Positions 1 through 64,000 of a DNA stretch of 64,000 nt are shown piece after piece. Source of the stretch: Halobacteria archaeon AArc-dxtr1 (GTDB lineage: Archaea; Halobacteriota; Halobacteria; Halobacteriales; Natrialbaceae); the NCBI GenBank assembly GCA_025517425.1, contig JAOPJY010000002.1, forward strand, positions 186,001 through 250,000, given 5' to 3'. Position 1 is the first letter of the stretch, and each line of letters opens with the position of its first letter. The notes under the pieces were generated by a model. The model was not told the origin of the DNA and did no database searches. It was given only the letters and a program-made list of their open reading frames with translations. The translations under genes and the position numbers were made by a program.

Positions 1-125
1 ACCGGCGACGCTGACGTTGACACCGGACTCAGCGACGCTGACGTCACCTCCCGTATGTGCCAGATTGTCACGAACGTTCGGACGCAGCGCAACCTATTCT
101 TTTCTCGAGCCCGAAACCCCCGATA

Positions 126-494
126 ATGAGCGAGTCAGAGGTCGAGGGGGCGACGCTTCGCGAGCGCGTCGAGAAGTGGATGGCCCGAGAGATGCCGATC
201 ATCCAGATGCACGGCGGGACGAGTGCGGTCCGCGAGGCCAACCCCGAGACTGGCGAGGTGATCATCGAACTCGGGGGCGGCTGTAGCGGCTGCTCCGTGA
301 GCGACGTCACCACGGGCAACATCGAAGCGGAGCTGTTGCAGTGGCCCGAAATCGACGAGATCACGGTCCGCGTTCCAGACGCGCGCGAGGATCTCGGCGG
401 TCCTGACCAGCCCGAATCGATCATGGGCGTCGACAGAACCGAAGGCGGGCGCGGCGACTGGGGCTCGTCGAATCCCGGCAAGGACCACCTCTGA
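126..494 (+). CDS. NifU-like Fe-S scaffold domain protein
   Basis: 122 residues. The protein matches the C-terminal domain of NifU (the Nfu fold), which carries a transient Fe-S cluster for delivery to apoproteins. The signature Cys pair is visible as GGGCSGCSVSD, with Cys53 and Cys56, preceded by an MPIIQMHGG stretch. The ATG at 126 is preferred over an in-frame ATG at 57, because the domain begins soon after 126 and a pyrimidine/AT-rich element (about 93-102) lies near -28. The C-terminal 25 residues are a polar acidic tail without homology I recognise. The gene is monocistronic here; the next gene on this strand begins about 170 bp later. The family call is secure, but the client proteins are unknown. 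Confidence 0.88.
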   Translation: MSESEVEGATLRERVEKWMAREMPIIQMHGGTSAVREANPETGEVIIELGGGCSGCSVSDVTTGNIEAELLQWPEIDEITVRVPDAREDLGGPDQPESIMGVDRTEGGRGDWGSSNPGKDHL

Positions 495-587
495 GAGACA
501 GGTTACCTGGGGCCGACGACGTTCGGACGGACGCGAGTGCTGTCTCCGAGCCACTGTGTGACACGGGCGGCCAGTTTTGGGAACGCC

Positions 588-592
588 TATAC
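588..592 (+). promoter_or_regulatory. TATA-like element before the ACT-hom operon
   Basis: TATAC within CCTATACGCG. Its centre is 29 nt before an ATG at 619, the distance expected for a leaderless haloarchaeal transcript beginning at or just before that ATG. The ACT protein start itself lies 46 nt further downstream. Confidence 0.5.
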
Positions 593-618
593 GCGTTTAG
601 TCACCTATTGTTCAGGTA

Positions 619-672
619 ATGACCACGACGACGAGCCAACGCCCGGCGGCAGGGGGTGGCCAGAATGGCTGA
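619..672 (+). CDS. Candidate leader mini-ORF (17 codons, Thr-rich)
   Basis: ATG at 619 opens a 17-codon frame, MTTTTSQRPAAGGGQNG, whose TGA (670-672) lies just past the ATG (665) of the ACT protein, so the two frames overlap. Codons 2-5 are all threonine (ACC ACG ACG ACG). The frame begins at the distance from a TATA element expected for the transcript's 5' end. The downstream genes encode an amino-acid-sensing ACT protein and homoserine dehydrogenase, the branch enzyme toward threonine. By analogy with bacterial thr leader peptides this could couple translation to threonyl-tRNA supply, but no such archaeal mechanism is established. The alternatives are a chance ORF or a different true N-terminus for the ACT gene. 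Confidence 0.35.
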   Translation: MTTTTSQRPAAGGGQNG

Positions 673-1312
673 GGAACCGCTCCCCAGCGCGACGGTCGGC
701 ACCGACGCGGTGGCGACGGACGGTGGCGAACGCGAGAACGACACCGGACACGACGAAGCGGACGACGAACACGAGGGTGACGAGCCCGAGACGGACGGCG
801 GCGTGCGCGCGTACACCGTCCGTCTGGAGCTCGTCGACGAGCCCGGCGAGCTGCTGCGAGCGCTCCATCCGATCGCTGACAACGGCGGAAACCTGCTCTC
901 GATCCACCACGAGCGCGGGAATATTACGCCACGAGGGCACATCCCCGTCGAGGTCGACGTGGAATGTCCGCCGGATCGGTTCGACGGGATCGTCGAGGCG
1001 CTTCGAGATGCCGGCGTCAACGTCATTCAGGCCGGCGAGGAGCGCTACGGCGATGAGTTGAGCGTCGTCCTCTCGGGCCAGCTCGTCGACACCGATCTCT
1101 CGGATACGCTCTCTGCGATCGAAGACGAGGCGGGTGCCGTCGTCCTCGACCTCTCGCTTGCCGCACCGGAAGGAACGAACGGTGTCGCCAGTGCTCGGAT
1201 CCGGCTGGCAATCGGCTCCGGACGCACTGAGGCGGTGCTGTCGGCGATCCGCGAGTTGGGCGAGCGAAAGGGACTCACCGTCGTCGAACCGCTGCCAGGG
1301 GGTGAGGCCTGA
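665..1312 (+). CDS. ACT domain protein upstream of homoserine dehydrogenase
   Basis: 215 residues from the ATG at 665; a GTG at 656 is an alternative. After an acidic low-complexity N-terminus (about residues 1-45) comes an ACT fold (VRLELVDEPGELLRALHPIA, about 50-125), then a second alpha/beta region. ACT domains bind amino acids and regulate enzymes. The stop overlaps the hom start by one base (TGATG), so the two are cotranslated, and this protein probably acts as a detached regulatory subunit of homoserine dehydrogenase. The purine-rich AGGGGGTG at 651-658 may serve as a ribosome-binding site. The ligand is inferred, not shown. Confidence 0.82.
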   Translation: MAEEPLPSATVGTDAVATDGGERENDTGHDEADDEHEGDEPETDGGVRAYTVRLELVDEPGELLRALHPIADNGGNLLSIHHERGNITPRGHIPVEVDVECPPDRFDGIVEALRDAGVNVIQAGEERYGDELSVVLSGQLVDTDLSDTLSAIEDEAGAVVLDLSLAAPEGTNGVASARIRLAIGSGRTEAVLSAIRELGERKGLTVVEPLPGGEA

Positions 1313-2259
1313 TGCGACTGGCCATCCTGGGTGCCGGCTCCGTCGGCACGTCCGTCGCGGAGCTGGCCGGCGAGTACGGCCACGAGGTCGTCGCGTTCGC
1401 AGATTCGAGCAGCGCTGCGGTCGACGACAACGGGATCGATGTCGAGCGCGCACTCGAGCGAAAGGCAGGCGGTGAAGACGTCGGCTCTGCCGACCCAGAA
1501 TCGGCGTTCGACGCCGACTACGACGTGCTCGTAGAGGTGACGCCGACGACCTTGGGCGACGCCGAGCCCGGCTTCTCTCACGTGAAGCGAGCGCTCGCTG
1601 ACGACAAACACGTCGTGCTCGCGAACAAGGGTCCCGTCGCCGAACGATACGAAGAGCTTCGTGAACTCGAGGCCGAGAGTGCGGGCTCGATCCGGTTCGA
1701 GGCGACCGTCGGCGGCGCGATTCCGATCCTCTCGACGATCGAGGACACGACGCCAGAAGCCGTGACCGCGGTTCGTGGCGTCCTGAACGGAACGGCAAAC
1801 TTCATCCTGACGCGGATGGCCGCGGAGGGACTAGACTACGAGCACGTCCTTGCAGAGGCCCAGGACCTGGGCGTGGCGGAAGCCGATCCGACGTTCGACG
1901 TCGACGGCACCGACGCCGCACTCAAGTTCGTGATCTTAGCGAACGTCCTCGCCGACGGCGGTTTCGCGCTCGAAGACGCCACCGTCGACGGGATCGAAAC
2001 CGTTCCGGGGAGTGCCTTAGATCTCGCGGCCGAGGACGGACGAACGATCCGACTCATCGGCGAGGCGACCCGCGAGGGCATCCGGGTTGGGCCGCGGCTG
2101 GTCCCCGAGAACGGAGCGCTCGCGGTGACGGGAACGCGAAACATCGTCGAGATCGAGACGCGCCACGGCGGCTCGCTGGCCTCCAGTGGACGCGGCGCGG
2201 GCGGCCCGGAGACGGCGACGGCGATCCTCGCCGACGTCGGTCGGCTGCCCGAGCTGTAA
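1312..2259 (+). CDS. hom: Homoserine dehydrogenase
   Basis: 315 residues. The enzyme reduces L-aspartate-4-semialdehyde to homoserine with NAD(P)H, the branch point to threonine and methionine. Visible features are the Rossmann GAGSVG (7-12), NKG with Lys106, FEATVGGAIPIL (129-140), GVLNGTANFILTRM, and the catalytic pair Asp201/Lys205 in GTDAALK. This is the short form, without its own C-terminal ACT domain; the adjacent upstream gene supplies that domain separately. It converges with the dedA-like gene 22 bp away. Confidence 0.95.
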   Translation: MRLAILGAGSVGTSVAELAGEYGHEVVAFADSSSAAVDDNGIDVERALERKAGGEDVGSADPESAFDADYDVLVEVTPTTLGDAEPGFSHVKRALADDKHVVLANKGPVAERYEELRELEAESAGSIRFEATVGGAIPILSTIEDTTPEAVTAVRGVLNGTANFILTRMAAEGLDYEHVLAEAQDLGVAEADPTFDVDGTDAALKFVILANVLADGGFALEDATVDGIETVPGSALDLAAEDGRTIRLIGEATREGIRVGPRLVPENGALAVTGTRNIVEIETRHGGSLASSGRGAGGPETATAILADVGRLPEL

Positions 2260-2281
2260 GCTAGTCTGGGCGGACTGATTC

Positions 2282-2803
2282 TTACGCGATAAGCTGGAGT
2301 CCAGCCAGCGCGACGCCGACGTACAGCACGTGATACAGCAGCGTGGACGTACCCATGTGGACGGTAAATCGGCCGGCCGGATACGAGCCCACGCCCGCCG
2401 GAATCGTCACCAGTCCACGGATCCACGGGAGGAAGTTTGTGACGAAGATCGCGGGGCCACCGTACTCCTCGAACCACACCTCGAGACGTGCAAGTTCCGG
2501 CGCGTCGGGATCGACCGTCACGTAGGGAAGGCTCAGTACGAACGTCGGACCGTACCGTCTGCTTCCGGCGTAGATGACGAGTTGGCCGACCATGTAGCCG
2601 AGCGTGACGACGAGGACGATGAGTGCCGCTTGGACGACCTCTGCGCCCGTCGCGAGGACGTAGCCAGGGAGGAAGACGCTGGTCGGAAAGATCTTCCCGA
2701 CGAATGCCCCTTTCAGGGTAAAAATCACGAAGAGGGCGGGCATCGCGAGCAGGCTCGTCGGTTCGGGGACAAGCTCCGAAACGAGAGAAACAACGTCGAA
2801 CAT
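2282..2803 (-). CDS. DedA family membrane protein (VTT/SNARE-associated fold)
   Basis: 173 residues with several hydrophobic segments (about 18-38, 55-78, 115-135, 150-172). The DedA/VTT hallmark is NFLPWIRGLVTIPAG (about 123-137), the membrane re-entrant Arg motif. Family members act in the cytoplasmic membrane, and DedA homologues are implicated in lipid scrambling/flipping and membrane energetics. Substrate and physiological role cannot be told from the sequence. The gene stands alone, convergent with hom and divergent from tuf. A start at the ATG 2803 gives a compact family-length protein. Confidence 0.85.
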   Translation of the reverse strand: MFDVVSLVSELVPEPTSLLAMPALFVIFTLKGAFVGKIFPTSVFLPGYVLATGAEVVQAALIVLVVTLGYMVGQLVIYAGSRRYGPTFVLSLPYVTVDPDAPELARLEVWFEEYGGPAIFVTNFLPWIRGLVTIPAGVGSYPAGRFTVHMGTSTLLYHVLYVGVALAGLQLIA

Positions 2804-2919
2804 ATCCGTCAGTCCGCGTGGCTTCGCACGACCAAGCGAGGGCTCGCGGGCTCAGGTCGGCTGTCGGGAGATCGGTGGTCGGACATCTGGGTCTCAGTTT
2901 ATCGGAGGCAACACGTCAG

Positions 2920-2927
2920 TATAAATA
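2920..2927. promoter_or_regulatory. Isolated strong TATA box (TATAAATA)
   Basis: A consensus archaeal TATA box, 117 bases before the dedA-like start on one side and 210 bases before tuf on the other. No start codon lies at the leaderless distance in either direction, so whatever it drives has a long leader or is non-coding. Confidence 0.45.
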
Positions 2928-3106
2928 GACGCTGGCAGTTTCCGAACGAGAAACTCCGTCCGACGGAACGATAGACGGACAGCCGTGACGAGCCGCGGAT
3001 GAGTGGCGGGACGCCGTGTGACCGAGACGCAAACCGCAAGAGGGAACAGGGATCGGAAGAATACGGTTTCGAAATGGTTTTAACCGCAACGAGCAAACAA
3101 CACCGA

Positions 3107-3111
3107 TATAA
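3107..3111 (+). promoter_or_regulatory. tuf promoter TATA element
   Basis: TATAA within CCGATATAAGCG, centred 28 nt before the tuf ATG (3137). This fits a leaderless or near-leaderless start for the tuf-rpsJ transcript. Confidence 0.6.
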
Positions 3112-3136
3112 GCGCCTCTGCGCGTGAGCTACAACA

Positions 3137-4405
3137 ATGAGCGAAGACAAACCGCACCAGAACTTGGCCATCATCGGCCACGTTGACCACGGGAAGAGTA
3201 CGCTGGTCGGGCGGCTCCTCTACGAGACGGGGAGCGTACCCGAGCACGTCATCGAACAGCACAAGGAAGAAGCCGAGGAGAAGGGCAAGGGTGGCTTCGA
3301 GTTCGCCTACGTCATGGACAACCTCGCTGAGGAGCGAGAGCGTGGTGTCACCATCGACATCGCCCACCAGGAGTTCGACACCGACGATTACTACTTCACG
3401 ATCGTCGACTGTCCGGGCCACCGTGACTTCGTCAAGAACATGATCACGGGCGCATCCCAGGCGGACAACGCCGTCCTCGTCGTCGCCGCCGACGACGGTG
3501 TCGCGCCCCAGACCCAGGAGCACGTCTTCCTGGCTCGTACCCTCGGTATCGACGAGATGATCATCGGCGTCAACAAGATGGACGTCGTCGACTACAAGGA
3601 AGACGCCTTCCAGGACGTCGTCGACGAAGTCAACCAGCTGCTCAAGCAGGTTAACTTCCAGGTCGAGGATGGCTCGTTCATCCCGATCTCGGCCTTCGAG
3701 GGCGACAACATCGCCGAGAGCTCCGACAACACCGACTGGTACGACGGTCGTACCCTGCTCGAGTCCCTGAACGACCTGCCGGAACCGCAGCCGCCAACGG
3801 ACGCGCCGCTGCGACTGCCGATCCAGGACGTCTACACCATCTCCGGCATCGGTACCGTCCCCGTCGGACGTATCGAGACCGGTATCATGAACATCGGCGA
3901 CAACGTCTCCTTCCAGCCCTCTGACGTGGGCGGCGAAGTCAAGACGATCGAGATGCACCACGAAGAGGTGCCCAAGGCCGAGCCCGGTGACAACGTCGGA
4001 TTCAACGTCCGCGGCATCGGCAAGGACGACATCCGCCGCGGTGACGTCTGTGGTCCCGCCGACGAGCCACCAAGCGTCGCCGAGACGTTCCAGGCCCAGG
4101 TCGTCGTCATGCAGCACCCCTCGGTCATCACGGCCGGCTACACGCCTGTCTTCCACGCCCACACGGCACAGGTCGCCTGTACGATCGAGTCCATCGACAA
4201 GAAGATGGATCCCGCAAGCGGCGAGGTCGCCGAGGAGAACCCCGACTTCATCCAGTCGGGTGACGCTGCAGTGGTCACCATCCGACCACAAAAGCCCCTC
4301 AGCATCGAGCCATCCAGCGAGATCCCGGAACTCGGGAGCTTCGCCATCCGCGACATGGGTCAGACCATCGCAGCTGGCAAGGTCCTCGACGTCCACGAGA
4401 AATAA
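3137..4405 (+). CDS. tuf: Translation elongation factor 1-alpha (aEF1A)
   Basis: 422 residues, full length. This GTPase delivers aminoacyl-tRNA to the ribosomal A site. The GTP-binding motifs are visible: GHVDHGKST (14-22), DCPGHRDF and NKMD. Two beta-barrel domains follow, with the archaeal/eukaryal-style FTAQVVV-like strand and EHHH-like segments. The stop TAA abuts the ATG of rpsJ with no spacer, giving the conserved archaeal tuf-rpsJ pair. Promoter and terminator candidates flank the pair. Confidence 0.98.
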
Positions 4406-4714
4406 ATGCAGCAGGCACGCGTTCGACTCGCGGGCACGAGCCCACAGGACCTAGACGACATCTGTGACGACGTCCGCGAGATTGCGAACAATACCGGCGT
4501 CAACCTGAGCGGTCCAATCCCGCTACCGACGAAAACCCTCGAAATCCCGACGCGGAAGTCGCCAGACGGAGAGGGTACCGCGACGTGGGAGCACTGGGAG
4601 ATGCGCGTCCACAAGCGCCTGATCGATCTGGACGCCGACGAACGTGCACTCCGACAGCTCATGCGCATCCAGGTGCCAAACGACGTTTCGATCGAGATCG
4701 TCCTCGAAGACTGA
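4406..4714 (+). CDS. rpsJ: 30S ribosomal protein S10 (uS10)
   Basis: 102 residues. This small-subunit head protein is recognised by its [20 protein letters not shown] start, the [18 protein letters not shown] loop, and the [20 protein letters not shown] helix. The start codon directly follows the tuf stop, so its expression is coupled to tuf. The composition is acidic, as is usual for haloarchaeal ribosomal proteins. Confidence 0.97.
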
Positions 4715-4739
4715 GGACGCTCGCTTTCTGAGTTGACCG

Positions 4740-4745
4740 TTTTTT
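4740..4745 (+). terminator. T-run terminator after tuf-rpsJ
   Basis: Six consecutive T residues 26 nt after the rpsJ stop, in otherwise GC-rich DNA. Oligo-T tracts are the usual archaeal termination signal. Confidence 0.5.
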
Positions 4746-4856
4746 CCGAGGACACTGGGCGAAGAGCTACAGAGCCGACCGAGATCCGACGCTCCGGCTG
4801 TTCCAGACAGCGAAGCCGACGTGCAGACTTTTGTAGCTCGGTCGTGACCATCCGGT

Positions 4857-5483
4857 ATGGCGACTCGATCTGGCGCGCCGATCCTCGAGGTGCTTGCCCT
4901 GTTCGTCCTCGTCTTCCTGTTGCAGACGCTGGCGGCCTTCGGCGGAGCGATGGCCGGGCTGTTCGTGCTCTCGCCGCCAGTGACGGCAGATCCCTGGACG
5001 ATTGTCACGAGCGTCTACGCCCACGCCGGCATCGGGCATCTCCTCTCGAATGCCGTCGCGCTGGTGTTGTTTGGGTGGCCAGTCGCACGGGCAACGACGC
5101 GGCTGCGCTTTCACACGTTCTTTCTCGCAACCGGCGCGATCGCCGGCGTGACCCAGATCCTCGTCGGGGGCTGGCTCTCCGCATTCCCCGGGTTCGGTGC
5201 CAGCGCGGGCGTGCTCGGAGCCAGCGGCGCGGTGTTCGCACTGCTTGGCTACCTGCTCGCAGCAAACCGCGTGACGTCGGGGCTCGGCTCACTCGTCGAT
5301 CTCTCGACGACGGCAGCGCTCCTGCTGGGCCTGGCTCTGGCCGTCGTCGTCACACTCGCGACCGCAGCTCCGGGGGTCGCGTTGCTCGCTCACTTCACCG
5401 GCTTCGTGCTGGGGCTGGCCGCCGGCCGTGCGGGCGTCCTCGAGCCACGCTCGCAGTCAGCAGCGACGCAGACGCCAGTTTGA
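4857..5483 (+). CDS. Rhomboid family intramembrane serine protease
   Basis: 208 residues and largely hydrophobic, with about six membrane spans. The rhomboid active site is complete: HLLSN with His61 and Asn65 (oxyanion side), nucleophile Ser123 in GASGAVFAL, and catalytic His179 in AHFTGFVLG. It cleaves transmembrane segments of other membrane proteins; in haloarchaea, rhomboids affect surface glycoprotein processing (established for a Haloferax homologue, not shown here). A T-rich element (about 4827-4833) lies 26-27 nt before the ATG, indicating a leaderless start. Monocistronic, followed by tRNA-Ala. Confidence 0.88.
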   Translation: MATRSGAPILEVLALFVLVFLLQTLAAFGGAMAGLFVLSPPVTADPWTIVTSVYAHAGIGHLLSNAVALVLFGWPVARATTRLRFHTFFLATGAIAGVTQILVGGWLSAFPGFGASAGVLGASGAVFALLGYLLAANRVTSGLGSLVDLSTTAALLLGLALAVVVTLATAAPGVALLAHFTGFVLGLAAGRAGVLEPRSQSAATQTPV

Positions 5484-5586
5484 GGCGGCGTTCGTCAGTG
5501 TCACACAGAGCCGGTTCGACGCATGTCTGAGTACCTCTGTTGGGAAACACAAGTCTCAAATAGCAACCTGGGCTACCTATCGGCGA

Positions 5587-5658
5587 GGGCTCGTAGATCA
5601 GTGGTAGATCGCTTCCTTCGCAAGGAAGAGGCCCTGGGTTCAAATCCCAGCGAGTCCA
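5587..5658 (+). tRNA. tRNA-Ala (anticodon CGC)
   Basis: A 72-nt cloverleaf. The 7-bp acceptor stem GGGCTCG/CGAGTCC contains the G3-U70 wobble pair that specifies alanine. The D-stem is GATC/GATC, the anticodon stem CTTCC/GGAAG with loop TTCGCAA, the variable loop 5 nt, and the T-stem CTGGG/CCCAG with loop TTCAAAT. The discriminator is A and no CCA is encoded. There is no intron. It reads GCG codons. The 3' end is partly duplicated downstream. Confidence 0.95.
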
Positions 5659-5983
5659 CTTCTTCACATCGCTACGCTCGTTCAGTCGTGGACTCGCTGC
5701 ACATCGCAAACTCTACGAGTTTGCTCAATCCCAGCGAGTCTATAATTCTGCGGCGCGAACAACTTCGTGAGCGCCGCAAATAATCGTCGAGTCGGGATTT
5801 GAAGCCCTGTGAAACGTAGTTCGAAAGACGCCCTTGGCGTCTCTCGTCATCACGAGAGAGCAACGCTCTCTCGAACGACAGCGCCGAGCGGTGCGCAGTT
5901 CGGAACAAAAGTGCAACGCAAGGGTGCATGCGCTGCAGCACGGGGATAACCTTACCCCAGAAAGCGGTGTACGGCGAGTCGGT
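5659..5983. other. Palindrome-rich tail downstream of tRNA-Ala
   Basis: 325 bases without a credible gene. A degenerate direct copy of the tRNA 3' end (TCAATCCCAGCGAGTC, 5725-5740) and an inverted copy (GACTCGCTG, 5691-5699) are present. There are at least four perfect short inverted repeats: 5706-5713/5717-5724, 5750-5756/5771-5777, 5826-5832/5836-5842 and 5853-5861/5865-5873, three of them with 3-nt loops. An antisense T-arm-like fragment lies at 5788-5808. This resembles the scar of a tRNA-targeted integration event, but no integrase remains. Confidence 0.5.
5725..5740 (+). repeat. Partial direct repeat of tRNA-Ala 3' end (possible att remnant)
   Basis: TCAATCCCAGCGAGTC repeats the tRNA T-loop/acceptor segment (5640-5656, TCAAATCCCAGCGAGTC) with one base missing. 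Tyrosine integrases that use tRNA genes leave such copies. The intervening 68 bases hold no integrase. Confidence 0.45.
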
Positions 5984-6421
5984 ATGGGTGGGGGACACAC
6001 TATCAACGGGGGCGCGCTACGAAACGCGGCGATGACGAGTGCATTGCTCGCAGCAGGGTATGTACTTCCGTTCCTCGGTGAGCACGCGAGCGGTTCTCGG
6101 GGGATCGTCGAGACGGTCGCGTTTCTCTCGAGTCACGAGTACTTTCACTACTACCTGCTCTGTACGGCGCTGACGGTTCTCGTAATGGGGACCGTCTGGT
6201 ACGGACTCGAAGTGAGACTGGACGACTGGCGGTACGGACTCGTCGGTGTGGGATACGGGCTGCTGGCGGGAATCGTCTTCGCGGTATGGTACGTCACTCT
6301 GGGAACGACTATCTACGACTTCGCGATCGCCGAAACCTACGTGTTGATCGTCGTCGTCCTCGGTACGGCGCTCGGGACGATCGCTGGACTGCTGCGCTAT
6401 GCGACTCTTGCCTACCGGTAG
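5984..6421 (+). CDS. Uncharacterised four-helix membrane protein
   Basis: 145 residues from the ATG at 5984. Four hydrophobic segments (about 16-34, 50-68, 80-101, 115-140) alternate with short charged loops, the pattern of a small integral membrane protein. I recognise no catalytic or transport motif. The reading frame extends upstream to 5834, but that part overlaps the repeat-rich tRNA tail and lacks membrane character, so the later ATG is chosen. Monocistronic. Function unknown. Confidence 0.6.
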   Translation: MGGGHTINGGALRNAAMTSALLAAGYVLPFLGEHASGSRGIVETVAFLSSHEYFHYYLLCTALTVLVMGTVWYGLEVRLDDWRYGLVGVGYGLLAGIVFAVWYVTLGTTIYDFAIAETYVLIVVVLGTALGTIAGLLRYATLAYR

Positions 6422-6686
6422 AGAAGGGGGACACGCTCCATCCGTTTCGACATGCCACCGCGGTGGAACGTCGGTGGTTTCGAATGGTGGTGTCCACCGC
6501 GGGGGCAGGCAAACGGTATCGGGCGTCAGGGGTAGCGTCTTCGTCCGAGGCAAGACGCGGGCGAGAGGGTTCGAAATCGAAGGCTAAGCGAGAATGGATC
6601 CCGGAATCCCACCCGAGTAGCACGGCGGGGACGACCGGGCAGTCGCCGGCCGGCCGCTTTTCCGTTCCTCCGCGATAGCGCTACGC
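6422..6686. other. Intergenic region, no gene seen
   Basis: 265 bases. A T-run (GCTTTTCCG, about 6655-6663) sits near -28 of the next ATG and may act as its promoter element. Nothing else is convincing. Confidence 0.4.
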
Positions 6687-7070
6687 ATGGTCGAAGACCC
6701 GAATCGCGACCGCGCGCAGGATCGCATCGGTGACCGGAAGGGCGAACGGGCGGAGACGACCGAGTCGATTCTCACCGACGCCGAGCGCTCGTTCGACGAC
6801 CTCGAGTACCCGGTGACGAGCGAGGAGATTGCAGCGGAGTACGGCGACGATCCGATAGCGTTACCCAACGAGACGGAATCACTGGGTTCAGTGTTCGACA
6901 GGCTCGCTGGCGAGGAGTACGAGTCGGCCACGGCGGTTCGCGAGGCCGTCTACGGCGAGGTGACCGGCGACGCAGGGGACCGAAACGAGGCGAATGCCGA
7001 ACGAGATCTCGAGGCACTCGACGACCAGCGCCAGCCGCCATCAGACGAACGCGATACGAACGCGCTGTAG
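6687..7070 (+). CDS. Small acidic haloarchaeal protein (DUF5789/DUF2795-like)
   Basis: 127 residues, highly charged and soluble. The middle portion (DLEYPVTSEEIAAEYGDDPI, about 32-51) resembles the short helical YPVTSEEI core of DUF2795/DUF5789-type proteins common in haloarchaea. The tail is rich in Glu, Asp and Arg. No enzymatic motif is visible. It lies 75 bp before the aIF2-beta gene on the same strand, but each gene appears to have its own promoter element. The family assignment is tentative and the function unknown. Confidence 0.6.
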   Translation: MVEDPNRDRAQDRIGDRKGERAETTESILTDAERSFDDLEYPVTSEEIAAEYGDDPIALPNETESLGSVFDRLAGEEYESATAVREAVYGEVTGDAGDRNEANAERDLEALDDQRQPPSDERDTNAL

Positions 7071-7116
7071 CCGGGCGGCGGAGGTTTCGGGTGCGGAACC
7101 GGAATAGCAGAACGGA

Positions 7117-7121
7117 TTTAC
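7117..7121 (+). promoter_or_regulatory. TATA-like element of aIF2-beta gene
   Basis: TTTAC centred 26 nt before the ATG at 7145. It supports a leaderless start there rather than an upstream in-frame ATG at 7091. Confidence 0.45.
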
Positions 7122-7144
7122 GTCGCGGCCGTCTTCGTTCGACC

Positions 7145-7756
7145 ATGGATTACGACGCGAGTCTCGACCGCGCGATGGAGAACGTCCCCGACATCGGGGG
7201 CGACGAGGATCGCCTGCAGATACCCGACGCCCAGCCCCAGAAAGACGGGGCTTTCACCCGATTTACGAACCTCGGAGAGATCGCCGACGTCCTCTCTCGA
7301 GAGGACGAACACCTTCACCGATTTATCCAGCGCGAGCTGGGCACCAGCGGCAAGCTAGAGGAGGGGCGAGCCCGGTATAACGGAACATTCTCCCAGCAGG
7401 ATTTCGACGCGGCCGTCGACGCCTACCTCGACGAGTACGTCCTCTGTACGGAGTGTGGACTGCCCGACACTCGCCTCGTCCGCGAGGACCGCACGCCGAT
7501 GCTCCGGTGTGACGCCTGCGGGGCGTTCCGTCCAGTGACGAAACGCTCGGCGAGCCAGCAACAACAACAGCAGCGCGAGGCCGTCGAAGAAGGGAAGACC
7601 TACACCGTCGAGATCACCGGCACCGGCCGCAAGGGCGACGGAGTCGCCGAGAAAGGAGAGTACACGATCTTCGTCCCCGGTGCGGACGAAGGCGACGTCG
7701 TCGAGATCTACATCAAGAACATCTCGGGCAACCTCGCGTTCTCGCGACTCGCCTGA
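7145..7756 (+). CDS. Translation initiation factor aIF2 subunit beta with TRAM domain
   Basis: 203 residues. The N-terminal eIF2-beta/eIF5 fold (FTRFTNLGEIADVLSREDEH, HLHRFIQRELGTSG) is followed by a C4 zinc ribbon with Cys101, Cys104, Cys122 and Cys125. A Gln-rich linker (about 138-143) then leads to a C-terminal TRAM domain (about 148-203, GKTYTVEITGTGRKGDG). The beta subunit belongs to the aIF2 GTPase that brings initiator Met-tRNA to the small subunit. The added TRAM (RNA-binding OB) domain is a haloarchaeal feature. The start at 7145 is supported by a TATA element at -26. Confidence 0.92.
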   Translation: MDYDASLDRAMENVPDIGGDEDRLQIPDAQPQKDGAFTRFTNLGEIADVLSREDEHLHRFIQRELGTSGKLEEGRARYNGTFSQQDFDAAVDAYLDEYVLCTECGLPDTRLVREDRTPMLRCDACGAFRPVTKRSASQQQQQQREAVEEGKTYTVEITGTGRKGDGVAEKGEYTIFVPGADEGDVVEIYIKNISGNLAFSRLA

Positions 7757-7915
7757 TCGGCCTCAAGAGCGGGCGTTCAGCCCGATCGCGGTGCGGCGGC
7801 ACGTGCTCCCGAAGATGGCAACTGTGTCTACGACTCGACTCGAACGTGGTGCGAACCGGCTCTCCGGTATCGCACATCGGCGGGTGACGCTACATCCGCT
7901 ACCGGGGGGTCGGTC

Positions 7916-8896
7916 GTGGCGGTGACGACGCTCGCCATCCTCGCACTCGCGTTTAGCCTGGATCTACTGGTTGGCAACCCACGTGACACAGTTGCCCCAC
8001 TCGGCCAACTCGTCGACCGCATCGCCCCGGAAACGGGAGAGCGACGCGGACTCGGTACCGTTCTCGTCGGCTCCGTTCTCGTCGCGATCCTGGCAGGCGG
8101 AGCCGTCGCGCTGAGTGAACAACAGTCTGCGATCGCCGCAAGCGTCGTCGCCGCCGTCGTCCTCTTTCTCACGATCGATCTCCGGGCGCTCCTCGAGGGA
8201 ACCAGCGCCACGCTTGCGGCGGTCGATCACGGACTGAACGAGAGCGACGAACAGCCGGATGAGACCACCAGCGGGAGCGTGACGACCGCACTGCCACAGC
8301 GTCGCATGGCAGCCCTCGAAGACGGTGCCGACGGGCTCTCGACCGGTTTCCTGGCGACGCTACTCCCGTTTTCACTGCTCGCCCCCGCATCGGTGACAGC
8401 GGCCACGGCAGTGGCGGCGTGGGTGCAGTGTGTGCTGGTGCTCGATCGGTCGGGAGACGCCGACGACCGGACGCCATCAGCGAGCGGGCCGATTGCGACG
8501 TCGATCACGTGGATTACCGACCGAATTGGGGCGGTCTGCATTGCCGTTGCGGCGGGCGATCCGGCCGCGATTCGACGTGCCAGCAGAGACCGACGAGCGT
8601 CGGCGAGTCCCATCGGGTGGCCGGCAGCCACGCTCGCTGCTACACTGAGCGTCCGTGTCGAAGCAAGTGGGGCCGAAACGGACGCCTCGAATGCGAATAC
8701 GACGGAGCCGTCAGCCGAGCACGGTCAGCAGGGAGTGGCGCTGCTTGGGCTTGCAGCAGCCGTCGGGGTTGTCGTCGCGACCGTTCTCGCGATGGCGGGA
8801 GCGCTCGTTGTGGGCCCACCAGAGCCGGTGTTACTGGCCGTTGAGGTTCGTTCAGCGGCATTCGAGTGGTCGCTGGTGGGGGTGAGTAACCGATGA
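7916..8896 (+). CDS. Divergent CobD/CbiB-like membrane protein
   Basis: 326 residues from GTG. The frame resembles adenosylcobinamide-phosphate synthase (CobD/CbiB), the membrane enzyme that attaches aminopropanol to cobyric acid. The N-terminus LDLLVGNP...APLGQLVDRI corresponds to the family's LD..iGDP..hPV..iGrli, and RDRRASASPIGWPAATLAA (about 221-239) to the family's RD...SPNsGWp..A.Aga. However, the His-Pro-Val element is replaced by Ala-Pro-Leu and the SPN Asn is absent, so this may be a paralogue with altered or lost activity. It overlaps the next gene by 4 nt. No other B12 genes are nearby. Confidence 0.65.
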   Translation: MAVTTLAILALAFSLDLLVGNPRDTVAPLGQLVDRIAPETGERRGLGTVLVGSVLVAILAGGAVALSEQQSAIAASVVAAVVLFLTIDLRALLEGTSATLAAVDHGLNESDEQPDETTSGSVTTALPQRRMAALEDGADGLSTGFLATLLPFSLLAPASVTAATAVAAWVQCVLVLDRSGDADDRTPSASGPIATSITWITDRIGAVCIAVAAGDPAAIRRASRDRRASASPIGWPAATLAATLSVRVEASGAETDASNANTTEPSAEHGQQGVALLGLAAAVGVVVATVLAMAGALVVGPPEPVLLAVEVRSAAFEWSLVGVSNR

Positions 8897-9303
8897 CCGA
8901 TGGGGACGATCCGACCGTGATCCGCTCGCTGGCCATTGCAGTCGAAGACGTCCTGGACGCGGCCGTCTACAACCGGGAGAATCCCGGCACGGCAGTGCTC
9001 CGAGTGACACCCCCGTTCCATGGACGGATGCGGGCCCGACTCCACGTCTATCGCGAGGACGACCGTGAGCTGACGGGTGCAATCCATGTACCCCCGCGTT
9101 CGTTCCTCCCTAAGCGAACACGTACAGCGTATCCCGACTTCGAGAGCCGGCCTCCCGACGTCGGAAGCGACGGAGAGGATGAGGACGGCCCAATTGACAA
9201 CTGGCGGTCGCAGGCTCGCGACTCCCTTCGTGAGACGGTGACGATCGACACTGGAGAGAAGTCACACACAGTCAGCGTCGGCTGGCTCGACGAGCCACAG
9301 TAA
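8893..9303 (+). CDS. Uncharacterised protein coupled to CobD-like gene
   Basis: 136 residues, soluble and acidic. Its ATG overlaps the stop of the CobD-like gene (ATGA), so the two are translationally coupled and probably act together. The first half (VEDVLDAAVYNRENPGTAVL, then ARLHVYREDD and GAIHVPPRSFLP) looks like an alpha/beta domain. The middle is a low-complexity acidic linker (about 84-102). I recognise no family. A role linked to its membrane neighbour is inferred from the overlap only. Confidence 0.65.
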   Translation: MTDGDDPTVIRSLAIAVEDVLDAAVYNRENPGTAVLRVTPPFHGRMRARLHVYREDDRELTGAIHVPPRSFLPKRTRTAYPDFESRPPDVGSDGEDEDGPIDNWRSQARDSLRETVTIDTGEKSHTVSVGWLDEPQ

Positions 9304-9407
9304 CAGAGCGTCCAACACGAGAGTACCCGCGATCGCACCGCAGTCTCGTACTTTCACTTTCACTCCGCACGGATCGCATTGACGTATCGTCAGTCGAACG
9401 AGTTGGT

Positions 9408-9608
9408 ATGATGATCGTAGACTGTATCGACGACGACCGTGTCGACGGAACGGCAACGCCCGAGAAACCCGGCGACCAGCGCCGTCGTATCGACGTCACC
9501 GAACTCGACGCCACCGACGTCCAAGAATTCGTTCGGACGAACGTCGGTACCGACCGCGTCTCGCTTGAGCACCGCGGGGCGCGAACGTATCTCGTCGTCG
9601 AGGGGTAA
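9408..9608 (+). CDS. Small hypothetical protein
   Basis: 66 residues with an acidic, haloarchaeal composition (IDVTELDATDVQEFVRTNVG in the middle and a beta-like C-terminal LEHRGARTYLVVEG). Two adjacent ATGs (9408 and 9411) could start it. No homologous family is recognised. It lies 87 bp before the Cys-cluster gene on the same strand. Coding potential is supported by composition only. Confidence 0.45.
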   Translation: MMIVDCIDDDRVDGTATPEKPGDQRRRIDVTELDATDVQEFVRTNVGTDRVSLEHRGARTYLVVEG

Positions 9609-9694
9609 CTGCGAGACACAGACGCGACGGGGAAACTGGAGCGCGATAAGCCACACGGAAAGGCACTTCCGCGCGGGCCCCCGACGTACGGTCT

Positions 9695-10225
9695 GTGAGT
9701 GCCGACGCGACGACAGACGACGACGGCCCCCGCCGGGCAGAGGTCTATCCTGGCCGCGAGGTCGTCGTCGAGTTCGATCCCGACCTCACCTTCGAGTGTG
9801 TCGAGGAGTGTACCTGGTGTTGTCACCACGGCGTGTTGCTCTACGATCGCGATCTCCTGGAGCTCGCCGAGCGAGCGAACCTGGCCAAGACGACGACGGA
9901 CTTTCGCGGCGAGAAGTTCGTGACCCGAGAGCCAAAGGACCGCGACGAGCACGTCGCCGAGGACGGGAATGCCTGCGCGTTCTTGCGATCGGACGGACTC
10001 TGCTCGCTGCACCTAGAAGAGGACTGGAAACCAGCACGGTGTTCGGTCTTTCCGCTCGCAGTCCGACTGGAAGACGGCGAGTTACACGTCGATATCCGGG
10101 ACTCTGCACACGACCACTGTGACGGACTGAACGTCAGCGAACGGCGCGTAATCGACAACCTCGAGGCGTTCCTTCCGGAGGTGCTCTGGGAACTCGAGAA
10201 TCCCGACAGCGATCGAGTGCTGTGA
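9695..10225 (+). CDS. YkgJ-type cysteine cluster protein (CxxCxxCC)
   Basis: 176 residues from GTG. The cluster is visible as CVEECTWCC with Cys35, Cys39, Cys42 and Cys43, followed by single cysteines in ACAF, GLCSLH, ARCSVFPL and DHCDG. This is the arrangement of the YkgJ/UPF0153 zinc- or iron-binding family. Members are widespread and biochemically poorly defined. No partner gene is obvious; the downstream FAD enzyme starts 152 bp later with its own promoter region. Confidence 0.85.
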   Translation: MSADATTDDDGPRRAEVYPGREVVVEFDPDLTFECVEECTWCCHHGVLLYDRDLLELAERANLAKTTTDFRGEKFVTREPKDRDEHVAEDGNACAFLRSDGLCSLHLEEDWKPARCSVFPLAVRLEDGELHVDIRDSAHDHCDGLNVSERRVIDNLEAFLPEVLWELENPDSDRVL

Positions 10226-10377
10226 GTGAATGGGTATCACACCCCACAACATATTCTCGAAATTAGTGACCGTTTGTCCTCTCACAACGCCGACCCGAGT
10301 AAAATAGCAGCGCATTAGTACGACGAGTCAGTCGACGGTAGTAGGAGCGGTATTCGGCTCATCGAGCAGGCATCATC

Positions 10378-11829
10378 ATGTCAGGAGAATATGACCTCAT
10401 CATCGTCGGCGGTGGAATCAGTGGGGCGTCGCTGCTCTATACGGTGTCGAAATTCACCGATATCGAGCGCGTGGCGCTGTTCGAAAAGGAAGACGAGATC
10501 GCGGCGATCAACTCCCACCACACTAACAACTCACAGACACTTCACTTCGGGGATATCGAGACGAACTATACGCTCGAGAAGGCCGAGGAGGTAAAAGAGG
10601 GCGCAGAGTTGCTCGCAGGCTACCTCGAGAACCACGACGCAGATCGGGAGATGCACGCAAAGCGCAGTAAGATGGTGCTTGGCGTCGGCGACGAGGAGGT
10701 CGCCGAACTCGAGGAACGCTACCACGAAGAGGGCTTTGGCGACCTCTTCCCGAAACTCAGCGTGATCGACCGCGAGGAGATCGAAGCGCTCGAACCGAAG
10801 GTCGTCGAGGGACGCGAGCCAGGGACCGAGCTGCGAGCGCTCCAGACGCCCGACGGCTACGTCGTCGACTACGGCGAGACCGCCGCCTCCTTCGTCGAGC
10901 AGGCCCGCGAAGAGGCGACCGTCGACATCTACACGGGGACGGCCGTCGAGGACATCACGGAGACCCACAGCGGCTACACCGTCACGACGCCCGACGGCCC
11001 GTACGACTGCGAGGTCGCCGTCGTCGCGGCCGGCTCGCACAGCCTCCAGATCGCGAAGGAGCTGGGCTACGGCCAGGACAAGGTGTTGCTCCCGGTCGCG
11101 GGGAGTTTCTTCCTCGCAGAGGACTTCCTCAACGGGAAGGTCTACACCCTCCAGATGAAGAAGTTGCCCTTCGCCGCGGTCCACGGCGACGCCGACGTTC
11201 ACGACGACAGCGTCACCCGATTCGGACCGACGGCGAAGCTGGTTCCAACGTTAGAGCGCGGCCGGATCTCGACCGTCGGGGACTTCTTCGACGTGTTCGG
11301 ACTCAACCTCGCTTCCTTCCTGAGCTACGGGAACATCTTGGCAGATCGCATCCTGCTGCCGTACGTCCTCCGGAACCTCGTCTACGACCTCCCTGGCGCT
11401 GGCCCGCGAGCGTTCCTCCCTCACGTCCAGAAGGTCGTCCCGAGCGCCGAACTGTCCGATATCTCTCGTGCGAAGGGGTACGGCGGCGTTCGACCGCAGA
11501 TCGTCGACACCAGCCAGAAGTCCCTGGACATGGGCGAGGCGAAGATCACCGGCGAGGACATCATCTTCAACATCACGCCGTCGCCGGGCGCCTCGACCTG
11601 TCTGAAAAACGCGATGGTCGACGCCCAGCAGGTCGTCGAGTTCTTAGACGGCGAGTATGAGTTCGACGAGGAGGCGTTCCGTGCCGAGACGATCGATCAC
11701 TTCCCGCGCGTCGAGGACGCCGATGCTCCCGACGCCGAGAGTGCCGACGAACCAGCGACCACCGCGGGCACAGAGCAGCCCGCGGAGTCGGCCGACGGTG
11801 CGGCGGCGAGCACCGGCGCGGACGACTGA
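10378..11829 (+). CDS. FAD-dependent malate:quinone-oxidoreductase-like enzyme
   Basis: 483 residues. The N-terminal Rossmann dinucleotide fold (DLIIVGGGISGASLLY, 6-21) is followed by NSHHTNNSQTLHFGDIETNY (about 45-64). That segment closely matches the substrate-side signature of membrane malate:quinone oxidoreductases of the Campylobacter/Helicobacter type. The enzyme would oxidise malate to oxaloacetate, passing electrons to menaquinone, at the membrane face. The last about 45 residues are a low-complexity Asp/Glu/Ala tail. Other DAO-superfamily 2-hydroxyacid oxidases are an alternative. It is monocistronic, with a 5' leader likely, because the AT-rich element (10296-10304) lies about 75 nt upstream. 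Confidence 0.75.
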   Translation: MSGEYDLIIVGGGISGASLLYTVSKFTDIERVALFEKEDEIAAINSHHTNNSQTLHFGDIETNYTLEKAEEVKEGAELLAGYLENHDADREMHAKRSKMVLGVGDEEVAELEERYHEEGFGDLFPKLSVIDREEIEALEPKVVEGREPGTELRALQTPDGYVVDYGETAASFVEQAREEATVDIYTGTAVEDITETHSGYTVTTPDGPYDCEVAVVAAGSHSLQIAKELGYGQDKVLLPVAGSFFLAEDFLNGKVYTLQMKKLPFAAVHGDADVHDDSVTRFGPTAKLVPTLERGRISTVGDFFDVFGLNLASFLSYGNILADRILLPYVLRNLVYDLPGAGPRAFLPHVQKVVPSAELSDISRAKGYGGVRPQIVDTSQKSLDMGEAKITGEDIIFNITPSPGASTCLKNAMVDAQQVVEFLDGEYEFDEEAFRAETIDHFPRVEDADAPDAESADEPATTAGTEQPAESADGAAASTGADD

Positions 11830-11889
11830 GCGACACCGGAGTTCCTCCCGAGTTGCTCGGGTAACACCCAGGATGCGGGATGAAAATGG

Positions 11890-11893
11890 TTAA
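11890..11893 (+). promoter_or_regulatory. TATA-like element of aIF1A gene
   Basis: TTAA within ATGGTTAACCG, centred 26-27 nt before the GTG start at 11918. It supports the GTG as a leaderless initiation codon. Confidence 0.45.
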
Positions 11894-11917
11894 CCGTCTG
11901 CCGGATGTAATACGTAT

Positions 11918-12208
11918 GTGACTGAAGACACGGGGCGACGGAACCTCCGGATGCCCAACAACGACGAGCTGTTTGCGATCGTCACCGAACACCTCGGTGG
12001 CAACCACGTCCGGCTTCGCTGCGAGGACGGTGAGGAGCGACTCGGCCGCATTCCCGGCCGCATGAAGTATCGCACCTGGATCGAGCAAGACGACATCGTC
12101 GTCGCCGAACCCTGGGACTGGCAGGACGAGAAGGCCACGATCGAGTGGCGTTACACCGGCCAGGACGCAGATCAGCTGCGACGCGAAGGCCACCTCGACA
12201 CCGTCTGA
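11918..12208 (+). CDS. Translation initiation factor aIF1A
   Basis: 96 residues from GTG. The S1-like OB fold is evident: [39 protein letters not shown] and [19 protein letters not shown] are the conserved eIF1A strands. It promotes initiator tRNA placement and subunit joining on the small subunit. The gene is full length and has its own TATA-like element. A short T-run (12226-12229) follows the stop and may terminate it. Confidence 0.95.
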
Positions 12209-12340
12209 GCGCGCATCTAACAGCATTTTATTCTCGGACCAGTCGGTAGCGACGTGTCTCGCCACTAGACGAGAGTGTCGTCGCCGAGCGAGAGAGGAAC
12301 GTGGCGTGAGACGACGATCTGGGACGGATCACCCGTGGTG

Positions 12341-12346
12341 TTTATC
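12341..12346 (+). promoter_or_regulatory. TATA element of the crtD-lyeJ-cruF operon
   Basis: TTTATC centred 28-29 nt before the crtD ATG (12372). It is the only promoter-like element for the three overlapping genes. Confidence 0.5.
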
Positions 12347-12371
12347 ACCCATCCGAAACTAGCACGTAGTA

Positions 12372-13862
12372 ATGAAATCGCTGGGCGGGACGTCGGTCGT
12401 CGTCGTAGGTGGCGGATTTGGTGGCCTCTCTACGGCCTGCTTTCTCGCCGACGCAGGTGCTGAGGTGACGGTCGTCGAAAAGAACGAACAGCTCGGGGGC
12501 CGAGCGTCGGTACTCGAGGAGTCGGGCTTTCGATTCGACATGGGGCCGTCGTGGTACCTGATGCCCGACGTCTTCGAGCGGTTTTTCGGTCACTTCGATC
12601 GCTCGCCGACGGACTACTACGAGCTGACTCACCTCGACCCCCACTACCGGATCTTCTTCAAAGACGGCGATCAGGTCGACGTGACGCCGGACAGAGAGCG
12701 GACGAAAGCGGTCTTCGAGTCCTACGAGGACGGCGCCGGCGAAGAACTCGATCGCTACCTCGAAAAGTCGAAGGAGAACTACGAAGTCGGAATGGAACAC
12801 TTCGTCTACACGGATCGATCGCGACTGCGGGACTTCCTCGATCTGGACGTTGCAAGACAGGCCCGAGGGCTCTCGTTACTGGGCTCGATGCAGGGCCACG
12901 TCGAGAACTACTTCGAGCACCCGAAGCTCCAGCAGATCATGCAGTATACGCTGGTCTTCCTGGGTGGATCACCGCGGAACACGCCGGCGCTGTACAACCT
13001 GATGAGTCACGTCGACTTCAACCTCGGCGTCTGGTACCCCGAAGACGGGATCGGCGGCGTCGTCGACGGGATCGCCGAGGTGGGCCGAGAGCTCGGCGTC
13101 GAGTACGAACTCGACCGTCCCGTGACAGGGATCAAAGGTCGCGAGGGAGCGTTTCTGGTCGAAACCGAGCAGGGAACGCTCTCGGCCGATCTCGTCGTGA
13201 GCAATGCCGACTATGCCCACACCGAGCAGGATCTGCTCGCGCCCGAGCAGCGCGGCTACGACGCCGATTACTGGGAGTCTCGAACGTACGCACCCTCCGC
13301 GTTCTTGTTGTATCTGGGTATCGAGGGCGACGTCGACGAGCTAGCCCACCACACGCTCGTTCTCCCGACCGACTGGGACGAGCACTTCGAGCAGATCTTC
13401 GACGAGCCCGCCTGGCCGGACGAGCCCGCCTACTACCTCTGCGTTCCATCCGAGACGGACGACGACGTCGCTCCCGAGGGGCACAGCGCGCTGTTCGTCC
13501 TCGTCCCGATCGCCCCCGATCTCGAGGATACGCCCGAACGCCGCGAGCAGTACCGCGAGCAGATTCTGGCAGACATTGCCGAGAACACCGGCGCCGATCT
13601 GCGCGATCGGATCGTCTTCGAGGAACAGTTCTGCGTCGAGGATTTCGCTGACCGGTACAACAGCTTCCAGGGAACGGCACTCGGAATGGCCCATACGCTT
13701 CGCCAGACCGCGATCTTCCGGCCCCCACACCGCTCGAAGGCCGTCGACGGGCTCTACTTCACCGGCTCGTACACGACGCCGGGAATCGGCGTTCCGATGT
13801 GTCTGATCAGCGGCGAACTGACCGCAGAAAAGGTCATCGCAGACGCTGGAACCAGTCGATGA
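12372..13862 (+). CDS. crtD: Carotenoid 3,4-desaturase (CrtD/CrtI family)
   Basis: 496 residues. This is a CrtI-type desaturase with the FAD-binding VVVGGGFGGLSTACFLADAGAEV (from residue 9), GGRASVLEESGFRFDMGPSW, and the C-terminal GLYFTGSYTTPGIGVPMCLISG signature. It could in principle be phytoene desaturase. But it sits in the crtD-lyeJ-cruF order known from Haloarcula, where this enzyme introduces the 3,4 double bonds on the way to bacterioruberin, so that is the preferred call. The stop overlaps the lyeJ start (ATGA). It acts on membrane-embedded C50 intermediates. Confidence 0.85.
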   Translation: MKSLGGTSVVVVGGGFGGLSTACFLADAGAEVTVVEKNEQLGGRASVLEESGFRFDMGPSWYLMPDVFERFFGHFDRSPTDYYELTHLDPHYRIFFKDGDQVDVTPDRERTKAVFESYEDGAGEELDRYLEKSKENYEVGMEHFVYTDRSRLRDFLDLDVARQARGLSLLGSMQGHVENYFEHPKLQQIMQYTLVFLGGSPRNTPALYNLMSHVDFNLGVWYPEDGIGGVVDGIAEVGRELGVEYELDRPVTGIKGREGAFLVETEQGTLSADLVVSNADYAHTEQDLLAPEQRGYDADYWESRTYAPSAFLLYLGIEGDVDELAHHTLVLPTDWDEHFEQIFDEPAWPDEPAYYLCVPSETDDDVAPEGHSALFVLVPIAPDLEDTPERREQYREQILADIAENTGADLRDRIVFEEQFCVEDFADRYNSFQGTALGMAHTLRQTAIFRPPHRSKAVDGLYFTGSYTTPGIGVPMCLISGELTAEKVIADAGTSR

Positions 13863-14743
13863 TGGCGCGTGCGGCAGGAGCGAACGGTGCTGGCAGTCCG
13901 GGATCGGTGACGGACCGAATCCGATACCTGCTGGTGCTCTCGCGGCCCCGATTCTGGCTCTATCTGGCCGGCCCCGTACTGGTCGGGGTGGCCTACGCCG
14001 CCGACGCGCCGACGGAGCTACTCGTACCCGCAACCGTCGCTCTCTTTGCGTACTTTCTCCTGCCAGCGAACGTCTTTTTGTACGGAGTCAATGACGTCTA
14101 CGACCGGGAGATCGATACCGAGAACCCGAAGAAAGAGGGGCGAGAGGCACGCTACGAGGGGCAGCGATTCGTCCCCGTCGTCGTCGGCCTCTGTGCGGCC
14201 CTGGCACTGGCGCTGGTTCCGATCGTGCCCCCGAGCGCGTGGCCCTGGCTCGCCGTCTTCCTGTTTCTGGGGGCAGCATACAGCGCGCCGCCACTTCGGT
14301 TCAAAACGACCCCACTGCTCGACTCGATGTCGAACGGGCTGTACATCGTGCCGGGCGCGGCCGCCTACGCCGCGGTGGCGTCCGGACAGCCGCCGGCGCT
14401 CGCGGTGCTCGGGGGCTGGCTCTGGGCAATGGGAATGCACACCTTCTCCGCGATTCCGGACATCGAGCCGGATCGCCGCGCCGGCATTCAGACCACAGCG
14501 ACGGTGTTGGGAGAGGGGAAGACGTACGTCTACTGTGGGGGCTGCTGGCTGCTGGCAGCCGCCGCGTTCGCGGTACTGGACGTCCGCCTCGGCGCTGTCA
14601 TGCTCGCATACCCCACACTGATCGCGGTCGTCTCCGGGACGAGCGTCGCGGTCGACCGGGCCTACTGGTGGTTCCCAGCGATCAACACGGTAGTGGGTGC
14701 AGCGCTGACTCTGGGCGGTCTCTGGAGGGTGTTCTATGGATAA
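13859..14743 (+). CDS. lyeJ: Lycopene elongase (UbiA-family prenyltransferase)
   Basis: 294 residues from the ATG overlapping the crtD stop; a second ATG at 13862 is possible. It is polytopic, with about eight hydrophobic segments. The UbiA metal/diphosphate motif NDVYDREID (78-86) supplies the NDxxDxxxD aspartates, and the second Asp-rich loop is DIEPDRRAG. In bacterioruberin synthesis LyeJ adds two C5 units from dimethylallyl diphosphate to lycopene, giving C50 intermediates. Its position between crtD and cruF makes this assignment strong. It overlaps cruF by 8 nt. Confidence 0.9.
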   Translation: MMARAAGANGAGSPGSVTDRIRYLLVLSRPRFWLYLAGPVLVGVAYAADAPTELLVPATVALFAYFLLPANVFLYGVNDVYDREIDTENPKKEGREARYEGQRFVPVVVGLCAALALALVPIVPPSAWPWLAVFLFLGAAYSAPPLRFKTTPLLDSMSNGLYIVPGAAAYAAVASGQPPALAVLGGWLWAMGMHTFSAIPDIEPDRRAGIQTTATVLGEGKTYVYCGGCWLLAAAAFAVLDVRLGAVMLAYPTLIAVVSGTSVAVDRAYWWFPAINTVVGAALTLGGLWRVFYG

Positions 14744-15629
14744 CGAATCGACACCCGCGAAGGGGGCAGCGTCTCACAACAGCCGGCGGGCGACCGTCCA
14801 GCGCCAGCTCGAAACCCTGATCGAGGAGAACCGATTCACGATCGCGGTGCTCTTCCCGTTCGTCGGTGCCGTGACCCTCGTCGCGAGCGCCGAGGGACTG
14901 TTACCCGCCCCGCTCGCGTACAATCCGCTGTTGATCCTCTTTGGAACGCTCGTGATGCGCTCACCGCTGGTCGTCGGCGTCCTGCCACGAATCGGCTGGT
15001 GGGCGCTTGGCTGTCTGGGCGTGTTGACGGCGTACACGTACGCCATCGAGATGATCGGCGTCCAAACGGACTGGCCCTATGGTGCCTTCGAGTACACCAT
15101 CCAGCTCGGGCCGATGCTTCTCGGCGAGGTCCCGCTGGCTTTGCCACTGTTTTTCATCCCGCTCGTGCTCAATGCCTACCTGCTGACACTGTTGCTGCTC
15201 GGCGACCGGGCCGATCGCGCCGTGATTCGGCTTCCTGTTGCGGTCGCCGCGGTCGTCGCGATCGATCTCGTGCTCGACCCCGCTGCCGTCGCGGTCGGCT
15301 TCTGGGCGTTCGAGGAGGGCGTCTACTACGGCGTTCCCGTCTCGAACTACCTCGGCTGGCTCCTCTCAGGAACTGTCGCGGTCGTCCTCGTCGATCTGGC
15401 GTTCGACCGCGAGGCGCTGCTGGCCCGCGTTCGTGAGTGCGTCTTCGTCCTCGACGATCTCGTCAGCTTCGTGTTACTCTGGGGCTCGATCAACCTGCTG
15501 TATGGAAACTGGATCGCGGCGGCGGTCGCGGGTGCGTTCTGCGTTGGCCTCGTTCGGACCGACCGGTACGATCTCGAGATGGTGGCGACGGTGCTTCCGA
15601 GTCGACTCCGTGGCGACGCCGAGCAGTGA
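14736..15629 (+). CDS. cruF: Bisanhydrobacterioruberin hydratase (CruF-type)
   Basis: 297 residues, with seven or so membrane segments after a polar N-terminus (1-30). The CruF/DUF422 core is recognisable in YAIEMIGVQTDWPYGAFEYT (about 105-124), where Glu, Thr and Tyr residues are conserved, and in DLVLDPAAVAVGFWAFEEG. It hydrates the terminal isopropylidene groups to give bacterioruberin, the red C50 membrane pigment. It overlaps lyeJ and ends 27 bp from the convergent crtB. Confidence 0.88.
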   Translation: MDNESTPAKGAASHNSRRATVQRQLETLIEENRFTIAVLFPFVGAVTLVASAEGLLPAPLAYNPLLILFGTLVMRSPLVVGVLPRIGWWALGCLGVLTAYTYAIEMIGVQTDWPYGAFEYTIQLGPMLLGEVPLALPLFFIPLVLNAYLLTLLLLGDRADRAVIRLPVAVAAVVAIDLVLDPAAVAVGFWAFEEGVYYGVPVSNYLGWLLSGTVAVVLVDLAFDREALLARVRECVFVLDDLVSFVLLWGSINLLYGNWIAAAVAGAFCVGLVRTDRYDLEMVATVLPSRLRGDAEQ

Positions 15630-15656
15630 GTGCGATCGGATGAAAATTGACAGTGG

Positions 15657-16607
15657 CTATCGAGTCGGAACGCCCTCACCGGGACCCGGTTCGCTCCACT
15701 CGGTTTCGACGGTTGGAACCGCAGAGACGCGCCGGAAGACTGCCTCTGGATCGCCACTCCAGTGCCAGTAGAGTCGGGTCTTCAGGAGACACCAGAGCTT
15801 CCGTGTCGTCGAGAGCTGGGGCGCCGAAGAGAGGACGTCGTACCCCTGTGATCGGATAACGGCATGGTGTTCGGCGTAGAGCACTGCGGCAAGCAACACG
15901 GGAAGCTGGCAGTCCTCGGGAAGGTAGCGGATTCCGGCGACGCCCTCGCGGTACAGCCTCTCGGTTCGCTCTACCTCCGCGGCCATGGCCGCACCGAACG
16001 ACTCCGAGAACTCGAGACGCTCGACGTTGTCTGGGTGAACATCGTGAGCGGCAAGCGTCTCCCTCGGGAGATAGATCCGATCGCGCTCGGTGATATCTTC
16101 GCGGACGTCACGCAGGAAGTTGGTCATCTGGAACGCCTCACCGAGTTTGATCGCGTGTGGGAGCGCCGCCTCCGGCTCGTCGGGCTCCATGATCGCAGTC
16201 ATCATGACTCCGACCGCTGCGGCAGACCCGCGCATGTACGTCTCGAGATCTGCGTACGTCTCGTAGCGGTCGGTGTGGATGTCAGACCGCATCGCGTCGA
16301 AGAAGGCTTCCACCTCCGTATCGTCGATACCGTAGCGCTCGCGAAGCTGGCAGAACGCGCGCAAGACCGGATCGTCTGGCTCGCGCTCGCCGAGTGCCTC
16401 GGCTTCCAGCTGATCTAAGCTGGCAGCTTGCTCGTCAGGGGGAACCCCTGCTGCGTCGTCGACGACTTCGTCTGCGATCCGGAAAAACGCGTAGAGGACG
16501 TGTGTTGCGTCGCGCACGCGAGCGGGGAGAAACCGCGTCGCGAGGTAGAACGTCTTCCCGGTTCGTTTCTGGATCTCCTTTCCGGCTTCGATGTGTTCCC
16601 GTTGCAT
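15657..16607 (-). CDS. crtB: Phytoene synthase
   Basis: 316 residues. It condenses two geranylgeranyl diphosphates to phytoene, the first committed carotenoid step. Both Asp-rich motifs are present: RIADEVVDD (near residue 45) and NFLRDVREDITERDRIYLP (near 160). The frame continues upstream to 16706, but a TATA box at 16696-16703 places transcription start near 16672, downstream of that ATG. The MQREHIEAGKEIQKRTGKTF start at 16607 matches the family N-terminus. It is convergent with the crtD-lyeJ-cruF operon, so precursor supply and C50 conversion are adjacent but separately transcribed. Confidence 0.93.
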   Translation of the reverse strand: MQREHIEAGKEIQKRTGKTFYLATRFLPARVRDATHVLYAFFRIADEVVDDAAGVPPDEQAASLDQLEAEALGEREPDDPVLRAFCQLRERYGIDDTEVEAFFDAMRSDIHTDRYETYADLETYMRGSAAAVGVMMTAIMEPDEPEAALPHAIKLGEAFQMTNFLRDVREDITERDRIYLPRETLAAHDVHPDNVERLEFSESFGAAMAAEVERTERLYREGVAGIRYLPEDCQLPVLLAAVLYAEHHAVIRSQGYDVLSSAPQLSTTRKLWCLLKTRLYWHWSGDPEAVFRRVSAVPTVETEWSEPGPGEGVPTR

Positions 16608-16695
16608 TCTATGATAGTCGTTCTTGAACGCGTCTTCCTGGTGCCCTCTCGCCGGATGCCTGACAGCGTCGCAATACAACCAGTATGACAGAAGG

Positions 16696-16703
16696 CTATA
16701 AAA
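16696..16703 (-). promoter_or_regulatory. crtB promoter TATA box
   Basis: TTTTATAG on the minus strand. Transcription from it would begin about 16672, giving a 65-nt leader before the preferred crtB start. Confidence 0.5.
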
Positions 16704-16799
16704 CATCTAGCCCTCACCAGTCGGGCTTGCCTCGAAAACCGGCCGAGGCGACGGGATCGGACCGGACCGTTTTTTCCCTCAGCGGTCGAACTCCCAACG

Positions 16800-17006
16800 A
16801 TGACCGAACCGGCACGCTGGGAATCGCTCTTCGATCGCGGGGCGACTTACAACGTCGATCGAGAGGCAGTGATAGCCGCACACGAACGCGAGCGGTCGTC
16901 TACGACCGAGCGTGGCGACGCGGAGACTGGGCCGAACATCGACGACTCACAGGAGACGACAATGAATGCGGGCGAGGTCGACCCTCAGGAGGACGACGAT
17001 GCCTGA
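16800..17006 (+). CDS. Small acidic protein upstream of PIN-like gene
   Basis: 68 residues. The N-terminus (MTEPARWESLFDRGATYNVD) is ordered-looking, and the rest is charged and low complexity with an Asp-rich end. Its stop (17004-17006) overlaps the ATG of the PIN-like gene, so the pair is translationally coupled. A T-run (16770-16775) near -27 may be its promoter. I do not recognise the family. The two-gene, overlapping small-plus-PIN arrangement is reminiscent of toxin-antitoxin modules, but no DNA-binding fold is evident. Confidence 0.55.
   Translation: MTEPARWESLFDRGATYNVDREAVIAAHERERSSTTERGDAETGPNIDDSQETTMNAGEVDPQEDDDA
16987..16992 (+). promoter_or_regulatory. Shine-Dalgarno sequence for PIN-like gene
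   Basis: A perfect AGGAGG six bases before the ATG at 16999, inside the end of the upstream small gene. It fixes the start codon and indicates internal initiation within a bicistronic mRNA. Confidence 0.7.
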
Positions 17007-17484
17007 GAACGGGGTCGACCGGCCGAACCCCGCCCGGATCGTCGCCGACTGCGACGTCCTCGCTGCGGACCTGCTGATCGACGGCGATGCGCGGGAAGCC
17101 CTCGACCAGATACGGTCACACTCCTGGGTCGAACTCGTCGCGAGCGACGCGTTGCTCGCCGAAACTGAACGCCTCGTCGCCGGGCTCGCAGACCCCTCCC
17201 TCGCGGCCGCCCACCGGGAGCGACTCGAAGCAGCGCGCGTTCCGGTCGACCACCCCGACGGGGACCACCCCGCGCTGGCGTCAGCCTACCGCAGCGGGGC
17301 CGCACACGTCCTCTCGTTCGACGACGAACTCGGCTCTGCAGCCGCCGGGTTGTCGATGAAGTCCCACGTTCCAGTCAGCGTCCGACCACCGGACGCCTTC
17401 GCCAGACTGTTCGATCCGGCGAGTCTGTACGAGGCGGTCGAAGGCGGCGCGTATCCGGGACCGGATCGAGACCCGCGAGCGTGA
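16999..17484 (+). CDS. PIN-like domain protein
   Basis: 161 residues. The opening ARIVADCDVLAADLLIDGDA resembles the first strand and acidic residue of PIN nuclease folds. Further PIN-like acidic positions occur at SDALLAETERLV, and HVLSFDDELGSAAAG resembles the central xxTxDxDL-like strand. PIN proteins are Mg-dependent RNases, often toxins or RNA-processing enzymes. Catalytic competence cannot be judged confidently. The gene overlaps the preceding small gene and has a strong Shine-Dalgarno sequence. Confidence 0.65.
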   Translation: MPENGVDRPNPARIVADCDVLAADLLIDGDAREALDQIRSHSWVELVASDALLAETERLVAGLADPSLAAAHRERLEAARVPVDHPDGDHPALASAYRSGAAHVLSFDDELGSAAAGLSMKSHVPVSVRPPDAFARLFDPASLYEAVEGGAYPGPDRDPRA

Positions 17485-17522
17485 CCGTGCAGTTCTCTCG
17501 GCCACTGGTGGCGGTGATCGGC

Positions 17523-18062
17523 TCAGGTCTGGTCGGCGTGCCACGTCGCGAACGCCTCGAGGGCCTGTCCGCGGTGTGAGATCTCGTTTTTCTCGTCGGT
17601 GCTCATCTCCGCCAGCGTCGCTCCCTCGTGTTCGAAGATCGGATCGAAGCCGAACCCGCCCTCGCCACGGGGGGCGACGATCGTCCCCTCGACGCTTCCC
17701 TCGAAGGTCTCGACACCAGTTTCGTCGGCGTAAGCGAGGACGGTCCGAAAGCGAGCGCTCCGATCGCGCTCCTCGCTGACGAGCCGCCAGAGGCGCTCGA
17801 CGCCGACGGTGTCCTCGACGTACGCGGCGTACGGCCCCGGAAAGCCGCCCAGCGCGTCGACGAACAGTCCGGTGTCGCCGACGAGAACCGGCTCTCCGCC
17901 GAGTTCCGCGTGGGCCTCGCGGGCGCCCACCGCTGCGACCTCGGCGAGGTCATCGCTTTGAATCTCGGTGTAGTCGTACGCGACCTGTTCGACGGGAGCC
18001 TCGAGGTATGCGCGGGCCTCCCGTACCTTCCCCTCGTTTCCCGTGACGAACTGGAGTGCCAT
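17523..18062 (-). CDS. Non-canonical purine NTP pyrophosphatase (RdgB/HAM1)
   Basis: 179 residues. It hydrolyses XTP/ITP/dITP to monophosphates, cleansing nucleotide pools. The family signatures are FVTGNEGKVREA (5-16), VLVGDTGLFVDALGGFPGPY (about 59-78), and the C-terminal GFGFDPIFEHEG, LAEMSTDEKNEISHRGQAL. These include the Lys and His-Arg residues that bind the base and phosphates. Full length. Its upstream neighbour on the same strand is the Bat-like regulator, 48 bp away, which may share the transcript. Confidence 0.95.
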   Translation of the reverse strand: MALQFVTGNEGKVREARAYLEAPVEQVAYDYTEIQSDDLAEVAAVGAREAHAELGGEPVLVGDTGLFVDALGGFPGPYAAYVEDTVGVERLWRLVSEERDRSARFRTVLAYADETGVETFEGSVEGTIVAPRGEGGFGFDPIFEHEGATLAEMSTDEKNEISHRGQALEAFATWHADQT

Positions 18063-18110
18063 GTTCGGGGTGGCGGTCGGCGAGGGTAAATCGCCGTCGG
18101 TGTCGCGGCG

Positions 18111-18761
18111 TCAGAGGCCGAGTTCGGCGACAAGGGTCGACTCGGCCTTCCGAAGGTGTTCTGCAGCGGTGGCCGGTGCAACTCCGAGCCGGTCGGCGAC
18201 GGCGTCGACGCCCGCCGTTCGAGGAACGTCGTAGTAGCCGAGCTCGCAGGCGAGGCGAACGGCGTCGTGCTGGCGTTCGGTGAGGGCCGCCACGGCGGAT
18301 TCGCGGGCGCCGTACTCGCCGACGCGCTCGACGGTCGTTTCGATCCCATCCGGAACGGCGTCGACGGCTCGCCGAATGTCTGCCGACTCACCGACGACCG
18401 AGAAGCGAACCGTCCAGTCAGAGCGGTATTCGAGGGGCGGCAGCGGGACGAGGCTGTCTCGGGAGAAGGCAGAAAGCAGTCCCTGGCCGACCTCGTCAGG
18501 TTCGTCTCGAACGTAGACGGTGAACGAGCGCTCGCTCGTGATCGAGATGTCGTAACTGTTGGTATCCCCGACGGACTCGAGGGCGCGCTCATAGGCGTCT
18601 GGGTCACCGACGACGTGGAAGACGAACGCACAGGGGTCGTCGCCGACGAAGTTGCCGTGGACCATCCGATAGGAGTCAAACGACTCGTTTTCGGCGACGA
18701 ATCGGTGCATCGGGTGGATCGTGTCGGCAGTATGCCTGAGAGCCAACCGAACGGTCTTCAT
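18111..18761 (-). CDS. Bat-like HTH transcription regulator (HTH_10)
   Basis: 216 residues. The C-terminal segment (LTERQHDAVRLACELGYYDVPRTAGVDAVADRLGVAPATAAEHLRKAES, about 160-208) is the HTH_10 DNA-binding domain of bacterioopsin-activator-type regulators. The N-terminal about 150 residues form the associated alpha/beta sensor-like domain. A TATA-like element 26 nt upstream (TATTTATG, about 18783-18790) gives a leaderless start. It is divergent from nuoCD across 83 bp, so it may control that gene. The effector is unknown. Confidence 0.85.
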   Translation of the reverse strand: MKTVRLALRHTADTIHPMHRFVAENESFDSYRMVHGNFVGDDPCAFVFHVVGDPDAYERALESVGDTNSYDISITSERSFTVYVRDEPDEVGQGLLSAFSRDSLVPLPPLEYRSDWTVRFSVVGESADIRRAVDAVPDGIETTVERVGEYGARESAVAALTERQHDAVRLACELGYYDVPRTAGVDAVADRLGVAPATAAEHLRKAESTLVAELGL

Positions 18762-18844
18762 GCGTCTGTCCGTCGAATCGGATACATAAATAGCCTCACC
18801 AGTGGCGCACCATCGACTCCCAAAGTCGGTTCGAAGTCGACGTT
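18762..18844. promoter_or_regulatory. Shared promoter region of Bat-like regulator and nuoCD
   Basis: 83 bases between divergent starts. ATACATAAATAG (18782-18793) is an AT-rich core correctly placed (-26) for the regulator on the minus strand, and it could also start the nuoCD transcript about 55 nt upstream of its ATG. A single shared element would allow autoregulation and nuoCD control together. Confidence 0.4.
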
Positions 18845-20566
18845 ATGGACGGTCGTTTGAAACGGGAACGAGTAGCGAGACGCGAACGGGAGCAAGACGG
18901 TGGTGTCGGCGAGTTCGAGGAAGGGGTCGACGCCGAACGCTCGGCCGCCGGCGTCGCCGAGTACGTACTGGACCGGGACGATCACGAGAACGCACCGGGA
19001 ATCGTTGTTCGGCGAGACGAGGTTCGAGCAGTCCTCTCGCGGCTTCGCGACGCGGGGTTCGACCACTGCGCCTGCGTCACCGCCCAGCAGTACGCGGACC
19101 GCTACGAGTCGATCTATCACCTGCGGTCGTACGCGGATCCAACCCGAGAGCTGAGCGTGATCGTCCCGATCCCGATAGACGACCCGCGAAGCGAGTCCGC
19201 GGCGCCGGTCTACCGGACGGCCGACTGGCACGAGCGCGAGGCGTACGATCTCGTGGGAATCGAGTACGAGGGCCACCCGGATCTTCGGCGGATCCTGTTG
19301 CCCGAAACGTGGCAGGGACATCCGCTCTCGCTCGACTACGACCAGACGACGCCCCAGATCGTCACGCTCACCGAGCACGACAATCCAGTCGTCGAGGGAG
19401 GTGATAGCGGGGATAGAACGAATTCGCGAGGCGACCCCTCGGAGACGATGTTTCTGAACGTCGGGCCACACCACCCCTCGACCCACGGCGTGTTGCACGT
19501 CAAGACCGTCCTCGACGGTGAGACGGTCGTCGACGTGGATCCCGATATCGGCTACATCCACCGCTGTGAGGAGCAGCTGTGCCAGCAGGGGACCTACCGT
19601 CACCAGATCATGCCCTACCCTGACCGCTGGGACTGGGTGTCGGCAGGGCTGCTAAACGAGTGGGCGTACGCTCGCGTCGCCGAAGCGCTGGCAGGAATCG
19701 AGGTTCCCGAGTACGCACAGGTCGTCCGGACGATGGGAGCCGAGCTCTCGCGGATGGCAGCACACTTCATCGCGCTCGGAACCTACGCCCTCGACGTCTT
19801 CGGCGAGTTCACGGCGGCCTTCCAGTACGCGATGCGCGACCGGGAACTGGTCTTGGACGCGCTCGAAGCGTTGACGGGCCAGCGGATGATGTTTAACTAC
19901 TTCCGACTGGGCGGCGTCGCCTGGGACCTTCCCGAACCCCGCGAGGAGTTTGTCGCCGAGACGCGAGCGATGCTCGACGCCCTCCCCGCAAAGGTCGAAG
20001 AGTATCACGATCTACTCGTTCGAAACGAGATCTTTCAGCTTCGCTGTGTCGACACGGGCATCTTAGCGCCTGAGATCGCAAAGCAGTACGGCTGTACGGG
20101 ACCGGTCGCCCGCGGTTCGGGTATCGACTACGACCTGCGCCGAGACGACCCCTACGGCTACTATCCGAACCTGGAGTGGGACGTCGCCACGGAGCCCCAC
20201 GGCGACAACTACTCGCGGTTGCTCGTCCGGATGCAGGAAGTCGAGGAGTCCGCGAAGATCGTCGAACAGTGTCTCGACGTGCTCGAAGACTGGCCCGAGG
20301 ACGACCGCGAGGTTCAGTCGAACGTTCCACGGACGCTCAAACCCGACGCCGGAGCAGAGAGTTATCGGGCCGTCGAAGGCGCGAAGGGTGAACTCGGCAT
20401 CTACATCCGTTCGGACGGGAGCGAAACTCCCGCACGGTTCAAGATCCGCAGCCCGTGTTTCTCCAATCTCTCGGCACTCCCCGAGATAGTCCGGGGAGAG
20501 TACGTCGCGGACATGATCGCCGCGATCGGCAGTCTCGACTGTATCATGGGAGAGGTCGATCGGTGA
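18845..20566 (+). CDS. nuoCD: NADH dehydrogenase-like complex subunit CD (NuoCD fusion)
   Basis: 573 residues. The N-terminal NuoC-like (30-kDa) domain (about 80-180; ADWHEREAYDLVGIEYEGHPDLRRILLPETW) is fused to a NuoD-like (49-kDa) domain from about 195: NVGPHHPSTHGVLH, RCEEQLCQQGTYRHQIMPYPDRWDW and the C-terminal GSLDCIMGEVDR. These subunits form the quinone-binding module of the peripheral arm of complex I. None of nuoA, B, H-N lies beside it, whereas haloarchaeal nuo genes normally form one operon. It is therefore an orphan copy or relocated subunit, facing a Bat-like regulator. Confidence 0.9.
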   Translation: MDGRLKRERVARREREQDGGVGEFEEGVDAERSAAGVAEYVLDRDDHENAPGIVVRRDEVRAVLSRLRDAGFDHCACVTAQQYADRYESIYHLRSYADPTRELSVIVPIPIDDPRSESAAPVYRTADWHEREAYDLVGIEYEGHPDLRRILLPETWQGHPLSLDYDQTTPQIVTLTEHDNPVVEGGDSGDRTNSRGDPSETMFLNVGPHHPSTHGVLHVKTVLDGETVVDVDPDIGYIHRCEEQLCQQGTYRHQIMPYPDRWDWVSAGLLNEWAYARVAEALAGIEVPEYAQVVRTMGAELSRMAAHFIALGTYALDVFGEFTAAFQYAMRDRELVLDALEALTGQRMMFNYFRLGGVAWDLPEPREEFVAETRAMLDALPAKVEEYHDLLVRNEIFQLRCVDTGILAPEIAKQYGCTGPVARGSGIDYDLRRDDPYGYYPNLEWDVATEPHGDNYSRLLVRMQEVEESAKIVEQCLDVLEDWPEDDREVQSNVPRTLKPDAGAESYRAVEGAKGELGIYIRSDGSETPARFKIRSPCFSNLSALPEIVRGEYVADMIAAIGSLDCIMGEVDR

Positions 20567-20637
20567 CGAGGACCGTCGGCGAACCGACGCGACGGTTACC
20601 CCCAGTTAACTAAGGACGTCGGCGGCGTAACGCGAAC

Positions 20638-21084
20638 ATGGCGACGGACGAGGACGACTCGAGTCGAGCGACGCCAGCGCCGACGAGCGAGGACGCGACC
20701 GCCTACGGCGTCACCCTCACGCTCGTCGGCGCCATTTTGCTCGCGCTCGCGTACTACGGCGTCGCAGTGATCGGACGGGGCGGAGAGATCGGCGGAGCGC
20801 TGCCGGAGCCGTTTTACTTGCTCGCGATCGCCTTGCTGTTCGTCGTGGAGTTGCTCCAGCGCGGCCGGCTCGACGCCATCTCGATCGGGCGCGCACTCGC
20901 ACTGGCGGCGGCTTACGGGGCGCTGTTCGTGCTGGCGGTCGAGGGCGGCGCCTACCTGCTCGAGAACCCCGACGTCGCGCTCGAGAGCTACGAGGGCGTC
21001 ACCGTCTTCGCGGGCGCACTGGTCGTGGCGGCAATCGCCTACGTCGGCTACCTGACGATCCAGGAGACGGGAACGGCGGAGTAG
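20638..21084 (+). CDS. Uncharacterised four-helix membrane protein
   Basis: 148 residues. A polar N-terminus of about 22 residues precedes four hydrophobic helices (about 23-45, 58-75, 85-103, 118-140) separated by short charged loops. No functional motif is recognised. A TTAACTAAGG element (about 20606-20615) lies near -28, which supports the ATG at 20638 and separate transcription from nuoCD. Confidence 0.6.
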   Translation: MATDEDDSSRATPAPTSEDATAYGVTLTLVGAILLALAYYGVAVIGRGGEIGGALPEPFYLLAIALLFVVELLQRGRLDAISIGRALALAAAYGALFVLAVEGGAYLLENPDVALESYEGVTVFAGALVVAAIAYVGYLTIQETGTAE

Positions 21085-21150
21085 TCCCGCCAACCCCGAA
21101 AATGGCGACAGAAGAGGGACGCTTTTGCGTTGACGGCCGAAGAGTCCGAC

Positions 21151-21669
21151 ATGATCGAGGCGACGCTCTGTTTCGTCGTTCGCGAAGACGAGGCCGACGC
21201 CGGAGAGCGCGAGGTGTTGCTGATCGAGAAGCGCCGCGGGCTGGGTGAAGGGTGGTACAACGCGCCGGGTGGAAAGCTAGAGCCTGGAGAGACGCTCCAA
21301 GAGTGTGCGACCCGGGAGACCCGAGAGGAAGTCGGCATCGACGTCCACGAGCCGGCAAAGGTGGGCGAACTCAGATTTTTACTGGACGGGTCGATCCACA
21401 CCGAGAGTCACGTCTTCCTGACCGACGCGTTCTCCGGGGAGCCGGTCTCGACGGCGGAGGCCCACCCGGAGTGGTTCGCGGTCGAGGAGGTCCCCTACGA
21501 TCGAATGTGGGAGGACGACCGCCACTGGGTGCCGGGCGTCCTCGCAGGCGACACCGTCCTCGGGGAGTTTCGCTTTGAAGGTGGGAAGCCCTTAGACGAA
21601 GCCGACTTCGTCGACCACGATCTGGAGTGGGACGTTTCATTTTCGTCCAACGAGGGCGAGAACCGATAG
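21151..21669 (+). CDS. Nudix hydrolase (8-oxo-dGTP diphosphatase-like)
   Basis: 172 residues from the ATG at 21151. The Nudix box is complete: GGKLEPGETLQE, then REVGI-type residues ending TRETREEVGI, spanning about residues 43-66 (GX5EX7REUXEEXGU). With the preceding GWYNAPGGK and the downstream HPEWFAVEEVPYDRMWEDDRHW, it resembles the MTH1 family, which removes oxidised purine nucleotides or other nucleoside diphosphate derivatives. An in-frame TTG at 21130 extends it by 7 residues, but a T-rich element 26 nt before the ATG favours 21151. Confidence 0.88.
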   Translation: MIEATLCFVVREDEADAGEREVLLIEKRRGLGEGWYNAPGGKLEPGETLQECATRETREEVGIDVHEPAKVGELRFLLDGSIHTESHVFLTDAFSGEPVSTAEAHPEWFAVEEVPYDRMWEDDRHWVPGVLAGDTVLGEFRFEGGKPLDEADFVDHDLEWDVSFSSNEGENR

Positions 21670-21693
21670 CCACCGCATCCGACCTTCGCATCG

Positions 21694-21699
21694 TTTAAG
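21694..21699 (+). promoter_or_regulatory. proS promoter TATA element
   Basis: TTTAAG centred 27 nt before the proS ATG (21724), the textbook leaderless spacing. Confidence 0.55.
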
Positions 21700-21723
21700 A
21701 CCGCGCTGGCAGAGTGTCGAAGT

Positions 21724-23205
21724 ATGACCGACGAGAGTCAGGAGCTCGGTATCACCGAGTCCAAGAAGGGCAATCCCGGCGACTGGTACGCCGAGGTCGT
21801 CCAGAAGGCCGGACTGGCGGACTACGCACCGATGGGCGGATTCATCGTCACGAAACCGCGAGGGTACGCGATCTGGGAAGGGATTCAGGACGCCTTAGAC
21901 GGCTGGTTCAAGGAGACCGGCGTCGACAACGTCTACTTCCCGATGTTCATCCCCGAGAGCTTTCTGGAACGCGAGAAAGACATCGTCGAAGGCTTCGACC
22001 CCGAGGTCGCCTGGGTCACCCAGGGTGGCCACGACGAACTCGAGGAGCGTCTCGCGGTGCGACCGACCAGCGAGTCGATCATCGCGCCCTTCATGGCTGA
22101 CTGGACGCGCAGCCACCGGGACCTGCCCCTTCGACTGAACCAGTGGTGTTCGGTCGTGCGCTGGGAGGCGACCGAGACGAAGCCGTTCTTCCGCACGAAG
22201 GAGTTCATGTGGCAGGAAGGTCACACCGCCCACGCCAGCGACGAGGGCGCCTGGGAGGAGGTCTGGACCCGGCTCTCGCAGTACGAGCGCGTCTACGAGG
22301 ACGTGCTCGCGATTCCGGTGCTTCGCGGCAAAAAGCCCGAACACGACAAGTTCCCCGGCGCCGACACCACGACGACCGTCGAGGCGCTGATGCCCGACGG
22401 GAAGTCCGTCCAGGGCGGGACCAGCCACCACCTGGGCCAGAGCTTCGCCGAGGCGTTCGACATCACCTTCGCCGACGAAGACGAGGAGGAACAGACCGCC
22501 TACACGACCTCGTGGGGTGTCTCCTGGCGAGCGATCGGCGCGCTCGTCATGACACATTCGGACGATCAGGGGCTCGTGTTGCCGCCGACGATCGCGCCCA
22601 CGCAGGTCGCTATCGTTCCGATCTGGCAGGCAGAGACGAAAGAGGATGTCCTCGCGTACTCCGAAGAGATCGCCGAAGAGCTCGAAGACGCCGGCTTCCG
22701 GGTCGAACTCGACGACCGCGACGAGCGAAATCCCGGCTTCAAGTTCAACGAACACGAGTTAAACGGGGTCCCGCTCCGACTCGAAATCGGTCCGAACGAG
22801 GTCGACGACGAGGAGGTCACGATGGTCCACCGCCCGGACAACGAGAAGTCCTTCGAAGATCGCGACGGACTCGTCGAGACCGTCGACGAACACCTCGACG
22901 CGATCTACGACAAGCTCTACGACGCCGCGGCGGAGAACTTAGCCGAGAACGTTCGCGAAGCCAGTTCGCCGGAAGAGATTCTCGGGACCATCGGCAAGCA
23001 CGGCGGCTACGTGAAGACGGCGTGGTGCGGAGACGAAGCCTGCGAGGAGGCGATCAAAGAGAAGATCGCCGCCGAGATCGTGATGCAGCCGTTAGAAGAC
23101 GAAGGCGGCACCACCGCAGGAGAAGTCGAGACACCCGAATCCGACGAGTGTGGGGTCTGTGGCGAGCACGCCGAGGAGGTCGCCTACTTCGCACGATCCT
23201 ACTGA
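21724..23205 (+). CDS. proS: Prolyl-tRNA synthetase (archaeal/eukaryal type)
   Basis: 493 residues. This class II synthetase charges tRNA-Pro. Motif 2 (RWEATETKPFFRTKEFMWQEGHTAH) and the RPTSESII region are visible, followed by the anticodon-binding domain from about 290. The C-terminal zinc-type domain has its cysteines in WCGDEACEE and ECGVCGEH, and ends in the characteristic aromatic residue (ARSY). There is no bacterial INS editing insert, as expected for the archaeal form. Leaderless promoter; monocistronic. Confidence 0.96.
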   Translation: MTDESQELGITESKKGNPGDWYAEVVQKAGLADYAPMGGFIVTKPRGYAIWEGIQDALDGWFKETGVDNVYFPMFIPESFLEREKDIVEGFDPEVAWVTQGGHDELEERLAVRPTSESIIAPFMADWTRSHRDLPLRLNQWCSVVRWEATETKPFFRTKEFMWQEGHTAHASDEGAWEEVWTRLSQYERVYEDVLAIPVLRGKKPEHDKFPGADTTTTVEALMPDGKSVQGGTSHHLGQSFAEAFDITFADEDEEEQTAYTTSWGVSWRAIGALVMTHSDDQGLVLPPTIAPTQVAIVPIWQAETKEDVLAYSEEIAEELEDAGFRVELDDRDERNPGFKFNEHELNGVPLRLEIGPNEVDDEEVTMVHRPDNEKSFEDRDGLVETVDEHLDAIYDKLYDAAAENLAENVREASSPEEILGTIGKHGGYVKTAWCGDEACEEAIKEKIAAEIVMQPLEDEGGTTAGEVETPESDECGVCGEHAEEVAYFARSY

Positions 23206-23472
23206 GTCCGTGCAGCCGGAACGTAGCCAGGAGGGTTCGTGAAGAACCTAATCCTTTAACCACGCAGCGTTTACCGATCCCTCTCCAACGGTTATTCGTG
23301 GTGCTCGCTTCGGCGATCACCATCTGCCTCTGACACATTTTGTTGCACGTCCGTCACACGCTGTAGCGGTGGTACTTATCGACCAATATACCTTATACCC
23401 GTTAATATGTATATATAATACACTTAGTCATAATGGAGTAGCCTCTTATGGGAGTGAGGCAGACGAGACTGT
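23206..23472. other. AT-rich intergenic region upstream of gltB
   Basis: 267 bases without a gene. The stretch 23385-23440 is markedly AT-rich for this genome, with TATACCTTATACC and ATATGTATATATAAT in series, implying a strong or multiple promoter for gltB. Confidence 0.5.
23409..23420 (+). promoter_or_regulatory. gltB promoter TATA box
   Basis: GTATATATAATA. Transcription about 26 nt downstream would leave a leader of roughly 30 nt before the ATG at 23473. Glutamate synthase is commonly nitrogen-regulated, but no regulator site is identified here. Confidence 0.5.
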
Positions 23473-26400
23473 ATGCCACAGCCACACCGAGCGTCATCCA
23501 CCGATCGCTCGCGGGGTCTCGCTTCCCCCGCGGACGAACGGTCGAACTGCGGCGTCGGCGTCGTCATGGACTTAGATGGAGCAGGGGGCCACGACGTCGT
23601 CGCCGACGGGCTCGAACTTCTGACAAATCTCGAACACCGCGGAACGACCGGCGCAGAAAAAAACACCGGCGACGGCGCGGGGATCATGCTCCAAACGCCG
23701 GAACGGTTCTTCACAGACGTTTTCGAGACGGAGCTGCCGGAGACTTACGCCGTGGGCTCGTTCTTTCTGCCAACCGACGACGACACCCGCGAGGCCGTCG
23801 TCTCGGTCGTCGAAGACGTTCTCGCTGACTACGCCCTCGACGTTCTCGAGTGGCGAGACGTTCCAACGGAAAACGGCGGACTCGGAACGACCGCCGTCGA
23901 ATCAGAGCCGGATGTTCGACAGGCCGTCGTCACGCCGGACGACGACTGCAGCGGCGACGCCTTCGACCGTCGGCTCTACGTCGCCCGACGGGCGCTGGAA
24001 AACGCCGTTGAAACTGCCGAGGTCGACGGCGCTGAGCGATTCTACGTCTGTTCGCTCGACTCGAAGACGATCGTCTACAAGGGGCTGCTGAAAGGCGTCC
24101 AGGTGCCCACTTACTACCCCGATCTCACCGACGAGCGCGTCGAGTCGAACTTCGTGATGGTCCACGAGCGGTTCTCGACGAACACGCTCGGCGCCTGGCA
24201 CCTCGCCCACCCCTACCGCAACATCGTCCACAACGGCGAGTTCAACACCATTCAGGGCAACATCAACTGGATGCGTGCCCGCGAGACCGACCTCGAGAGC
24301 GAGGTGCTCGCCGATCTCGACGCGGTCAAGCCGGTCATCAACGACCCCGGGCAGTCCGACACCGCGAGCGTCGACAACGCCCTCGAACTGCTGATGCAGG
24401 ACGGCCGCGATCTCGAGCACGCCCTGCGGATGCTCGTCCCCGAGGCGTGGCGCGGCGACGACCAGATGGACCAGGATCGAAAAGACTGGTACGACTTCCA
24501 CGCTTCGCTCGTCGAGCCGTGGGACGGTCCCGCGCTCGTCGCGGCAACTGACGGCGAACGGGTCGGTGCGGTTCTCGACCGTAACGGCCTGCGCCCCTGC
24601 CGGTACGACGTGACGACCGACAACCGGCTGGTCGTCGCTAGCGAGGCCGGCGCACTCGATCTCGGCCCCGAAGAGATCAACGAGCGCGGTCGCCTCCAGC
24701 CCGGCCAGCTCTTCCTCGCCGATCCCGAGGAGGGGCGGGTCATCCCCGACGACGAGGTCTTCGACGAGCTTACCGACGACCGCTACGGCGAGTGGGTCGA
24801 CGAAGAGCAGGTCCGACTCGGCGAGATCGGTACCGACGACGACAGCGAGCCCCGTGAGCCGGTCGCGTCGCTTCGCGACCAGCAGTTCGCGTTCGGCTAC
24901 ACCCACGACGAACTCGAGAACCTGATCGAGCCGATGACCCAGAAGGGCAAAGATCCCGTCGGCTCGATGGGCGACGACACGCCCCTGTCGGTGCTGACGG
25001 AGTTCAACCGCCCGCTGTTCTCGTACTTCAAGCAGCTGTTCGCCCAGGTCACCAACCCGCCGCTTGACTACATCCGCGAGGAGCTGGTGACGTCGATGGA
25101 ATCACGGCTCGGCTACCAGCGGAATCTCCTCGACGAGTCCCCAGAACACGCTCGCCAGCTCGTACTCGACTCGCCGGTCCTCACCGACGCCGAACTCGCG
25201 TCGATCCGCGACTGCGAGGTAAACGACATCACGACCGCAACGATCGACATCACCTACGAGCCGACCACAGACGAGCCGGGCGAGGATCTCCGTGACGCTA
25301 TCGAACGCGTCCGCGAAGATGCCGTCGCGGCGATCGAGGGGGGAGACGACATCCTCGTTCTCTCCGATCGAGCCGCCGACGAGGATCGCCTCGCGATCCC
25401 GAGCCTGCTCGCGACCGGTGGCGTCCACCATCATCTCGTGCGAAACGGGCTTCGTAACCACTGCGGGCTGGTCGTCGAGTCGGCCGACCCCCGAACCGTC
25501 CACCACTTCGCGACGCTGGTCGGCTACGGCGCGGGCGCAGTCAACCCGTACCTCGCCTACCAGACCATCGAGGACATCACGGCCGGCGACGACGGCGCCG
25601 ACCTCGAGGTCGCGATCGACGCCTACGTCGGCGCGGTCGAGGACGGCCTGCTGAAGATCATGGCCAAGATGGGGATCTCCACGGTCGAGAGCTACCAGGG
25701 CGCCCAGATCTTCGAGGCCGTCGGGCTCGACTCGGACCTCGTCGACGAGTACTTCGAGGGGACCGAAAACCGAACCGAGGGAATCGGCCTGGCGGAGATC
25801 GAATCCGACGTTCGCGAGCGCCACGCGACTGCCTACAGCAGCGACGAGTCCGCCCTCGAGCGCACCGGCGAGTTCAACCACCGCAAGCAGGGGATCTACC
25901 ACCAGTGGAACCCCCAGACCGTCGGCGCGCTCCAGCAGTCGGTCCGCTCCGGTGACTACGAGCGGTACCAGGAGTTCGCCGAGTTGGTCAACAACCAGAA
26001 CGAGAACCTCCAGACGCTGCGCGGACTGCTCGAGTTCGACTCCGATCGGGAGTCGATCCCGATCGAGGAGGTCGAGCCAGTCGAGGAGATCGTCACACGA
26101 TTCTCCACCGCGGCGATGAGTCTCGGCAGCCTCTCGCCGGAGGCTCACGAGAACAACTCGATCGCGATGAACCGGATCGGCGGCAAGTCGAACTCCGGCG
26201 AAGGTGGCGAGCCGCCGGAACGCTTCGGCACCGAGAAGGAGTGTAACGTAAAGCAGGTGGCCTCGGGGCGCTTCGGGGTCACCTCGACGTACCTCTCTGC
26301 GGCCGACGAGCTCCAGATCAAGATGGCCCAGGGATCGAAACCCGGCGAAGGGGGCCACCTCCCAGGAATGAAAGTCGACGAGATGATCGCCCACGTCCGC

Positions 26401-28023
26401 AAGTCGACCCCCGGCGTGGGGCTCATTTCGCCGCCGCCGCTGCACGACATCTACTCGATCGAGGACCTGAAACAGCTGATCTTCGATCTGAAGGCTGCCA
26501 ACGAGGAGGCCGACATCAACGTCAAGCTCGTCTCCGAGGCCGGGATCGGCACGATCGCGGCCGGCGTCGCGAAGGCGAACGCCGACGTCGTCCACATTTC
26601 GGGCCACTCCGGCGGGACGGGCGCGTCGCCCCGAACCTCGATCAAACACGCCGGCCTCCCGTGGGAGCTCGGCCTGGCGGAGGCGAACCAGATGCTCCGT
26701 GCGACCGGACTGCGCGACCGCATCCGCGTCTCGACCGACGGCGGGCTGATGACCGGCCGTGACGTCGCCGTCGCCGCCCTGCTGGGCGCCGAGGAGTACA
26801 TCTTCGGCACCGCCAGCCTGGTCGCCGAGGGCTGCGTGATGGCCCGGCAGTGTCACAAGAACACCTGCCCGGTCGGCATCGCGACCCAGCGTGGCGACCT
26901 TCGCGAGCGCTTCCCCGGCGAACCGGACCACGTCATCAACTACATGACGTTCATCGCCCAGGAGCTTCGCGAGATCATGGCCGAACTGGGCTTCGAGACG
27001 GTCGACGAGATGGTCGGCCGCGTCGAGACCCTCTCCCAGCGCGAGGACGTCGACCACCCGAAGGCACGCACAGTCGACCTCTCGGCGATCGTAGCCGAGC
27101 CAGAGGGCAACGTCCGGCGAAAGATCCGCGAACAAGACCACGAACTCGACGATCAGCTCGACCGCGATCTGATCGACGCCGCGACCGAGGCCATCGAGGA
27201 CCAGCAGCCGGTCTCGCTGGCCGCGGACGTCTCGAACGTCGACCGCACCGTCGGCGCGATGCTCTCGAACCGAATCACGAGCCGCTACGGTGAGGCGGGG
27301 CTCCCCGACGAGACGATCACCGTCGATCTCGAGGGAACCGCCGGACAGAGCTTCGGCGCGTTCCTGGCCAACGGCGTCTCTATGCGTCTCTCCGGAAGCG
27401 CAAACGACTACGTCGGGAAGGGGCTCTCCGGCGGGAGGATTACCGTCGAGACGCCGCCGACGGCAACCTACGACCCCGCCGAGAACATCGCTATCGGAAA
27501 CGTCGCTCTCTACGGCGCAACCGACGGCCAGCTGTACGTCAACGGACTGGCCGGCGAGCGCTTTGCCGTCCGGAACTCCGGCGCGAAGGCGGTCGTCGAG
27601 GGCGTCGGCGACCACGGCTGTGAGTACATGACCGGCGGCGTCGTCGCCGTGCTGGGCGAGACGGGCAAGAACTTCGCGGCCGGGATGTCCGGCGGCGTGG
27701 CGTACGTCTACGACCCCGACGGCGAGTTCGCAGACCGCGCCAACACCGGCATGGTCACCCTGGACGACGACCTCGAGGCCGAAGACGAGGCAATGTTGCG
27801 TCGACTCGTCGAGAACCACGTCGCCTACACCGACTCCGAGCGCGGTGAGGAGCTGCTCGACAGCTGGGAGGACGCACTCGACTCGTTCGTGAAAATCATG
27901 CCCGACGCCTACGACAAGGCGATCACCGAGCAGGGCAGCGACGACGTCCGAGAGGAGCTCCCTGCCGCGCCCGGCGCGGAGGCCGAGGCCGGTGCCACCG
28001 GCTTCGCGGCCAGCGACGACTGA
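23473..28023 (+). CDS. gltB: Glutamate synthase large subunit
   Basis: 1516 residues, full length. It makes two glutamates from glutamine and 2-oxoglutarate, assimilating ammonium together with glutamine synthetase. Cys26 in SNCGVGVV is the Ntn nucleophile of the class II amidotransferase domain (26 to about 430), so the first 25 residues are a propeptide. The central domain and the FMN-binding synthase barrel follow (GGKSNSGEGGEPPERF, STDGGLMTGRDVAVA). The 3Fe-4S cluster motif is CVMARQCHKNTCPVG (about 1118-1132). The C-terminal GXGXG beta-helix domain (about 1240-1480) closes the protein. No small subunit is adjacent, so electrons may come from ferredoxin, as in other single-subunit forms (inference). 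Confidence 0.96.
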   Translation: MPQPHRASSTDRSRGLASPADERSNCGVGVVMDLDGAGGHDVVADGLELLTNLEHRGTTGAEKNTGDGAGIMLQTPERFFTDVFETELPETYAVGSFFLPTDDDTREAVVSVVEDVLADYALDVLEWRDVPTENGGLGTTAVESEPDVRQAVVTPDDDCSGDAFDRRLYVARRALENAVETAEVDGAERFYVCSLDSKTIVYKGLLKGVQVPTYYPDLTDERVESNFVMVHERFSTNTLGAWHLAHPYRNIVHNGEFNTIQGNINWMRARETDLESEVLADLDAVKPVINDPGQSDTASVDNALELLMQDGRDLEHALRMLVPEAWRGDDQMDQDRKDWYDFHASLVEPWDGPALVAATDGERVGAVLDRNGLRPCRYDVTTDNRLVVASEAGALDLGPEEINERGRLQPGQLFLADPEEGRVIPDDEVFDELTDDRYGEWVDEEQVRLGEIGTDDDSEPREPVASLRDQQFAFGYTHDELENLIEPMTQKGKDPVGSMGDDTPLSVLTEFNRPLFSYFKQLFAQVTNPPLDYIREELVTSMESRLGYQRNLLDESPEHARQLVLDSPVLTDAELASIRDCEVNDITTATIDITYEPTTDEPGEDLRDAIERVREDAVAAIEGGDDILVLSDRAADEDRLAIPSLLATGGVHHHLVRNGLRNHCGLVVESADPRTVHHFATLVGYGAGAVNPYLAYQTIEDITAGDDGADLEVAIDAYVGAVEDGLLKIMAKMGISTVESYQGAQIFEAVGLDSDLVDEYFEGTENRTEGIGLAEIESDVRERHATAYSSDESALERTGEFNHRKQGIYHQWNPQTVGALQQSVRSGDYERYQEFAELVNNQNENLQTLRGLLEFDSDRESIPIEEVEPVEEIVTRFSTAAMSLGSLSPEAHENNSIAMNRIGGKSNSGEGGEPPERFGTEKECNVKQVASGRFGVTSTYLSAADELQIKMAQGSKPGEGGHLPGMKVDEMIAHVRKSTPGVGLISPPPLHDIYSIEDLKQLIFDLKAANEEADINVKLVSEAGIGTIAAGVAKANADVVHISGHSGGTGASPRTSIKHAGLPWELGLAEANQMLRATGLRDRIRVSTDGGLMTGRDVAVAALLGAEEYIFGTASLVAEGCVMARQCHKNTCPVGIATQRGDLRERFPGEPDHVINYMTFIAQELREIMAELGFETVDEMVGRVETLSQREDVDHPKARTVDLSAIVAEPEGNVRRKIREQDHELDDQLDRDLIDAATEAIEDQQPVSLAADVSNVDRTVGAMLSNRITSRYGEAGLPDETITVDLEGTAGQSFGAFLANGVSMRLSGSANDYVGKGLSGGRITVETPPTATYDPAENIAIGNVALYGATDGQLYVNGLAGERFAVRNSGAKAVVEGVGDHGCEYMTGGVVAVLGETGKNFAAGMSGGVAYVYDPDGEFADRANTGMVTLDDDLEAEDEAMLRRLVENHVAYTDSERGEELLDSWEDALDSFVKIMPDAYDKAITEQGSDDVREELPAAPGAEAEAGATGFAASDD

Positions 28024-28051
28024 TCGGCCCACAGTTCCGACTCGGGTCGCG

Positions 28052-28076
28052 TTTTTGGCTATCCTGGCGACGTTTT
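28052..28076 (+). terminator. Paired T-run terminator after gltB
   Basis: Two T5 tracts (28052-28056 and 28072-28076) within 55 nt of the gltB stop, a common archaeal termination pattern. Confidence 0.45.
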
Positions 28077-28127
28077 TCCTCATCCTATCGAATCGGAACG
28101 AGAAGGAGTGTAGAGAACGCTATCCTG

Positions 28128-28541
28128 TCACCCGGTCGAATCGAACACGCCGCCGTGATCGCCAGCCGCGGCGAGAAGTTCCGACTCGTCGGTTTCGAGT
28201 AGGTGCCCGTCGCAGTCACAATCGGAGGCGCCGAATCCGCGAACCTGCTCGCCCGGAAGCGACGCGGCGAGCTCGCACTCGCGGTCGGCGTCGGGAAAGC
28301 GGGCCGTGCGAACGAGCGTCGTCGCCGGATCGCCGAGCAAGTAGTCGACGTGCCAGTGTCTGGTGTCGCGATCACCACGTGCCAGTTCCCGATGTCGGTC
28401 GACCCTGGCGAAGCCGCCCGGGCCGTGTGCGCTGCCGACGTAGGCGTAGGTTCCGGCGGCGAACTCGCGGGTACCGAGCGCGCCGACCTCGATCGATCCC
28501 GACCGAGAGCGGTCGATCAGGAGGACGTAGGTGCCGCCCAT
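28128..28541 (-). CDS. DUF123 protein, GIY-YIG nuclease superfamily
   Basis: 137 residues. The GIY-YIG-like core is present: GTYVLLI at the N-terminus, GTYAYVGSAHGPGGFARVDRH (about 30-50), and RHWHVDYLLGDP (about 61-72), the arrangement of archaeal DUF123 proteins. Several Cys/His residues (ECEL, DCDCDGH) sit in the C-terminal half. DUF123 proteins are sometimes found fused to endonuclease III and are suspected DNA-repair factors; activity is unproven. Convergent with gltB. Confidence 0.85.
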   Translation of the reverse strand: MGGTYVLLIDRSRSGSIEVGALGTREFAAGTYAYVGSAHGPGGFARVDRHRELARGDRDTRHWHVDYLLGDPATTLVRTARFPDADRECELAASLPGEQVRGFGASDCDCDGHLLETDESELLAAAGDHGGVFDSTG

Positions 28542-28761
28542 ACCGACGGCATCTCGTGACGTGGTGAAAACGAAATCGATTGGGGGCGACGGAAGTCAGT
28601 CCGTGGACAGTATATGGACGGCCGCGAACGGCGTCGGGATAGTATCTGAAACGAGAGTTCTCGGTTTGGTTAGTACGTGTGCGTATTGCCCGAACCTCTA
28701 TTCAGACACCACTGACGTACTCCAACGGCCTCATCGAGAATAGCGAGTCGCCTGTACGACC
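28542..28761. other. Intergenic region, no gene seen
   Basis: 220 bases between two minus-strand genes. No TATA element at a leaderless distance, and no convincing ORF. Confidence 0.35.
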
Positions 28762-29121
28762 TCACAACTCGATTGGTTCGTCGAGATCCGGATCGGTATC
28801 GATGATCGCAGAGAGATGGGGCTGTAGCTGGTCAAATTGTTCCGTTGGTTCTACGAGTTTCCGTTCCGAATCGTAGTCGATGACGCCTGCCGATTCTAAC
28901 TTTGGAATGTGCGTGTGGGATAGCGAGATCCGAATTTCCGTTAGCACCTCTTCAGACGCGTGGATAACTGGCGTCTGATGATTATAGGTGAGAATCGTTC
29001 CCCGGAGGTCGTTCACCGTCAACGAACGCTGCTCTTCTGCAAGTACCGCGAGGATGATGCGACGAACCTCCTCTCTACACAAGTCGAGCACCGTGTCGAA
29101 CGCGATGGACCTCTCTGTCAT
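28762..29121 (-). CDS. Winged-helix protein of DUF7344 type
   Basis: 119 residues. The sequence from DLCREEVRRIILAVLAEEQRSLTVNDLRG through ISLSHTHIPKLESAGVIDYDSERKLVEPT has the helix-helix-wing layout of haloarchaeal DUF7344 winged helix proteins, usually paired with Bat-type regulators. It lacks Cys or metal ligands. It lies 67 bp downstream of a Bat-like gene on the same strand, suggesting a shared regulatory role. Target genes are unknown. Confidence 0.78.
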   Translation of the reverse strand: MTERSIAFDTVLDLCREEVRRIILAVLAEEQRSLTVNDLRGTILTYNHQTPVIHASEEVLTEIRISLSHTHIPKLESAGVIDYDSERKLVEPTEQFDQLQPHLSAIIDTDPDLDEPIEL

Positions 29122-29188
29122 TGGACCATCTTCGAAAACCGACCCAAATCACTCTCACTTTTTAGTACCCAACACGCTTTTAACTCCT

Positions 29189-29848
29189 CTATCGAGAGGG
29201 AGCCGATACCTCGGATAGTGTGTTCCCGAGGATGTGTTTGATTCCGCGCCGAAGTCTGGAGGCGACGGCCTGTTGGGTGATACCGAGTTCGTCGCCGATC
29301 TCTTCCATCGTTGCCTCGCGCGGGGATTCGAAGTAGCCGCGCTCGTAGGCGAGTACCAAGGCTTCCTGTTGGGTATCGGTGAGAGCCGCCTCGGTAGCCG
29401 TCTCAACCGGCGTGAGCGCGTGTAGCTCCGTAAGCGTGATCGGGATGCCCACCTCCCGACACCGAGATTGAAAGTCAGCAATATCGTCACGGGTGTCTCC
29501 ACGAATATCGAACGTCCACTGCGTGTCCGTCCCGACGGCTTTGATGAGCGCGATCTGCGTCTCCGTCAGCGTGGTCAACACGTCGTCGTAATCTAACGCC
29601 CACTCGACGCGCAACAGATGCTCATCTTCGACGGCGTCGATGGACTGGATTTCCTTCACGCCGGGATGCTCCGAAAACGCCCCTTCGACATCCTCAACGT
29701 CGGTTCCCCGCACCCAGAAGTAGGGGATCACCACGTCTCGGGCGGGGATGATCCGCTCCAGTTCGACCGATACATCCGGCAATTGCTCAAACACCGTTCC
29801 CAGCGGGAACTCGTTGGATGGAACCGTAAAGGAAGCCTCTGTAGCCAT
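29189..29848 (-). CDS. Bat-like HTH_10 transcription regulator
   Basis: 219 residues. The N-terminal half (FTVPSNEFPLGTVFEQLPDV through the segment near 135) is the Bat N-terminal sensor fold. The C-terminus LTDTQQEALVLAYERGYFESPREATMEEIGDELGITQQAVASRLRRG (about 155-203) is the HTH_10 DNA-binding domain. This is one of two Bat-like regulators in the window. The DUF7344 gene follows on the same strand, and egsA is divergent 240 bp upstream. Confidence 0.87.
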   Translation of the reverse strand: MATEASFTVPSNEFPLGTVFEQLPDVSVELERIIPARDVVIPYFWVRGTDVEDVEGAFSEHPGVKEIQSIDAVEDEHLLRVEWALDYDDVLTTLTETQIALIKAVGTDTQWTFDIRGDTRDDIADFQSRCREVGIPITLTELHALTPVETATEAALTDTQQEALVLAYERGYFESPREATMEEIGDELGITQQAVASRLRRGIKHILGNTLSEVSAPSR

Positions 29849-30058
29849 CGTCCAATCCGTGGTTCCCTGAGCGTAAATACCACTACGGAGTTATGCAACT
29901 GAGTCACGGGAAAATTTCGCGTTTCGTGTTCGGCACCGATTCGCTCTGTCTTTGCCTGTACTGATCACGCGCATGCATGGCGACGCCGTGTGCGCTCGAT
30001 GTCAATTGAAATACCAGCCAAGAAGTTGCATGGGTGAGAGTGGTTCTCGAAGGCTCAC

Positions 30059-30066
30059 TTATTATA
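30059..30066 (+). promoter_or_regulatory. egsA TATA element
   Basis: TTATTATA, centred 26 nt before the egsA ATG. A GGAGG (30081-30085) only 3 nt before the ATG would be lost or at the extreme 5' end if transcription is leaderless, so the two signals compete. Confidence 0.45.
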
Positions 30067-30088
30067 GCTCCCGTAAGAAAGGAGGAGT

Positions 30089-31150
30089 ATGTTCGAGAAG
30101 TCGACGTGGATTCGGCTACCGCGAAACGTCGTCGTCGGTCACGGCGTCAGAAGCCAGGTTCGCGAGGTGATCGAGGATCTCCACCTGCAGGGACGCCCGT
30201 TGTTCGTGACCAGCCCGACTCCACGGGAGATCGCCGCAGATCCGATCGCCGCCGACTTCGAGGCGGCGGGCATCGACCCCGCAATCGTCACGATCGAACG
30301 GGCGACGTTCGACGCCGTCGAGGAAGTCATCGAGGTCGCGACCGAAGCCGACGTCTCCTATCTGGTCGGCATCGGCGGCGGGAAAGCGATCGACATCGCG
30401 AAGATGGCGAGCGATCACCTCGACATGGGATTTTGCTCGGTGCCGACGGCGGCCAGTCACGACGGAATCGTGAGCAATCGGGGGTCGGTTCCGGACGGCG
30501 ACACCCGCCACAGCGTCGCGGCCGAGCCGCCGCTTGCCGTCGTCGCCGACACCGAACTCCTCGCGGAGGCGCCCTGGGAACTGACGACGGCTGGCTGTGC
30601 CGATATCATCTCGAACTACACCGCCGTCATGGACTGGCGTCTCGCCCGGCGGCTCCAGAACGTCGAGTACTCCGAGTACGCCGCGGCGCTCTCGGAGATG
30701 ACCGCCGAAATTCTGGTCGACAACGCAGAGCACGTCCGGCCCGGACTCGAGGAATCGGCCTGGATCGTCACGAAGGCGCTCATGTCCTCGGGCGTCGCGA
30801 TGAGCATCGCGGGCTCCTCGCGACCCGCAAGTGGCGCCGAACACCTCTTTTCCCACCAGCTCGATCGGCTGGCACCCGGCACGGCCTTACACGGGCACCA
30901 GGTCGGCGTCGGCTCGATCATGACCGCCTACCTCCACGGCGGAGAGCGTGGTATCTGGAAAGATATCCGGAACGCCCTCGCCAGCATCGACGCGCCGACG
31001 ACCGCCGCCGAGCTGGGGATCGACGACGAGACGGTCATCGAGGCGCTGACCACGTGTCATGCCATCCGCGATCGGTACACGATCCTGGGCGACGGCATGA
31101 ACGAGCGCGCCGCCCGCGAGGTCGCCGAGAAGACCGGCGTCATCGGGTGA
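30089..31150 (+). CDS. egsA: sn-Glycerol-1-phosphate dehydrogenase
   Basis: 353 residues. It reduces dihydroxyacetone phosphate to sn-glycerol-1-phosphate, the stereo-specific backbone of archaeal ether lipids. The NAD-binding GIGGGKAIDIAK (94-105) and SVPTAASHDGIVSN (117-130) are evident. The zinc ligands are probably Asp172 in GCADIISN, His252 in SGAEHLFSH, and His268 in ALHGHQVG. Full length, monocistronic, essential in archaea generally. Confidence 0.96.
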   Translation: MFEKSTWIRLPRNVVVGHGVRSQVREVIEDLHLQGRPLFVTSPTPREIAADPIAADFEAAGIDPAIVTIERATFDAVEEVIEVATEADVSYLVGIGGGKAIDIAKMASDHLDMGFCSVPTAASHDGIVSNRGSVPDGDTRHSVAAEPPLAVVADTELLAEAPWELTTAGCADIISNYTAVMDWRLARRLQNVEYSEYAAALSEMTAEILVDNAEHVRPGLEESAWIVTKALMSSGVAMSIAGSSRPASGAEHLFSHQLDRLAPGTALHGHQVGVGSIMTAYLHGGERGIWKDIRNALASIDAPTTAAELGIDDETVIEALTTCHAIRDRYTILGDGMNERAAREVAEKTGVIG

Positions 31151-31175
31151 CGAAGCGCCGAGTCCCGCCGCGGGG

Positions 31176-32204
31176 CTACTTCCGACGGTCCGAGAGATAG
31201 TTTCGCGCACTTGCGAGCCATTGCCGCCAGACGCGGGGATCGAGCACGTACAGGAGACCGTGTAAGACGACGACGATCCAGAACCGAATCCGAGAACCGA
31301 TTCGTCGGGCGTGGTCCGAGTGGCGCGCTACTGGAATCGTGATCGCGACCGCCGTGAGGAGACCGATCCCGCCACCGGCGGTGTACACCGAGAGCAGTGG
31401 AAAGTACTCGAACGTGGCGACCAGCGGCGCGAGCGCCATGAGGACGAGTCCGCCCCTCACAGCAATCGGGCGCACTGCAGCTGAGAACGAAGGGGCCGAG
31501 ACGAGTCGCCTGCCGAGGATGATGACCTGCCAGCCGGCGAAGGCTCCCAGTGAGGCAGAGAGAACGAAGACGGCGTCTTCGTCCACCTCGCTCGTGACAA
31601 GGAAAAAGACGCCACAGATGATGGCCATCCCCAACGTGACCGTCGTCCGGTCACTCGGCATCCGCCTGATCAGTTCCCGCGCGGTTAGCAACACGAGGAA
31701 CCCGACTCCAACGCCGACGACGACGTCGACGAGGTAGTGGACGCCGAGGGCGAGTCGCGTGAAACAAACCGTGGTGACGATCGCGGCGGCGGTGGCGAAC
31801 CGCGCCCGTTTCGAGCCGATCGAGAGAACGTACGCCAATCCGAAGTAGACGATGGTGGTATTGACGGCGTGACCGCTGGGAAACCCGTAGCCACTTGCCA
31901 TCGCGGTGGCCTCGTACAGCGGCTGGATCAGCGTCGGCAACACCTCGGGATCGAGCAGCGGATCGTCGGGCCGGGGAAATTCGAAGTGTTCCTTCAGTCC
32001 CTTGTAGAACCCCATTCCGGCGAGCCAGACGCCGCCGACCATCGCGATCTCGTCTCGCTTGGGCGTGTGGGCCCAGTAGAGGACGGCGAGTAGGAGCCCC
32101 AAGAACCAGATATCGCCGAGCTGTGTGAGCAAGGCCACGATAACGGCCAGCCACTCCGGGATGAGTCCCTGTAGGAAATCGACTTCGCCAATACCACGAG
32201 ACAT
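31176..32204 (-). CDS. PAP2-family membrane phosphatase
   Basis: 342 residues from the ATG at 32204; an upstream in-frame GTG at 32225 is less likely. All three PAP2 phosphatase motifs are present: KEHFEFPRP (Lys71 to Arg78), YGFPSGH (Ser110, His112), and TRLALGVHYLVD (Arg150, His156, Asp160). About eight membrane helices span the protein. Such enzymes dephosphorylate lipid phosphates or isoprenyl diphosphates at the membrane. It converges with egsA, another lipid gene, but a functional link is only suggested by that. Confidence 0.9.
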   Translation of the reverse strand: MSRGIGEVDFLQGLIPEWLAVIVALLTQLGDIWFLGLLLAVLYWAHTPKRDEIAMVGGVWLAGMGFYKGLKEHFEFPRPDDPLLDPEVLPTLIQPLYEATAMASGYGFPSGHAVNTTIVYFGLAYVLSIGSKRARFATAAAIVTTVCFTRLALGVHYLVDVVVGVGVGFLVLLTARELIRRMPSDRTTVTLGMAIICGVFFLVTSEVDEDAVFVLSASLGAFAGWQVIILGRRLVSAPSFSAAVRPIAVRGGLVLMALAPLVATFEYFPLLSVYTAGGGIGLLTAVAITIPVARHSDHARRIGSRIRFWIVVVLHGLLYVLDPRVWRQWLASARNYLSDRRK

Positions 32205-32255
32205 GCACGATAGTACTCTCAGCACCGAAATAGCCGTTTGGCCGGCTAGTCCCGA

Positions 32256-34130
32256 TCAGACGTGCTCGTCGAGAAAGTCGGCGATCGCGGAGTAGGCCTC
32301 GATGCGATTTTCGAGTTTCGAGAAGCCGTGGCCTTCATCCTCGAAGATCAGCTTCCGGACTGGAACGTTCTGCTCACGGGCCTTCTCGACGATCTGCTCG
32401 GCTTCACCGACTGGGACGCGAGGGTCGTTCGCGCCGTGGAGGACGAACAGTGGTGCCTCGATACGATCGACGGTGTTGATCGGCGAGATCGACTCGAGAA
32501 ACTCGCGGTCGTCGGCGAGGCTCCCGTACTCGGCCTCCCGAAGTTCGCGGCGCCAGTCACCGGTGTTCTCGAGGAATGTGACGAAGTTCGCGATGCCGAC
32601 GACGTCGATGCCGGCCGCCCAGCGGTCGGGGTACTCGGTGAGTGCGGCAAGCACCATGAAGCCGCCGTAGGAACCGCCCTTGGCGATGATGCGGTCGGGG
32701 TCGATCGCAGGGTGCTCGCAGAGCCACTCGACGCAGGCGTCGATGTCAGCGACCGAATCCATCCGCTTCTCGACGTCGTCCAAGGCGGCGTAGTCGGCAC
32801 CGTATCCCGACGAGCCGCGGACATTCGGCTCGAAGTAGGCGTAGCCGCGATCGGTGAAGTACTGCTTGACCGACGAGAAGGAGGGCCGGCGCTGGCTCTC
32901 GGGGCCGCCGTGGATGTCGACGATGACGGGCGTCTCGCCGGGTGTCGACGGCGCTGTGTCTGCCGAGTCAGGGAGCGTGAGGAAGCCGGGGATCTCGAGT
33001 CCATCGAAGCTCTCGACGTGAACGAGGTCGGCCTCGTCGAACGTCTCAGGTGGGATGCCTGCCGTCGGCGCTGCAGTCCAGCGCTCGGCGTCGCCGGTCT
33101 CGACCTCGACGACGTAGACGTTCGTGTTTACGGTGTCGCCGGAGGTCGAGAGCGCGAAGCGCTCGGCGTCGGGATCGAAGCTGACACCACCGGCGACGCC
33201 ACCGGGCAGGTCCGGTGTAGGGAACGTCTCGAACGCGGTCGGATCGTCCGAATCGAATGCACCGACGGTCAGTTCGGTGTAGCCCTCGACGTTTCGCGAG
33301 TAGACGAATCGGCCCGTTTCGTTGTCTACTGCGATTCCGCCGACGTTCCATCCCTCGCCGGGCTGTGCCCGGCTCTTCGAGGAGCGTGACTCCTCGCCGT
33401 CGACGACCGTCTCGAGATCGCCAGTCTCGAGGTCCAGGTAGGCCAGATAGAGCGTGTCGGCGTCGCCCTCGTCGGTGACGAGGTAGATCCCCGTCCCGTC
33501 GGGCGCCCAGCTCGCGCTCCCGTAGCGAACGTCGCCCTCGTGGGGCGTCAGGTGCTCGAGTTCGGGCTCATCGGTGTCGAGGTCGAGCACGTACAGATCC
33601 TGATCGAAGTTGGAGTACGCTTCCGAAACCAGCAGTCGGGAGTCGTCCGGGCTCCAGCCCGAGAGGGTGAGCCAGCCGTCGCCCTCGCAAACGAGGGTAG
33701 CATCTTCACCGGTCTCGCCGCGACGCTGGACGTAGACGTCGAAGACGGACTCGTCGCGACGGTTTGAGGTGAACGCGAACCGGTCACCGTCGTGGCTCCA
33801 CCCACCCCAGCGGTGTTTGGCCTCGGGATGGCGAGTCAGGTTCTCGACCCCGCCCGACTCGACGTCGAGTCGGAACAGTTGGGCGCGCTCGTTGCCGCCT
33901 TCGTCCATCCCAAAGGCGAGTTCCGGCCGTTCGGGCGACCAGGAGGCGAAGGACACCTGCTCGTCGGAGAACGTTCGCTGCTCCGGCCACGTACGTGCCG
34001 CGTCGAGCGTCCAGACCTGGGAGGTACCGGTCGTGTTCATCAGAAACGAGAGGCGGTCGCCCTCGGGTCCGAACGAGGCCCCGTAGGCGCTTCGCACGTT
34101 GAGATAGCGCTCGATATCGAACGACTCCAT
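32256..34130 (-). CDS. S9 family prolyl oligopeptidase / acylaminoacyl peptidase
   Basis: 624 residues. An N-terminal seven-bladed beta-propeller (about 15-370, repeated SPD/WSPDGDRFAF-type blades) precedes an alpha/beta hydrolase domain. The triad is visible: Ser487 in GGSYGG, Asp569 in GANDPRVP, His601 in EGHGFS. HGGPESQ (near 405) forms the oxyanion hole. It removes peptides or acyl-amino acids from short substrates. There is no signal peptide, so it is cytoplasmic. Monocistronic, with about 240 bp of untranslated upstream DNA. Confidence 0.92.
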   Translation of the reverse strand: MESFDIERYLNVRSAYGASFGPEGDRLSFLMNTTGTSQVWTLDAARTWPEQRTFSDEQVSFASWSPERPELAFGMDEGGNERAQLFRLDVESGGVENLTRHPEAKHRWGGWSHDGDRFAFTSNRRDESVFDVYVQRRGETGEDATLVCEGDGWLTLSGWSPDDSRLLVSEAYSNFDQDLYVLDLDTDEPELEHLTPHEGDVRYGSASWAPDGTGIYLVTDEGDADTLYLAYLDLETGDLETVVDGEESRSSKSRAQPGEGWNVGGIAVDNETGRFVYSRNVEGYTELTVGAFDSDDPTAFETFPTPDLPGGVAGGVSFDPDAERFALSTSGDTVNTNVYVVEVETGDAERWTAAPTAGIPPETFDEADLVHVESFDGLEIPGFLTLPDSADTAPSTPGETPVIVDIHGGPESQRRPSFSSVKQYFTDRGYAYFEPNVRGSSGYGADYAALDDVEKRMDSVADIDACVEWLCEHPAIDPDRIIAKGGSYGGFMVLAALTEYPDRWAAGIDVVGIANFVTFLENTGDWRRELREAEYGSLADDREFLESISPINTVDRIEAPLFVLHGANDPRVPVGEAEQIVEKAREQNVPVRKLIFEDEGHGFSKLENRIEAYSAIADFLDEHV

Positions 34131-34371
34131 ACAGAGTCATCGCCCGGGCGCCCACTAACGGTTTCGCCTCGTTGGGACCACCCAATAGAGACGGTGACAC
34201 GCCACATAGAGGAAAGATGGTCCAGAGAGAGACGAGCAGAAACGGGGGCGGAGACTGCGAGTAGGCACACCCTAGAAGGGTCGTGGCAGCTGTGAGAGGG
34301 GAGATCGACGGACAAACGGACAGAGATTGGAGTGGTTAACAAAACGAGTTCCGGACCGACTCCCGCAGACG

Positions 34372-35145
34372 ATGTCAGCGAAGGGTTCGGGCGGCAGTGG
34401 CGAGCAGGCCGATCTCTCGGTCGCCGCCGTCGTGATCGCCACCGTCGTCGTATGTATCGCGTTCGGAATGACGGTGGCCGTAGCCGGGCCCGAGCTGCTA
34501 AACGACGAGTTTGACGATGAGGACGACGCTCCGGAGTCGATCGGGGCTTTAGACCGGCTTTCGGATGGAACGTCGGATATCGACTCACAGGATCTGGAGT
34601 CACCAGAGGGGGACGACGAAGAGGATGAAGACGAAGATGGAGATGACGAAGGCGAGGATCAGGAGGAGGAAGATAACGAGGACGAAGAGGATGAGGGCGA
34701 TGAAGGCGATGGCGAAGACGAGAGCGAGGAAGACGAAGAGGATGATGGCGAGGATGAAGAAGACGGAGACGATGAAGATGAGGACGAAGAGGACGAGGAC
34801 GAAGATGACGGAGACGGTGAGGAAGACGAAGAGGATGAAGATGAGGACGAGGACGAAGATGACGGAGATGATGAGGAAGACGAAGACGATGATGGCGAGG
34901 ATGAAGAAGACGACGAAGAAGACGAGGACGAAGATGACGGAGATGATGAGGAAGACGAAGACGGCGATGACGAAGATGACGGAGATGATGAGGAAGACGA
35001 AGAAGACGATGACGAAGATGGCGACGAAGACGAGGGTGAGGGCGACGAAGACGGCGATGACGAAGAAGATGAAGACGAGGGCGAGGATGACGATGAAGAC
35101 GACGGAGGGGCACCCGGAGACGTCCTCGATGAGTTGTTCGGCTGA
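34372..35145 (+). CDS. Membrane-anchored polyacidic Asp/Glu repeat protein
   Basis: 257 residues from the ATG at 34372. One hydrophobic helix (about 14-38, VAAVVIATVVVCIAFGMTVAVAG) is followed by a short linker and then about 165 residues composed almost entirely of Asp, Glu and Gly, with no Lys, Arg or His. The end is GGAPGDVLDELFG. At the DNA level a 33-bp core (starting GAAGATGACGGAGA) recurs from 34801, 34855, 34930 and 34972, in frame, which shows expansion by internal duplication. The charged part is predicted to lie outside the cell. Cation binding or a polymer-like spacer are possibilities. No family is recognised. Confidence 0.7.
   Translation: MSAKGSGGSGEQADLSVAAVVIATVVVCIAFGMTVAVAGPELLNDEFDDEDDAPESIGALDRLSDGTSDIDSQDLESPEGDDEEDEDEDGDDEGEDQEEEDNEDEEDEGDEGDGEDESEEDEEDDGEDEEDGDDEDEDEEDEDEDDGDGEEDEEDEDEDEDEDDGDDEEDEDDDGEDEEDDEEDEDEDDGDDEEDEDGDDEDDGDDEEDEEDDDEDGDEDEGEGDEDGDDEEDEDEGEDDDEDDGGAPGDVLDELFG
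34609..35104 (+). repeat. In-frame tandem-like GA-rich repeats encoding Asp/Glu
   Basis: About 500 bases made of GAA, GAG, GAC, GAT and GGA/GGC codons. Near-identical copies of GAAGATGACGGAGATGATGA begin at 34855, 34930 and 34972, with a diverged copy at 34801. Spacings are multiples of three, so length variation keeps the frame. Confidence 0.75.
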
Positions 35146-35195
35146 CAGAGCAGTTCGGCCCGAAACACCTCGTGACGCGATGCCGATGTAGGTGA

Positions 35196-35205
35196 TTTTT
35201 TATTT
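35196..35205 (+). promoter_or_regulatory. TATA element of glycosyltransferase gene / T-run after repeat gene
   Basis: TTTTTTATTT, centred 26 nt before the ATG at 35227 and 50 nt after the stop of the polyacidic gene. It can serve both as terminator for the one and as promoter for the other. Confidence 0.5.
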
Positions 35206-35226
35206 CGGGGCTGCGTCCCGCGGCGT

Positions 35227-36276
35227 ATGCGTCTCGCGTTCGTCTCTTTCGAAACCGTCTTTCACCGCGGTCGGGAGGCGAACCAACGGTTCCAGACCGT
35301 CCTCGAACTCCTTCGAGACGGTGGGCACGACGTCCACGTCTTCTGTGCGCGATTCTGGTCAGAGGAGCCCGAAAAAGTCGAACGCGACGGGATCACGTAT
35401 CACGCGATATCGTCTGGACTCGAGGCCAGAACGAGGTTTCTGCTCCGGCTACCGTTCGCGCTCGCGAAGGCGAAACCGGACGTGATCCACGCAAACGCCG
35501 ACCGGGCGAGGGACGTGCTGGCGGCCAAGTGGGGCTCCCGACTGAGCCGGGCACCGCTGGTCGTGGAGTGGTACGACGCGACGGGGCGCCGAGACGAGCG
35601 GCGCCGGCAGAAAGTCGCGACGTGTGCAGATCGGATCGTCGTTCCCTCGGAGCTGGTCGGCACTCGGACCCGCGAACTCGGCGCGGACGGCAGCCATGTC
35701 GAGATCGTCCCGAATCCGATCGAGGTCGACCGGATCCAGGACGTCGAGCCCGACGATCGAATCGACGTCGTCTACGCGCGCCGACTCGACGAGGGTGCGA
35801 ACTTAGAGAGCCTCCTGCTCGGGCTGGCGGAACTCCGTGGACGCCAGTGGCGGACGGTCATCATCGGCGACGGCCCCGAGCGAGCGACCTACGAGCGGCT
35901 GGCGAGTGACCTGCGGATCGACGACCGGGTCGAGTTCGTCGGCGAGTGTTCCCGAGAGGAGCGGCTGTCGCTGTATCGGGGCGCCCACGTCTTCGCCCAG
36001 ACCGCAGCGGACTGTGCCTTCCCGACGGAGATGCTGTGGGCGCTCGCCGCCGGCTGCGTCGGCATCGTCGAGTACCACGTCGATTCGAGTGCCCACGAAC
36101 TCGTCGAAGGATGGGGTCGGGGATTCCGGACAACCAGCGAACAGGAGCTTGCAAACGCGATCCTGGCTGCAGGTGAGTTAGAACACCGCGAGTCAGACGA
36201 CCGGTTCGACGCGTACGACGAGGACGCGGTCCGGGAGCGGTATCTGCGAGTGTATCAGGCGGTCAGTGACAGCTAG
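35227..36276 (+). CDS. Glycosyltransferase family 4 protein
   Basis: 349 residues with two Rossmann-like domains, the GT-B fold. The N-terminal acceptor domain (RLAFVSFETVFHRGREANQR, DVIHANADRARDV) is followed by the donor domain (about 180-349) with VIIGDGPERATYERLA and AHVFAQTAADCAFPTEMLWALAAGCVGIV, which hold the family's EX7E-like region (here modified). It transfers a sugar from a nucleotide donor; acceptor unknown. Leaderless promoter. It is adjacent to, but not in an operon with, the polyacidic protein. Confidence 0.88.
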   Translation: MRLAFVSFETVFHRGREANQRFQTVLELLRDGGHDVHVFCARFWSEEPEKVERDGITYHAISSGLEARTRFLLRLPFALAKAKPDVIHANADRARDVLAAKWGSRLSRAPLVVEWYDATGRRDERRRQKVATCADRIVVPSELVGTRTRELGADGSHVEIVPNPIEVDRIQDVEPDDRIDVVYARRLDEGANLESLLLGLAELRGRQWRTVIIGDGPERATYERLASDLRIDDRVEFVGECSREERLSLYRGAHVFAQTAADCAFPTEMLWALAAGCVGIVEYHVDSSAHELVEGWGRGFRTTSEQELANAILAAGELEHRESDDRFDAYDEDAVRERYLRVYQAVSDS

Positions 36277-36336
36277 AAATGGCAGTGATCGACAGGACGT
36301 GTACAAACGGCTGACGTTACGAAACAGTTGCCCCAC

Positions 36337-37491
36337 TCAGGAGAGCGAGAATCGGTCGGCTGCGGTTTCCATATCCTTGTCCCCGCGACCGGAGAGGTTG
36401 ACCAGGATCGTCTCGTGGTCGCCAGCCTCGGCGAGGTCGATCGCCCGGGCGATGGCGTGACTCGACTCGAGTGCCGGGATGATCCCCTCGGTCTCTGCGA
36501 GTTCGCGGAAGGCAGCCAGCGCCGCGTCGTCGGTGACGCCGGTGTACTCACAGCGTCCGATCGCCCGGAACATGGCGTGCTCGGGGCCGACACCGGGGTA
36601 GTCGAGGCCGGCGGAAACCGAGTGGACAGAGACGTCCTCGTCGATGACGCGGGTCTTCATCCCGTGGATGACGTCGTCTGTGCCCTTCGCGAGCGGTGCG
36701 GCGTGTTTGCTCGAGTCACTCCCTTTACCGCCACCTTCGGCACCGTAGAAGTCGACGTCGTCGTCCCGGAAGGCGTGAAAGAGCCCGATCGCATTCGAGC
36801 CACCGCCGACGCAGGCGACCGCGGCGTCGGGGAGGTCACCCGTTCGCTCCAGGAACTGCTCGCGGGCCTCTTTGCCGATCACGCTCTGGAAGTCCCGGAC
36901 CATCCGCGGGAAGGGGTCGGGGCCGACGACGCTGCCCACGAGATAGTGTGTGTCGTCGACGTTCTCCGCGAAGTCCTCTAAGGCGGCGTCGACGGCGTCA
37001 GCGAGCCCTTCGCCGCCGCGAGTCACCTCGTTTACTTCGGCGCCCATCAGGCGCATACGGAAGACATTCATCGCTTGTCTCTGGGCGTCCTTTTTGCCCA
37101 TGTAGATCTCCGTATCGAGGCCGAGTACGGCGCCGACCATCGCGGTCGCAACGCCGTGTTGGCCGGCGCCGGTCTCGGCGATAAGCCGAGGTCGACCGGC
37201 GCGTTTGGCGAGCAGGGCCTGCCCGAGACAGTTGTTGATCTTGTGGGCCCCACCGTGGAGCAGGTCCTCACGCTTGAGGTAGATCTCCGCGCCGTAGCGC
37301 TCGCTCAGGTTGCGGGCGTGGTACAGCGGCGACGGTCGGCCGGCGAAGTCAGCTGAAAGCTCCCGCAGGTCGGCCTGAAACTCCTCGGTCGTTCCGACCT
37401 CGTCGTAGGCGGTCGCGAGCTGGTCGAGCGGTTCCTGAAGCGGCTCGGGGACGTACCGGCCGCCGTACCCGTCGAAATCTCCCTTGGACAT
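36337..37491 (-). CDS. trpB: Tryptophan synthase beta chain (TrpB)
   Basis: 384 residues from the ATG at 37491. It condenses indole with serine to tryptophan using pyridoxal phosphate. Lys84 in GGAHKINN binds PLP, and Glu106 in ETGAGQHGVA is the catalytic acid. The phosphate-binding loop CVGGGSNAIG and the C-terminal LSGRGDKD are intact. The N-terminus YGGRYVPE identifies the trpB1 type. trpA and trpC are not adjacent, unlike the usual haloarchaeal trpCBA order, so it could be a stand-alone paralogue. It is divergent from an uncharacterised gene, sharing an inverted repeat. Confidence 0.93.
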   Translation of the reverse strand: MSKGDFDGYGGRYVPEPLQEPLDQLATAYDEVGTTEEFQADLRELSADFAGRPSPLYHARNLSERYGAEIYLKREDLLHGGAHKINNCLGQALLAKRAGRPRLIAETGAGQHGVATAMVGAVLGLDTEIYMGKKDAQRQAMNVFRMRLMGAEVNEVTRGGEGLADAVDAALEDFAENVDDTHYLVGSVVGPDPFPRMVRDFQSVIGKEAREQFLERTGDLPDAAVACVGGGSNAIGLFHAFRDDDVDFYGAEGGGKGSDSSKHAAPLAKGTDDVIHGMKTRVIDEDVSVHSVSAGLDYPGVGPEHAMFRAIGRCEYTGVTDDAALAAFRELAETEGIIPALESSHAIARAIDLAEAGDHETILVNLSGRGDKDMETAADRFSLS

Positions 37492-37517
37492 GGCTGACAC
37501 CCAGTTGTGGGGACAGG

Positions 37518-37526
37518 GTAATAATG
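37518..37526 (-). promoter_or_regulatory. trpB promoter TATA element
   Basis: CATTATTAC on the minus strand (plus strand GTAATAATG), centred about 30 nt before the trpB ATG (37491). It abuts the inverted repeat 37526-37549. Confidence 0.4.
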
Positions 37527-37549
37527 GCTGTTGGTATGCCCTAACAGCC
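37526..37549. promoter_or_regulatory. Candidate operator between trpB and divergent gene
   Basis: Perfect inverted repeat GGCTGTT-N10-AACAGCC (24 bp). It sits centrally in the 100-bp divergent region, touching the trpB TATA element on one side and about 5 bp from the other gene's TATTAT (37555-37560). A dimeric regulator bound here would affect both promoters. Confidence 0.45.
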
Positions 37550-37591
37550 CGCGGTATTATCCACCCGTGCGTGGTACGACCGCGCTGACCG

Positions 37592-39004
37592 ATGAGACTG
37601 TCGCAGCTGGTCTCGGGCGACCGATCCACGCCGTACGGACTCCCGAACTTCGACTCGACGACGGCGTTCGTCCGGGCGACCGCGCGGTACCTACACGGCG
37701 AGTCGTTTCCCGCCCTGGGGATGATTCACCCGGCGCTGGTCCCGCTGGCAAAGCAGGTCAACTACCTGCCACGGCGCGCCAGAACCGGGATCTACACCAG
37801 AGGCGGCGCAAACGAGGGGATCGATCCGGACGACCTGGGAGAGATCGACATCGAAGAGTTCCGCCAGTGGGTCGTCGAACAGTACCCAGAGCGAGGCTAC
37901 CCCGCCGTCGTCGTGGGATCGAGCAACGGCGCCGCGGTACATCTCGCGGCGCTGCTCGGGGTGCCGTTTCTCCCCCAGACGTTTCTCCTACCGATCCAGC
38001 GCTCGATGGACGCGGACGCGATCCGGGAGGATATCCAGTGGGGCGCCGAGCACGCGCCCCCCTTCCTCGCAGCCAATCCGGACGTCTCACTCCACCAGAT
38101 GCACGACCCTAACCAGGACCGGCTGATGGTCAGAGAGCTTGGGTACTTCCGCGTCAAGTCCCAGACGCTCGGCGAGGCCTACGAGGAGTTTCTGAAGACA
38201 GTGCTAGCGCCCGGCGGGACGATCATCTCGCTCGAGTGTGAGTACGACTGGCCCGCCATCGACGTCGGCGAGCGCCACAGCTTCCAGCTCGGCGGCTGTG
38301 GCGGGCTCTCGCCAGAGGAGTACTACGAGGGCAGCGAGGCGGTCGCAGACTTCCTCGACCGCCAAGACGCCGGCATTCGGCAGTGGGACGTTCCGGATCC
38401 AGACGGGCGACTCCCCGAGGCGGAGTGGGGGTTCGAGCCAGCACTTCGCGAGGACATCGAGCGCCTCGCGGCGGAGCGAGACTATGAGATCCGGCGGCTC
38501 CGGTTCGACGATCCACGGGATCTGAGCCCGTTCGTCGCCGACCGGTACCGCGAGCGCTACGCCGACTTAAATCGGCCGACTGATCGGCTGCTGGTCCAGT
38601 CGTTCGCGCTCGTCGAGCCCTGGTGGACGATGCGCACCGGCTCCGTGCCCTACTGGACGGCGTTCAACACCCGCCCCGACGTCGCGCACTTGGAGTCGTA
38701 CCTCGAGGGGACGGAGCCGTACGACGAGATCCGGACGACGCTGTTCTCTCATGGAATGGAGTCGGCGGGACTGGCGTCGGTCGACGAGTGGCGCAAGGCA
38801 CTCTCGAACGCCCGCGACGAGTACGGCTTCGTCGGCGTCGACCCGACTGAGTACCCCTACGACGTCGAAACGCAGGTTCGGTATCACGCTGACCTCCCCG
38901 AGACGATCGGCGCGCGACACGCCCACCCGCCGCCGATGCCGTTTGAGGAGTTCGAGGCGGTCGCAGAGGAGGTCACAGCGGAGTACGATATCGAGTGGGA
39001 GTGA
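37592..39004 (+). CDS. Uncharacterised conserved-looking 470-residue protein
   Basis: 470 residues, soluble, no signal peptide or membrane helix. A stretch VVVGSSNGAAVHLAALLGVP (106-125) resembles a beta-turn-alpha element of an alpha/beta hydrolase or Rossmann-like fold, with Ser111 near the turn. LAPGGTIISLECEYDWPAID (about 205-224) is another ordered strand-loop. HAHPPPMPFEEFE near the C-terminus is His/Pro-rich. I recognise no family. It is divergent from trpB across a shared inverted repeat, hinting at joint control with aromatic amino-acid metabolism (inference). Base composition matches its neighbours. Confidence 0.7.
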   Translation: MRLSQLVSGDRSTPYGLPNFDSTTAFVRATARYLHGESFPALGMIHPALVPLAKQVNYLPRRARTGIYTRGGANEGIDPDDLGEIDIEEFRQWVVEQYPERGYPAVVVGSSNGAAVHLAALLGVPFLPQTFLLPIQRSMDADAIREDIQWGAEHAPPFLAANPDVSLHQMHDPNQDRLMVRELGYFRVKSQTLGEAYEEFLKTVLAPGGTIISLECEYDWPAIDVGERHSFQLGGCGGLSPEEYYEGSEAVADFLDRQDAGIRQWDVPDPDGRLPEAEWGFEPALREDIERLAAERDYEIRRLRFDDPRDLSPFVADRYRERYADLNRPTDRLLVQSFALVEPWWTMRTGSVPYWTAFNTRPDVAHLESYLEGTEPYDEIRTTLFSHGMESAGLASVDEWRKALSNARDEYGFVGVDPTEYPYDVETQVRYHADLPETIGARHAHPPPMPFEEFEAVAEEVTAEYDIEWE

Positions 39005-39209
39005 GCCCGGTTCGATTCCTCCGGATCGAGCCGTCATCCATGGGGTGAGTCACTATTCGGTTCGAGCCCGTTCGCCCGAGTCGTGACCGACATCAGTGCT
39101 CCGGTGACAGGGCCGGCGACGAGCACGGCCACGGCTATATCGTGCGCACGAGCGCCATTTCGCGTATCTCGAGTGATTTGAGCCCGGGTGGGAGGCGTGC
39201 TCGGACGGG

Positions 39210-40061
39210 TTACCGTTCGGCCGCGAGCGTCCCGTTCGTCGACCCCGTTTCGGTATCGTCGACCGCCTCCCCACCCTCGTCGCTGTACTCGACGATGGTG
39301 TGTCCCTTGACGAACTGCTGTGTGCGTTCGTGGCGCGGATTCTCGAAGAACGAACGCGTGTCATTGGCCTCAATGAGTTTTCCGAGGTAGAGGAAGACGA
39401 CCTCGTCGGCGAGGCGCTTGGCCTGGTCCATGCTATGGGTGACCATGACGATCGTGTACTCCTCTTTGAGCCCGGCGAGGGTCTTCTCGACCTCCTCGGC
39501 CGAAACGGGGTCCAGCGCCGAGGTGACCTCGTCACAGAGCAGTACCTCGGGCTCGACGGCCAGCGAGCGGGCCAGACAGAGCCGCTGGATCTGGCCCGTC
39601 GAGAGCTCCGCGCCAGGCGTATCTAGTCGATCTTTTACCTCGTCCCAGAGGTTCACCTTCCGCAGGTAGGCCTCGACGAGTTCGTCGAGCTCCGCTTTCG
39701 AGTCGTAGTCGCCGTGGATCTTCACGCCGTAGGCGACGTTTTCGTAGATCGACAGCGGCAGCGGGGTCGGCGTCTGCGGGACGTAGCCGATCCGTCGGCG
39801 GATTTCAGGAGCCGGTTCGTCGGTGTCGTAGATCGACTCGCCGTTCAGTGTGACGTCGCCGTCGATCTCGACGGTAGGTTGGATCTCGTGGAGTCGGTTG
39901 AGCGATTTCAGCAGCGTTGACTTGCCACAGCCCGATGGACCGATGATGGCGGTCAGCTGGTTCGCCGGAAACTCGGCTGAGACGCCCTTCAGCGCCTCGA
40001 CTTCGCGATTCCCGGTGTACGTTACGGCGAGGTTTTCCGTGGTGAGTGCAGCGTTTGTCAT
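39210..40061 (-). CDS. pstB: Phosphate ABC transporter ATP-binding protein PstB
   Basis: 283 residues from the ATG overlapping the pstA stop (ATGA). Walker A GPSGCGKST (41-49), the signature LSTGQIQRLCLARSL, and Walker B EVLLCDEVTSALDP are all intact, with the PstB-typical SLNRLHEI following Walker A. It energises high-affinity phosphate import with PstA and PstC. The acidic Thr/Glu-rich C-terminal tail (about 255-283) is a halophilic extension. No phoU gene follows, contrary to many pst operons. Confidence 0.93.
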   Translation of the reverse strand: MTNAALTTENLAVTYTGNREVEALKGVSAEFPANQLTAIIGPSGCGKSTLLKSLNRLHEIQPTVEIDGDVTLNGESIYDTDEPAPEIRRRIGYVPQTPTPLPLSIYENVAYGVKIHGDYDSKAELDELVEAYLRKVNLWDEVKDRLDTPGAELSTGQIQRLCLARSLAVEPEVLLCDEVTSALDPVSAEEVEKTLAGLKEEYTIVMVTHSMDQAKRLADEVVFLYLGKLIEANDTRSFFENPRHERTQQFVKGHTIVEYSDEGGEAVDDTETGSTNGTLAAER

Positions 40062-40918
40062 GAGCGGCTCCCTCCTGGTGCGTAGCGAGCGTAGCGTCCG
40101 GCCAGTAGCTTCGAGACGAAGATCAGGCCGAGGACGGCGACGATGAGGACGAACGACGCCGCGTAGGCGTGTGAACGGACCTCGGCATTGAACGACATCG
40201 CCTGGTCGAAGATGAGCACCGGCAGCGTCGTCGAGGGCTCGAAGAGGCCGGCGGGCATCCGCGTGCTCCGGCCGGCGGTGAACAGTACCGTCGCGGCGTC
40301 GCCGATACCACGGGCAAAGCCCATGATGATCCCGGCGATGATTCCCGGCAGTGCAGCGCGGACGGTAACGATCGCCGTCTCGAACCGCGTGCTGCCGAGT
40401 CCGTACGACGCCTCCTTGACTGCATCGGGCGCCGACCGCAGCGCCTCGTCGGTGTACCGGGTCATGATTGGGTACTGGAAGATCGCGATAGCGATGATCC
40501 CGAAGAACAGGCTCGTCTGAGCCCCGACGGCGATGATGACCGTCAGGACGAACACCCCATAGACGATCGGCGGCGTCCCCCAGAGGACGTTGAGGAACAT
40601 GTTCACGACGTCCGAGAACCGTTCGCTCGAGTAGTCGCTCTGGAGGTAGATCGCCGTCGAGATCGCCAGCGTCGCCGAGGCGACCGTCGCCGGGACGACG
40701 ATGAAGAGGCTTCCCAGCACCGCGTGGAGGAAGCCGCCGGTCCCCTCGAGCATGTACCGGGAGCCCGGCGGGGTGACGGCGATCGCCGGATCGGTCAGGA
40801 AGACGCGACCGCCCCGGTAGATCGTCACGCCGACGACCAAGATCATCACGGAGACGACCAGGCCGGCCGCGCCGCGGGCGAAAGCGCCGAAGAGGCGCTG
40901 TTTGGCGTATCGGTCCAT
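40058..40918 (-). CDS. pstA: Phosphate ABC transporter permease PstA
   Basis: 286 residues from the ATG overlapping the pstC stop by one base; a GTG at 40930 would add 4. It has six or so hydrophobic helices. The cytoplasmic EAA-like loop that contacts PstB is EASYGLGSTRFETAIVTVRAALPGI (about 182-206). GFARGIGDAATVLFTAG and IYLQSDY are typical of PstA. It forms the membrane channel with PstC. The operon order is pstS-C-A-B. Confidence 0.92.
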   Translation of the reverse strand: MDRYAKQRLFGAFARGAAGLVVSVMILVVGVTIYRGGRVFLTDPAIAVTPPGSRYMLEGTGGFLHAVLGSLFIVVPATVASATLAISTAIYLQSDYSSERFSDVVNMFLNVLWGTPPIVYGVFVLTVIIAVGAQTSLFFGIIAIAIFQYPIMTRYTDEALRSAPDAVKEASYGLGSTRFETAIVTVRAALPGIIAGIIMGFARGIGDAATVLFTAGRSTRMPAGLFEPSTTLPVLIFDQAMSFNAEVRSHAYAASFVLIVAVLGLIFVSKLLAGRYARYAPGGSRS

Positions 40919-41847
40919 CAGTACTGCCACCTCCGTTTGAGCCGGCGGCGGACGAGCATGGCGCCGAAGTTGAACAGCCAGACAACGACGACGAGCATCA
41001 GGCCGACGAAGATCAGCGCCGATTGGGTCAGCGGCAGGCTCATCAGTTCACCGTAGTCGTTGACGACCAGCGTCGGCAGGGTCTGCCCCGTCGCGAACAG
41101 CGAGTCCGGAATGTGGGTCTGCCCACCGATGAGCATTGCGGGAACGATCGTCGCCCCGAAGACGCGACCGAAGCCGAGCAGGATCGCCGAGAAGATACCC
41201 GGCCCCGCGGCCCGCAACAGTACGGACCGGATCGTCTCCCACTTGGTTGCGCCGACGCCCAGCGAGGACTCCCGGAGTTCGTCGGGAAGAGCCTCGAGCG
41301 ACTCGACGGTCAGCGAGATCATAAACGGCGTGACGACGATCGCCATCACGACGCTGACGGTGAAGATCCCGAGCCCGGTCGAGCCGGAGCCGACCGCCGG
41401 TGCGAGGTAATCGCCGACGAACGGAACGACGACGATCAGCGCGACGAGCCCGAAGATGACGCTCGGGACCGCCGCGAGCACGTCGATAAATGAGGAGACG
41501 AGCACCTTCATCCGACCCTCGGCGTACTCGGCGATGTAGATCGCCGCAAGGATCGCGATCGGCGTTCCCATCACCATCGTCAGCGCCGTCACGTAGATCG
41601 TCCCGACGATGGCCGGCAGGAACCCGAACTCGTTCTGAGCGGGATCCCAGTTCGACGAGGTCAGCGCCTGTACCAGCGAGTACTCCGATAGCAGCGGGAG
41701 CGACTGGTAGAGCAGCGCCAGCACGATGAAGGCGAAGATCGCGATCGCAAAGTAGCCAGCGCCGGTCAGCCAGTAGCTACTCAGCCGTTCGGCGAGCAGC
41801 CGTCGACCGAGGCGGCTGTCACGTCTCGATTCCGTCCGTTCTACCAT
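40918..41847 (-). CDS. pstC: Phosphate ABC transporter permease PstC
   Basis: 309 residues with about six membrane helices after a basic N-terminus. The EAA-like loop is ESSLGVGATKWETIRSVLLRAAGPGI (near 205-230). The periplasmic-side IDVLAAVPSVIFGLVAL (near 120-136) is the family fingerprint. It pairs with PstA. Its start is 8 bp after the pstS stop, so it is cotranscribed. Confidence 0.93.
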   Translation of the reverse strand: MVERTESRRDSRLGRRLLAERLSSYWLTGAGYFAIAIFAFIVLALLYQSLPLLSEYSLVQALTSSNWDPAQNEFGFLPAIVGTIYVTALTMVMGTPIAILAAIYIAEYAEGRMKVLVSSFIDVLAAVPSVIFGLVALIVVVPFVGDYLAPAVGSGSTGLGIFTVSVVMAIVVTPFMISLTVESLEALPDELRESSLGVGATKWETIRSVLLRAAGPGIFSAILLGFGRVFGATIVPAMLIGGQTHIPDSLFATGQTLPTLVVNDYGELMSLPLTQSALIFVGLMLVVVVWLFNFGAMLVRRRLKRRWQY

Positions 41848-41855
41848 CGGTCAGC

Positions 41856-42833
41856 TCAGGCCCCCTCTTGGAGAGTCTCCTGTGCCTCCTCGCGGCGGTC
41901 GTCCTCGAGGGGCACGTAGCCGTTCTCCCGGACGGACTCCTGTCCCTCACCGAGAACGAACTCGACGAAATCCTGGGCCTCGTCCTCGAACTCTTCCATC
42001 GACGCGAGATACATGTGTCGAGCGGGCGGCCGGGGGTAGTCGCCCACCTCGACGGCCTCGAGGAGTTCGTCGCGGGTCTCGTAGAAGTCCTCCTCGTCCG
42101 AGAGCCCCTCGCCGTCCTGGTCGAGCGGCACTGGCCGGATGTTGCCTTCGAGTTCGCCGCTCTCGAGGTCGTAGACGTAGTTGATGTTGTTCATCGAGAT
42201 GGCGTTCTCGTTGCGGGCGAGCGCCTCGGCGACCGGCTGGTCGCCGTTGTGGTTCTCGTCGGCGTAGTCTTCCATCTCGCTCTCGGTGTAGGCGTCGCCC
42301 TCGCCGGCGAGGAAGTCGGCCCACTGCTTGTAGGCAGCTGAGGTATCGGAGCGGCCGTAGACGACGATCTCCTCGTCGACGTCGTCGTCGACGAGTTCGC
42401 CCCAGTTCGTGATCTCCCGCGTGAAGATGTCCTCGAGTTGCTCGCGGGTGAGGCCGTTCTCCTGGATTTCGTCGATGATCGGGTTGTCCTCGTGGACCGT
42501 CCCGACGACGGTGTCGATAAGCATCGGCACTGCGAACAGGCCGTCGTCGATCTCCTCCGGTTCCGGGTCCCGACCCATCATCGCGATATCGACCTGGCCG
42601 TTGAAGAGGTCCGAGACGCCGACGCCGGTGCCACCGCCACTGATGTCGAAGACGACACCGTGTTCGTTCTCGTACATGTCCGCCCACACCTCGACCATCG
42701 GCAACGGACCGACGCCACCGGAGATACGGACGTCGGCGCTTTCACCCAGCAGCGACGTACAGCCAGCCAGAGAAACCACAGAACCGACACCTGCAAGGCG
42801 AAGTGCGGATCGGCGCGAAAGAATCTGTTCCAT
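41856..42833 (-). CDS. pstS: Phosphate-binding lipoprotein PstS
   Basis: 325 residues from the ATG at 42833. An N-terminal twin-arginine signal (SRRSALRLAG) ends in the lipobox LAGC, giving lipid-anchored Cys25, as is typical for haloarchaeal Tat lipoproteins. The phosphate-binding loops are visible: ISGGVGPLPMVE (about 35-46), ISGGGTGVGV (about 60-69) and GRSDTSAAYKQW (about 159-170). It captures phosphate outside the cell for PstCA. A GATACAA element (42861-42867) lies about 31 nt upstream. Confidence 0.93.
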   Translation of the reverse strand: MEQILSRRSALRLAGVGSVVSLAGCTSLLGESADVRISGGVGPLPMVEVWADMYENEHGVVFDISGGGTGVGVSDLFNGQVDIAMMGRDPEPEEIDDGLFAVPMLIDTVVGTVHEDNPIIDEIQENGLTREQLEDIFTREITNWGELVDDDVDEEIVVYGRSDTSAAYKQWADFLAGEGDAYTESEMEDYADENHNGDQPVAEALARNENAISMNNINYVYDLESGELEGNIRPVPLDQDGEGLSDEEDFYETRDELLEAVEVGDYPRPPARHMYLASMEEFEDEAQDFVEFVLGEGQESVRENGYVPLEDDRREEAQETLQEGA

Positions 42834-43152
42834 CGTTGTGCCTCCAAAACCACCCCACGGTTGTATCTTCACGCACCCCAGCAATGTTTGGGCGTTCAAT
42901 CGGCATCCGGCAAATATCGCGACAGCGTACGTGTGAACCACACGCACCTGCGATCCGATGGGAGGGAAATGCGAAAACCAGCCGTCTCATCGCCCGAAAG
43001 TGGGGGAGAGTCGGGATTCAAATCGCCCGTTTACGAGCGATCCAGTACGATCACGGCGGGCGACCCGGCTGTTGGGGCTGGTGAACTGCCGATTCAGGCT
43101 CTGGCAACCCCGATACACTGGTAGCGGAGTAAATTGCCTATTTCTTCGACGA
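42834..43152. other. Intergenic region upstream of pstS
   Basis: 319 bases without a credible gene. It holds the pstS promoter candidate (42861-42867 on the minus strand), a perfect inverted repeat CGTGTG-AAC-CACACG (42930-42944), and an antisense T-arm-like fragment (43008-43025) sharing the 11-mer GAGTCGGGATT with the tRNA-Ala tail at 5789-5799. The inverted repeat could be a phosphate-control site. Confidence 0.4.
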
Positions 43153-44136
43153 TCAGAACACCGTCAGCAGCAGCGTCAGCGAGAGGAGACTGCTGGCGAG
43201 CAACGCGAGCAACACGACGAGTGCGGGAGTGAGTCCGGTGTTCCGGAGTTCGGCGAGCCGGATCTCGGTGCCCAGTCCGACGAACGCGAGCAGGAACAGC
43301 CAGTTGTAGGCATTCTCGAGCGAAGCCTGCTGGGCTGGCGAGAGGACACCCGCGCTGGCGACGACCGCGAGCGCGAGAAAGCCAAGCACGAACTTCGGGA
43401 ACTCCGTCCAGAGCGTGCGGAGGGACGGACGACCGCCATCCCCGGACCCGGCGTAGTAGCTCGCGTAGGCGAGTACGACCAGACCGATCAGCGCGTTCCT
43501 GGCGAGTTTTGTCATCGTCGCCCACTGGCCTGCGACCTCCGAGTGAGCGAAGCCGACGGCGACGACCGGCCCCGTCGAGAACATGCTGATCCCCGCCCAG
43601 ATCCCAAAGACGATCCCCGAAAGCCCGAGCCAATCGCCGACGATCGGGTACACGACGATCGTGACAGCGTCGAAGAGCAGAACGGTCGCCGCCGCGTAGG
43701 CGACCTGCTCCTCGCGGGCGCGGACCGCACCGGCGACCGCGACGACCGCCGACACGCCGCAGATCCCGGCCCCGGCCGCTAGCAGCGATCCCAACCGGTC
43801 GGCGAGCCCGAAGACGTTCCGTGCGAGCAGTTCGACGACCGCTATCGTGACTCCGGTTACGAGGAGAACGATCACGAGGACGAGTACGCCGACATCGAGC
43901 ACCGTCGAAAGCGTCAGTGACGCACCCATAAGGACGATTCCGGCGCCGAGCCAGAGCGTGTGAGTCGCGATCCCCGGTTCAAGACGTTCGGGGACGCCGA
44001 CGACGTTCGCCAGACCGAATCCGAGAGCGATAGCAACCAGCAGGTGGTTAGCTCCGAGGGTCAGTTCGACCGACCGCGCGAGCAGCGCACCGAGACAGAG
44101 GACTGCGAGTCCGGGACCGAGCCGGCGGATCGACAT
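43153..44136 (-). CDS. YeiH-family (UPF0324) membrane carrier
   Basis: 327 residues from the ATG at 44136, about ten hydrophobic helices. The family hallmarks are LWLGAGIVLMGASLTLSTVL and the central AAGAGICGVSAVVAVAGAVRA (about 125-145). YeiH-type proteins are predicted sulfate/sulfonate-related exporters; the transported solute is not established. The longer frame to 44247 is not used, because a 46-codon gene in another frame ends 4 bases before this ATG, suggesting coupled translation. Confidence 0.85.
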   Translation of the reverse strand: MSIRRLGPGLAVLCLGALLARSVELTLGANHLLVAIALGFGLANVVGVPERLEPGIATHTLWLGAGIVLMGASLTLSTVLDVGVLVLVIVLLVTGVTIAVVELLARNVFGLADRLGSLLAAGAGICGVSAVVAVAGAVRAREEQVAYAAATVLLFDAVTIVVYPIVGDWLGLSGIVFGIWAGISMFSTGPVVAVGFAHSEVAGQWATMTKLARNALIGLVVLAYASYYAGSGDGGRPSLRTLWTEFPKFVLGFLALAVVASAGVLSPAQQASLENAYNWLFLLAFVGLGTEIRLAELRNTGLTPALVVLLALLASSLLSLTLLLTVF

Positions 44137-44140
44137 TGCG

Positions 44141-44281
44141 TCACCCCGGAATCTGCAGTTCGAAAGCGCCGACGAGGCCGACGATTGCCATGCCAATAGC
44201 GACGGCCTGCCAATCGCACTCGAGGGCCAACCAACGAGACCGGACACCGTCCACGACTTCCACCCATCGATCGGACGACAT
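44141..44281 (-). CDS. 46-residue membrane protein preceding yeiH-like gene
   Basis: 46 codons from the ATG at 44281 to a TGA at 44141-44143. The start is MSSDRWVEVVDGVRSRWLAL and the end AIVGLVGAFELQIPG, so a soluble N-terminus is followed by one predicted membrane helix (about 26-42). Its stop is 4 bases before the ATG of the yeiH-like carrier. A TTAAGT element at 44307-44312 sits 28-29 nt before its ATG, so it, rather than the carrier, is the promoter-proximal gene. It may be an accessory subunit. It was identified by reading the sequence and needs confirmation by conservation. Confidence 0.55.
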   Translation of the reverse strand: MSSDRWVEVVDGVRSRWLALECDWQAVAIGMAIVGLVGAFELQIPG

Positions 44282-44541
44282 TCGTTCGACTCCTCCGGAC
44301 CGTCGCACTTAACGCTTGTCGATCGTGTCGCCGGTACCAGAACATATTGCAGCTATCAGGTACGGAACATCCCCGTTGATCGATGGGGATCTATCGGCGG
44401 TTGATTCAACTAATTCCGTTATCGAGTACGGCCGGTCGCGTCGGTCGGAATCGCACAGTGTCGCGAGCAAACCCATATTGGTTCGAGTAGCAAAGGAAGA
44501 GTTTGACAGCCAGAGGGGGTGTCGAATGCGTGACACCTCGG
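44282..44541. other. Intergenic region, no gene seen beyond promoter
   Basis: 260 bases. It holds the TTAAGT promoter element (44307-44312, minus strand) for the 46-residue gene. Overlapping open frames on both strands lack haloarchaeal composition and are not called. Confidence 0.4.
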
Positions 44542-45648
44542 TCAGATATCGACGTTCCGGTCCGTCGAACCCGAAATCGCCTGGTACTCGAGCCACAGCG
44601 CGGCCGCGACGGTGAAGTCCTCCGCGCTGGCGTAACCGCGTTTGACGTAGGGCTCGCCCGCGGTCGTCAGCACCTCGAGGAAGTTACCGTAAGGAGCCAA
44701 CAGCCGCTCCATCCGGGCGATCTCGGCTCGGGCGCGGTCGTCGAACCCGTACCGCCGGAGCCCGTTGGCGTACATGAGGCTGTTCCAGGGCCAGACGTGG
44801 TAGTGGTAGTCGGGGTGAAGAGCGAAGAACGGGTGGACCTCGCGGCGGGAGAACTGGCGCGCTCGCATCCGCAATCCGGCCGGCGTTTCGAGCGCCGAAA
44901 GTGCGTCGACGACCCGTGCCGCACGGTCGTCGTCGAGCAGGCCGAAGTAGAGGGGGACGACGTTGGCGTCGCAGGCGAGCGTCGCCGAGCCCCGGCGCTC
45001 GGCGAAGTGGCTCCCGGTCCACAGCGTCGACAGCCAGGCGTCACGAGTCCGTTCGAACTCGTCCGTGAACGTCGTCTCGACGTCGTGGCGCTCCAGTCGG
45101 CCGATCGCGGCGAGCAGCATAGCGGTATTGTACGCCTCGCGTGGGGCGGCCGCAGAGTCCCACCACGAACTCCCCGATCCGGTGACGATTTCCAGCTTCT
45201 CGTCGAAAAAGCGCTCGCGAAACAGCGCCGCGAGGCGTGTGACTTCGCCCGCGTGCGTGGAGAGGGCGCCACACTCAGAGAGGAGCACGACCAGCGCCGG
45301 GAACGTGTCGACGCCCTCCTCGGGGATCGCCGCGCCGAACTTCCGGTGAACGTCGGTGTAGAAGACGTCCTCTAAGCGGTAGACGAGGCGATCTGCGGTG
45401 TTCCGGAGGGCGGACTCGTAGCCAGCAGCTGCGACGCCCCGGGCTGCAAAACAGAGGTCCCGCGGCCAGGTCCCGCGGAAGTGCCCGCCGGAGACGAAGC
45501 CGCCGCGGGCGCGTTCGGCGACGATTTCGGCGGCCGCGCGGTCGAGCGTGCCGCGATCTCGAAACCCGTACCGACGCTTTCGGTAGTAGTGTTCGAGGCG
45601 CCGGCGAAGCTCTCGGGCGTAGTATCGTAGCTCCGGGATGGTCGTCAT
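44542..45648 (-). CDS. (alpha/alpha)6-barrel glycosidase-like protein
   Basis: 368 residues, soluble. Aromatic- and acid-rich helical segments GGHFRGTWPRDLCFAARGVA (about 54-73), SWWDSAAAPREAYNTAMLLAAI, and HPDYHYHVWPWNSLMYANGLRRYG (near 288-311) fit the (alpha/alpha)6 toroid of GH15/GH37/GH63-type glycosidases and amylo-glucosidase-like proteins, where a WPRD motif carries a substrate-binding acid. The specific sugar cannot be inferred. Monocistronic, with the next minus-strand gene 81 bp upstream. Confidence 0.7.
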   Translation of the reverse strand: MTTIPELRYYARELRRRLEHYYRKRRYGFRDRGTLDRAAAEIVAERARGGFVSGGHFRGTWPRDLCFAARGVAAAGYESALRNTADRLVYRLEDVFYTDVHRKFGAAIPEEGVDTFPALVVLLSECGALSTHAGEVTRLAALFRERFFDEKLEIVTGSGSSWWDSAAAPREAYNTAMLLAAIGRLERHDVETTFTDEFERTRDAWLSTLWTGSHFAERRGSATLACDANVVPLYFGLLDDDRAARVVDALSALETPAGLRMRARQFSRREVHPFFALHPDYHYHVWPWNSLMYANGLRRYGFDDRARAEIARMERLLAPYGNFLEVLTTAGEPYVKRGYASAEDFTVAAALWLEYQAISGSTDRNVDI

Positions 45649-45729
45649 TCGGTGCGAGAGAGGCGAGAGCAGCTACCTCGGCCGGATCGAACCGCTCTCG
45701 AAACGAGCGAGCGTCGGCTCACCGTCGGG

Positions 45730-46164
45730 TTACTGCTCGTCTTCGGACTGATCGTCGTCTTCTGTGTCGGCGTCTGTCTCTGCGTCGGCGTCGGTCTCCG
45801 CGCCGCCCTCCGGCGCGTCGTGGATCGCCGACGCCGTCTCCTCGGGGATGTCCGCGTCGACGTCCAGTCGATCGTCACCGCCGCCCAGCAGCTGCTCGTC
45901 GACGGTCTCCTCGGCCGACCCGCGCTGTCGGAGACCGACCTTCACGAGCGCCGCGCCGATGGCCGCCTGCGGGACCGCCCGCAGGCGACCGCGAAAGAGG
46001 GACCTGGCGGCCGCAACCAGTGCCGTCGCGCCCGCGACCAGCGCGACCGAGCCGTCCCTGAGGCCACCGGAAACGATGGATCTGACCGGCGCTGACTCTG
46101 CGTTCGGTTCGTCGGTTTCGATCGGGAGGTCCGCTGCAGTCTCGGCGATCGTATCCTCGTCCAT
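45730..46164 (-). CDS. Uncharacterised acidic protein with hydrophobic core
   Basis: 144 residues. A polar acidic N-terminus is followed by a weakly hydrophobic basic segment (about 34-82, SVALVAGATALVAAARSLFRG, AVPQAAIGAALVKVGLRQRG) that could be two membrane-associated helices. The tail of about 35 residues is Asp/Glu/Ala/Thr. No family or catalytic motif recognised. Confidence 0.55.
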   Translation of the reverse strand: MDEDTIAETAADLPIETDEPNAESAPVRSIVSGGLRDGSVALVAGATALVAAARSLFRGRLRAVPQAAIGAALVKVGLRQRGSAEETVDEQLLGGGDDRLDVDADIPEETASAIHDAPEGGAETDADAETDADTEDDDQSEDEQ

Positions 46165-46287
46165 ATCTGTCAGTAAGCGCTCGGGACGGTTGAAGCTTGG
46201 ACCGGCAGGTGACTACTCCGGAGTACCGCAGCGTGGATATCCGTGCCGAAATAGGGTGGTCTCGGCGACCAGGTCCGTGTCGAGAGG

Positions 46288-48762
46288 CTACTCAGCGTCG
46301 ATGTCCGCACCGCGGTCGGTGGCCAGCGCCGTCCGTACCGCGGCGACGTTCTCGGGGACGTCGTGGACCCGGATCAGATCCGCGCCGCGGTCGGCCGCGA
46401 GCGCGGTCGCTGCGACCGTCGGAGCCAGACGCTCGTCGGGACCGCAACCGACGCGCTCGAACATGGACTTGTGAGAGTGACCGACGAGGACGGGGCAGCC
46501 CAGTGCGTGGAACTCGTCGATGCGATCGAGTAGCTCGAAGCTCTCGGCGGCGCGCTTGCCGAAGCCGATTCCGGGGTCGACGACGATCTTCTCGCGGTCG
46601 ACGCCGGCCTTTTCGGCGAGCAGGACGCGCTCTGCGAGTTGGTCGATTACGTCCGCGACGACGTCGTCGTAGGCAATCTCGCGGTCGGGGACGACGGGAG
46701 CGTCGATGCTGTGCATCACGACCAGCGCGGCGTCGTGTTCGGCGACCACGAACCGCATCTCGGGATCGTCGAGCCCGGAGACGTCGTTGACGATGTCGGC
46801 GCCGGCGTCGAGCGCGGCGTCGGCGACGGCCGCCCGCCGGGTGTCGACCGAGACGAGCGCGTCCAGCTCGGCGATTTCCTCGATGACGGGGACGACGCGG
46901 TCGATCTCCGTCTCGACAGAGACCGGGTCGGCGCCCGGGCGGGTCGACTCCCCGCCGACGTCGATCACGTCGGCGCCGGCGTCGACCATCGCCTCGGCGC
47001 GGGCGACGGCGTCGGAACGGGAGTCGTACTGCCCGCCGTCGTGGAAGCTGTCGGGCGTGACGTTCAGGATGCCCATGACCGCGGGACCGTCGCTCCAGGG
47101 GAAGTGAGGCGAGTCGGAGTCGGGAGCGTCGCCTGAACCGATTCCGAGCGTCTCGCGGAGTTCGCGGGCGACCTCTGCGAGTCCGTATGGCTGGGCAGCG
47201 AGTTTCTCGATGAGGCGCTTGAACTGTGCGAGCGTCCCCATCAGAACGGCCTCGGTGCGCTCCTCGTCGCGTTGCAGCCCCGAGAGGGCACACTCACCAC
47301 CGAGGCTCAGTAGCTCCTGTTTCAGGTACTGTGCCTGACGGTACTGGAGGTCGGTCGTAACGACGCGATGGACGGCCTTCCCGCGCATTCGGTAGACTCC
47401 CTTCTCGGTGACGCCGGCGGCCTCGAGCGTCTCACGAGCGTCTACAAGGTCTCGAATCCGCTTTGGGACGTCGACGTCGGTCCAACGTCGCCGGGCTTCC
47501 GCAACCGCGAACAGCGAGCCGGTGACGAGCACGCAGTCTTCCTCGTCGGCGTCGGCGAGCGCACTCGCGAGCGCGTCGGCGACAGCCGCCTCGGTCTGTA
47601 CGTCGGTGACACCTGCCTGCGAGAATACTCGCGCGAGGACGTCTCGGTCGGCCGCACGGTCGAGATCCGGCTCGCAGGCGACGACGGCGTCGGGCGTCGG
47701 GAGGGTGTCGGCCATCTCGCGGTGGTCCTTGTCGTGCATCGCCCCGATAACGAGGTGGAGCTGGTCGTACTGGTAGCTCGCAAGCGTTTTGGCGAGCTGC
47801 TCGCAGGCGCCGGGGTTGTGCGCACCGTCGAGTACGACGAGAGGATCGGTGTCGATCACCTCGAACCGGCCGGGCCAGTGAGCCTTGCGCAGCCCGCGGG
47901 AGAGTTGCTCCTCGGTGACGTCTGCGACCTGTCGAGCGAGAACGGCTGCGATGCCGGCGTTTTCTGCCTGGTGCTCTCCCAGCAGCGGGATCCGGGTCTC
48001 GAGGTCGAGGTCGAGACCGCGAATCGAGACCGCGGCTTCGGCGTGGTTGGGACGTCCCTCGTAGGTGACGCTAACGTCCGGGTCAGTCTCTCGATCATCC
48101 CCCACAGCGCCGTCGGTCCCGACCGTCACCACCTCCTGGGCCACCTCGCGGACGGCCGCGAGGGCATCCCCGGTCGTACCGGTGACGAGTGGGTTCTCAC
48201 CGGCGACGTGAGCCTTGTCGTAGGCGATCTCGGCTTCCGTGTCACCCAAAATTCCGGTGTGCTCTAAGGTGACGCTCGTGACCGCACTCGCGACCGGATC
48301 GACGACGCTGGTTGCGTCGTACCGGCCGCCGATGCCGACTTCGAGGACGGCGACGTCGACGCCCTCACGGCCGAAGTGCCAGCACGCCAGGGCGGTCATC
48401 GTTTCGAAGAAGGTCGGCGACGTACCCGATGCACCCTCCTCGGTTACGTAGTCAGCAACGGCGTCGACGTACTCGGAGACCACCGCCTTCGGAATCTTCC
48501 GGCCGTCGACGCGGACGCGCTCGCGCAGCTCCTGGAGGTGTGGCGAGGTGTAGAGTCCGACCGAGAGCCCCGTCTCGCGAAGTGTCCGTTCGACCATCCG
48601 TGCCGTCGATCCCTTGCCGTTCGACCCCGCGATCTGGACGAAGTCGACACCCTCGTGGGGATCGCCGAGGTGGGCGAGGAGAGACGCCGTCGACTCCGTC
48701 CCTGGCTTGGGTCGAAATCGGCGGAGTCCGAAGAGAAAGTCCGCCGCCTCGTGATACTCCAT
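46288..48762 (-). CDS. folCP: Bifunctional folylpolyglutamate synthase / dihydropteroate synthase
   Basis: 824 residues. The N-terminal FolC (Mur ligase fold) has the ATP loop AGSNGKGST (45-53), the region ERVRVDGRKIP, and HNPGACEQL (in GAHNPG). It adds glutamate to folate. A middle linker (about 430-545) contains GVYRMRGKAVHRVVTTDLQY. From about 560 the FolP domain makes dihydropteroate: MGILNVTPDSFHDGG (563 onward), GGESTRPGADPV, NDVSGL, VDPGIGFGK and VGHSHKSM. This fused FolC-FolP form is known in haloarchaea. Full length. Confidence 0.95.
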   Translation of the reverse strand: MEYHEAADFLFGLRRFRPKPGTESTASLLAHLGDPHEGVDFVQIAGSNGKGSTARMVERTLRETGLSVGLYTSPHLQELRERVRVDGRKIPKAVVSEYVDAVADYVTEEGASGTSPTFFETMTALACWHFGREGVDVAVLEVGIGGRYDATSVVDPVASAVTSVTLEHTGILGDTEAEIAYDKAHVAGENPLVTGTTGDALAAVREVAQEVVTVGTDGAVGDDRETDPDVSVTYEGRPNHAEAAVSIRGLDLDLETRIPLLGEHQAENAGIAAVLARQVADVTEEQLSRGLRKAHWPGRFEVIDTDPLVVLDGAHNPGACEQLAKTLASYQYDQLHLVIGAMHDKDHREMADTLPTPDAVVACEPDLDRAADRDVLARVFSQAGVTDVQTEAAVADALASALADADEEDCVLVTGSLFAVAEARRRWTDVDVPKRIRDLVDARETLEAAGVTEKGVYRMRGKAVHRVVTTDLQYRQAQYLKQELLSLGGECALSGLQRDEERTEAVLMGTLAQFKRLIEKLAAQPYGLAEVARELRETLGIGSGDAPDSDSPHFPWSDGPAVMGILNVTPDSFHDGGQYDSRSDAVARAEAMVDAGADVIDVGGESTRPGADPVSVETEIDRVVPVIEEIAELDALVSVDTRRAAVADAALDAGADIVNDVSGLDDPEMRFVVAEHDAALVVMHSIDAPVVPDREIAYDDVVADVIDQLAERVLLAEKAGVDREKIVVDPGIGFGKRAAESFELLDRIDEFHALGCPVLVGHSHKSMFERVGCGPDERLAPTVAATALAADRGADLIRVHDVPENVAAVRTALATDRGADIDAE

Positions 48763-48960
48763 ACTCGAAGCACAGAGCCCGTGCGCTTTAGGGTGTCGGA
48801 CTTGGCGTTCCGCGAGGTGAGAGAGGAGTACAGCCGACTAGGAGCGTTTTCAGACGCTCCCCCTCATTGACGGTGGCCGCGTCTCGGGGTTGGACGAGTT
48901 CGAGGAAGCAGAGTTACCGATACTATTTTGTACATAGTGTGTATTACTCACAATACAGAG

Positions 48961-49365
48961 ATGGCAACGTCAACCAACTCAGCGAACGAATCGCTGCTAG
49001 CGCTCCGAAAACACCCCGTCGGTTACGTCGCTGCAATACTGGCAGTTGTCACGGGCGTCCTACACCTCGTTATTGTGGGTCAAGCACCGAACCAGACGCT
49101 CCAGGCGCTGTTCGCGCTCAACGGACTGGGCTTTCTGGCCGGCACTGCGCTGTACCTGACTCGGTACTGGCAGCGGGAGTTCTATGTGGTTGCAGCTGTG
49201 TACGCGCTGGTCACTATTCTTGCGCTGTTTCCCTTCCAGGGATACGGTATCGAGGCGTTCTACGTCGATGGGGCACTGAATCCGATGCGAGTCGTGACGA
49301 AAGGAGCCGAGGCAGGGCTCGTCGTCGCTGCGGCGTACCTGTACGTCGCGACTGGCGACAGCTAA
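48961..49365 (+). CDS. Uncharacterised four-helix membrane protein
   Basis: 134 residues from the ATG at 48961; an in-frame ATG at 48928 is less likely. Four hydrophobic helices (about 20-42, 50-70, 75-95, 108-128) alternate with short loops, the third ending in FQGYGIEAFYVDG. No motif recognised. AT-rich elements (TATTTTGTAC near 48922-48931 and GTATTACTC near 48938-48946) precede it. Function unknown. Confidence 0.6.
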   Translation: MATSTNSANESLLALRKHPVGYVAAILAVVTGVLHLVIVGQAPNQTLQALFALNGLGFLAGTALYLTRYWQREFYVVAAVYALVTILALFPFQGYGIEAFYVDGALNPMRVVTKGAEAGLVVAAAYLYVATGDS

Positions 49366-49398
49366 GAGCAACTCACAGATCCGGCGGCTGCTGTCAGA

Positions 49399-50181
49399 CT
49401 ATTGTTTGACGAGATTGTCGTCGGCTGCGGGTCCAGGTGACTCCTGGGTCACCTCGAGGAACGCCTCTTCGAGACTGCGCGCTTCGCCAGTCTCGGCGCG
49501 GGATTTCAGCGCCTCGGGGTCGCCTTTGGCGACCAGCTTCCCGTCGTGGATGACGCCGATCTGGTCGGCTAGTTCGTCGACGACGGGGAGGATGTGCGTC
49601 GAGAGGAAGATCGTCATCTCGCGGTCGGCCAGATCGGCGATCGTCTCCCGCATCGTCCGTGCTGCACGCGGGTCGAGTCCGCTCGTCGGCTCGTCTAAGA
49701 AGGCGACCGCCGGCTCGTGGAGGACCGCCTGAATGACGCCGACTTTCTGGCGCATCCCCTTCGAGTAGCCTTCGATCCGGCGGTCGGCGTCGTCGAGCAG
49801 GTCGAAGCGCTCGAGCATCGATTCGATCCGCGTTGCCGACTCGTCCTCGGGTAGGTCGCGCAGGCCCGCGGCGTACTCGAGCTGTTCGCGACCGGTGAGT
49901 TCGTCGTAGATCGGCGGCTCCTCGGGAAGGTAGCCGATATGTGGGGTCACGGCTTCACGATCGGAGATCGGGTTGCCGGCGACCCGTGCTGATCCCGAGG
50001 TCGGCCTCGTCAGCGTCGTGAGCATCCGCATGGTCGTCGTCTTTCCGGCGCCGTTGGGACCCAGAAAGCCGAAGATCGTCCCTCGCTCGACGGTCAGTGT
50101 CACGCCGTCGACAGCGGTCGTCTCGCCGTAGCGCTTGGTGAGGGCGTTGGTCTCCACGGCGGGTTCGTCTGCGTCGCTCAT
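49399..50181 (-). CDS. ABC transporter ATP-binding protein (ABC-2 type)
   Basis: 260 residues from the ATG at 50181. Walker A GPNGAGKTT and the D-loop region DEPTSGLDPR are intact. The C-motif reads YSKGMRQKVG, the form usual in ABC-2 exporters and drug/Na+-type systems. The bulky C-terminus is acidic. It likely powers the divergently transcribed permease (from 50332), the two starts being 150 bp apart. Substrate unknown. Confidence 0.9.
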   Translation of the reverse strand: MSDADEPAVETNALTKRYGETTAVDGVTLTVERGTIFGFLGPNGAGKTTTMRMLTTLTRPTSGSARVAGNPISDREAVTPHIGYLPEEPPIYDELTGREQLEYAAGLRDLPEDESATRIESMLERFDLLDDADRRIEGYSKGMRQKVGVIQAVLHEPAVAFLDEPTSGLDPRAARTMRETIADLADREMTIFLSTHILPVVDELADQIGVIHDGKLVAKGDPEALKSRAETGEARSLEEAFLEVTQESPGPAADDNLVKQ

Positions 50182-50261
50182 ACGCTCCCGTTTCGGCCCG
50201 ACATGTATAAACGTTCGACACGTTGCTCTGCCGGAGACGTAGAATGACAAAACCCAAACTG

Positions 50262-50267
50262 TTTACT
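50262..50267 (+). promoter_or_regulatory. TATA-like element before ABC permease
   Basis: TTTACT, centred 26 nt before an ATG at 50291. That ATG opens a 14-codon frame (MVPNDAIGRWGGLR) ending at 50335, overlapping the GTG (50332) permease start. It is a leaderless distance, but to the mini-ORF rather than the permease. Confidence 0.35.
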
Positions 50268-50331
50268 GGGTCGCGGTCCCGCAGCGACGTATGGTCCCGA
50301 ACGACGCGATCGGCCGATGGGGTGGGCTCCG

Positions 50332-51999
50332 GTGAACGTCCGGACGGCGTCGACCGTCGCCAGGACAGAAGTAAAGCGGACGCTGCGATCGGTAACGGCC
50401 GAGAAGACGAAGGTCCTCGTGTTGGGACTGGTGGGGCTATTCTTGCTTGGCTCCGTGACCGTCGCCGGAGGTTACCTCTTGCCGACGCTCGGTGAGGAGG
50501 TTGCGGCGGGCGTGACCGGGGAGCAGGTGTCGGCAGCGACGGAGATCGCCACCGGCGGCGCAGCAGTCGCCTGGATCTTTCTGGTGTTTATGATCGCGAT
50601 ACGAGCCTTCACCGCAGCCGCGGATCCCGACAAGCCGGCGTTTTTGCTCATTTCGACGTCGCTTCGGAACGTCGTCACCGGAATCATCGCTGCCGAGGCC
50701 GTTTTGCTCGCGCTGTGGCTCGTCCCGCCGGCGCTGCTCCTCTCTGGGGCGTTTGCCTACGGTGCGGGGACGATACTGCCGATACTCATCGCACTGGTCG
50801 CCGTCTCCCTCATGATCGTCACCGCCGTCCCGGTCGGCTTCGTCGTCGGCACCTGGATCCGCCACCTCGTGACGGTCTACGAACCGATCGCGCGGTATCG
50901 GTGGGTGCTGTTCGTCGGCTTCTGGCTCGCGTACTTTGGCGGGATCGCGACTGGCCACTTCGATCAGCTCATGGCACAGCTCTTCTCGACGCTCCAGGAC
51001 AGCCCGCTGGGCTGGTTCGGCCACGTCGTGCTGGCCGGCGTGCCGAACGTCCCGGCCTCCGAGCTGGCGATCGTCGGTGCGGCCACGGGGGCTGCCGTCC
51101 TCGCGACCGCGGCTACGGCAGTTGGGGTCGCCTCCGCTCGGATCCACTGGTTCGCGGATCCGGCGCGGTTCGACGACGAGCCATCGAGAGCCTCGGAGGA
51201 GGGGACCTCGGGCCGCCTCGAGTCACTCCTCCCGTCGGGGCTCGGACGCCCCGTTCGGACCATCGCGACGACCGCGATCCGGCGGACGAAGCGAGCCCCC
51301 ATCCGGCTGGCCTACATCGGCTATCCCCTGCTCGGCATGATTGGGTTCGCCCAGGTGATCATCCAGACCGGAACGGTGCCGTCGTACGTCGCCGTCTTAC
51401 TGTGTCTGTGGCTCGTCTGGGCCGCCGGCGCGCTGTTTACCCTCAACCCACTCGGTGATCTCGGGCGGGCGCTGCCCGCCGTCGTCTCTTCGCCGCTGTC
51501 GGGCCGACAAGCCGTCACGGGGCTGGTCCTCGCGGGGACGCTCGTCGCGGCACCGGTCGCGCTGGTCGCCTCGGCGATCCTCGGCGCTGTCAGCCCGCTC
51601 TCGGCCGAGCAGACGCTCGCACTGATCGCGGGAACGGCGGCCGGGACCGTCGTCACGCCCGCGCTGGCGACCGGTATCGGCTCGGCGTTCCCCCGCTTTG
51701 GAAGCGTCAACGTGACCAACAACCGGGAGGCAGTGATGCCGAGCAAGACCGCATTCGCCGCCTACTCGCTGGCGGTGCTCCTGCCCGCGGCCGCCGCCGT
51801 CGTCCTCTACACCGACGCCGCAGCGCCGATGGCGGAGCTCGCGGTTGCGGTCTCGGCGTGGACACCCGGCCCCGAGGTGGCACCCTCGGCGCGCGGAATC
51901 ACGGTGGCCGCCTGGACGGTTCTGGCCGCCGGGCTCGTCGCACCGATCGTTTCGTGTCTGTACGCCATCGAGCGCTTCGACTGGTACGCACTGGAGTGA
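50332..51999 (+). CDS. ABC-2 type permease
   Basis: 555 residues from GTG 50332 (MNVRTASTVARTEVKRT; an ATG at 50317 would add five). Two halves of about six membrane helices each are separated by a charged loop (about 280-305), giving a large, double-length permease. Its partner ATPase is divergent across 150 bp, so expression of both is probably controlled from that shared region. Substrate unknown; the fold resembles exporters of the ABC-2 group. Confidence 0.82.
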   Translation: MNVRTASTVARTEVKRTLRSVTAEKTKVLVLGLVGLFLLGSVTVAGGYLLPTLGEEVAAGVTGEQVSAATEIATGGAAVAWIFLVFMIAIRAFTAAADPDKPAFLLISTSLRNVVTGIIAAEAVLLALWLVPPALLLSGAFAYGAGTILPILIALVAVSLMIVTAVPVGFVVGTWIRHLVTVYEPIARYRWVLFVGFWLAYFGGIATGHFDQLMAQLFSTLQDSPLGWFGHVVLAGVPNVPASELAIVGAATGAAVLATAATAVGVASARIHWFADPARFDDEPSRASEEGTSGRLESLLPSGLGRPVRTIATTAIRRTKRAPIRLAYIGYPLLGMIGFAQVIIQTGTVPSYVAVLLCLWLVWAAGALFTLNPLGDLGRALPAVVSSPLSGRQAVTGLVLAGTLVAAPVALVASAILGAVSPLSAEQTLALIAGTAAGTVVTPALATGIGSAFPRFGSVNVTNNREAVMPSKTAFAAYSLAVLLPAAAAVVLYTDAAAPMAELAVAVSAWTPGPEVAPSARGITVAAWTVLAAGLVAPIVSCLYAIERFDWYALE

Positions 52000-52153
52000 A
52001 GGGTGTCGGTTGGCTAATCGATCAAGGTCCGTGGGAATGGGCAATGTGATACCGTCGTATCGGTACAGACGGGATCGTAATTGAGTCGGCACTCGATATC
52101 TGGCTATCTCGAGAGTGGCGTGCTGAACGCAGGGAGGGGGTCAGACGGGGAGA

Positions 52154-53749
52154 TTATTCAGTGACATCATTGGAGAGAGCACACTCACGCTCGAGCACTG
52201 TCAATTGGAGCGGATCTTCATACTCACCATCGAGCGGACTCGGCTGGACGAGGCGGGAGATGGTTACCTGAGCGACGTCTCCGCCCCAATCTGCCTGCGC
52301 CTGCTCGCACACCCAGTCGGTGTATCGTTCAGCGATACTGTCGTCCGTGCCCTCGCGACCGGAGTCACGGACCGATTCCATGAACTTACGCTCGCGGAAC
52401 GTATCGTACTCCTGTGACGCATCCGGCGGACGATCCGTGACAACCTCCCCTCCCTCGAACGCATCGACCGTCGAGCCGTTTTCCAGCTCCGCTTCGGCGA
52501 CGTACCAACTATATGATTCTGACGGGTCCGGAGCGTACAAGCCCCATCGCTGTTCGTCTGGGAAATTGGACTCGATCTCGTCCGGAACGTCAACACCGAC
52601 AGCGTGACTCCCGCTAAACAGGACGATCCAGACGAGCGCGATTACCCCGGCGACGGTGACGAACGATCGCCCGTACGCGGTGACGTACGAGGCGACCGAC
52701 TCGTGACCGTTATCGCGGAGCCCAGCGAGCCAGCGCTGTTCCATGGGCGGACGGCCGAGCGGGCCGAGCTGTGAGGCCGATAGCAAACGTCGCGTCCCAC
52801 GGGTGGGCGCGAGCCGAGCCAGTCCATCCCAGAACGGTTTCGTGAGAAAGGGGATGACCGACGCAGCCAGTACCAGCGGAAAGAGTCCGACGGCGACCGT
52901 CAACAGCAACCCGGCGAACGCGCCCAGATATACGAAGACAAAGAACGCCCGTAAGCGGCCCGTCGTCAGCAGCAAGAACACGGCCGATCCGACGAGCAAG
53001 ATCACCCACAGCCAGTTCGCCACTTCGAGGAGGATGGGATACTCGACGAGAGAGTTGCCAAGAAAGATCGTCATCTCGTCGTTCGCGAGCGCGATCTGGA
53101 GGCCGTCACCGGCGTACCACGTTTCGCCTTCGCGTTTGAGAATCGCGTTCGAGCTGAAGACGGCAATCGGCTGGACGAGAAGCGCAGCCGTCCCGAACCC
53201 GACGACAGTCGTCCGGGCAGAGCCGCGCCGAAGGGCGTCGATCGACCACCGTTCGGAGAGCGGCGTCAGGAGGGCAAGCAGCAGCAGCACCCTGAGCAGC
53301 CGATCACCGCCATTGAGAACCATCGGATTGCGCGCATGTAACGAAAGCAACAACACCAGCGAGATGAACCCGACAAGTCTCGTTCGATACCCGAGAAGTA
53401 ACGCGATCGCAAAGATCGCTGCTACGACGAACAGGAACTGCTGAAACCACAACTCACCGGAGAATGCATGGATTGAGTAGCCGCTATTCGCGTTCGTGGC
53501 CTCGTAGACCGCCCGCGGATAGACACCATCGTCGGTGTAGAAGAAGCCGAGATCCCTCCATCGGTGGAGCAGGTCAATCAAGATGATCAGTCCGAGCGAG
53601 ATGCGGAGGGCGGCGAGTGCTCGGGTATCGATCTCGAAGCGTGATCGAACTCCCCGGCGGACTGGATCACGTAGATCCCGGAGCTGGAGAGCCCACGTCC
53701 TGAGTAACTGTGGCGGATTCGAAGGTCCTCCGTCGTCATCAGTTCTCAT
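52154..53749 (-). CDS. HTTM-domain membrane protein
   Basis: 531 residues from the ATG at 53749; a TTG at 53770 is the alternative. The HTTM (horizontally transferred transmembrane) domain is the polytopic N-terminal part: RALAALRISLGLIILIDLLHRWRDL, HARNPMVLNGGDRLLRVLLL and WSIDALRRG, as in vitamin K-dependent gamma-carboxylase-like proteins. A soluble acidic C-terminal domain (about 395-531) lies outside the membrane. Enzymatic function of archaeal HTTM proteins is unknown. The gene stands alone. Confidence 0.88.
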   Translation of the reverse strand: MRTDDDGGPSNPPQLLRTWALQLRDLRDPVRRGVRSRFEIDTRALAALRISLGLIILIDLLHRWRDLGFFYTDDGVYPRAVYEATNANSGYSIHAFSGELWFQQFLFVVAAIFAIALLLGYRTRLVGFISLVLLLSLHARNPMVLNGGDRLLRVLLLLALLTPLSERWSIDALRRGSARTTVVGFGTAALLVQPIAVFSSNAILKREGETWYAGDGLQIALANDEMTIFLGNSLVEYPILLEVANWLWVILLVGSAVFLLLTTGRLRAFFVFVYLGAFAGLLLTVAVGLFPLVLAASVIPFLTKPFWDGLARLAPTRGTRRLLSASQLGPLGRPPMEQRWLAGLRDNGHESVASYVTAYGRSFVTVAGVIALVWIVLFSGSHAVGVDVPDEIESNFPDEQRWGLYAPDPSESYSWYVAEAELENGSTVDAFEGGEVVTDRPPDASQEYDTFRERKFMESVRDSGREGTDDSIAERYTDWVCEQAQADWGGDVAQVTISRLVQPSPLDGEYEDPLQLTVLERECALSNDVTE

Positions 53750-54112
53750 AGCGGTCTGGGTAGCCAACAATAGTCACTCGCACCGAGTGATTCGAATTGA
53801 TTGGTGGGCTACTTGTTCGCTGCTCTTGATGAGGTCCGTATAAGTTTTCTGTGTGCTACCCTGTTTCCCCCCTTCTCGCCGTCCAGGTATCGGATATGGC
53901 TCCGTTCGAACGGTAACGGAGTGGAGGCTCATCAGTTCTCAAAACCACAGTATCGCGACAGATACTGCGACCACCACACCAGTACGAACGGTGCTCAGGA
54001 CTGAGAGAGCGTCCAGCGTTCAACAAGCATCATCACTGAACGCGTAGATGGCACCGAGCCGACTCGAAAAAGAACCCAGATCGAAGTGGATGATTCACCG
54101 AGGGCGCCGACC
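53750..54112. other. Intergenic region with short palindromes
   Basis: 363 bases, no credible gene. It contains a perfect 12-bp palindrome CCGTTCGAACGG (53902-53913) inside a larger CTCCGTT...AACGGAG inverted repeat (53900-53921). A 7-bp stem CAGTATC-GCGACA-GATACTG (53948-53967) and a TATAAG-like box (53838-53843) are also present. It is less GC-rich than its neighbours and could hold regulatory sites or a small RNA. Confidence 0.4.
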
Positions 54113-57100
54113 TCAGTCGCTACGGCCCCACTCGGCGACGCGCTTCGGACGGTCCGAGATCGGCTCGACTGCAACGTCGTCGTCGGCTGCGGCCAGCCCC
54201 TCCACGTACGCCTCGGCACTGGCGACGGTCGAAAGGTACGGCACTTCCTCCTCGACGGCCATCTCTAACGTGTCGCGGTCGCGGCTAACGACGAAGTCGA
54301 CCTCGCCCTCGCGGATCGCCGCGGGAACGTCGTCGAACTCGGCGACGTCGAAGTACTCCTCGAAGCCGTCGACCTCGAGGTCGACGATCGCAGTTCCCTC
54401 GCTGACCGCGTTGGAGGCGGCCTGCTGGGCCTTCCAGTAGGCAGTGGCGAAGTCGGGCGCCGAGCCCATGACCTCGCCCGTGGACTTCATCTCCGGGCCG
54501 AGGCGCGGATCCGAACCCGGCAGGCGGTCGAAGGGCAGGACGACCTCCTTGATCGAGGTGTGCTCGGGGATCTGCTCTTTCGCGTCCAGGCTGGCGAGTG
54601 TCTCGCCGGCCATCACCTGTGCCGCGAGCTTCGCGATCGGGACGCCCGTCGCCTTCGAGACGTACGGGACGGTACGCGAAGAGCGCGGGTTTGCCTCAAG
54701 CACGTACACCTCGGTCTCCTCGTCGGGATCGTCGACCCCAGTAACCGCGAGCTGGACGTTCATCAGCCCCATCGTCTTCAACGCCTCGGCGATGTCCTCG
54801 GTGACTTCGCGGACGCGATCGAGGGTGTCCTCGTCGAGCGAGCGCGGTGGGATCATACACGCCGAATCGCCGGAGTGGACGCCCGCGCTCTCGACGTGTT
54901 CCATGATGCCGCCGATCAGCACGTTTCGGCCGTCGGCGACCGCGTCGACGTCGAGTTCGACGGCGTCGGCGAGGAACTCGTCGATCAAGATTGGCTTATC
55001 CTGGCCGACGCGGACGGCTTCCTCGATGTACTCTTCGAGTTCGTCGTCGTCGTGGACGACCTGCATCGCGCGCCCGCCGAGGACGTAGGAGGGACGCACG
55101 AGGACGGGGTAGCCGATCTCGTGGGCCAGATCGAGGGCTTCCTCCTTCGAGGTCGCCGTGCCGCCCTCGGGCTGGGCGATTCCCATCTCGTCCATGAGGG
55201 CGTTGAAACGATCGCGGTCCTCGGCTAAGTCCATCGCCTCGACGGAGGTGCCCATGACCTCGCAGTCGAGCCCGCGGCGGTCGATCTCGGCCTGCAGGGG
55301 CTCGCCGATGTTGACGGAGGTCTGGCCGCCGAACTGGATCATGACGCCGTCGGCATCGGCCGCCTCGGCGACGTCGGCCACTTCCTCGGCGGTGACCGGC
55401 TCGAAGAACAGTCCGTCGGAGGTGTCGTAGTCCGTCGAGACCGTCTCGGGGTTGTTGTTCACGACGTGGGCGTCGATGCCCAGATCGCGCAGCGCGTGGA
55501 CTGCGTGGACCGAACAGTAGTCGAACTCGACGCCCTGTCCGATGCGGATCGGACCGCCACCGACGACGATCACGCTCTCGACGTCACGGGAGACCTCGAG
55601 TTCGCCCGCGGCGGCGTCGCCAACGAGGGGCCCCTTGTCGAACTCGGACTTGCGTGCGGAGTAGTAGTACGGCGTCTCGGCCTTGAACTCGCCGGCGCAG
55701 GTGTCGACCTGTTTGTAGGTGCGCCCGGGGACGGCTTCCTCGACGGTGCCGACCGTCTCGCCCGTGGTCGTGGCGATGGAGGCGTTCGTGTGGCCGGCGA
55801 TCGCGGCCTCGGTGAAGTCGCCGTCCTGCGCGGCGCGCATCGACTCGGCGATGTTCGCGTAGCGCTCGGTGTACCACTCGAAGATGCCCGTCAGGGAAAC
55901 GATCTCCTCGACGGTGTAGCCGCGTTCGAAGGCCTCGAACATCGCGTACGGACGGTCCGGGGAGGGACGCTCGAGATACTGCTCTTCGAGTTCCTCGTCA
56001 GTCACCTCGGCCCAGTCGACGTCGGGTTCGTACTCCGACGATCGGAGCGCCTTCAACAGGCTCTCCTCGAAGGTGCGACCGATTGCCATCGCCTCGCCCG
56101 TCGACTTCATCGCCGTCGTCAGCTCGAAGTCGACGTCGTCGAACTTGTCCTTGGGCCAGCGTGGAACCTTCGTCACCACGTAGTCGATCGCGGGCTCGAA
56201 TGCAGCGGTCGTCTCGCCCGTAATCTCGTTTTGGATCTCGTGGAGGCGTTTGCCCAGTGCGACCTTCGCGGTGACGCGGGCGATGGGGTAGCCGGTCGCC
56301 TTGGAGGCGAGGGCAGACGAGCGGGAGACACGCGGGTTGACCTCCACTACTCTGTATTCGCCGCCGGGGGTGCCGTCGTCGCGCCAGGCGAACTGGATGT
56401 TACAGCCGCCCTGGATACCGAGTTCGCGGATGACGTCGAGTGCGGCAGTGCGCATCTCCTGGTGGCCCTCGTCGGGGACGATCTGGGATGGGGTGACGAC
56501 CGTCGACTCCCCGGTGTGGATGCCCATCGGGTCGATGTTCTCCATGTTGCAGATGATGATGCAGGAGTCGTCGGCGTCGCGCATGACCTCGTACTCGTAC
56601 TCGACCCAGCCGGCGATCGATTCGGTGATCAGCACCTCGCTGTTCCGGGAGAGGCGAAGTCCCTTGCGAACGCGACGAAGGAGTTCGTCCATCTCGTGGA
56701 CGACGCCCGAACCCGAGCCCCCGAGCGTGTACGTCGTGCGCGCGATGACCGGCAATCCGCCGACCTCGTCGACGGCAGCTTGGACGCGCTCTGTGAGATC
56801 GTCTTCGGTCAGCTCCGAGACGTCCTCGTCCTCGTCGAGTGAGATCGTCGTCGACTTGGGAACGGGCTGGCCGATCTTCTCCATGCGCTGGCGGAAGAGA
56901 TCGCGGTCCTCGGTCGCGTAGATCGTATCCAGGGGCGTCCCCATGATCTCGACGTCGTACTCCTCCAAGACGCCCTCCTCGGCGAGTTCGGCGGTGACGT
57001 TCAGCCCCGTCTGTCCCCCAAGGCCGGCGATGACGCCGTCGGGCTGTTCCTTGCGGATGATCTCGGCGATGGCGTCGGTCGTGATCGGCTCGATGTAGAC

Positions 57101-57313
57101 CTTGTCTGCCATGTCGGGGTCGGTCATGATCGTCGCGGGGTTCGAGTTGACGAGGACGACGCGAGCGCCTTCCTCCTGGAGCGCGCGGCAGGCCTGTGCG
57201 CCGGAGTAGTCGAACTCGGCTGCCTGTCCGATCTGGATCGGGCCGCTCCCGATCAGCAGGATGGTGCGCCCGTCACCTGCGGCGTCGTCGCTGCCCTGGA
57301 TGTCCGTACTCAT
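54113..57313 (-). CDS. carB: Carbamoyl-phosphate synthase large subunit
   Basis: 1066 residues. It makes carbamoyl phosphate from bicarbonate, ATP and ammonia supplied by CarA, feeding pyrimidine and arginine synthesis. The duplicated ATP-grasp halves start with ILLIGSGPIQIGQAAEFDYSG (about 18-38) and IVVGGGPIRIGQGVEFDYCS (about 578-597). VVEVNPRVSRSSALASKATG and YVLEANPRSSRTVPYVSKATG are the paired metal sites. The C-terminal allosteric MGS-like domain is about 925-1066. No carA is adjacent. It is divergent from a PAS kinase, with a palindrome between them. Confidence 0.97.
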   Translation of the reverse strand: MSTDIQGSDDAAGDGRTILLIGSGPIQIGQAAEFDYSGAQACRALQEEGARVVLVNSNPATIMTDPDMADKVYIEPITTDAIAEIIRKEQPDGVIAGLGGQTGLNVTAELAEEGVLEEYDVEIMGTPLDTIYATEDRDLFRQRMEKIGQPVPKSTTISLDEDEDVSELTEDDLTERVQAAVDEVGGLPVIARTTYTLGGSGSGVVHEMDELLRRVRKGLRLSRNSEVLITESIAGWVEYEYEVMRDADDSCIIICNMENIDPMGIHTGESTVVTPSQIVPDEGHQEMRTAALDVIRELGIQGGCNIQFAWRDDGTPGGEYRVVEVNPRVSRSSALASKATGYPIARVTAKVALGKRLHEIQNEITGETTAAFEPAIDYVVTKVPRWPKDKFDDVDFELTTAMKSTGEAMAIGRTFEESLLKALRSSEYEPDVDWAEVTDEELEEQYLERPSPDRPYAMFEAFERGYTVEEIVSLTGIFEWYTERYANIAESMRAAQDGDFTEAAIAGHTNASIATTTGETVGTVEEAVPGRTYKQVDTCAGEFKAETPYYYSARKSEFDKGPLVGDAAAGELEVSRDVESVIVVGGGPIRIGQGVEFDYCSVHAVHALRDLGIDAHVVNNNPETVSTDYDTSDGLFFEPVTAEEVADVAEAADADGVMIQFGGQTSVNIGEPLQAEIDRRGLDCEVMGTSVEAMDLAEDRDRFNALMDEMGIAQPEGGTATSKEEALDLAHEIGYPVLVRPSYVLGGRAMQVVHDDDELEEYIEEAVRVGQDKPILIDEFLADAVELDVDAVADGRNVLIGGIMEHVESAGVHSGDSACMIPPRSLDEDTLDRVREVTEDIAEALKTMGLMNVQLAVTGVDDPDEETEVYVLEANPRSSRTVPYVSKATGVPIAKLAAQVMAGETLASLDAKEQIPEHTSIKEVVLPFDRLPGSDPRLGPEMKSTGEVMGSAPDFATAYWKAQQAASNAVSEGTAIVDLEVDGFEEYFDVAEFDDVPAAIREGEVDFVVSRDRDTLEMAVEEEVPYLSTVASAEAYVEGLAAADDDVAVEPISDRPKRVAEWGRSD

Positions 57314-57487
57314 TGGTCTTGTTCGTCCGAAGTTCGTACATCGTAATAAGCGCCACGAAACGATACGAATCTCGGAACCGAATTTCGAAATTCGAAATGG
57401 CGGGCTGGAGCGAAACGCTGGGGAACGCTCGACCGGAGATGCTGGATCGTGCAGAGGGTTTATCGGCCGTAGTGGCCACTAACAGGT
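57314..57487. promoter_or_regulatory. Divergent carB / PAS-kinase promoter region
   Basis: 174 bases. The carB-side TATA candidate is TTATTA (57344-57349, minus strand). The kinase-side TTTATC (57459-57464) is 26 nt before its ATG. A perfect palindrome GAATTTCGAAATTC (57380-57393), extended as TTTCGAA-A-TTCGAAA (57383-57397), lies about 35 bp upstream of the carB TATA and could bind a dimeric regulator. Confidence 0.45.
57459..57464 (+). promoter_or_regulatory. TATA element of PAS histidine kinase gene
   Basis: TTTATC centred 26 nt before the ATG at 57488, consistent with a leaderless mRNA. Confidence 0.5.
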
Positions 57488-60133
57488 ATGAGCGATCGGC
57501 CCACGACTTCCGACGGGTCGTCCGGGACGGACGCTTCGGCGGCGTCAGATCGCAGTCGCGCGCTGGCCGAGTTAGTCGAGGGAAGTCTCTGTGAACTGGA
57601 CGCGTCCGGTCGGTTCGTCGCCGTCGACGAGCAGTTGCTCACGCAGACGGGCTACGCCCGCGAGGACCTCCTCGGCGAGCGCCTGTCGGCTGTGTCGACC
57701 AACGCCAGTCAGATCGAGCACGCACTCCAGAGCGAAAAGCGGGTCGAGACGGGCGAACAGCCCACGTTCGAGATCTCCCTCGAGACCGCAGACGGGGGCC
57801 GCGTTCCGTGCGAGGTTCGACTGTCCCACCTCGCGTCCGGCGGTGCGATCGCCGTCGTTCGAGAGATCGACGATCGTACCGCAATCGGACCCAGCCGCGA
57901 GTCGCTCTCGGCGGCGATCAACGAGGCGGACGTCGGCGTATTCGTACTCGACGACGAATTCAACGTTGCCTGGGCCAACGAGGCGATCGAGCGGTACTTC
58001 GGCGTCGACCGAACCGAGATCGTCGGACGGGACAAGCGCACCCTCATTTCCGAGCAGATCCGCGATCGGTTCGCCGATCCCGACCGGTTCGTAGACAACG
58101 TGTTCTCGACGTACGACGATAACACGTACGTCGAACAGTTCGAGTGTCGCGTGGTCGGAGCGGACGACCGCGAGGAACACTGGCTCGAACACCGGAGCAA
58201 GCCGATCGACACCGGGCGCTACGCTGGGGGCCGGATCGAGCTCTACTACGATATCACCGAGCGAAAGAAGACCGAGCGAGCCAGAGCAGAGAGCGAGCGG
58301 CGGTTTCGGTCCCTTCTCGACGCAATCGGGGAGTACGCGATCGTGATGCTCGACCGGGAGGGAACCGTCGTGAGCTGGAACGAAGGGGCGGCGCGGATCA
58401 ACGGCTACGACACCGAGGAGATCCTCGGAGCGCCCGTTTCGACGTTCTACACCGACGACGACCGAGAAGCCGGAGTTCCGGAGAGTCACCTCGCACAAGC
58501 GAGAGAGACCGGCTCCATCGAAACCGAAAGCTGGCGCGTCCGCGCAGACGGCTCGACGTTCTGGGCGAACGTAACGATCACGGCGATTCGCGACGACGGC
58601 GAGCTCCAGGGGTACGCGACGGTTACACGCGATATGACTGAGCGACGGGAGCGAGAGCGGCAACTGAAACACGAGCGAGATCTGACCGAGCGACTCCTGG
58701 AGACGGCACCGGTCGGCATCGCGGTCGTCGATCCGGACGGGACGACCGACCGAGTCAACGAGCGGATGGTGGAGCTACTGGGCGATCGCACCCCGGACGC
58801 ACAGACGACTGCCACGAACACCGGAGCGGCGTTCGACGGAGCTGATGACGTGCTTCCGATCGAGGACTGGCCCGCGGAACAGGTGTTCGAAAACGGTGTG
58901 TCGCTACACGACCACGAGATGCTGGCAGCGGGAGCGGCTGGGGCCAAACGGTGGCTGTCGATAAACGCTGTGCCGATCGACGACGACGAGCAGAATCCGA
59001 CCCAGGCCGTCGTCACTGCAACCGATATCACCGATCTGAAAGCGCTTGCAGACCGGCGTAAACGAGCACTCAGAGAGCGAGAGAAGGAGTTTACCGCCGT
59101 TCAGATGGCGACGAACCTGCTCGAGAACGGCGACCGACCGGTCGACGACCTCTTGACTGAGTTCGCCAGACGGCTCGCCCAGTCGTTTCAGTACGCAGAT
59201 CACACCGGCGTGCGGATCGCCGTCGACGACCACGAGGTGACGATCGGCGGGTACGAGGCGATCGATCGCCACATCACAGCCCGCACCACAACGAGCAACG
59301 GAACGCCGATCGCGGTTGCAGCCGTCGTCCACGAGAGTCCCCTGACGTCGGGAGAAGAGCCATTTCTCGACGAGGAACAGGAGCTGGTCGAGACGTTTGC
59401 GAGGCTCGTGAAATTTCACTTCGAGCAGCGAGAGTACATCGAACAGTTAAGGGAGGAGACGAAACGCCTCGAACAGTTCGCCTACGCCGCCTCCCACGAC
59501 CTCCAGGAGCCCCTGCGGATGATCTCGAGTTATCTCCAGCTCATCGAGACGCGCTACGCCGAGACGCTCGACGACGAGGGCCGTGAGTTTCTCGAGTTCG
59601 CGGTCGACGGCGCCGAGCGCATGCGGGCAATGGTCGACGGACTCCTCCAGTACTCCCGGATCGAAACGCAGGGTTCGCCGCTCGAACCGATCGACCTGAA
59701 CGCCGTCCTCGACGATGTTCGGTCGGATCTCGAGGTGAAAATTGCGGAGAGTGGCGCCGAGGTGACCGCAGATTCCCTCCCAACTGTCGCGGGCGACGCC
59801 AGCCAGCTCCGGCAAGTGTTCCAAAATCTCCTCGAGAACGCGATCGAGTACAGCACCGACGAGCCACGAATTCACATCTCGGCCGAGCGCGATGACGAAC
59901 GGTGGATGCTCTCGGTCAGTGACGACGGAATCGGCATCGCCCCCGACGACGTAGAACGGATCTTCGAGGTGTTCGAGCGCCTGCATACCCGCGAGGAGTA
60001 CTCCGGGACGGGGATCGGGCTCGCACTCTGCCAGCGGATCGTCGAGCGCCACGGCGGCGAGATCTGGATCGACTCAGAACCCGGCGAGGGGACGACGGTC
60101 TCGTTTACCCTCCCACCAGCCGGGGATACCTAA
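57488..60133 (+). CDS. Multi-PAS sensor histidine kinase
   Basis: 881 residues, cytoplasmic with no membrane helix. Four PAS-like domains (about 25-125, 140-265, 280-395, 400-520) are followed by a GAF-like region (about 530-650). A HisKA domain with phospho-acceptor His670 in AYAASHDLQEPLR comes next, then an HATPase_c domain (about 765-878) with the N-box ENAIEYS, DDGIGIAPDD and GTGIGLALCQ. It senses an unknown cytoplasmic signal and phosphorylates an unidentified response regulator; none is adjacent. Leaderless promoter. Confidence 0.92.
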   Translation: MSDRPTTSDGSSGTDASAASDRSRALAELVEGSLCELDASGRFVAVDEQLLTQTGYAREDLLGERLSAVSTNASQIEHALQSEKRVETGEQPTFEISLETADGGRVPCEVRLSHLASGGAIAVVREIDDRTAIGPSRESLSAAINEADVGVFVLDDEFNVAWANEAIERYFGVDRTEIVGRDKRTLISEQIRDRFADPDRFVDNVFSTYDDNTYVEQFECRVVGADDREEHWLEHRSKPIDTGRYAGGRIELYYDITERKKTERARAESERRFRSLLDAIGEYAIVMLDREGTVVSWNEGAARINGYDTEEILGAPVSTFYTDDDREAGVPESHLAQARETGSIETESWRVRADGSTFWANVTITAIRDDGELQGYATVTRDMTERRERERQLKHERDLTERLLETAPVGIAVVDPDGTTDRVNERMVELLGDRTPDAQTTATNTGAAFDGADDVLPIEDWPAEQVFENGVSLHDHEMLAAGAAGAKRWLSINAVPIDDDEQNPTQAVVTATDITDLKALADRRKRALREREKEFTAVQMATNLLENGDRPVDDLLTEFARRLAQSFQYADHTGVRIAVDDHEVTIGGYEAIDRHITARTTTSNGTPIAVAAVVHESPLTSGEEPFLDEEQELVETFARLVKFHFEQREYIEQLREETKRLEQFAYAASHDLQEPLRMISSYLQLIETRYAETLDDEGREFLEFAVDGAERMRAMVDGLLQYSRIETQGSPLEPIDLNAVLDDVRSDLEVKIAESGAEVTADSLPTVAGDASQLRQVFQNLLENAIEYSTDEPRIHISAERDDERWMLSVSDDGIGIAPDDVERIFEVFERLHTREEYSGTGIGLALCQRIVERHGGEIWIDSEPGEGTTVSFTLPPAGDT

Positions 60134-60160
60134 CGGTACCGAGCGCGAGAACCGACCCGC

Positions 60161-60691
60161 TCAGAGCGCCCGGTCGTGCTCGCTCTCGAAGTCCCGGGCC
60201 TGTCGGTACTCCTCGACGAACGCCGAGACGTCGAACTCGAGCATGTGGGATTCGAACTCCGAAAGTGCATCGTCGTCGTCGGCGTGACTCATCGCGTGTT
60301 CCATGAGTTCCACGACGAGTTCCACGACGATTTCGTGGAGCCGTCGCGCCTCGAAGTCTGTGACCCAGAGCAGCGTGTAGCCGACGCTCCCGTCGTCGGC
60401 GGCGTCGTAGACGGCGACGGCCTCCGGAAACTCCTCCATAGCGACCCCCATCAGGTGTGGGGTGCCGAAGGCGTCGAACTCGTCGTCAGTCTCGATCGTC
60501 TCCCGTAAGACGTCGACGAACGACTCGGGGAAAAAGCGCGACGGCGGGTGGACGTCGGTGACGACGGCGTGCGTCTGGCCACAGGAACAGCGGTACTCGC
60601 GCATCCCGAGGTCGACGTCGTGTGGATCGATCGTCGTACCGCAGGGAAGGTCCAGCTCGTCTCGATCGCCGGGGACGCGGGGCGCTGCCAT
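60161..60691 (-). CDS. Small zinc-binding haloarchaeal protein (DUF5815-like)
   Basis: 176 residues from the ATG at 60691. An N-terminal pair CGTTIDPHDVD and REYRCSCGQTHAVVTDVHPP (Cys17, and Cys35, Cys37 with His residues) suggests a zinc site. The long helical C-terminus (HEIVVELVVELMEHAMSHADDDD, about 121-150) is acidic. It resembles the haloarchaeal DUF5815 group, from recollection only. Convergent with the PAS kinase. Function unknown. Confidence 0.6.
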   Translation of the reverse strand: MAAPRVPGDRDELDLPCGTTIDPHDVDLGMREYRCSCGQTHAVVTDVHPPSRFFPESFVDVLRETIETDDEFDAFGTPHLMGVAMEEFPEAVAVYDAADDGSVGYTLLWVTDFEARRLHEIVVELVVELMEHAMSHADDDDALSEFESHMLEFDVSAFVEEYRQARDFESEHDRAL

Positions 60692-60755
60692 CGCCAGACG
60701 ATCCGCACGCTGTGACAATAAGGGCGGCGCCTCAGCGAGGGTGGCGTGTTGGATC

Positions 60756-62312
60756 TTAGTGTTCGACGTCGACCTCGAACCGGGCGCCGCCGTCACGTCC
60801 AGCCGTTACCTCGACCGTCCAGCCGTGGGCGTCGACGACGCGCTCGACGATAGAGAGCCCGAGACCGGTGCCACCGCCGCTCGTATACCCCTCTTCGAAG
60901 ACGGTTATCCGGTCGGACTCGGAAATTCCCGGACCGTCGTCTTCGACGGCGAAGCCGCAGTCGGTTTCGACCACGGCGACTGTCACCGCGTCACCAGCGT
61001 GTTCGGCGGCGTTTCTGTAGAGGTTCTCGAACACCTGCTGCAGCCGCCCGCGGTCGCCCTCGACGGTCAGATCGACATTGGTTTCGAGTGTTGCGTTGCC
61101 CGTATCGACGCCATCCCAGGTTGCCCGAGCCAGCTCGCCGACCGAAACCGGCTCACACCCACCCAAATCCGTCCCGGCTTCGGCGAGCGTCAGCAGGTCG
61201 TCGAGCATCCAGCGGATGCGATCCGTCGCCGACTCGACGTTCGCGAGGTGCTCGAGATCTCCAGTCTGCCGGGCGAGTTCCGTGTAGCCTTCGATGATGT
61301 TCAGCGGGTTCGTGATATCGTGACGGAGAACCGACGTGAACCGTTCTAATCGCTCGTTTTGGCGCTCGAGTTCCCTGCGTCGGGCCTCTCGCCGCAGCGT
61401 GTGGCCGACGAGTTCGCCGACGGTCCGTACCTCGCGTCTGACCAGCGTCGGCCAGCCCCGGTCGGATCGGCGGTAGACGGCGATGACGTGTTCTAGCTGC
61501 CAGTCGATGACGACCGGGGCGGCGAAAAACGCGCCGATATCGTGTGCCTCGAGAGACTCAGACGCGACGTGGCTCTCTCCGTCGGTGCGGGCGTCCGAGA
61601 GGGGCGAGCCCCGGTCGCTGCCGGAGTCGTTACAGTCGGGGACGGCATAGTTCTCGAACGAGGAGAGCGTCTCGAACCCCGGGAAATCGTCGGTGTCGAT
61701 CGCGTCGTCGAACGCTGCCGTCTCCGCTGCGGCCCAGCCGTGCGTCGGGACCAGCGTCTCGTCGTCGACCCGGTAGAGCTGACACGCCTCGGCGTCCAGT
61801 TCGGTCGCGATCACGCGAAGCCCCCACCGAATCTTGGTGTCGATCTCGTCGGGTGCGGCGCTCATGAGCGAGCCGGCGACATCGAGAACAGTGTCGGCGA
61901 TATCGTCGATCGCGGACTCGTAGGCGGTATCGAGGGCGTAAGAAAGGGTCTCGAGGGCGCGTGCGTCCGGCCGCTCGGATCGGAAGACAACGTCGTGGAC
62001 ATCCGCCCGGATTGCGCCAACAAACGTCTCCGGGTCCCGCGAAGCGGTGAACAGGACGACCGGGGTCTCAGATCCCAGTTCCGCCGCGAGATCTCCGTCG
62101 ACGACCGGTTCGAGCGCTGTCGAAACGACACAGTTGACGGGCTGATGGGAGACTGTCCCGTCCGGCGGGATCGCACGCACCGAGTACGGCGGCGAGATGG
62201 ACGCCGCGACGGATTCGCGGCGATCGGAGTTCGGGTCGACGTAGAGGACGGTGAAGTGCGATCGATCGCCACGCGTAACAGAACTCGCCTGCTGATCCGG
62301 ATAGGTGGTCAT
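60756..62312 (-). CDS. GAF sensor histidine kinase with degenerate receiver
   Basis: 518 residues. An N-terminal receiver-like fold (about 20-125, FTVLYVDPNSDRRESVAASI) lacks the phospho-acceptor Asp: the strand reads VNCVVSTALEP where DxxxxD would be expected. A GAF-like domain (about 145-315) follows, then HisKA with His331 in SVLRHDITNPLNIIEGY and HATPase_c (about 425-516; NAAEHA, DDGPGISESD, GTGLGLSIVE). The receiver is therefore probably a sensor or docking domain, not a phosphorylation target. The ABC genes downstream lie on the same strand. Confidence 0.88.
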   Translation of the reverse strand: MTTYPDQQASSVTRGDRSHFTVLYVDPNSDRRESVAASISPPYSVRAIPPDGTVSHQPVNCVVSTALEPVVDGDLAAELGSETPVVLFTASRDPETFVGAIRADVHDVVFRSERPDARALETLSYALDTAYESAIDDIADTVLDVAGSLMSAAPDEIDTKIRWGLRVIATELDAEACQLYRVDDETLVPTHGWAAAETAAFDDAIDTDDFPGFETLSSFENYAVPDCNDSGSDRGSPLSDARTDGESHVASESLEAHDIGAFFAAPVVIDWQLEHVIAVYRRSDRGWPTLVRREVRTVGELVGHTLRREARRRELERQNERLERFTSVLRHDITNPLNIIEGYTELARQTGDLEHLANVESATDRIRWMLDDLLTLAEAGTDLGGCEPVSVGELARATWDGVDTGNATLETNVDLTVEGDRGRLQQVFENLYRNAAEHAGDAVTVAVVETDCGFAVEDDGPGISESDRITVFEEGYTSGGGTGLGLSIVERVVDAHGWTVEVTAGRDGGARFEVDVEH

Positions 62313-62395
62313 TGAAACCGCTCAGGTACGCTCTGGGGTTTAGAGAGCACGCTAATAAATCCGTTGTGAGTGACTAGTTCGAAATCGGACAGGGG

Positions 62396-63262
62396 CTACA
62401 GATCAGTGCCGTTGAATCGGTAGTAACCGACCGCAAGTGAGGCAAGTAGCCACAGCGCCAGGACGAGGATGCCGACTTCGGGGTTCGTGTAGAACGGTTC
62501 GGCCTCGCCAGCCGTTACCTCGACGCCGGCGCCACCGGGGTCGGCAGCTGCGGTATCCGCGAGGTCCGGCAGCAGGGCGACAATCGTCGAGAAGTACGCT
62601 GACGACGGCGAAATCTGGGTTACGAGGAACACCCAGTCCGGGATCTGCGTTGGAAACGAAAACCCCTCCACGACGTAAAGGACGCCCATCGGGACCACGT
62701 CCCAGACGAGCTCGAAGACGACGAAAAAGCCAAGCGCCAGCGTCGTGGCTCGTGACGTCGACCCAGTTGTCGCGGAGATGCCGACGACGATAGCCGTGTA
62801 GACAGCAGCGAACGAGAGGGTCGCAAGCACGAAGACCAGTACCGCGAGGACGTCGACCTCGCCGAGCATGGCAGCGCCGAACCCGAGGCCGACGACGAGG
62901 CCACTGCCGAGTCCGAACGCGAGGACACCAGCCCTTCCGAGCACTTTGCCGAGGAAGACCTGCCCGCGCGTGGTCGGCAACGAGAGCAAGAGTTTGATGC
63001 TTCCGAGTTCCCGCTCACCGGCGAGTGACTTATAACAGACGACGATCGCCGCAACCGGAACGAACAGGCTGGTGAGCGCGACGGTAAAGAAGATCAGTCC
63101 GCCAAAGGTCGCCCCCGCCGGCGAGCCGAGCATCTCCGGAACTTCGACATAGGCATACGTCGAAATGAGCGATAAGACGACGAAAACAGCGACCAGTGCC
63201 CACAGTGCCCGCGACTGGACGGCATCTCGGAAGTCTTTCTTCGCGACGGTGAGCCACGTCAT
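62396..63262 (-). CDS. ABC-2 type permease (NosY-like)
   Basis: 288 residues with six membrane helices. The N-terminal VAKKDFRDAVQSRALWALVAVFVVLSL start and the GERELGSIKLLLSLPTTRGQVFLGKVLGR cytoplasmic helix-loop are hallmarks of ABC-2 permeases of the NosY type. The ATG overlaps the stop of the upstream ATPase gene (ATGA), so the two form one transporter. Substrate unknown; copper delivery by NosY-type systems is one precedent, but no other nos gene is present. Confidence 0.88.
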   Translation of the reverse strand: MTWLTVAKKDFRDAVQSRALWALVAVFVVLSLISTYAYVEVPEMLGSPAGATFGGLIFFTVALTSLFVPVAAIVVCYKSLAGERELGSIKLLLSLPTTRGQVFLGKVLGRAGVLAFGLGSGLVVGLGFGAAMLGEVDVLAVLVFVLATLSFAAVYTAIVVGISATTGSTSRATTLALGFFVVFELVWDVVPMGVLYVVEGFSFPTQIPDWVFLVTQISPSSAYFSTIVALLPDLADTAAADPGGAGVEVTAGEAEPFYTNPEVGILVLALWLLASLAVGYYRFNGTDL

Positions 63263-64000
63263 CTCCGGACCTCCTGGGCCTCGTTGGTGTAGCGAACGAA
63301 CAGATCACCGAGAGAGGATTCGACGACGGAGAAGTCCTGGACCGAAGAGACGTCGTCGATAGCGTCTAACACGGCAAACTTCGAGACCCCGTCGACTGTG
63401 ACCCGGAACCGGCCGTCATCAATCGAGGCGGTGCCAACACCGTTGACACTCCTGACCCGTTCGAGGACAGCTGCGTCGACGCGCTCGGTGGAAACGTACA
63501 ACGTCTCCCCGGTTTCGGTCGCGTCGCGGAGGCCGTCGATCGTGTCGGTGGCGACGAGCCGTCCGCGATTGATAATCGCCACGCGGTCACAGACAGCTTC
63601 AACTTGCTCCATGATGTGGCTCGAGAAGAAGACGGTGGTCCCGCGGGCGTTCTCCTCGCGGATGATCTCGCGCATCTCGCGAGCACCGTTCGGATCGAGA
63701 CCCGTCGAGGGCTCGTCTAAGACGAGCAGGTCGGGGTCGCCGACGAGTGCCATCGCGAGAACCAGCCGTTGGGCCATCCCTTTCGAGTAGCCACCGGCTT
63801 TTCGGTCGGCAGCGTCCGCGATCCGGACGCGTTCGAGCAGCGCCCCGGCATCGTCGTCGGCGCCTTTCATCTCGATCGCGAACTCGACGTGTTGACGGCC
63901 GGTGAGTCGATCGTAGACGTGGTAGGCGTCTGGAAGTACACCGGTACGACTGCGGACGGTCTCGCCCTCAGTCTGGGCGTCGTAACCCAGGACGGTGGCG
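63259..64000 (-). CDS. ABC transporter ATP-binding protein, 5' end outside window (partial)
   Basis: Open reading frame continues past the window end, so the N-terminus and Walker A are missing. The visible part runs in frame from VLGYDAQTEGETVRSRTGVL through the signature YSKGMAQRLVLAMALVGDP and Walker B DLLVLDEPSTGLDPNGARE, to the H-loop FFSSHIMEQ. An internal ATG at 63870 is not the true start, because the homology continues upstream of it. Cotranslated with the NosY-like permease through a 4-nt overlap. Confidence 0.92.
   Translation of the reverse strand, partial: ATVLGYDAQTEGETVRSRTGVLPDAYHVYDRLTGRQHVEFAIEMKGADDDAGALLERVRIADAADRKAGGYSKGMAQRLVLAMALVGDPDLLVLDEPSTGLDPNGAREMREIIREENARGTTVFFSSHIMEQVEAVCDRVAIINRGRLVATDTIDGLRDATETGETLYVSTERVDAAVLERVRSVNGVGTASIDDGRFRVTVDGVSKFAVLDAIDDVSSVQDFSVVESSLGDLFVRYTNEAQEVRR

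Follow-up and report, generated by a model that had tools for sequence, protein, structure and literature searches.

In integrons, attC sites are imperfect palindromes that fold on one strand and present a double-stranded recombination site. Other short structured elements follow a different plan: the right end of IS605 carries a guide before a hairpin and a cleavage site after it, REPs are located between many kinds of genes, and the t-elements of Haloferax volcanii are tRNA-shaped processing signals. Among the mobile elements of haloarchaea, the available portion of a Haloquadratum study lists PATEs, MITEs and SMRs, describes SMR-A elements of about 110 bp that insert into palindromes, and gives PATEs and SMRs as moving without target duplication (PMC3119063). 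For archaeal tyrosine integrases, the T-loop region is named as a known crossover area in the part of the source available to us (PMC8371274).

The window analysed here is a stretch of 64,000 nucleotides from Halobacteria archaeon AArc-dxtr1, in which a tRNA-Ala(CGC) gene is followed by two members of a family of gene-less cassettes, 80–150 nt in length, that stand downstream of many tRNA genes. In type B, a first hairpin (H1) is separated by about ten bases from I, an inverted copy of the T-arm of the cassette's own tRNA; the hairpin unit H2 follows, and the cassette closes with D, which repeats the tRNA directly from its T-loop to its 3' end. In type A, exemplified in the window at 5659-5742, the inverted copy derives from the acceptor end instead. 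Type B was represented by a covariance model, R1, derived from 17 cassettes in the genome of the window and one in genome G014, and type A by a model termed R2. The tail of the window's tRNA gene comprises the following features:

5587..5658, plus strand: tRNA-Ala(CGC), the anchor gene (ARAGORN; Rfam RF00005, 71.3 bits).
5659..5742, plus strand: cassette A, complete (R2 match G000:C2:191659-191742, 1.8e-20, R2 containing this cassette among its own sequences).
5659..5687, plus strand: spacer of cassette A; an inverted version is present in G009 (L174).
5688..5699, minus strand: I of cassette A, an inverted copy of the acceptor end of the tRNA, 12/12 complementary to 5648-5659.
5706..5724, no strand assigned: inner hairpin of cassette A, 8 bp with a 3-nt loop; in relatives the letters differ and the pairing is preserved.
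5727..5742, plus strand: D, which terminates cassette A and directly repeats the 3' end of the tRNA, 14/14 at 5727-5740.
5743..5880 (end approximate), plus strand: cassette B, damaged (R1 match G000:C2:191747-191839, 9.5e-4).
5749..5778, no strand assigned: H1 of cassette B, 8 bp with a 14-nt loop and G.A/G.A in the stem beside the loop, the H1 motif.
5794..5806, minus strand: I of cassette B, an antisense T-arm, 92% of 13 positions complementary to 5636-5648.
5815..5879 (start approximate), no strand assigned: dispersed double-hairpin repeat occupying the H2 position, with similar sequences at G000:C1:1250287, G000:C2:378271 and in plasmid records.

The source of both the direct and the inverted copies is the last 20-22 nt of tRNA-Ala(CGC). 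The direct copy, AATCCCAGCGAGTC, stands at 5643-5656 within the gene and again at 5727-5740, and cassette A is also present after tRNA-Ala(CGC) in relatives. Cassette B has retained H1 and I, D is absent, and H2 has been replaced or overgrown by another repeat, whose hairpins lie at about 5827-5841 (GACGCC-CTT-GGCGTC, with a 3-nt loop) and at 5853-5873 (9 bp, 3-nt loop). When 5659-5880 was shuffled 2000 times with its dinucleotides preserved, the direct match to the end of the tRNA (14 observed, shuffle maximum 11), the inverted match within the tail (11 against 10) and the hairpin count (4 against 2) were each reached in 0/2000. A sequence-only reading of this DNA had already pointed to the direct copy, to four hairpins of which three have 3-nt loops, and to an antisense T-arm-like fragment, all of which were recovered here; the inverted copy that it described proved longer than it had stated, and its judgement that there is more structure than a simple att duplication would explain was correct. 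The repeat in the H2 position has the form GTTCGARAGAC...CGTCATCACGAGA...TCTCGAACGA and also occurs away from tRNA genes and on Natrialbaceae plasmids; copies were located at G000:C1:1250287-1250343 (L004), at G000:C2:378271-378308 (L006) and on plasmid NZ_CP119798.1 at 112887-112961.

The same layout was found behind other tRNA genes, both in the window's own genome and across the class. Of the 41 tRNAs that the tRNA model gives in this genome, 21 are followed by D in a simple string test, and type A also occurs after Arg-CCT. R1 returned 26 matches, namely 25 cassettes behind 22 tRNA genes and one antisense echo, a result that holds partly by construction because R1 was built mostly from cassettes of this genome. 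Across the class, R1 matched 190/194 Halobacteria genomes, the exceptions being G104, G107, G137 and G069, and R2 matched 139/194; calibration of both models was short, and in searches of more than 40 genomes 19 (R1) or 23 (R2) candidates were scored per genome, so that each per-genome count is a minimum and an apparent absence may be false. In a sample of the phylum, R1 matched 31/33 Halobacteria and 0/163 other genomes, with 145 non-matching genomes assigned outside the class from the kinship order of the listing. Since genomes outside the class also have tRNAs, tRNA likeness alone does not produce R1 matches. Within the sampled genomes, the cassettes are thus confined to Halobacteria, and there is strong support for the earlier suggestion that they are palindromic repeats forming a distinct family associated with tRNAs.

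Placement is equally regular. The cassettes lie directly downstream of tRNA genes in a single orientation, and a tRNA stands just upstream in 55/55 R1 loci, either directly or via tandem copies. Among 30 fetched R2 loci, the tRNA upstream (Ala-CGC, Ala-GGC or Pro-GGG) is intact in 24, and the other six lie behind copies of a tRNA 3' end. Presence is patchy among close relatives, and some genomes have few cassettes or none.

The arms of each cassette match the tRNA at which it resides. This was assessed on 139 R1 matches from 100 chosen loci, with duplicates left out. For eight of them ARAGORN gave no tRNA on the correct strand (L193 and L219 twice each; L216, L197, L207 and L162 once each): L162 is an antisense echo, L216, L193 and L219 have the 3' part of a tRNA just upstream, and L197 and L207 do not clearly have one. 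In 69/131 cassettes D was identical to the final 20 nt of the local tRNA and in 119/131 it agreed at 16 or more of the 20 positions, as against just 8/131 when D was paired with a different tRNA. Identity was at least 0.80 at every one of the last 22 positions and collapsed to 0.19 at the 23rd from the 3' end, which gives D an abrupt boundary within the T-arm; D also carries a recurrent one-base insertion. In 104 cassettes, after those without a clear I or D had been dropped, mismatches to the tRNA numbered 24/1248 positions in D and 208/1248 in I; I thus decays, and D is preserved or renewed. The core of cassette A, ATCGCAAAC...GTTTGCTCAATC, is identical behind Ala and Pro tRNAs, and the arms around it vary with the tRNA. 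Compensatory pairing between I and D was considered as the main force and was unsupported once gaps had been handled: I is not kept complementary when D changes.

In addition, the cassettes at a given tRNA gene differ in number and order and are missing in some relatives. Among 99 tRNA loci, 75 had one R1 match, 16 had two and eight had three, which places tandem cassettes at 24/99. Behind Ala-CGC alone, A precedes B in G000 and G018 and follows it in G002, G033 and G042, B adjoins the tRNA directly in G008, and A and B are both cleanly absent in G001 and G003. Moreover, H2 is exchanged without H1. In a comparison of 118 cassettes, from which those without a clear I or D had been dropped, 87 pairs at different tRNAs had an H2 likeness above 0.85, and their mean H1 likeness of 0.47 equalled the background; one 38-nt H2 is identical between Val-TAC of G109 and Val-GAC of G033. 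Within one genus, the Gly-TCC cassettes of G000 and G003 have the same H1 and different H2, and at Arg-CCT the H2 is nearly the same in G000 and G003 and another in G001. The nearest neighbour of H1 in another genome stood at the same tRNA in 38/118 cases, against 5.6 expected, which suggests that H1 is to some extent inherited with its tRNA. Two segments flanked by a direct and an inverted copy, the A spacer of G009 (L174) and the H1 of L207, were judged by eye to be inverted; in all cassettes read, the orientation of H2 was uniform, and free inversion at I and D was not seen.

Other repeats also occupy such tails. At L053, the tail of tRNA-Gly(CCC) near G000:C2 23698, the final 10 nt of this tRNA, GGACGGCGCA, recur in tandem with a 20-nt period, and no cassette is present. 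Other hairpin pairs of about 45-100 nt split copies of the T-arm or D at L293 and L302 (Tyr), L041 and L042 (Ala) and L106 (Arg-GCG).

The reading that we prefer, and to which we give an even chance, is that the tail is a short tRNA-anchored array of gene-less cassettes, which DNA recombination between copies of the T-loop and 3' end adds, removes, duplicates, reorders and mixes. The crossover would lie in or beside the T-loop (TTCRAAT), because the H2 breakpoints between relatives fall there and D copies the tRNA from that point to its end. The 3' side of the target would become D, and the incoming copy would rebuild a working tRNA at every insertion; D would therefore have to stay near perfect and I would be free to decay. 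Recombination at the T-loop would account both for hairpin units that have moved and for arms that are renewed from the local tRNA. As a first guess, the putative enzyme would be a tyrosine recombinase encoded by the chromosome or by a resident element. Against the preferred reading, neither an enzyme nor a circle or free cassette came to light, and four patterns searched against viral contigs gave 0 matches; the partial inheritance of H1 and the uniform orientation of H2 also count against it. With blastn, the window tail gave tRNA matches alone among the 20 of 54 phage records listed, and tRNA matches together with the 5815-5879 repeat among the 20 of 35 plasmid records listed; one composite cassette query against plasmids gave no match. 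Carriage by viruses or plasmids was set aside, as the viral-pattern, phage and plasmid searches yielded no cassette among the matches listed.

Covariation and predicted folding bear on the form that the substrate might take. Across 18 cassettes, both-sided changes were found at 7/7 pairs of the H1 stem and at 8/12 pairs of the I-D stem, and the true register scored 0.48, against 0.07-0.12 for slid versions, a score reached by 0/500 shuffles. Since both arms are copies of tRNAs, part of the covariation between I and D is to be expected; the same does not hold for H1. On the tRNA-sense strand, I-H2-D is predicted to form a single long hairpin that contains GNA loops and tandem G.A pairs, and this strand was the more stable in 110/130 cassettes with RNA parameters and in 96/130 with DNA parameters. 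Of at least 240 internal loops of the 2x2 kind in the predicted folds, 206 are GA/GA; the commonest terminal loop is GAA (56), and GTA, GGA and GCA come next among the triloops; the H1 motif has GA/GA in 88/93. GC-closed GNA loops form unusually stable DNA minihairpins, and GNRA loops are the expectation for RNA. As modelled, the GNA loops lean to single-stranded DNA, and the G.A pairs would fit RNA equally. Because of the strand preference and the loop type, the substrate of recombination might be a folded single strand, whose I-H2-D hairpin would present a double-stranded recombination site in the manner of integron attC; this step is more tentative than the crossover at the T-loop.

The same folds would also be compatible with a structured RNA, the best surviving of the alternatives and nevertheless an unlikely one. 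Here the cassettes would be co-transcribed as the 3' trailer of the tRNA, H1 and I-H2-D would serve tRNA maturation, termination or regulation, and the turnover of the DNA would be a by-product. The sense-strand fold preferred with RNA parameters, the both-sided changes at every H1 pair and the strict position downstream of tRNA genes all agree with such a role, and against a model restricted to DNA, the H1 covariation suits RNA as much as folded DNA. An RNA function is harder to reconcile with patchiness among close relatives, with genomes that have few cassettes or none, with an I that loses its complementarity upon changes in D, and with GNA triloops in place of GNRA loops. In the Rfam search of the window, the tRNA alone reached the gathering score, and the cassettes match no curated RNA family.

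Recombination between T-loop copies might also proceed without any dedicated enzyme or function. We consider it doubtful that the cassettes are passive repeats produced by template switching during replication together with gene conversion, even though direct repeats of 14-22 nt would give tandem copies and clean losses, and the T-loop common to the arms suffices for microhomology. The decay of I and the arrival of other hairpin repeats in the same tails likewise suit a passive process, and gene conversion over short homology could yield the same mosaics as an enzyme. Against this, a defined unit with a conserved H1 motif and conserved H2 feet in 190/194 genomes, together with the sharp edge of D, shows more regularity than chance rearrangement would be expected to give.

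Integrase elements at the same tRNA genes raise the question whether the copies are leftover attachment sites. Such an element is inserted at tRNA-Ala(CGC) in a relative, G005; it is 8.2 kb long and carries a Phage_integrase gene (PF00589, 1.8e-9; phrog_1) with homologues in 179/194 genomes. Cassettes A and B of G005 lie beyond the right core of this element, and in 10/30 integrase loci read by eye (L283-L286, L289, L291, L293, L295, L308 and L312) a cassette of either type stands directly outside the right core. The elements therefore enter between tRNA and cassettes, and it follows that the cassettes are not their att sites or remnants. In addition, the integrase cores comprise whole T-arms or longer and exceed D, which begins within the T-arm, and at most integrase loci read no inverted copy precedes the core. 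In place of a tRNA 3' repeat flanking an integrase-bearing element, the tails hold gene-less units of 80-150 nt outside the elements. That the copies are remnants of elements once integrated at this tRNA is accordingly very unlikely, and the decayed integration target proposed by the sequence-only reading did not hold up. From their sequences, a distant link between cassettes and integrase elements may be conceived, because in G005 the core is preceded by a GNA hairpin and by a stretch that weakly resembles I, and the Tyr-targeting elements L293 and L302 have a double hairpin within the T-arm. The 8.2-kb element of G005 also encodes, at L168:3733-4185, a protein with a homing-endonuclease-associated HNH repeat (PF18780). 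In the window's genome, integrase genes of the G005 type lie at G000:C3:179-1171 and G000:C3:270841-271842, near both ends of contig C3, which may be an element or a plasmid cut at those ends.

That the cassettes are PATE-like elements mobilised in trans by IS200/IS605 Y1 transposases is the least probable reading of all and very nearly dismissed: with a guide-like I preceding a hairpin and a cleavage-like TTCAA following it, the cassettes resemble the right end of IS605, and the palindromes are compatible with single-strand folding, but Y1_Tnp occurs in 132/194 genomes, is lacking from the window's genome with its 25 type B cassettes and is present in all four genomes without an R1 match, a distribution on which a Y1 transposase was rejected as the mover, and furthermore the arms are tRNA-specific and D duplicates 20-22 nt, whereas PATEs are given without target duplication in the available part of the source (PMC3119063).

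The preferred reading, a tRNA-anchored cassette array shaped by recombination, shares most with integrons and their CALIN form: head-to-tail units, a fixed entry site, an imperfect palindrome on one strand with a variable tip, and changes of order. Tandem units that each end in an imperfect palindrome, here the I-D stem, are present at 24/99 loci. Unlike integron cassettes, those described here have no cargo gene, their entry site is a tRNA gene and their arms copy that tRNA; the phage-type integrase found belongs to the inserted elements. It is possible, although we regard it as improbable, that they form an integron-like system without cargo, in which tRNA genes would be the entry sites, a recombinase would act on single-stranded I-H2-D folded on the sense strand, with its G.A pairs and GNA loops, and cross over at the T-loop, each insertion would restore the 3' end of the tRNA, the arms would be re-made from the host tRNA, and cassettes would pass between tRNAs and between species throughout the class.

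Other known kinds agree with the cassettes in part. PATEs, MITEs and SMRs are likewise short, non-coding, palindromic and mobile and occur in the same class of organisms, but they are dispersed, not bound to tRNA genes and without copies of host genes; MITEs have terminal inverted repeats in common with a transposon, and the inverted repeats of the cassettes, I and D, derive from the host tRNA. The att sites of archaeal tyrosine integrases (SNJ2, pNOB8 and others) also involve a direct repeat of the 3' part of a tRNA, but have no inverted copy and no hairpins between the repeats, and D is shorter than the cores read. REP and REPIN sequences share paired hairpins and many copies, whereas the cassettes lie at tRNA genes only. 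The t-elements are tRNA-like pieces in a haloarchaeon, whereas D is not tRNA-shaped and pairs with I. In open-access PubMed Central full texts, the scope of the literature search, no description of tRNA-tail cassettes was found, and they are unnamed in the available parts of PMC8371274, PMC3119063, PMC7714728, PMC4983044, PMC12558985 and PMC2841640. Each known kind compared misses, or may miss, at least one defining feature.

A structure at many tRNA genes in almost all sampled genomes of the class, missing from Rfam and from the literature found, points to an unfamiliar DNA-processing activity or to an unfamiliar RNA role at tRNA genes. The cassettes would help to account for the variable neighbourhoods of tRNA genes in Halobacteria, and they would show how elements can carry host-gene copies and have them renewed wherever they insert.
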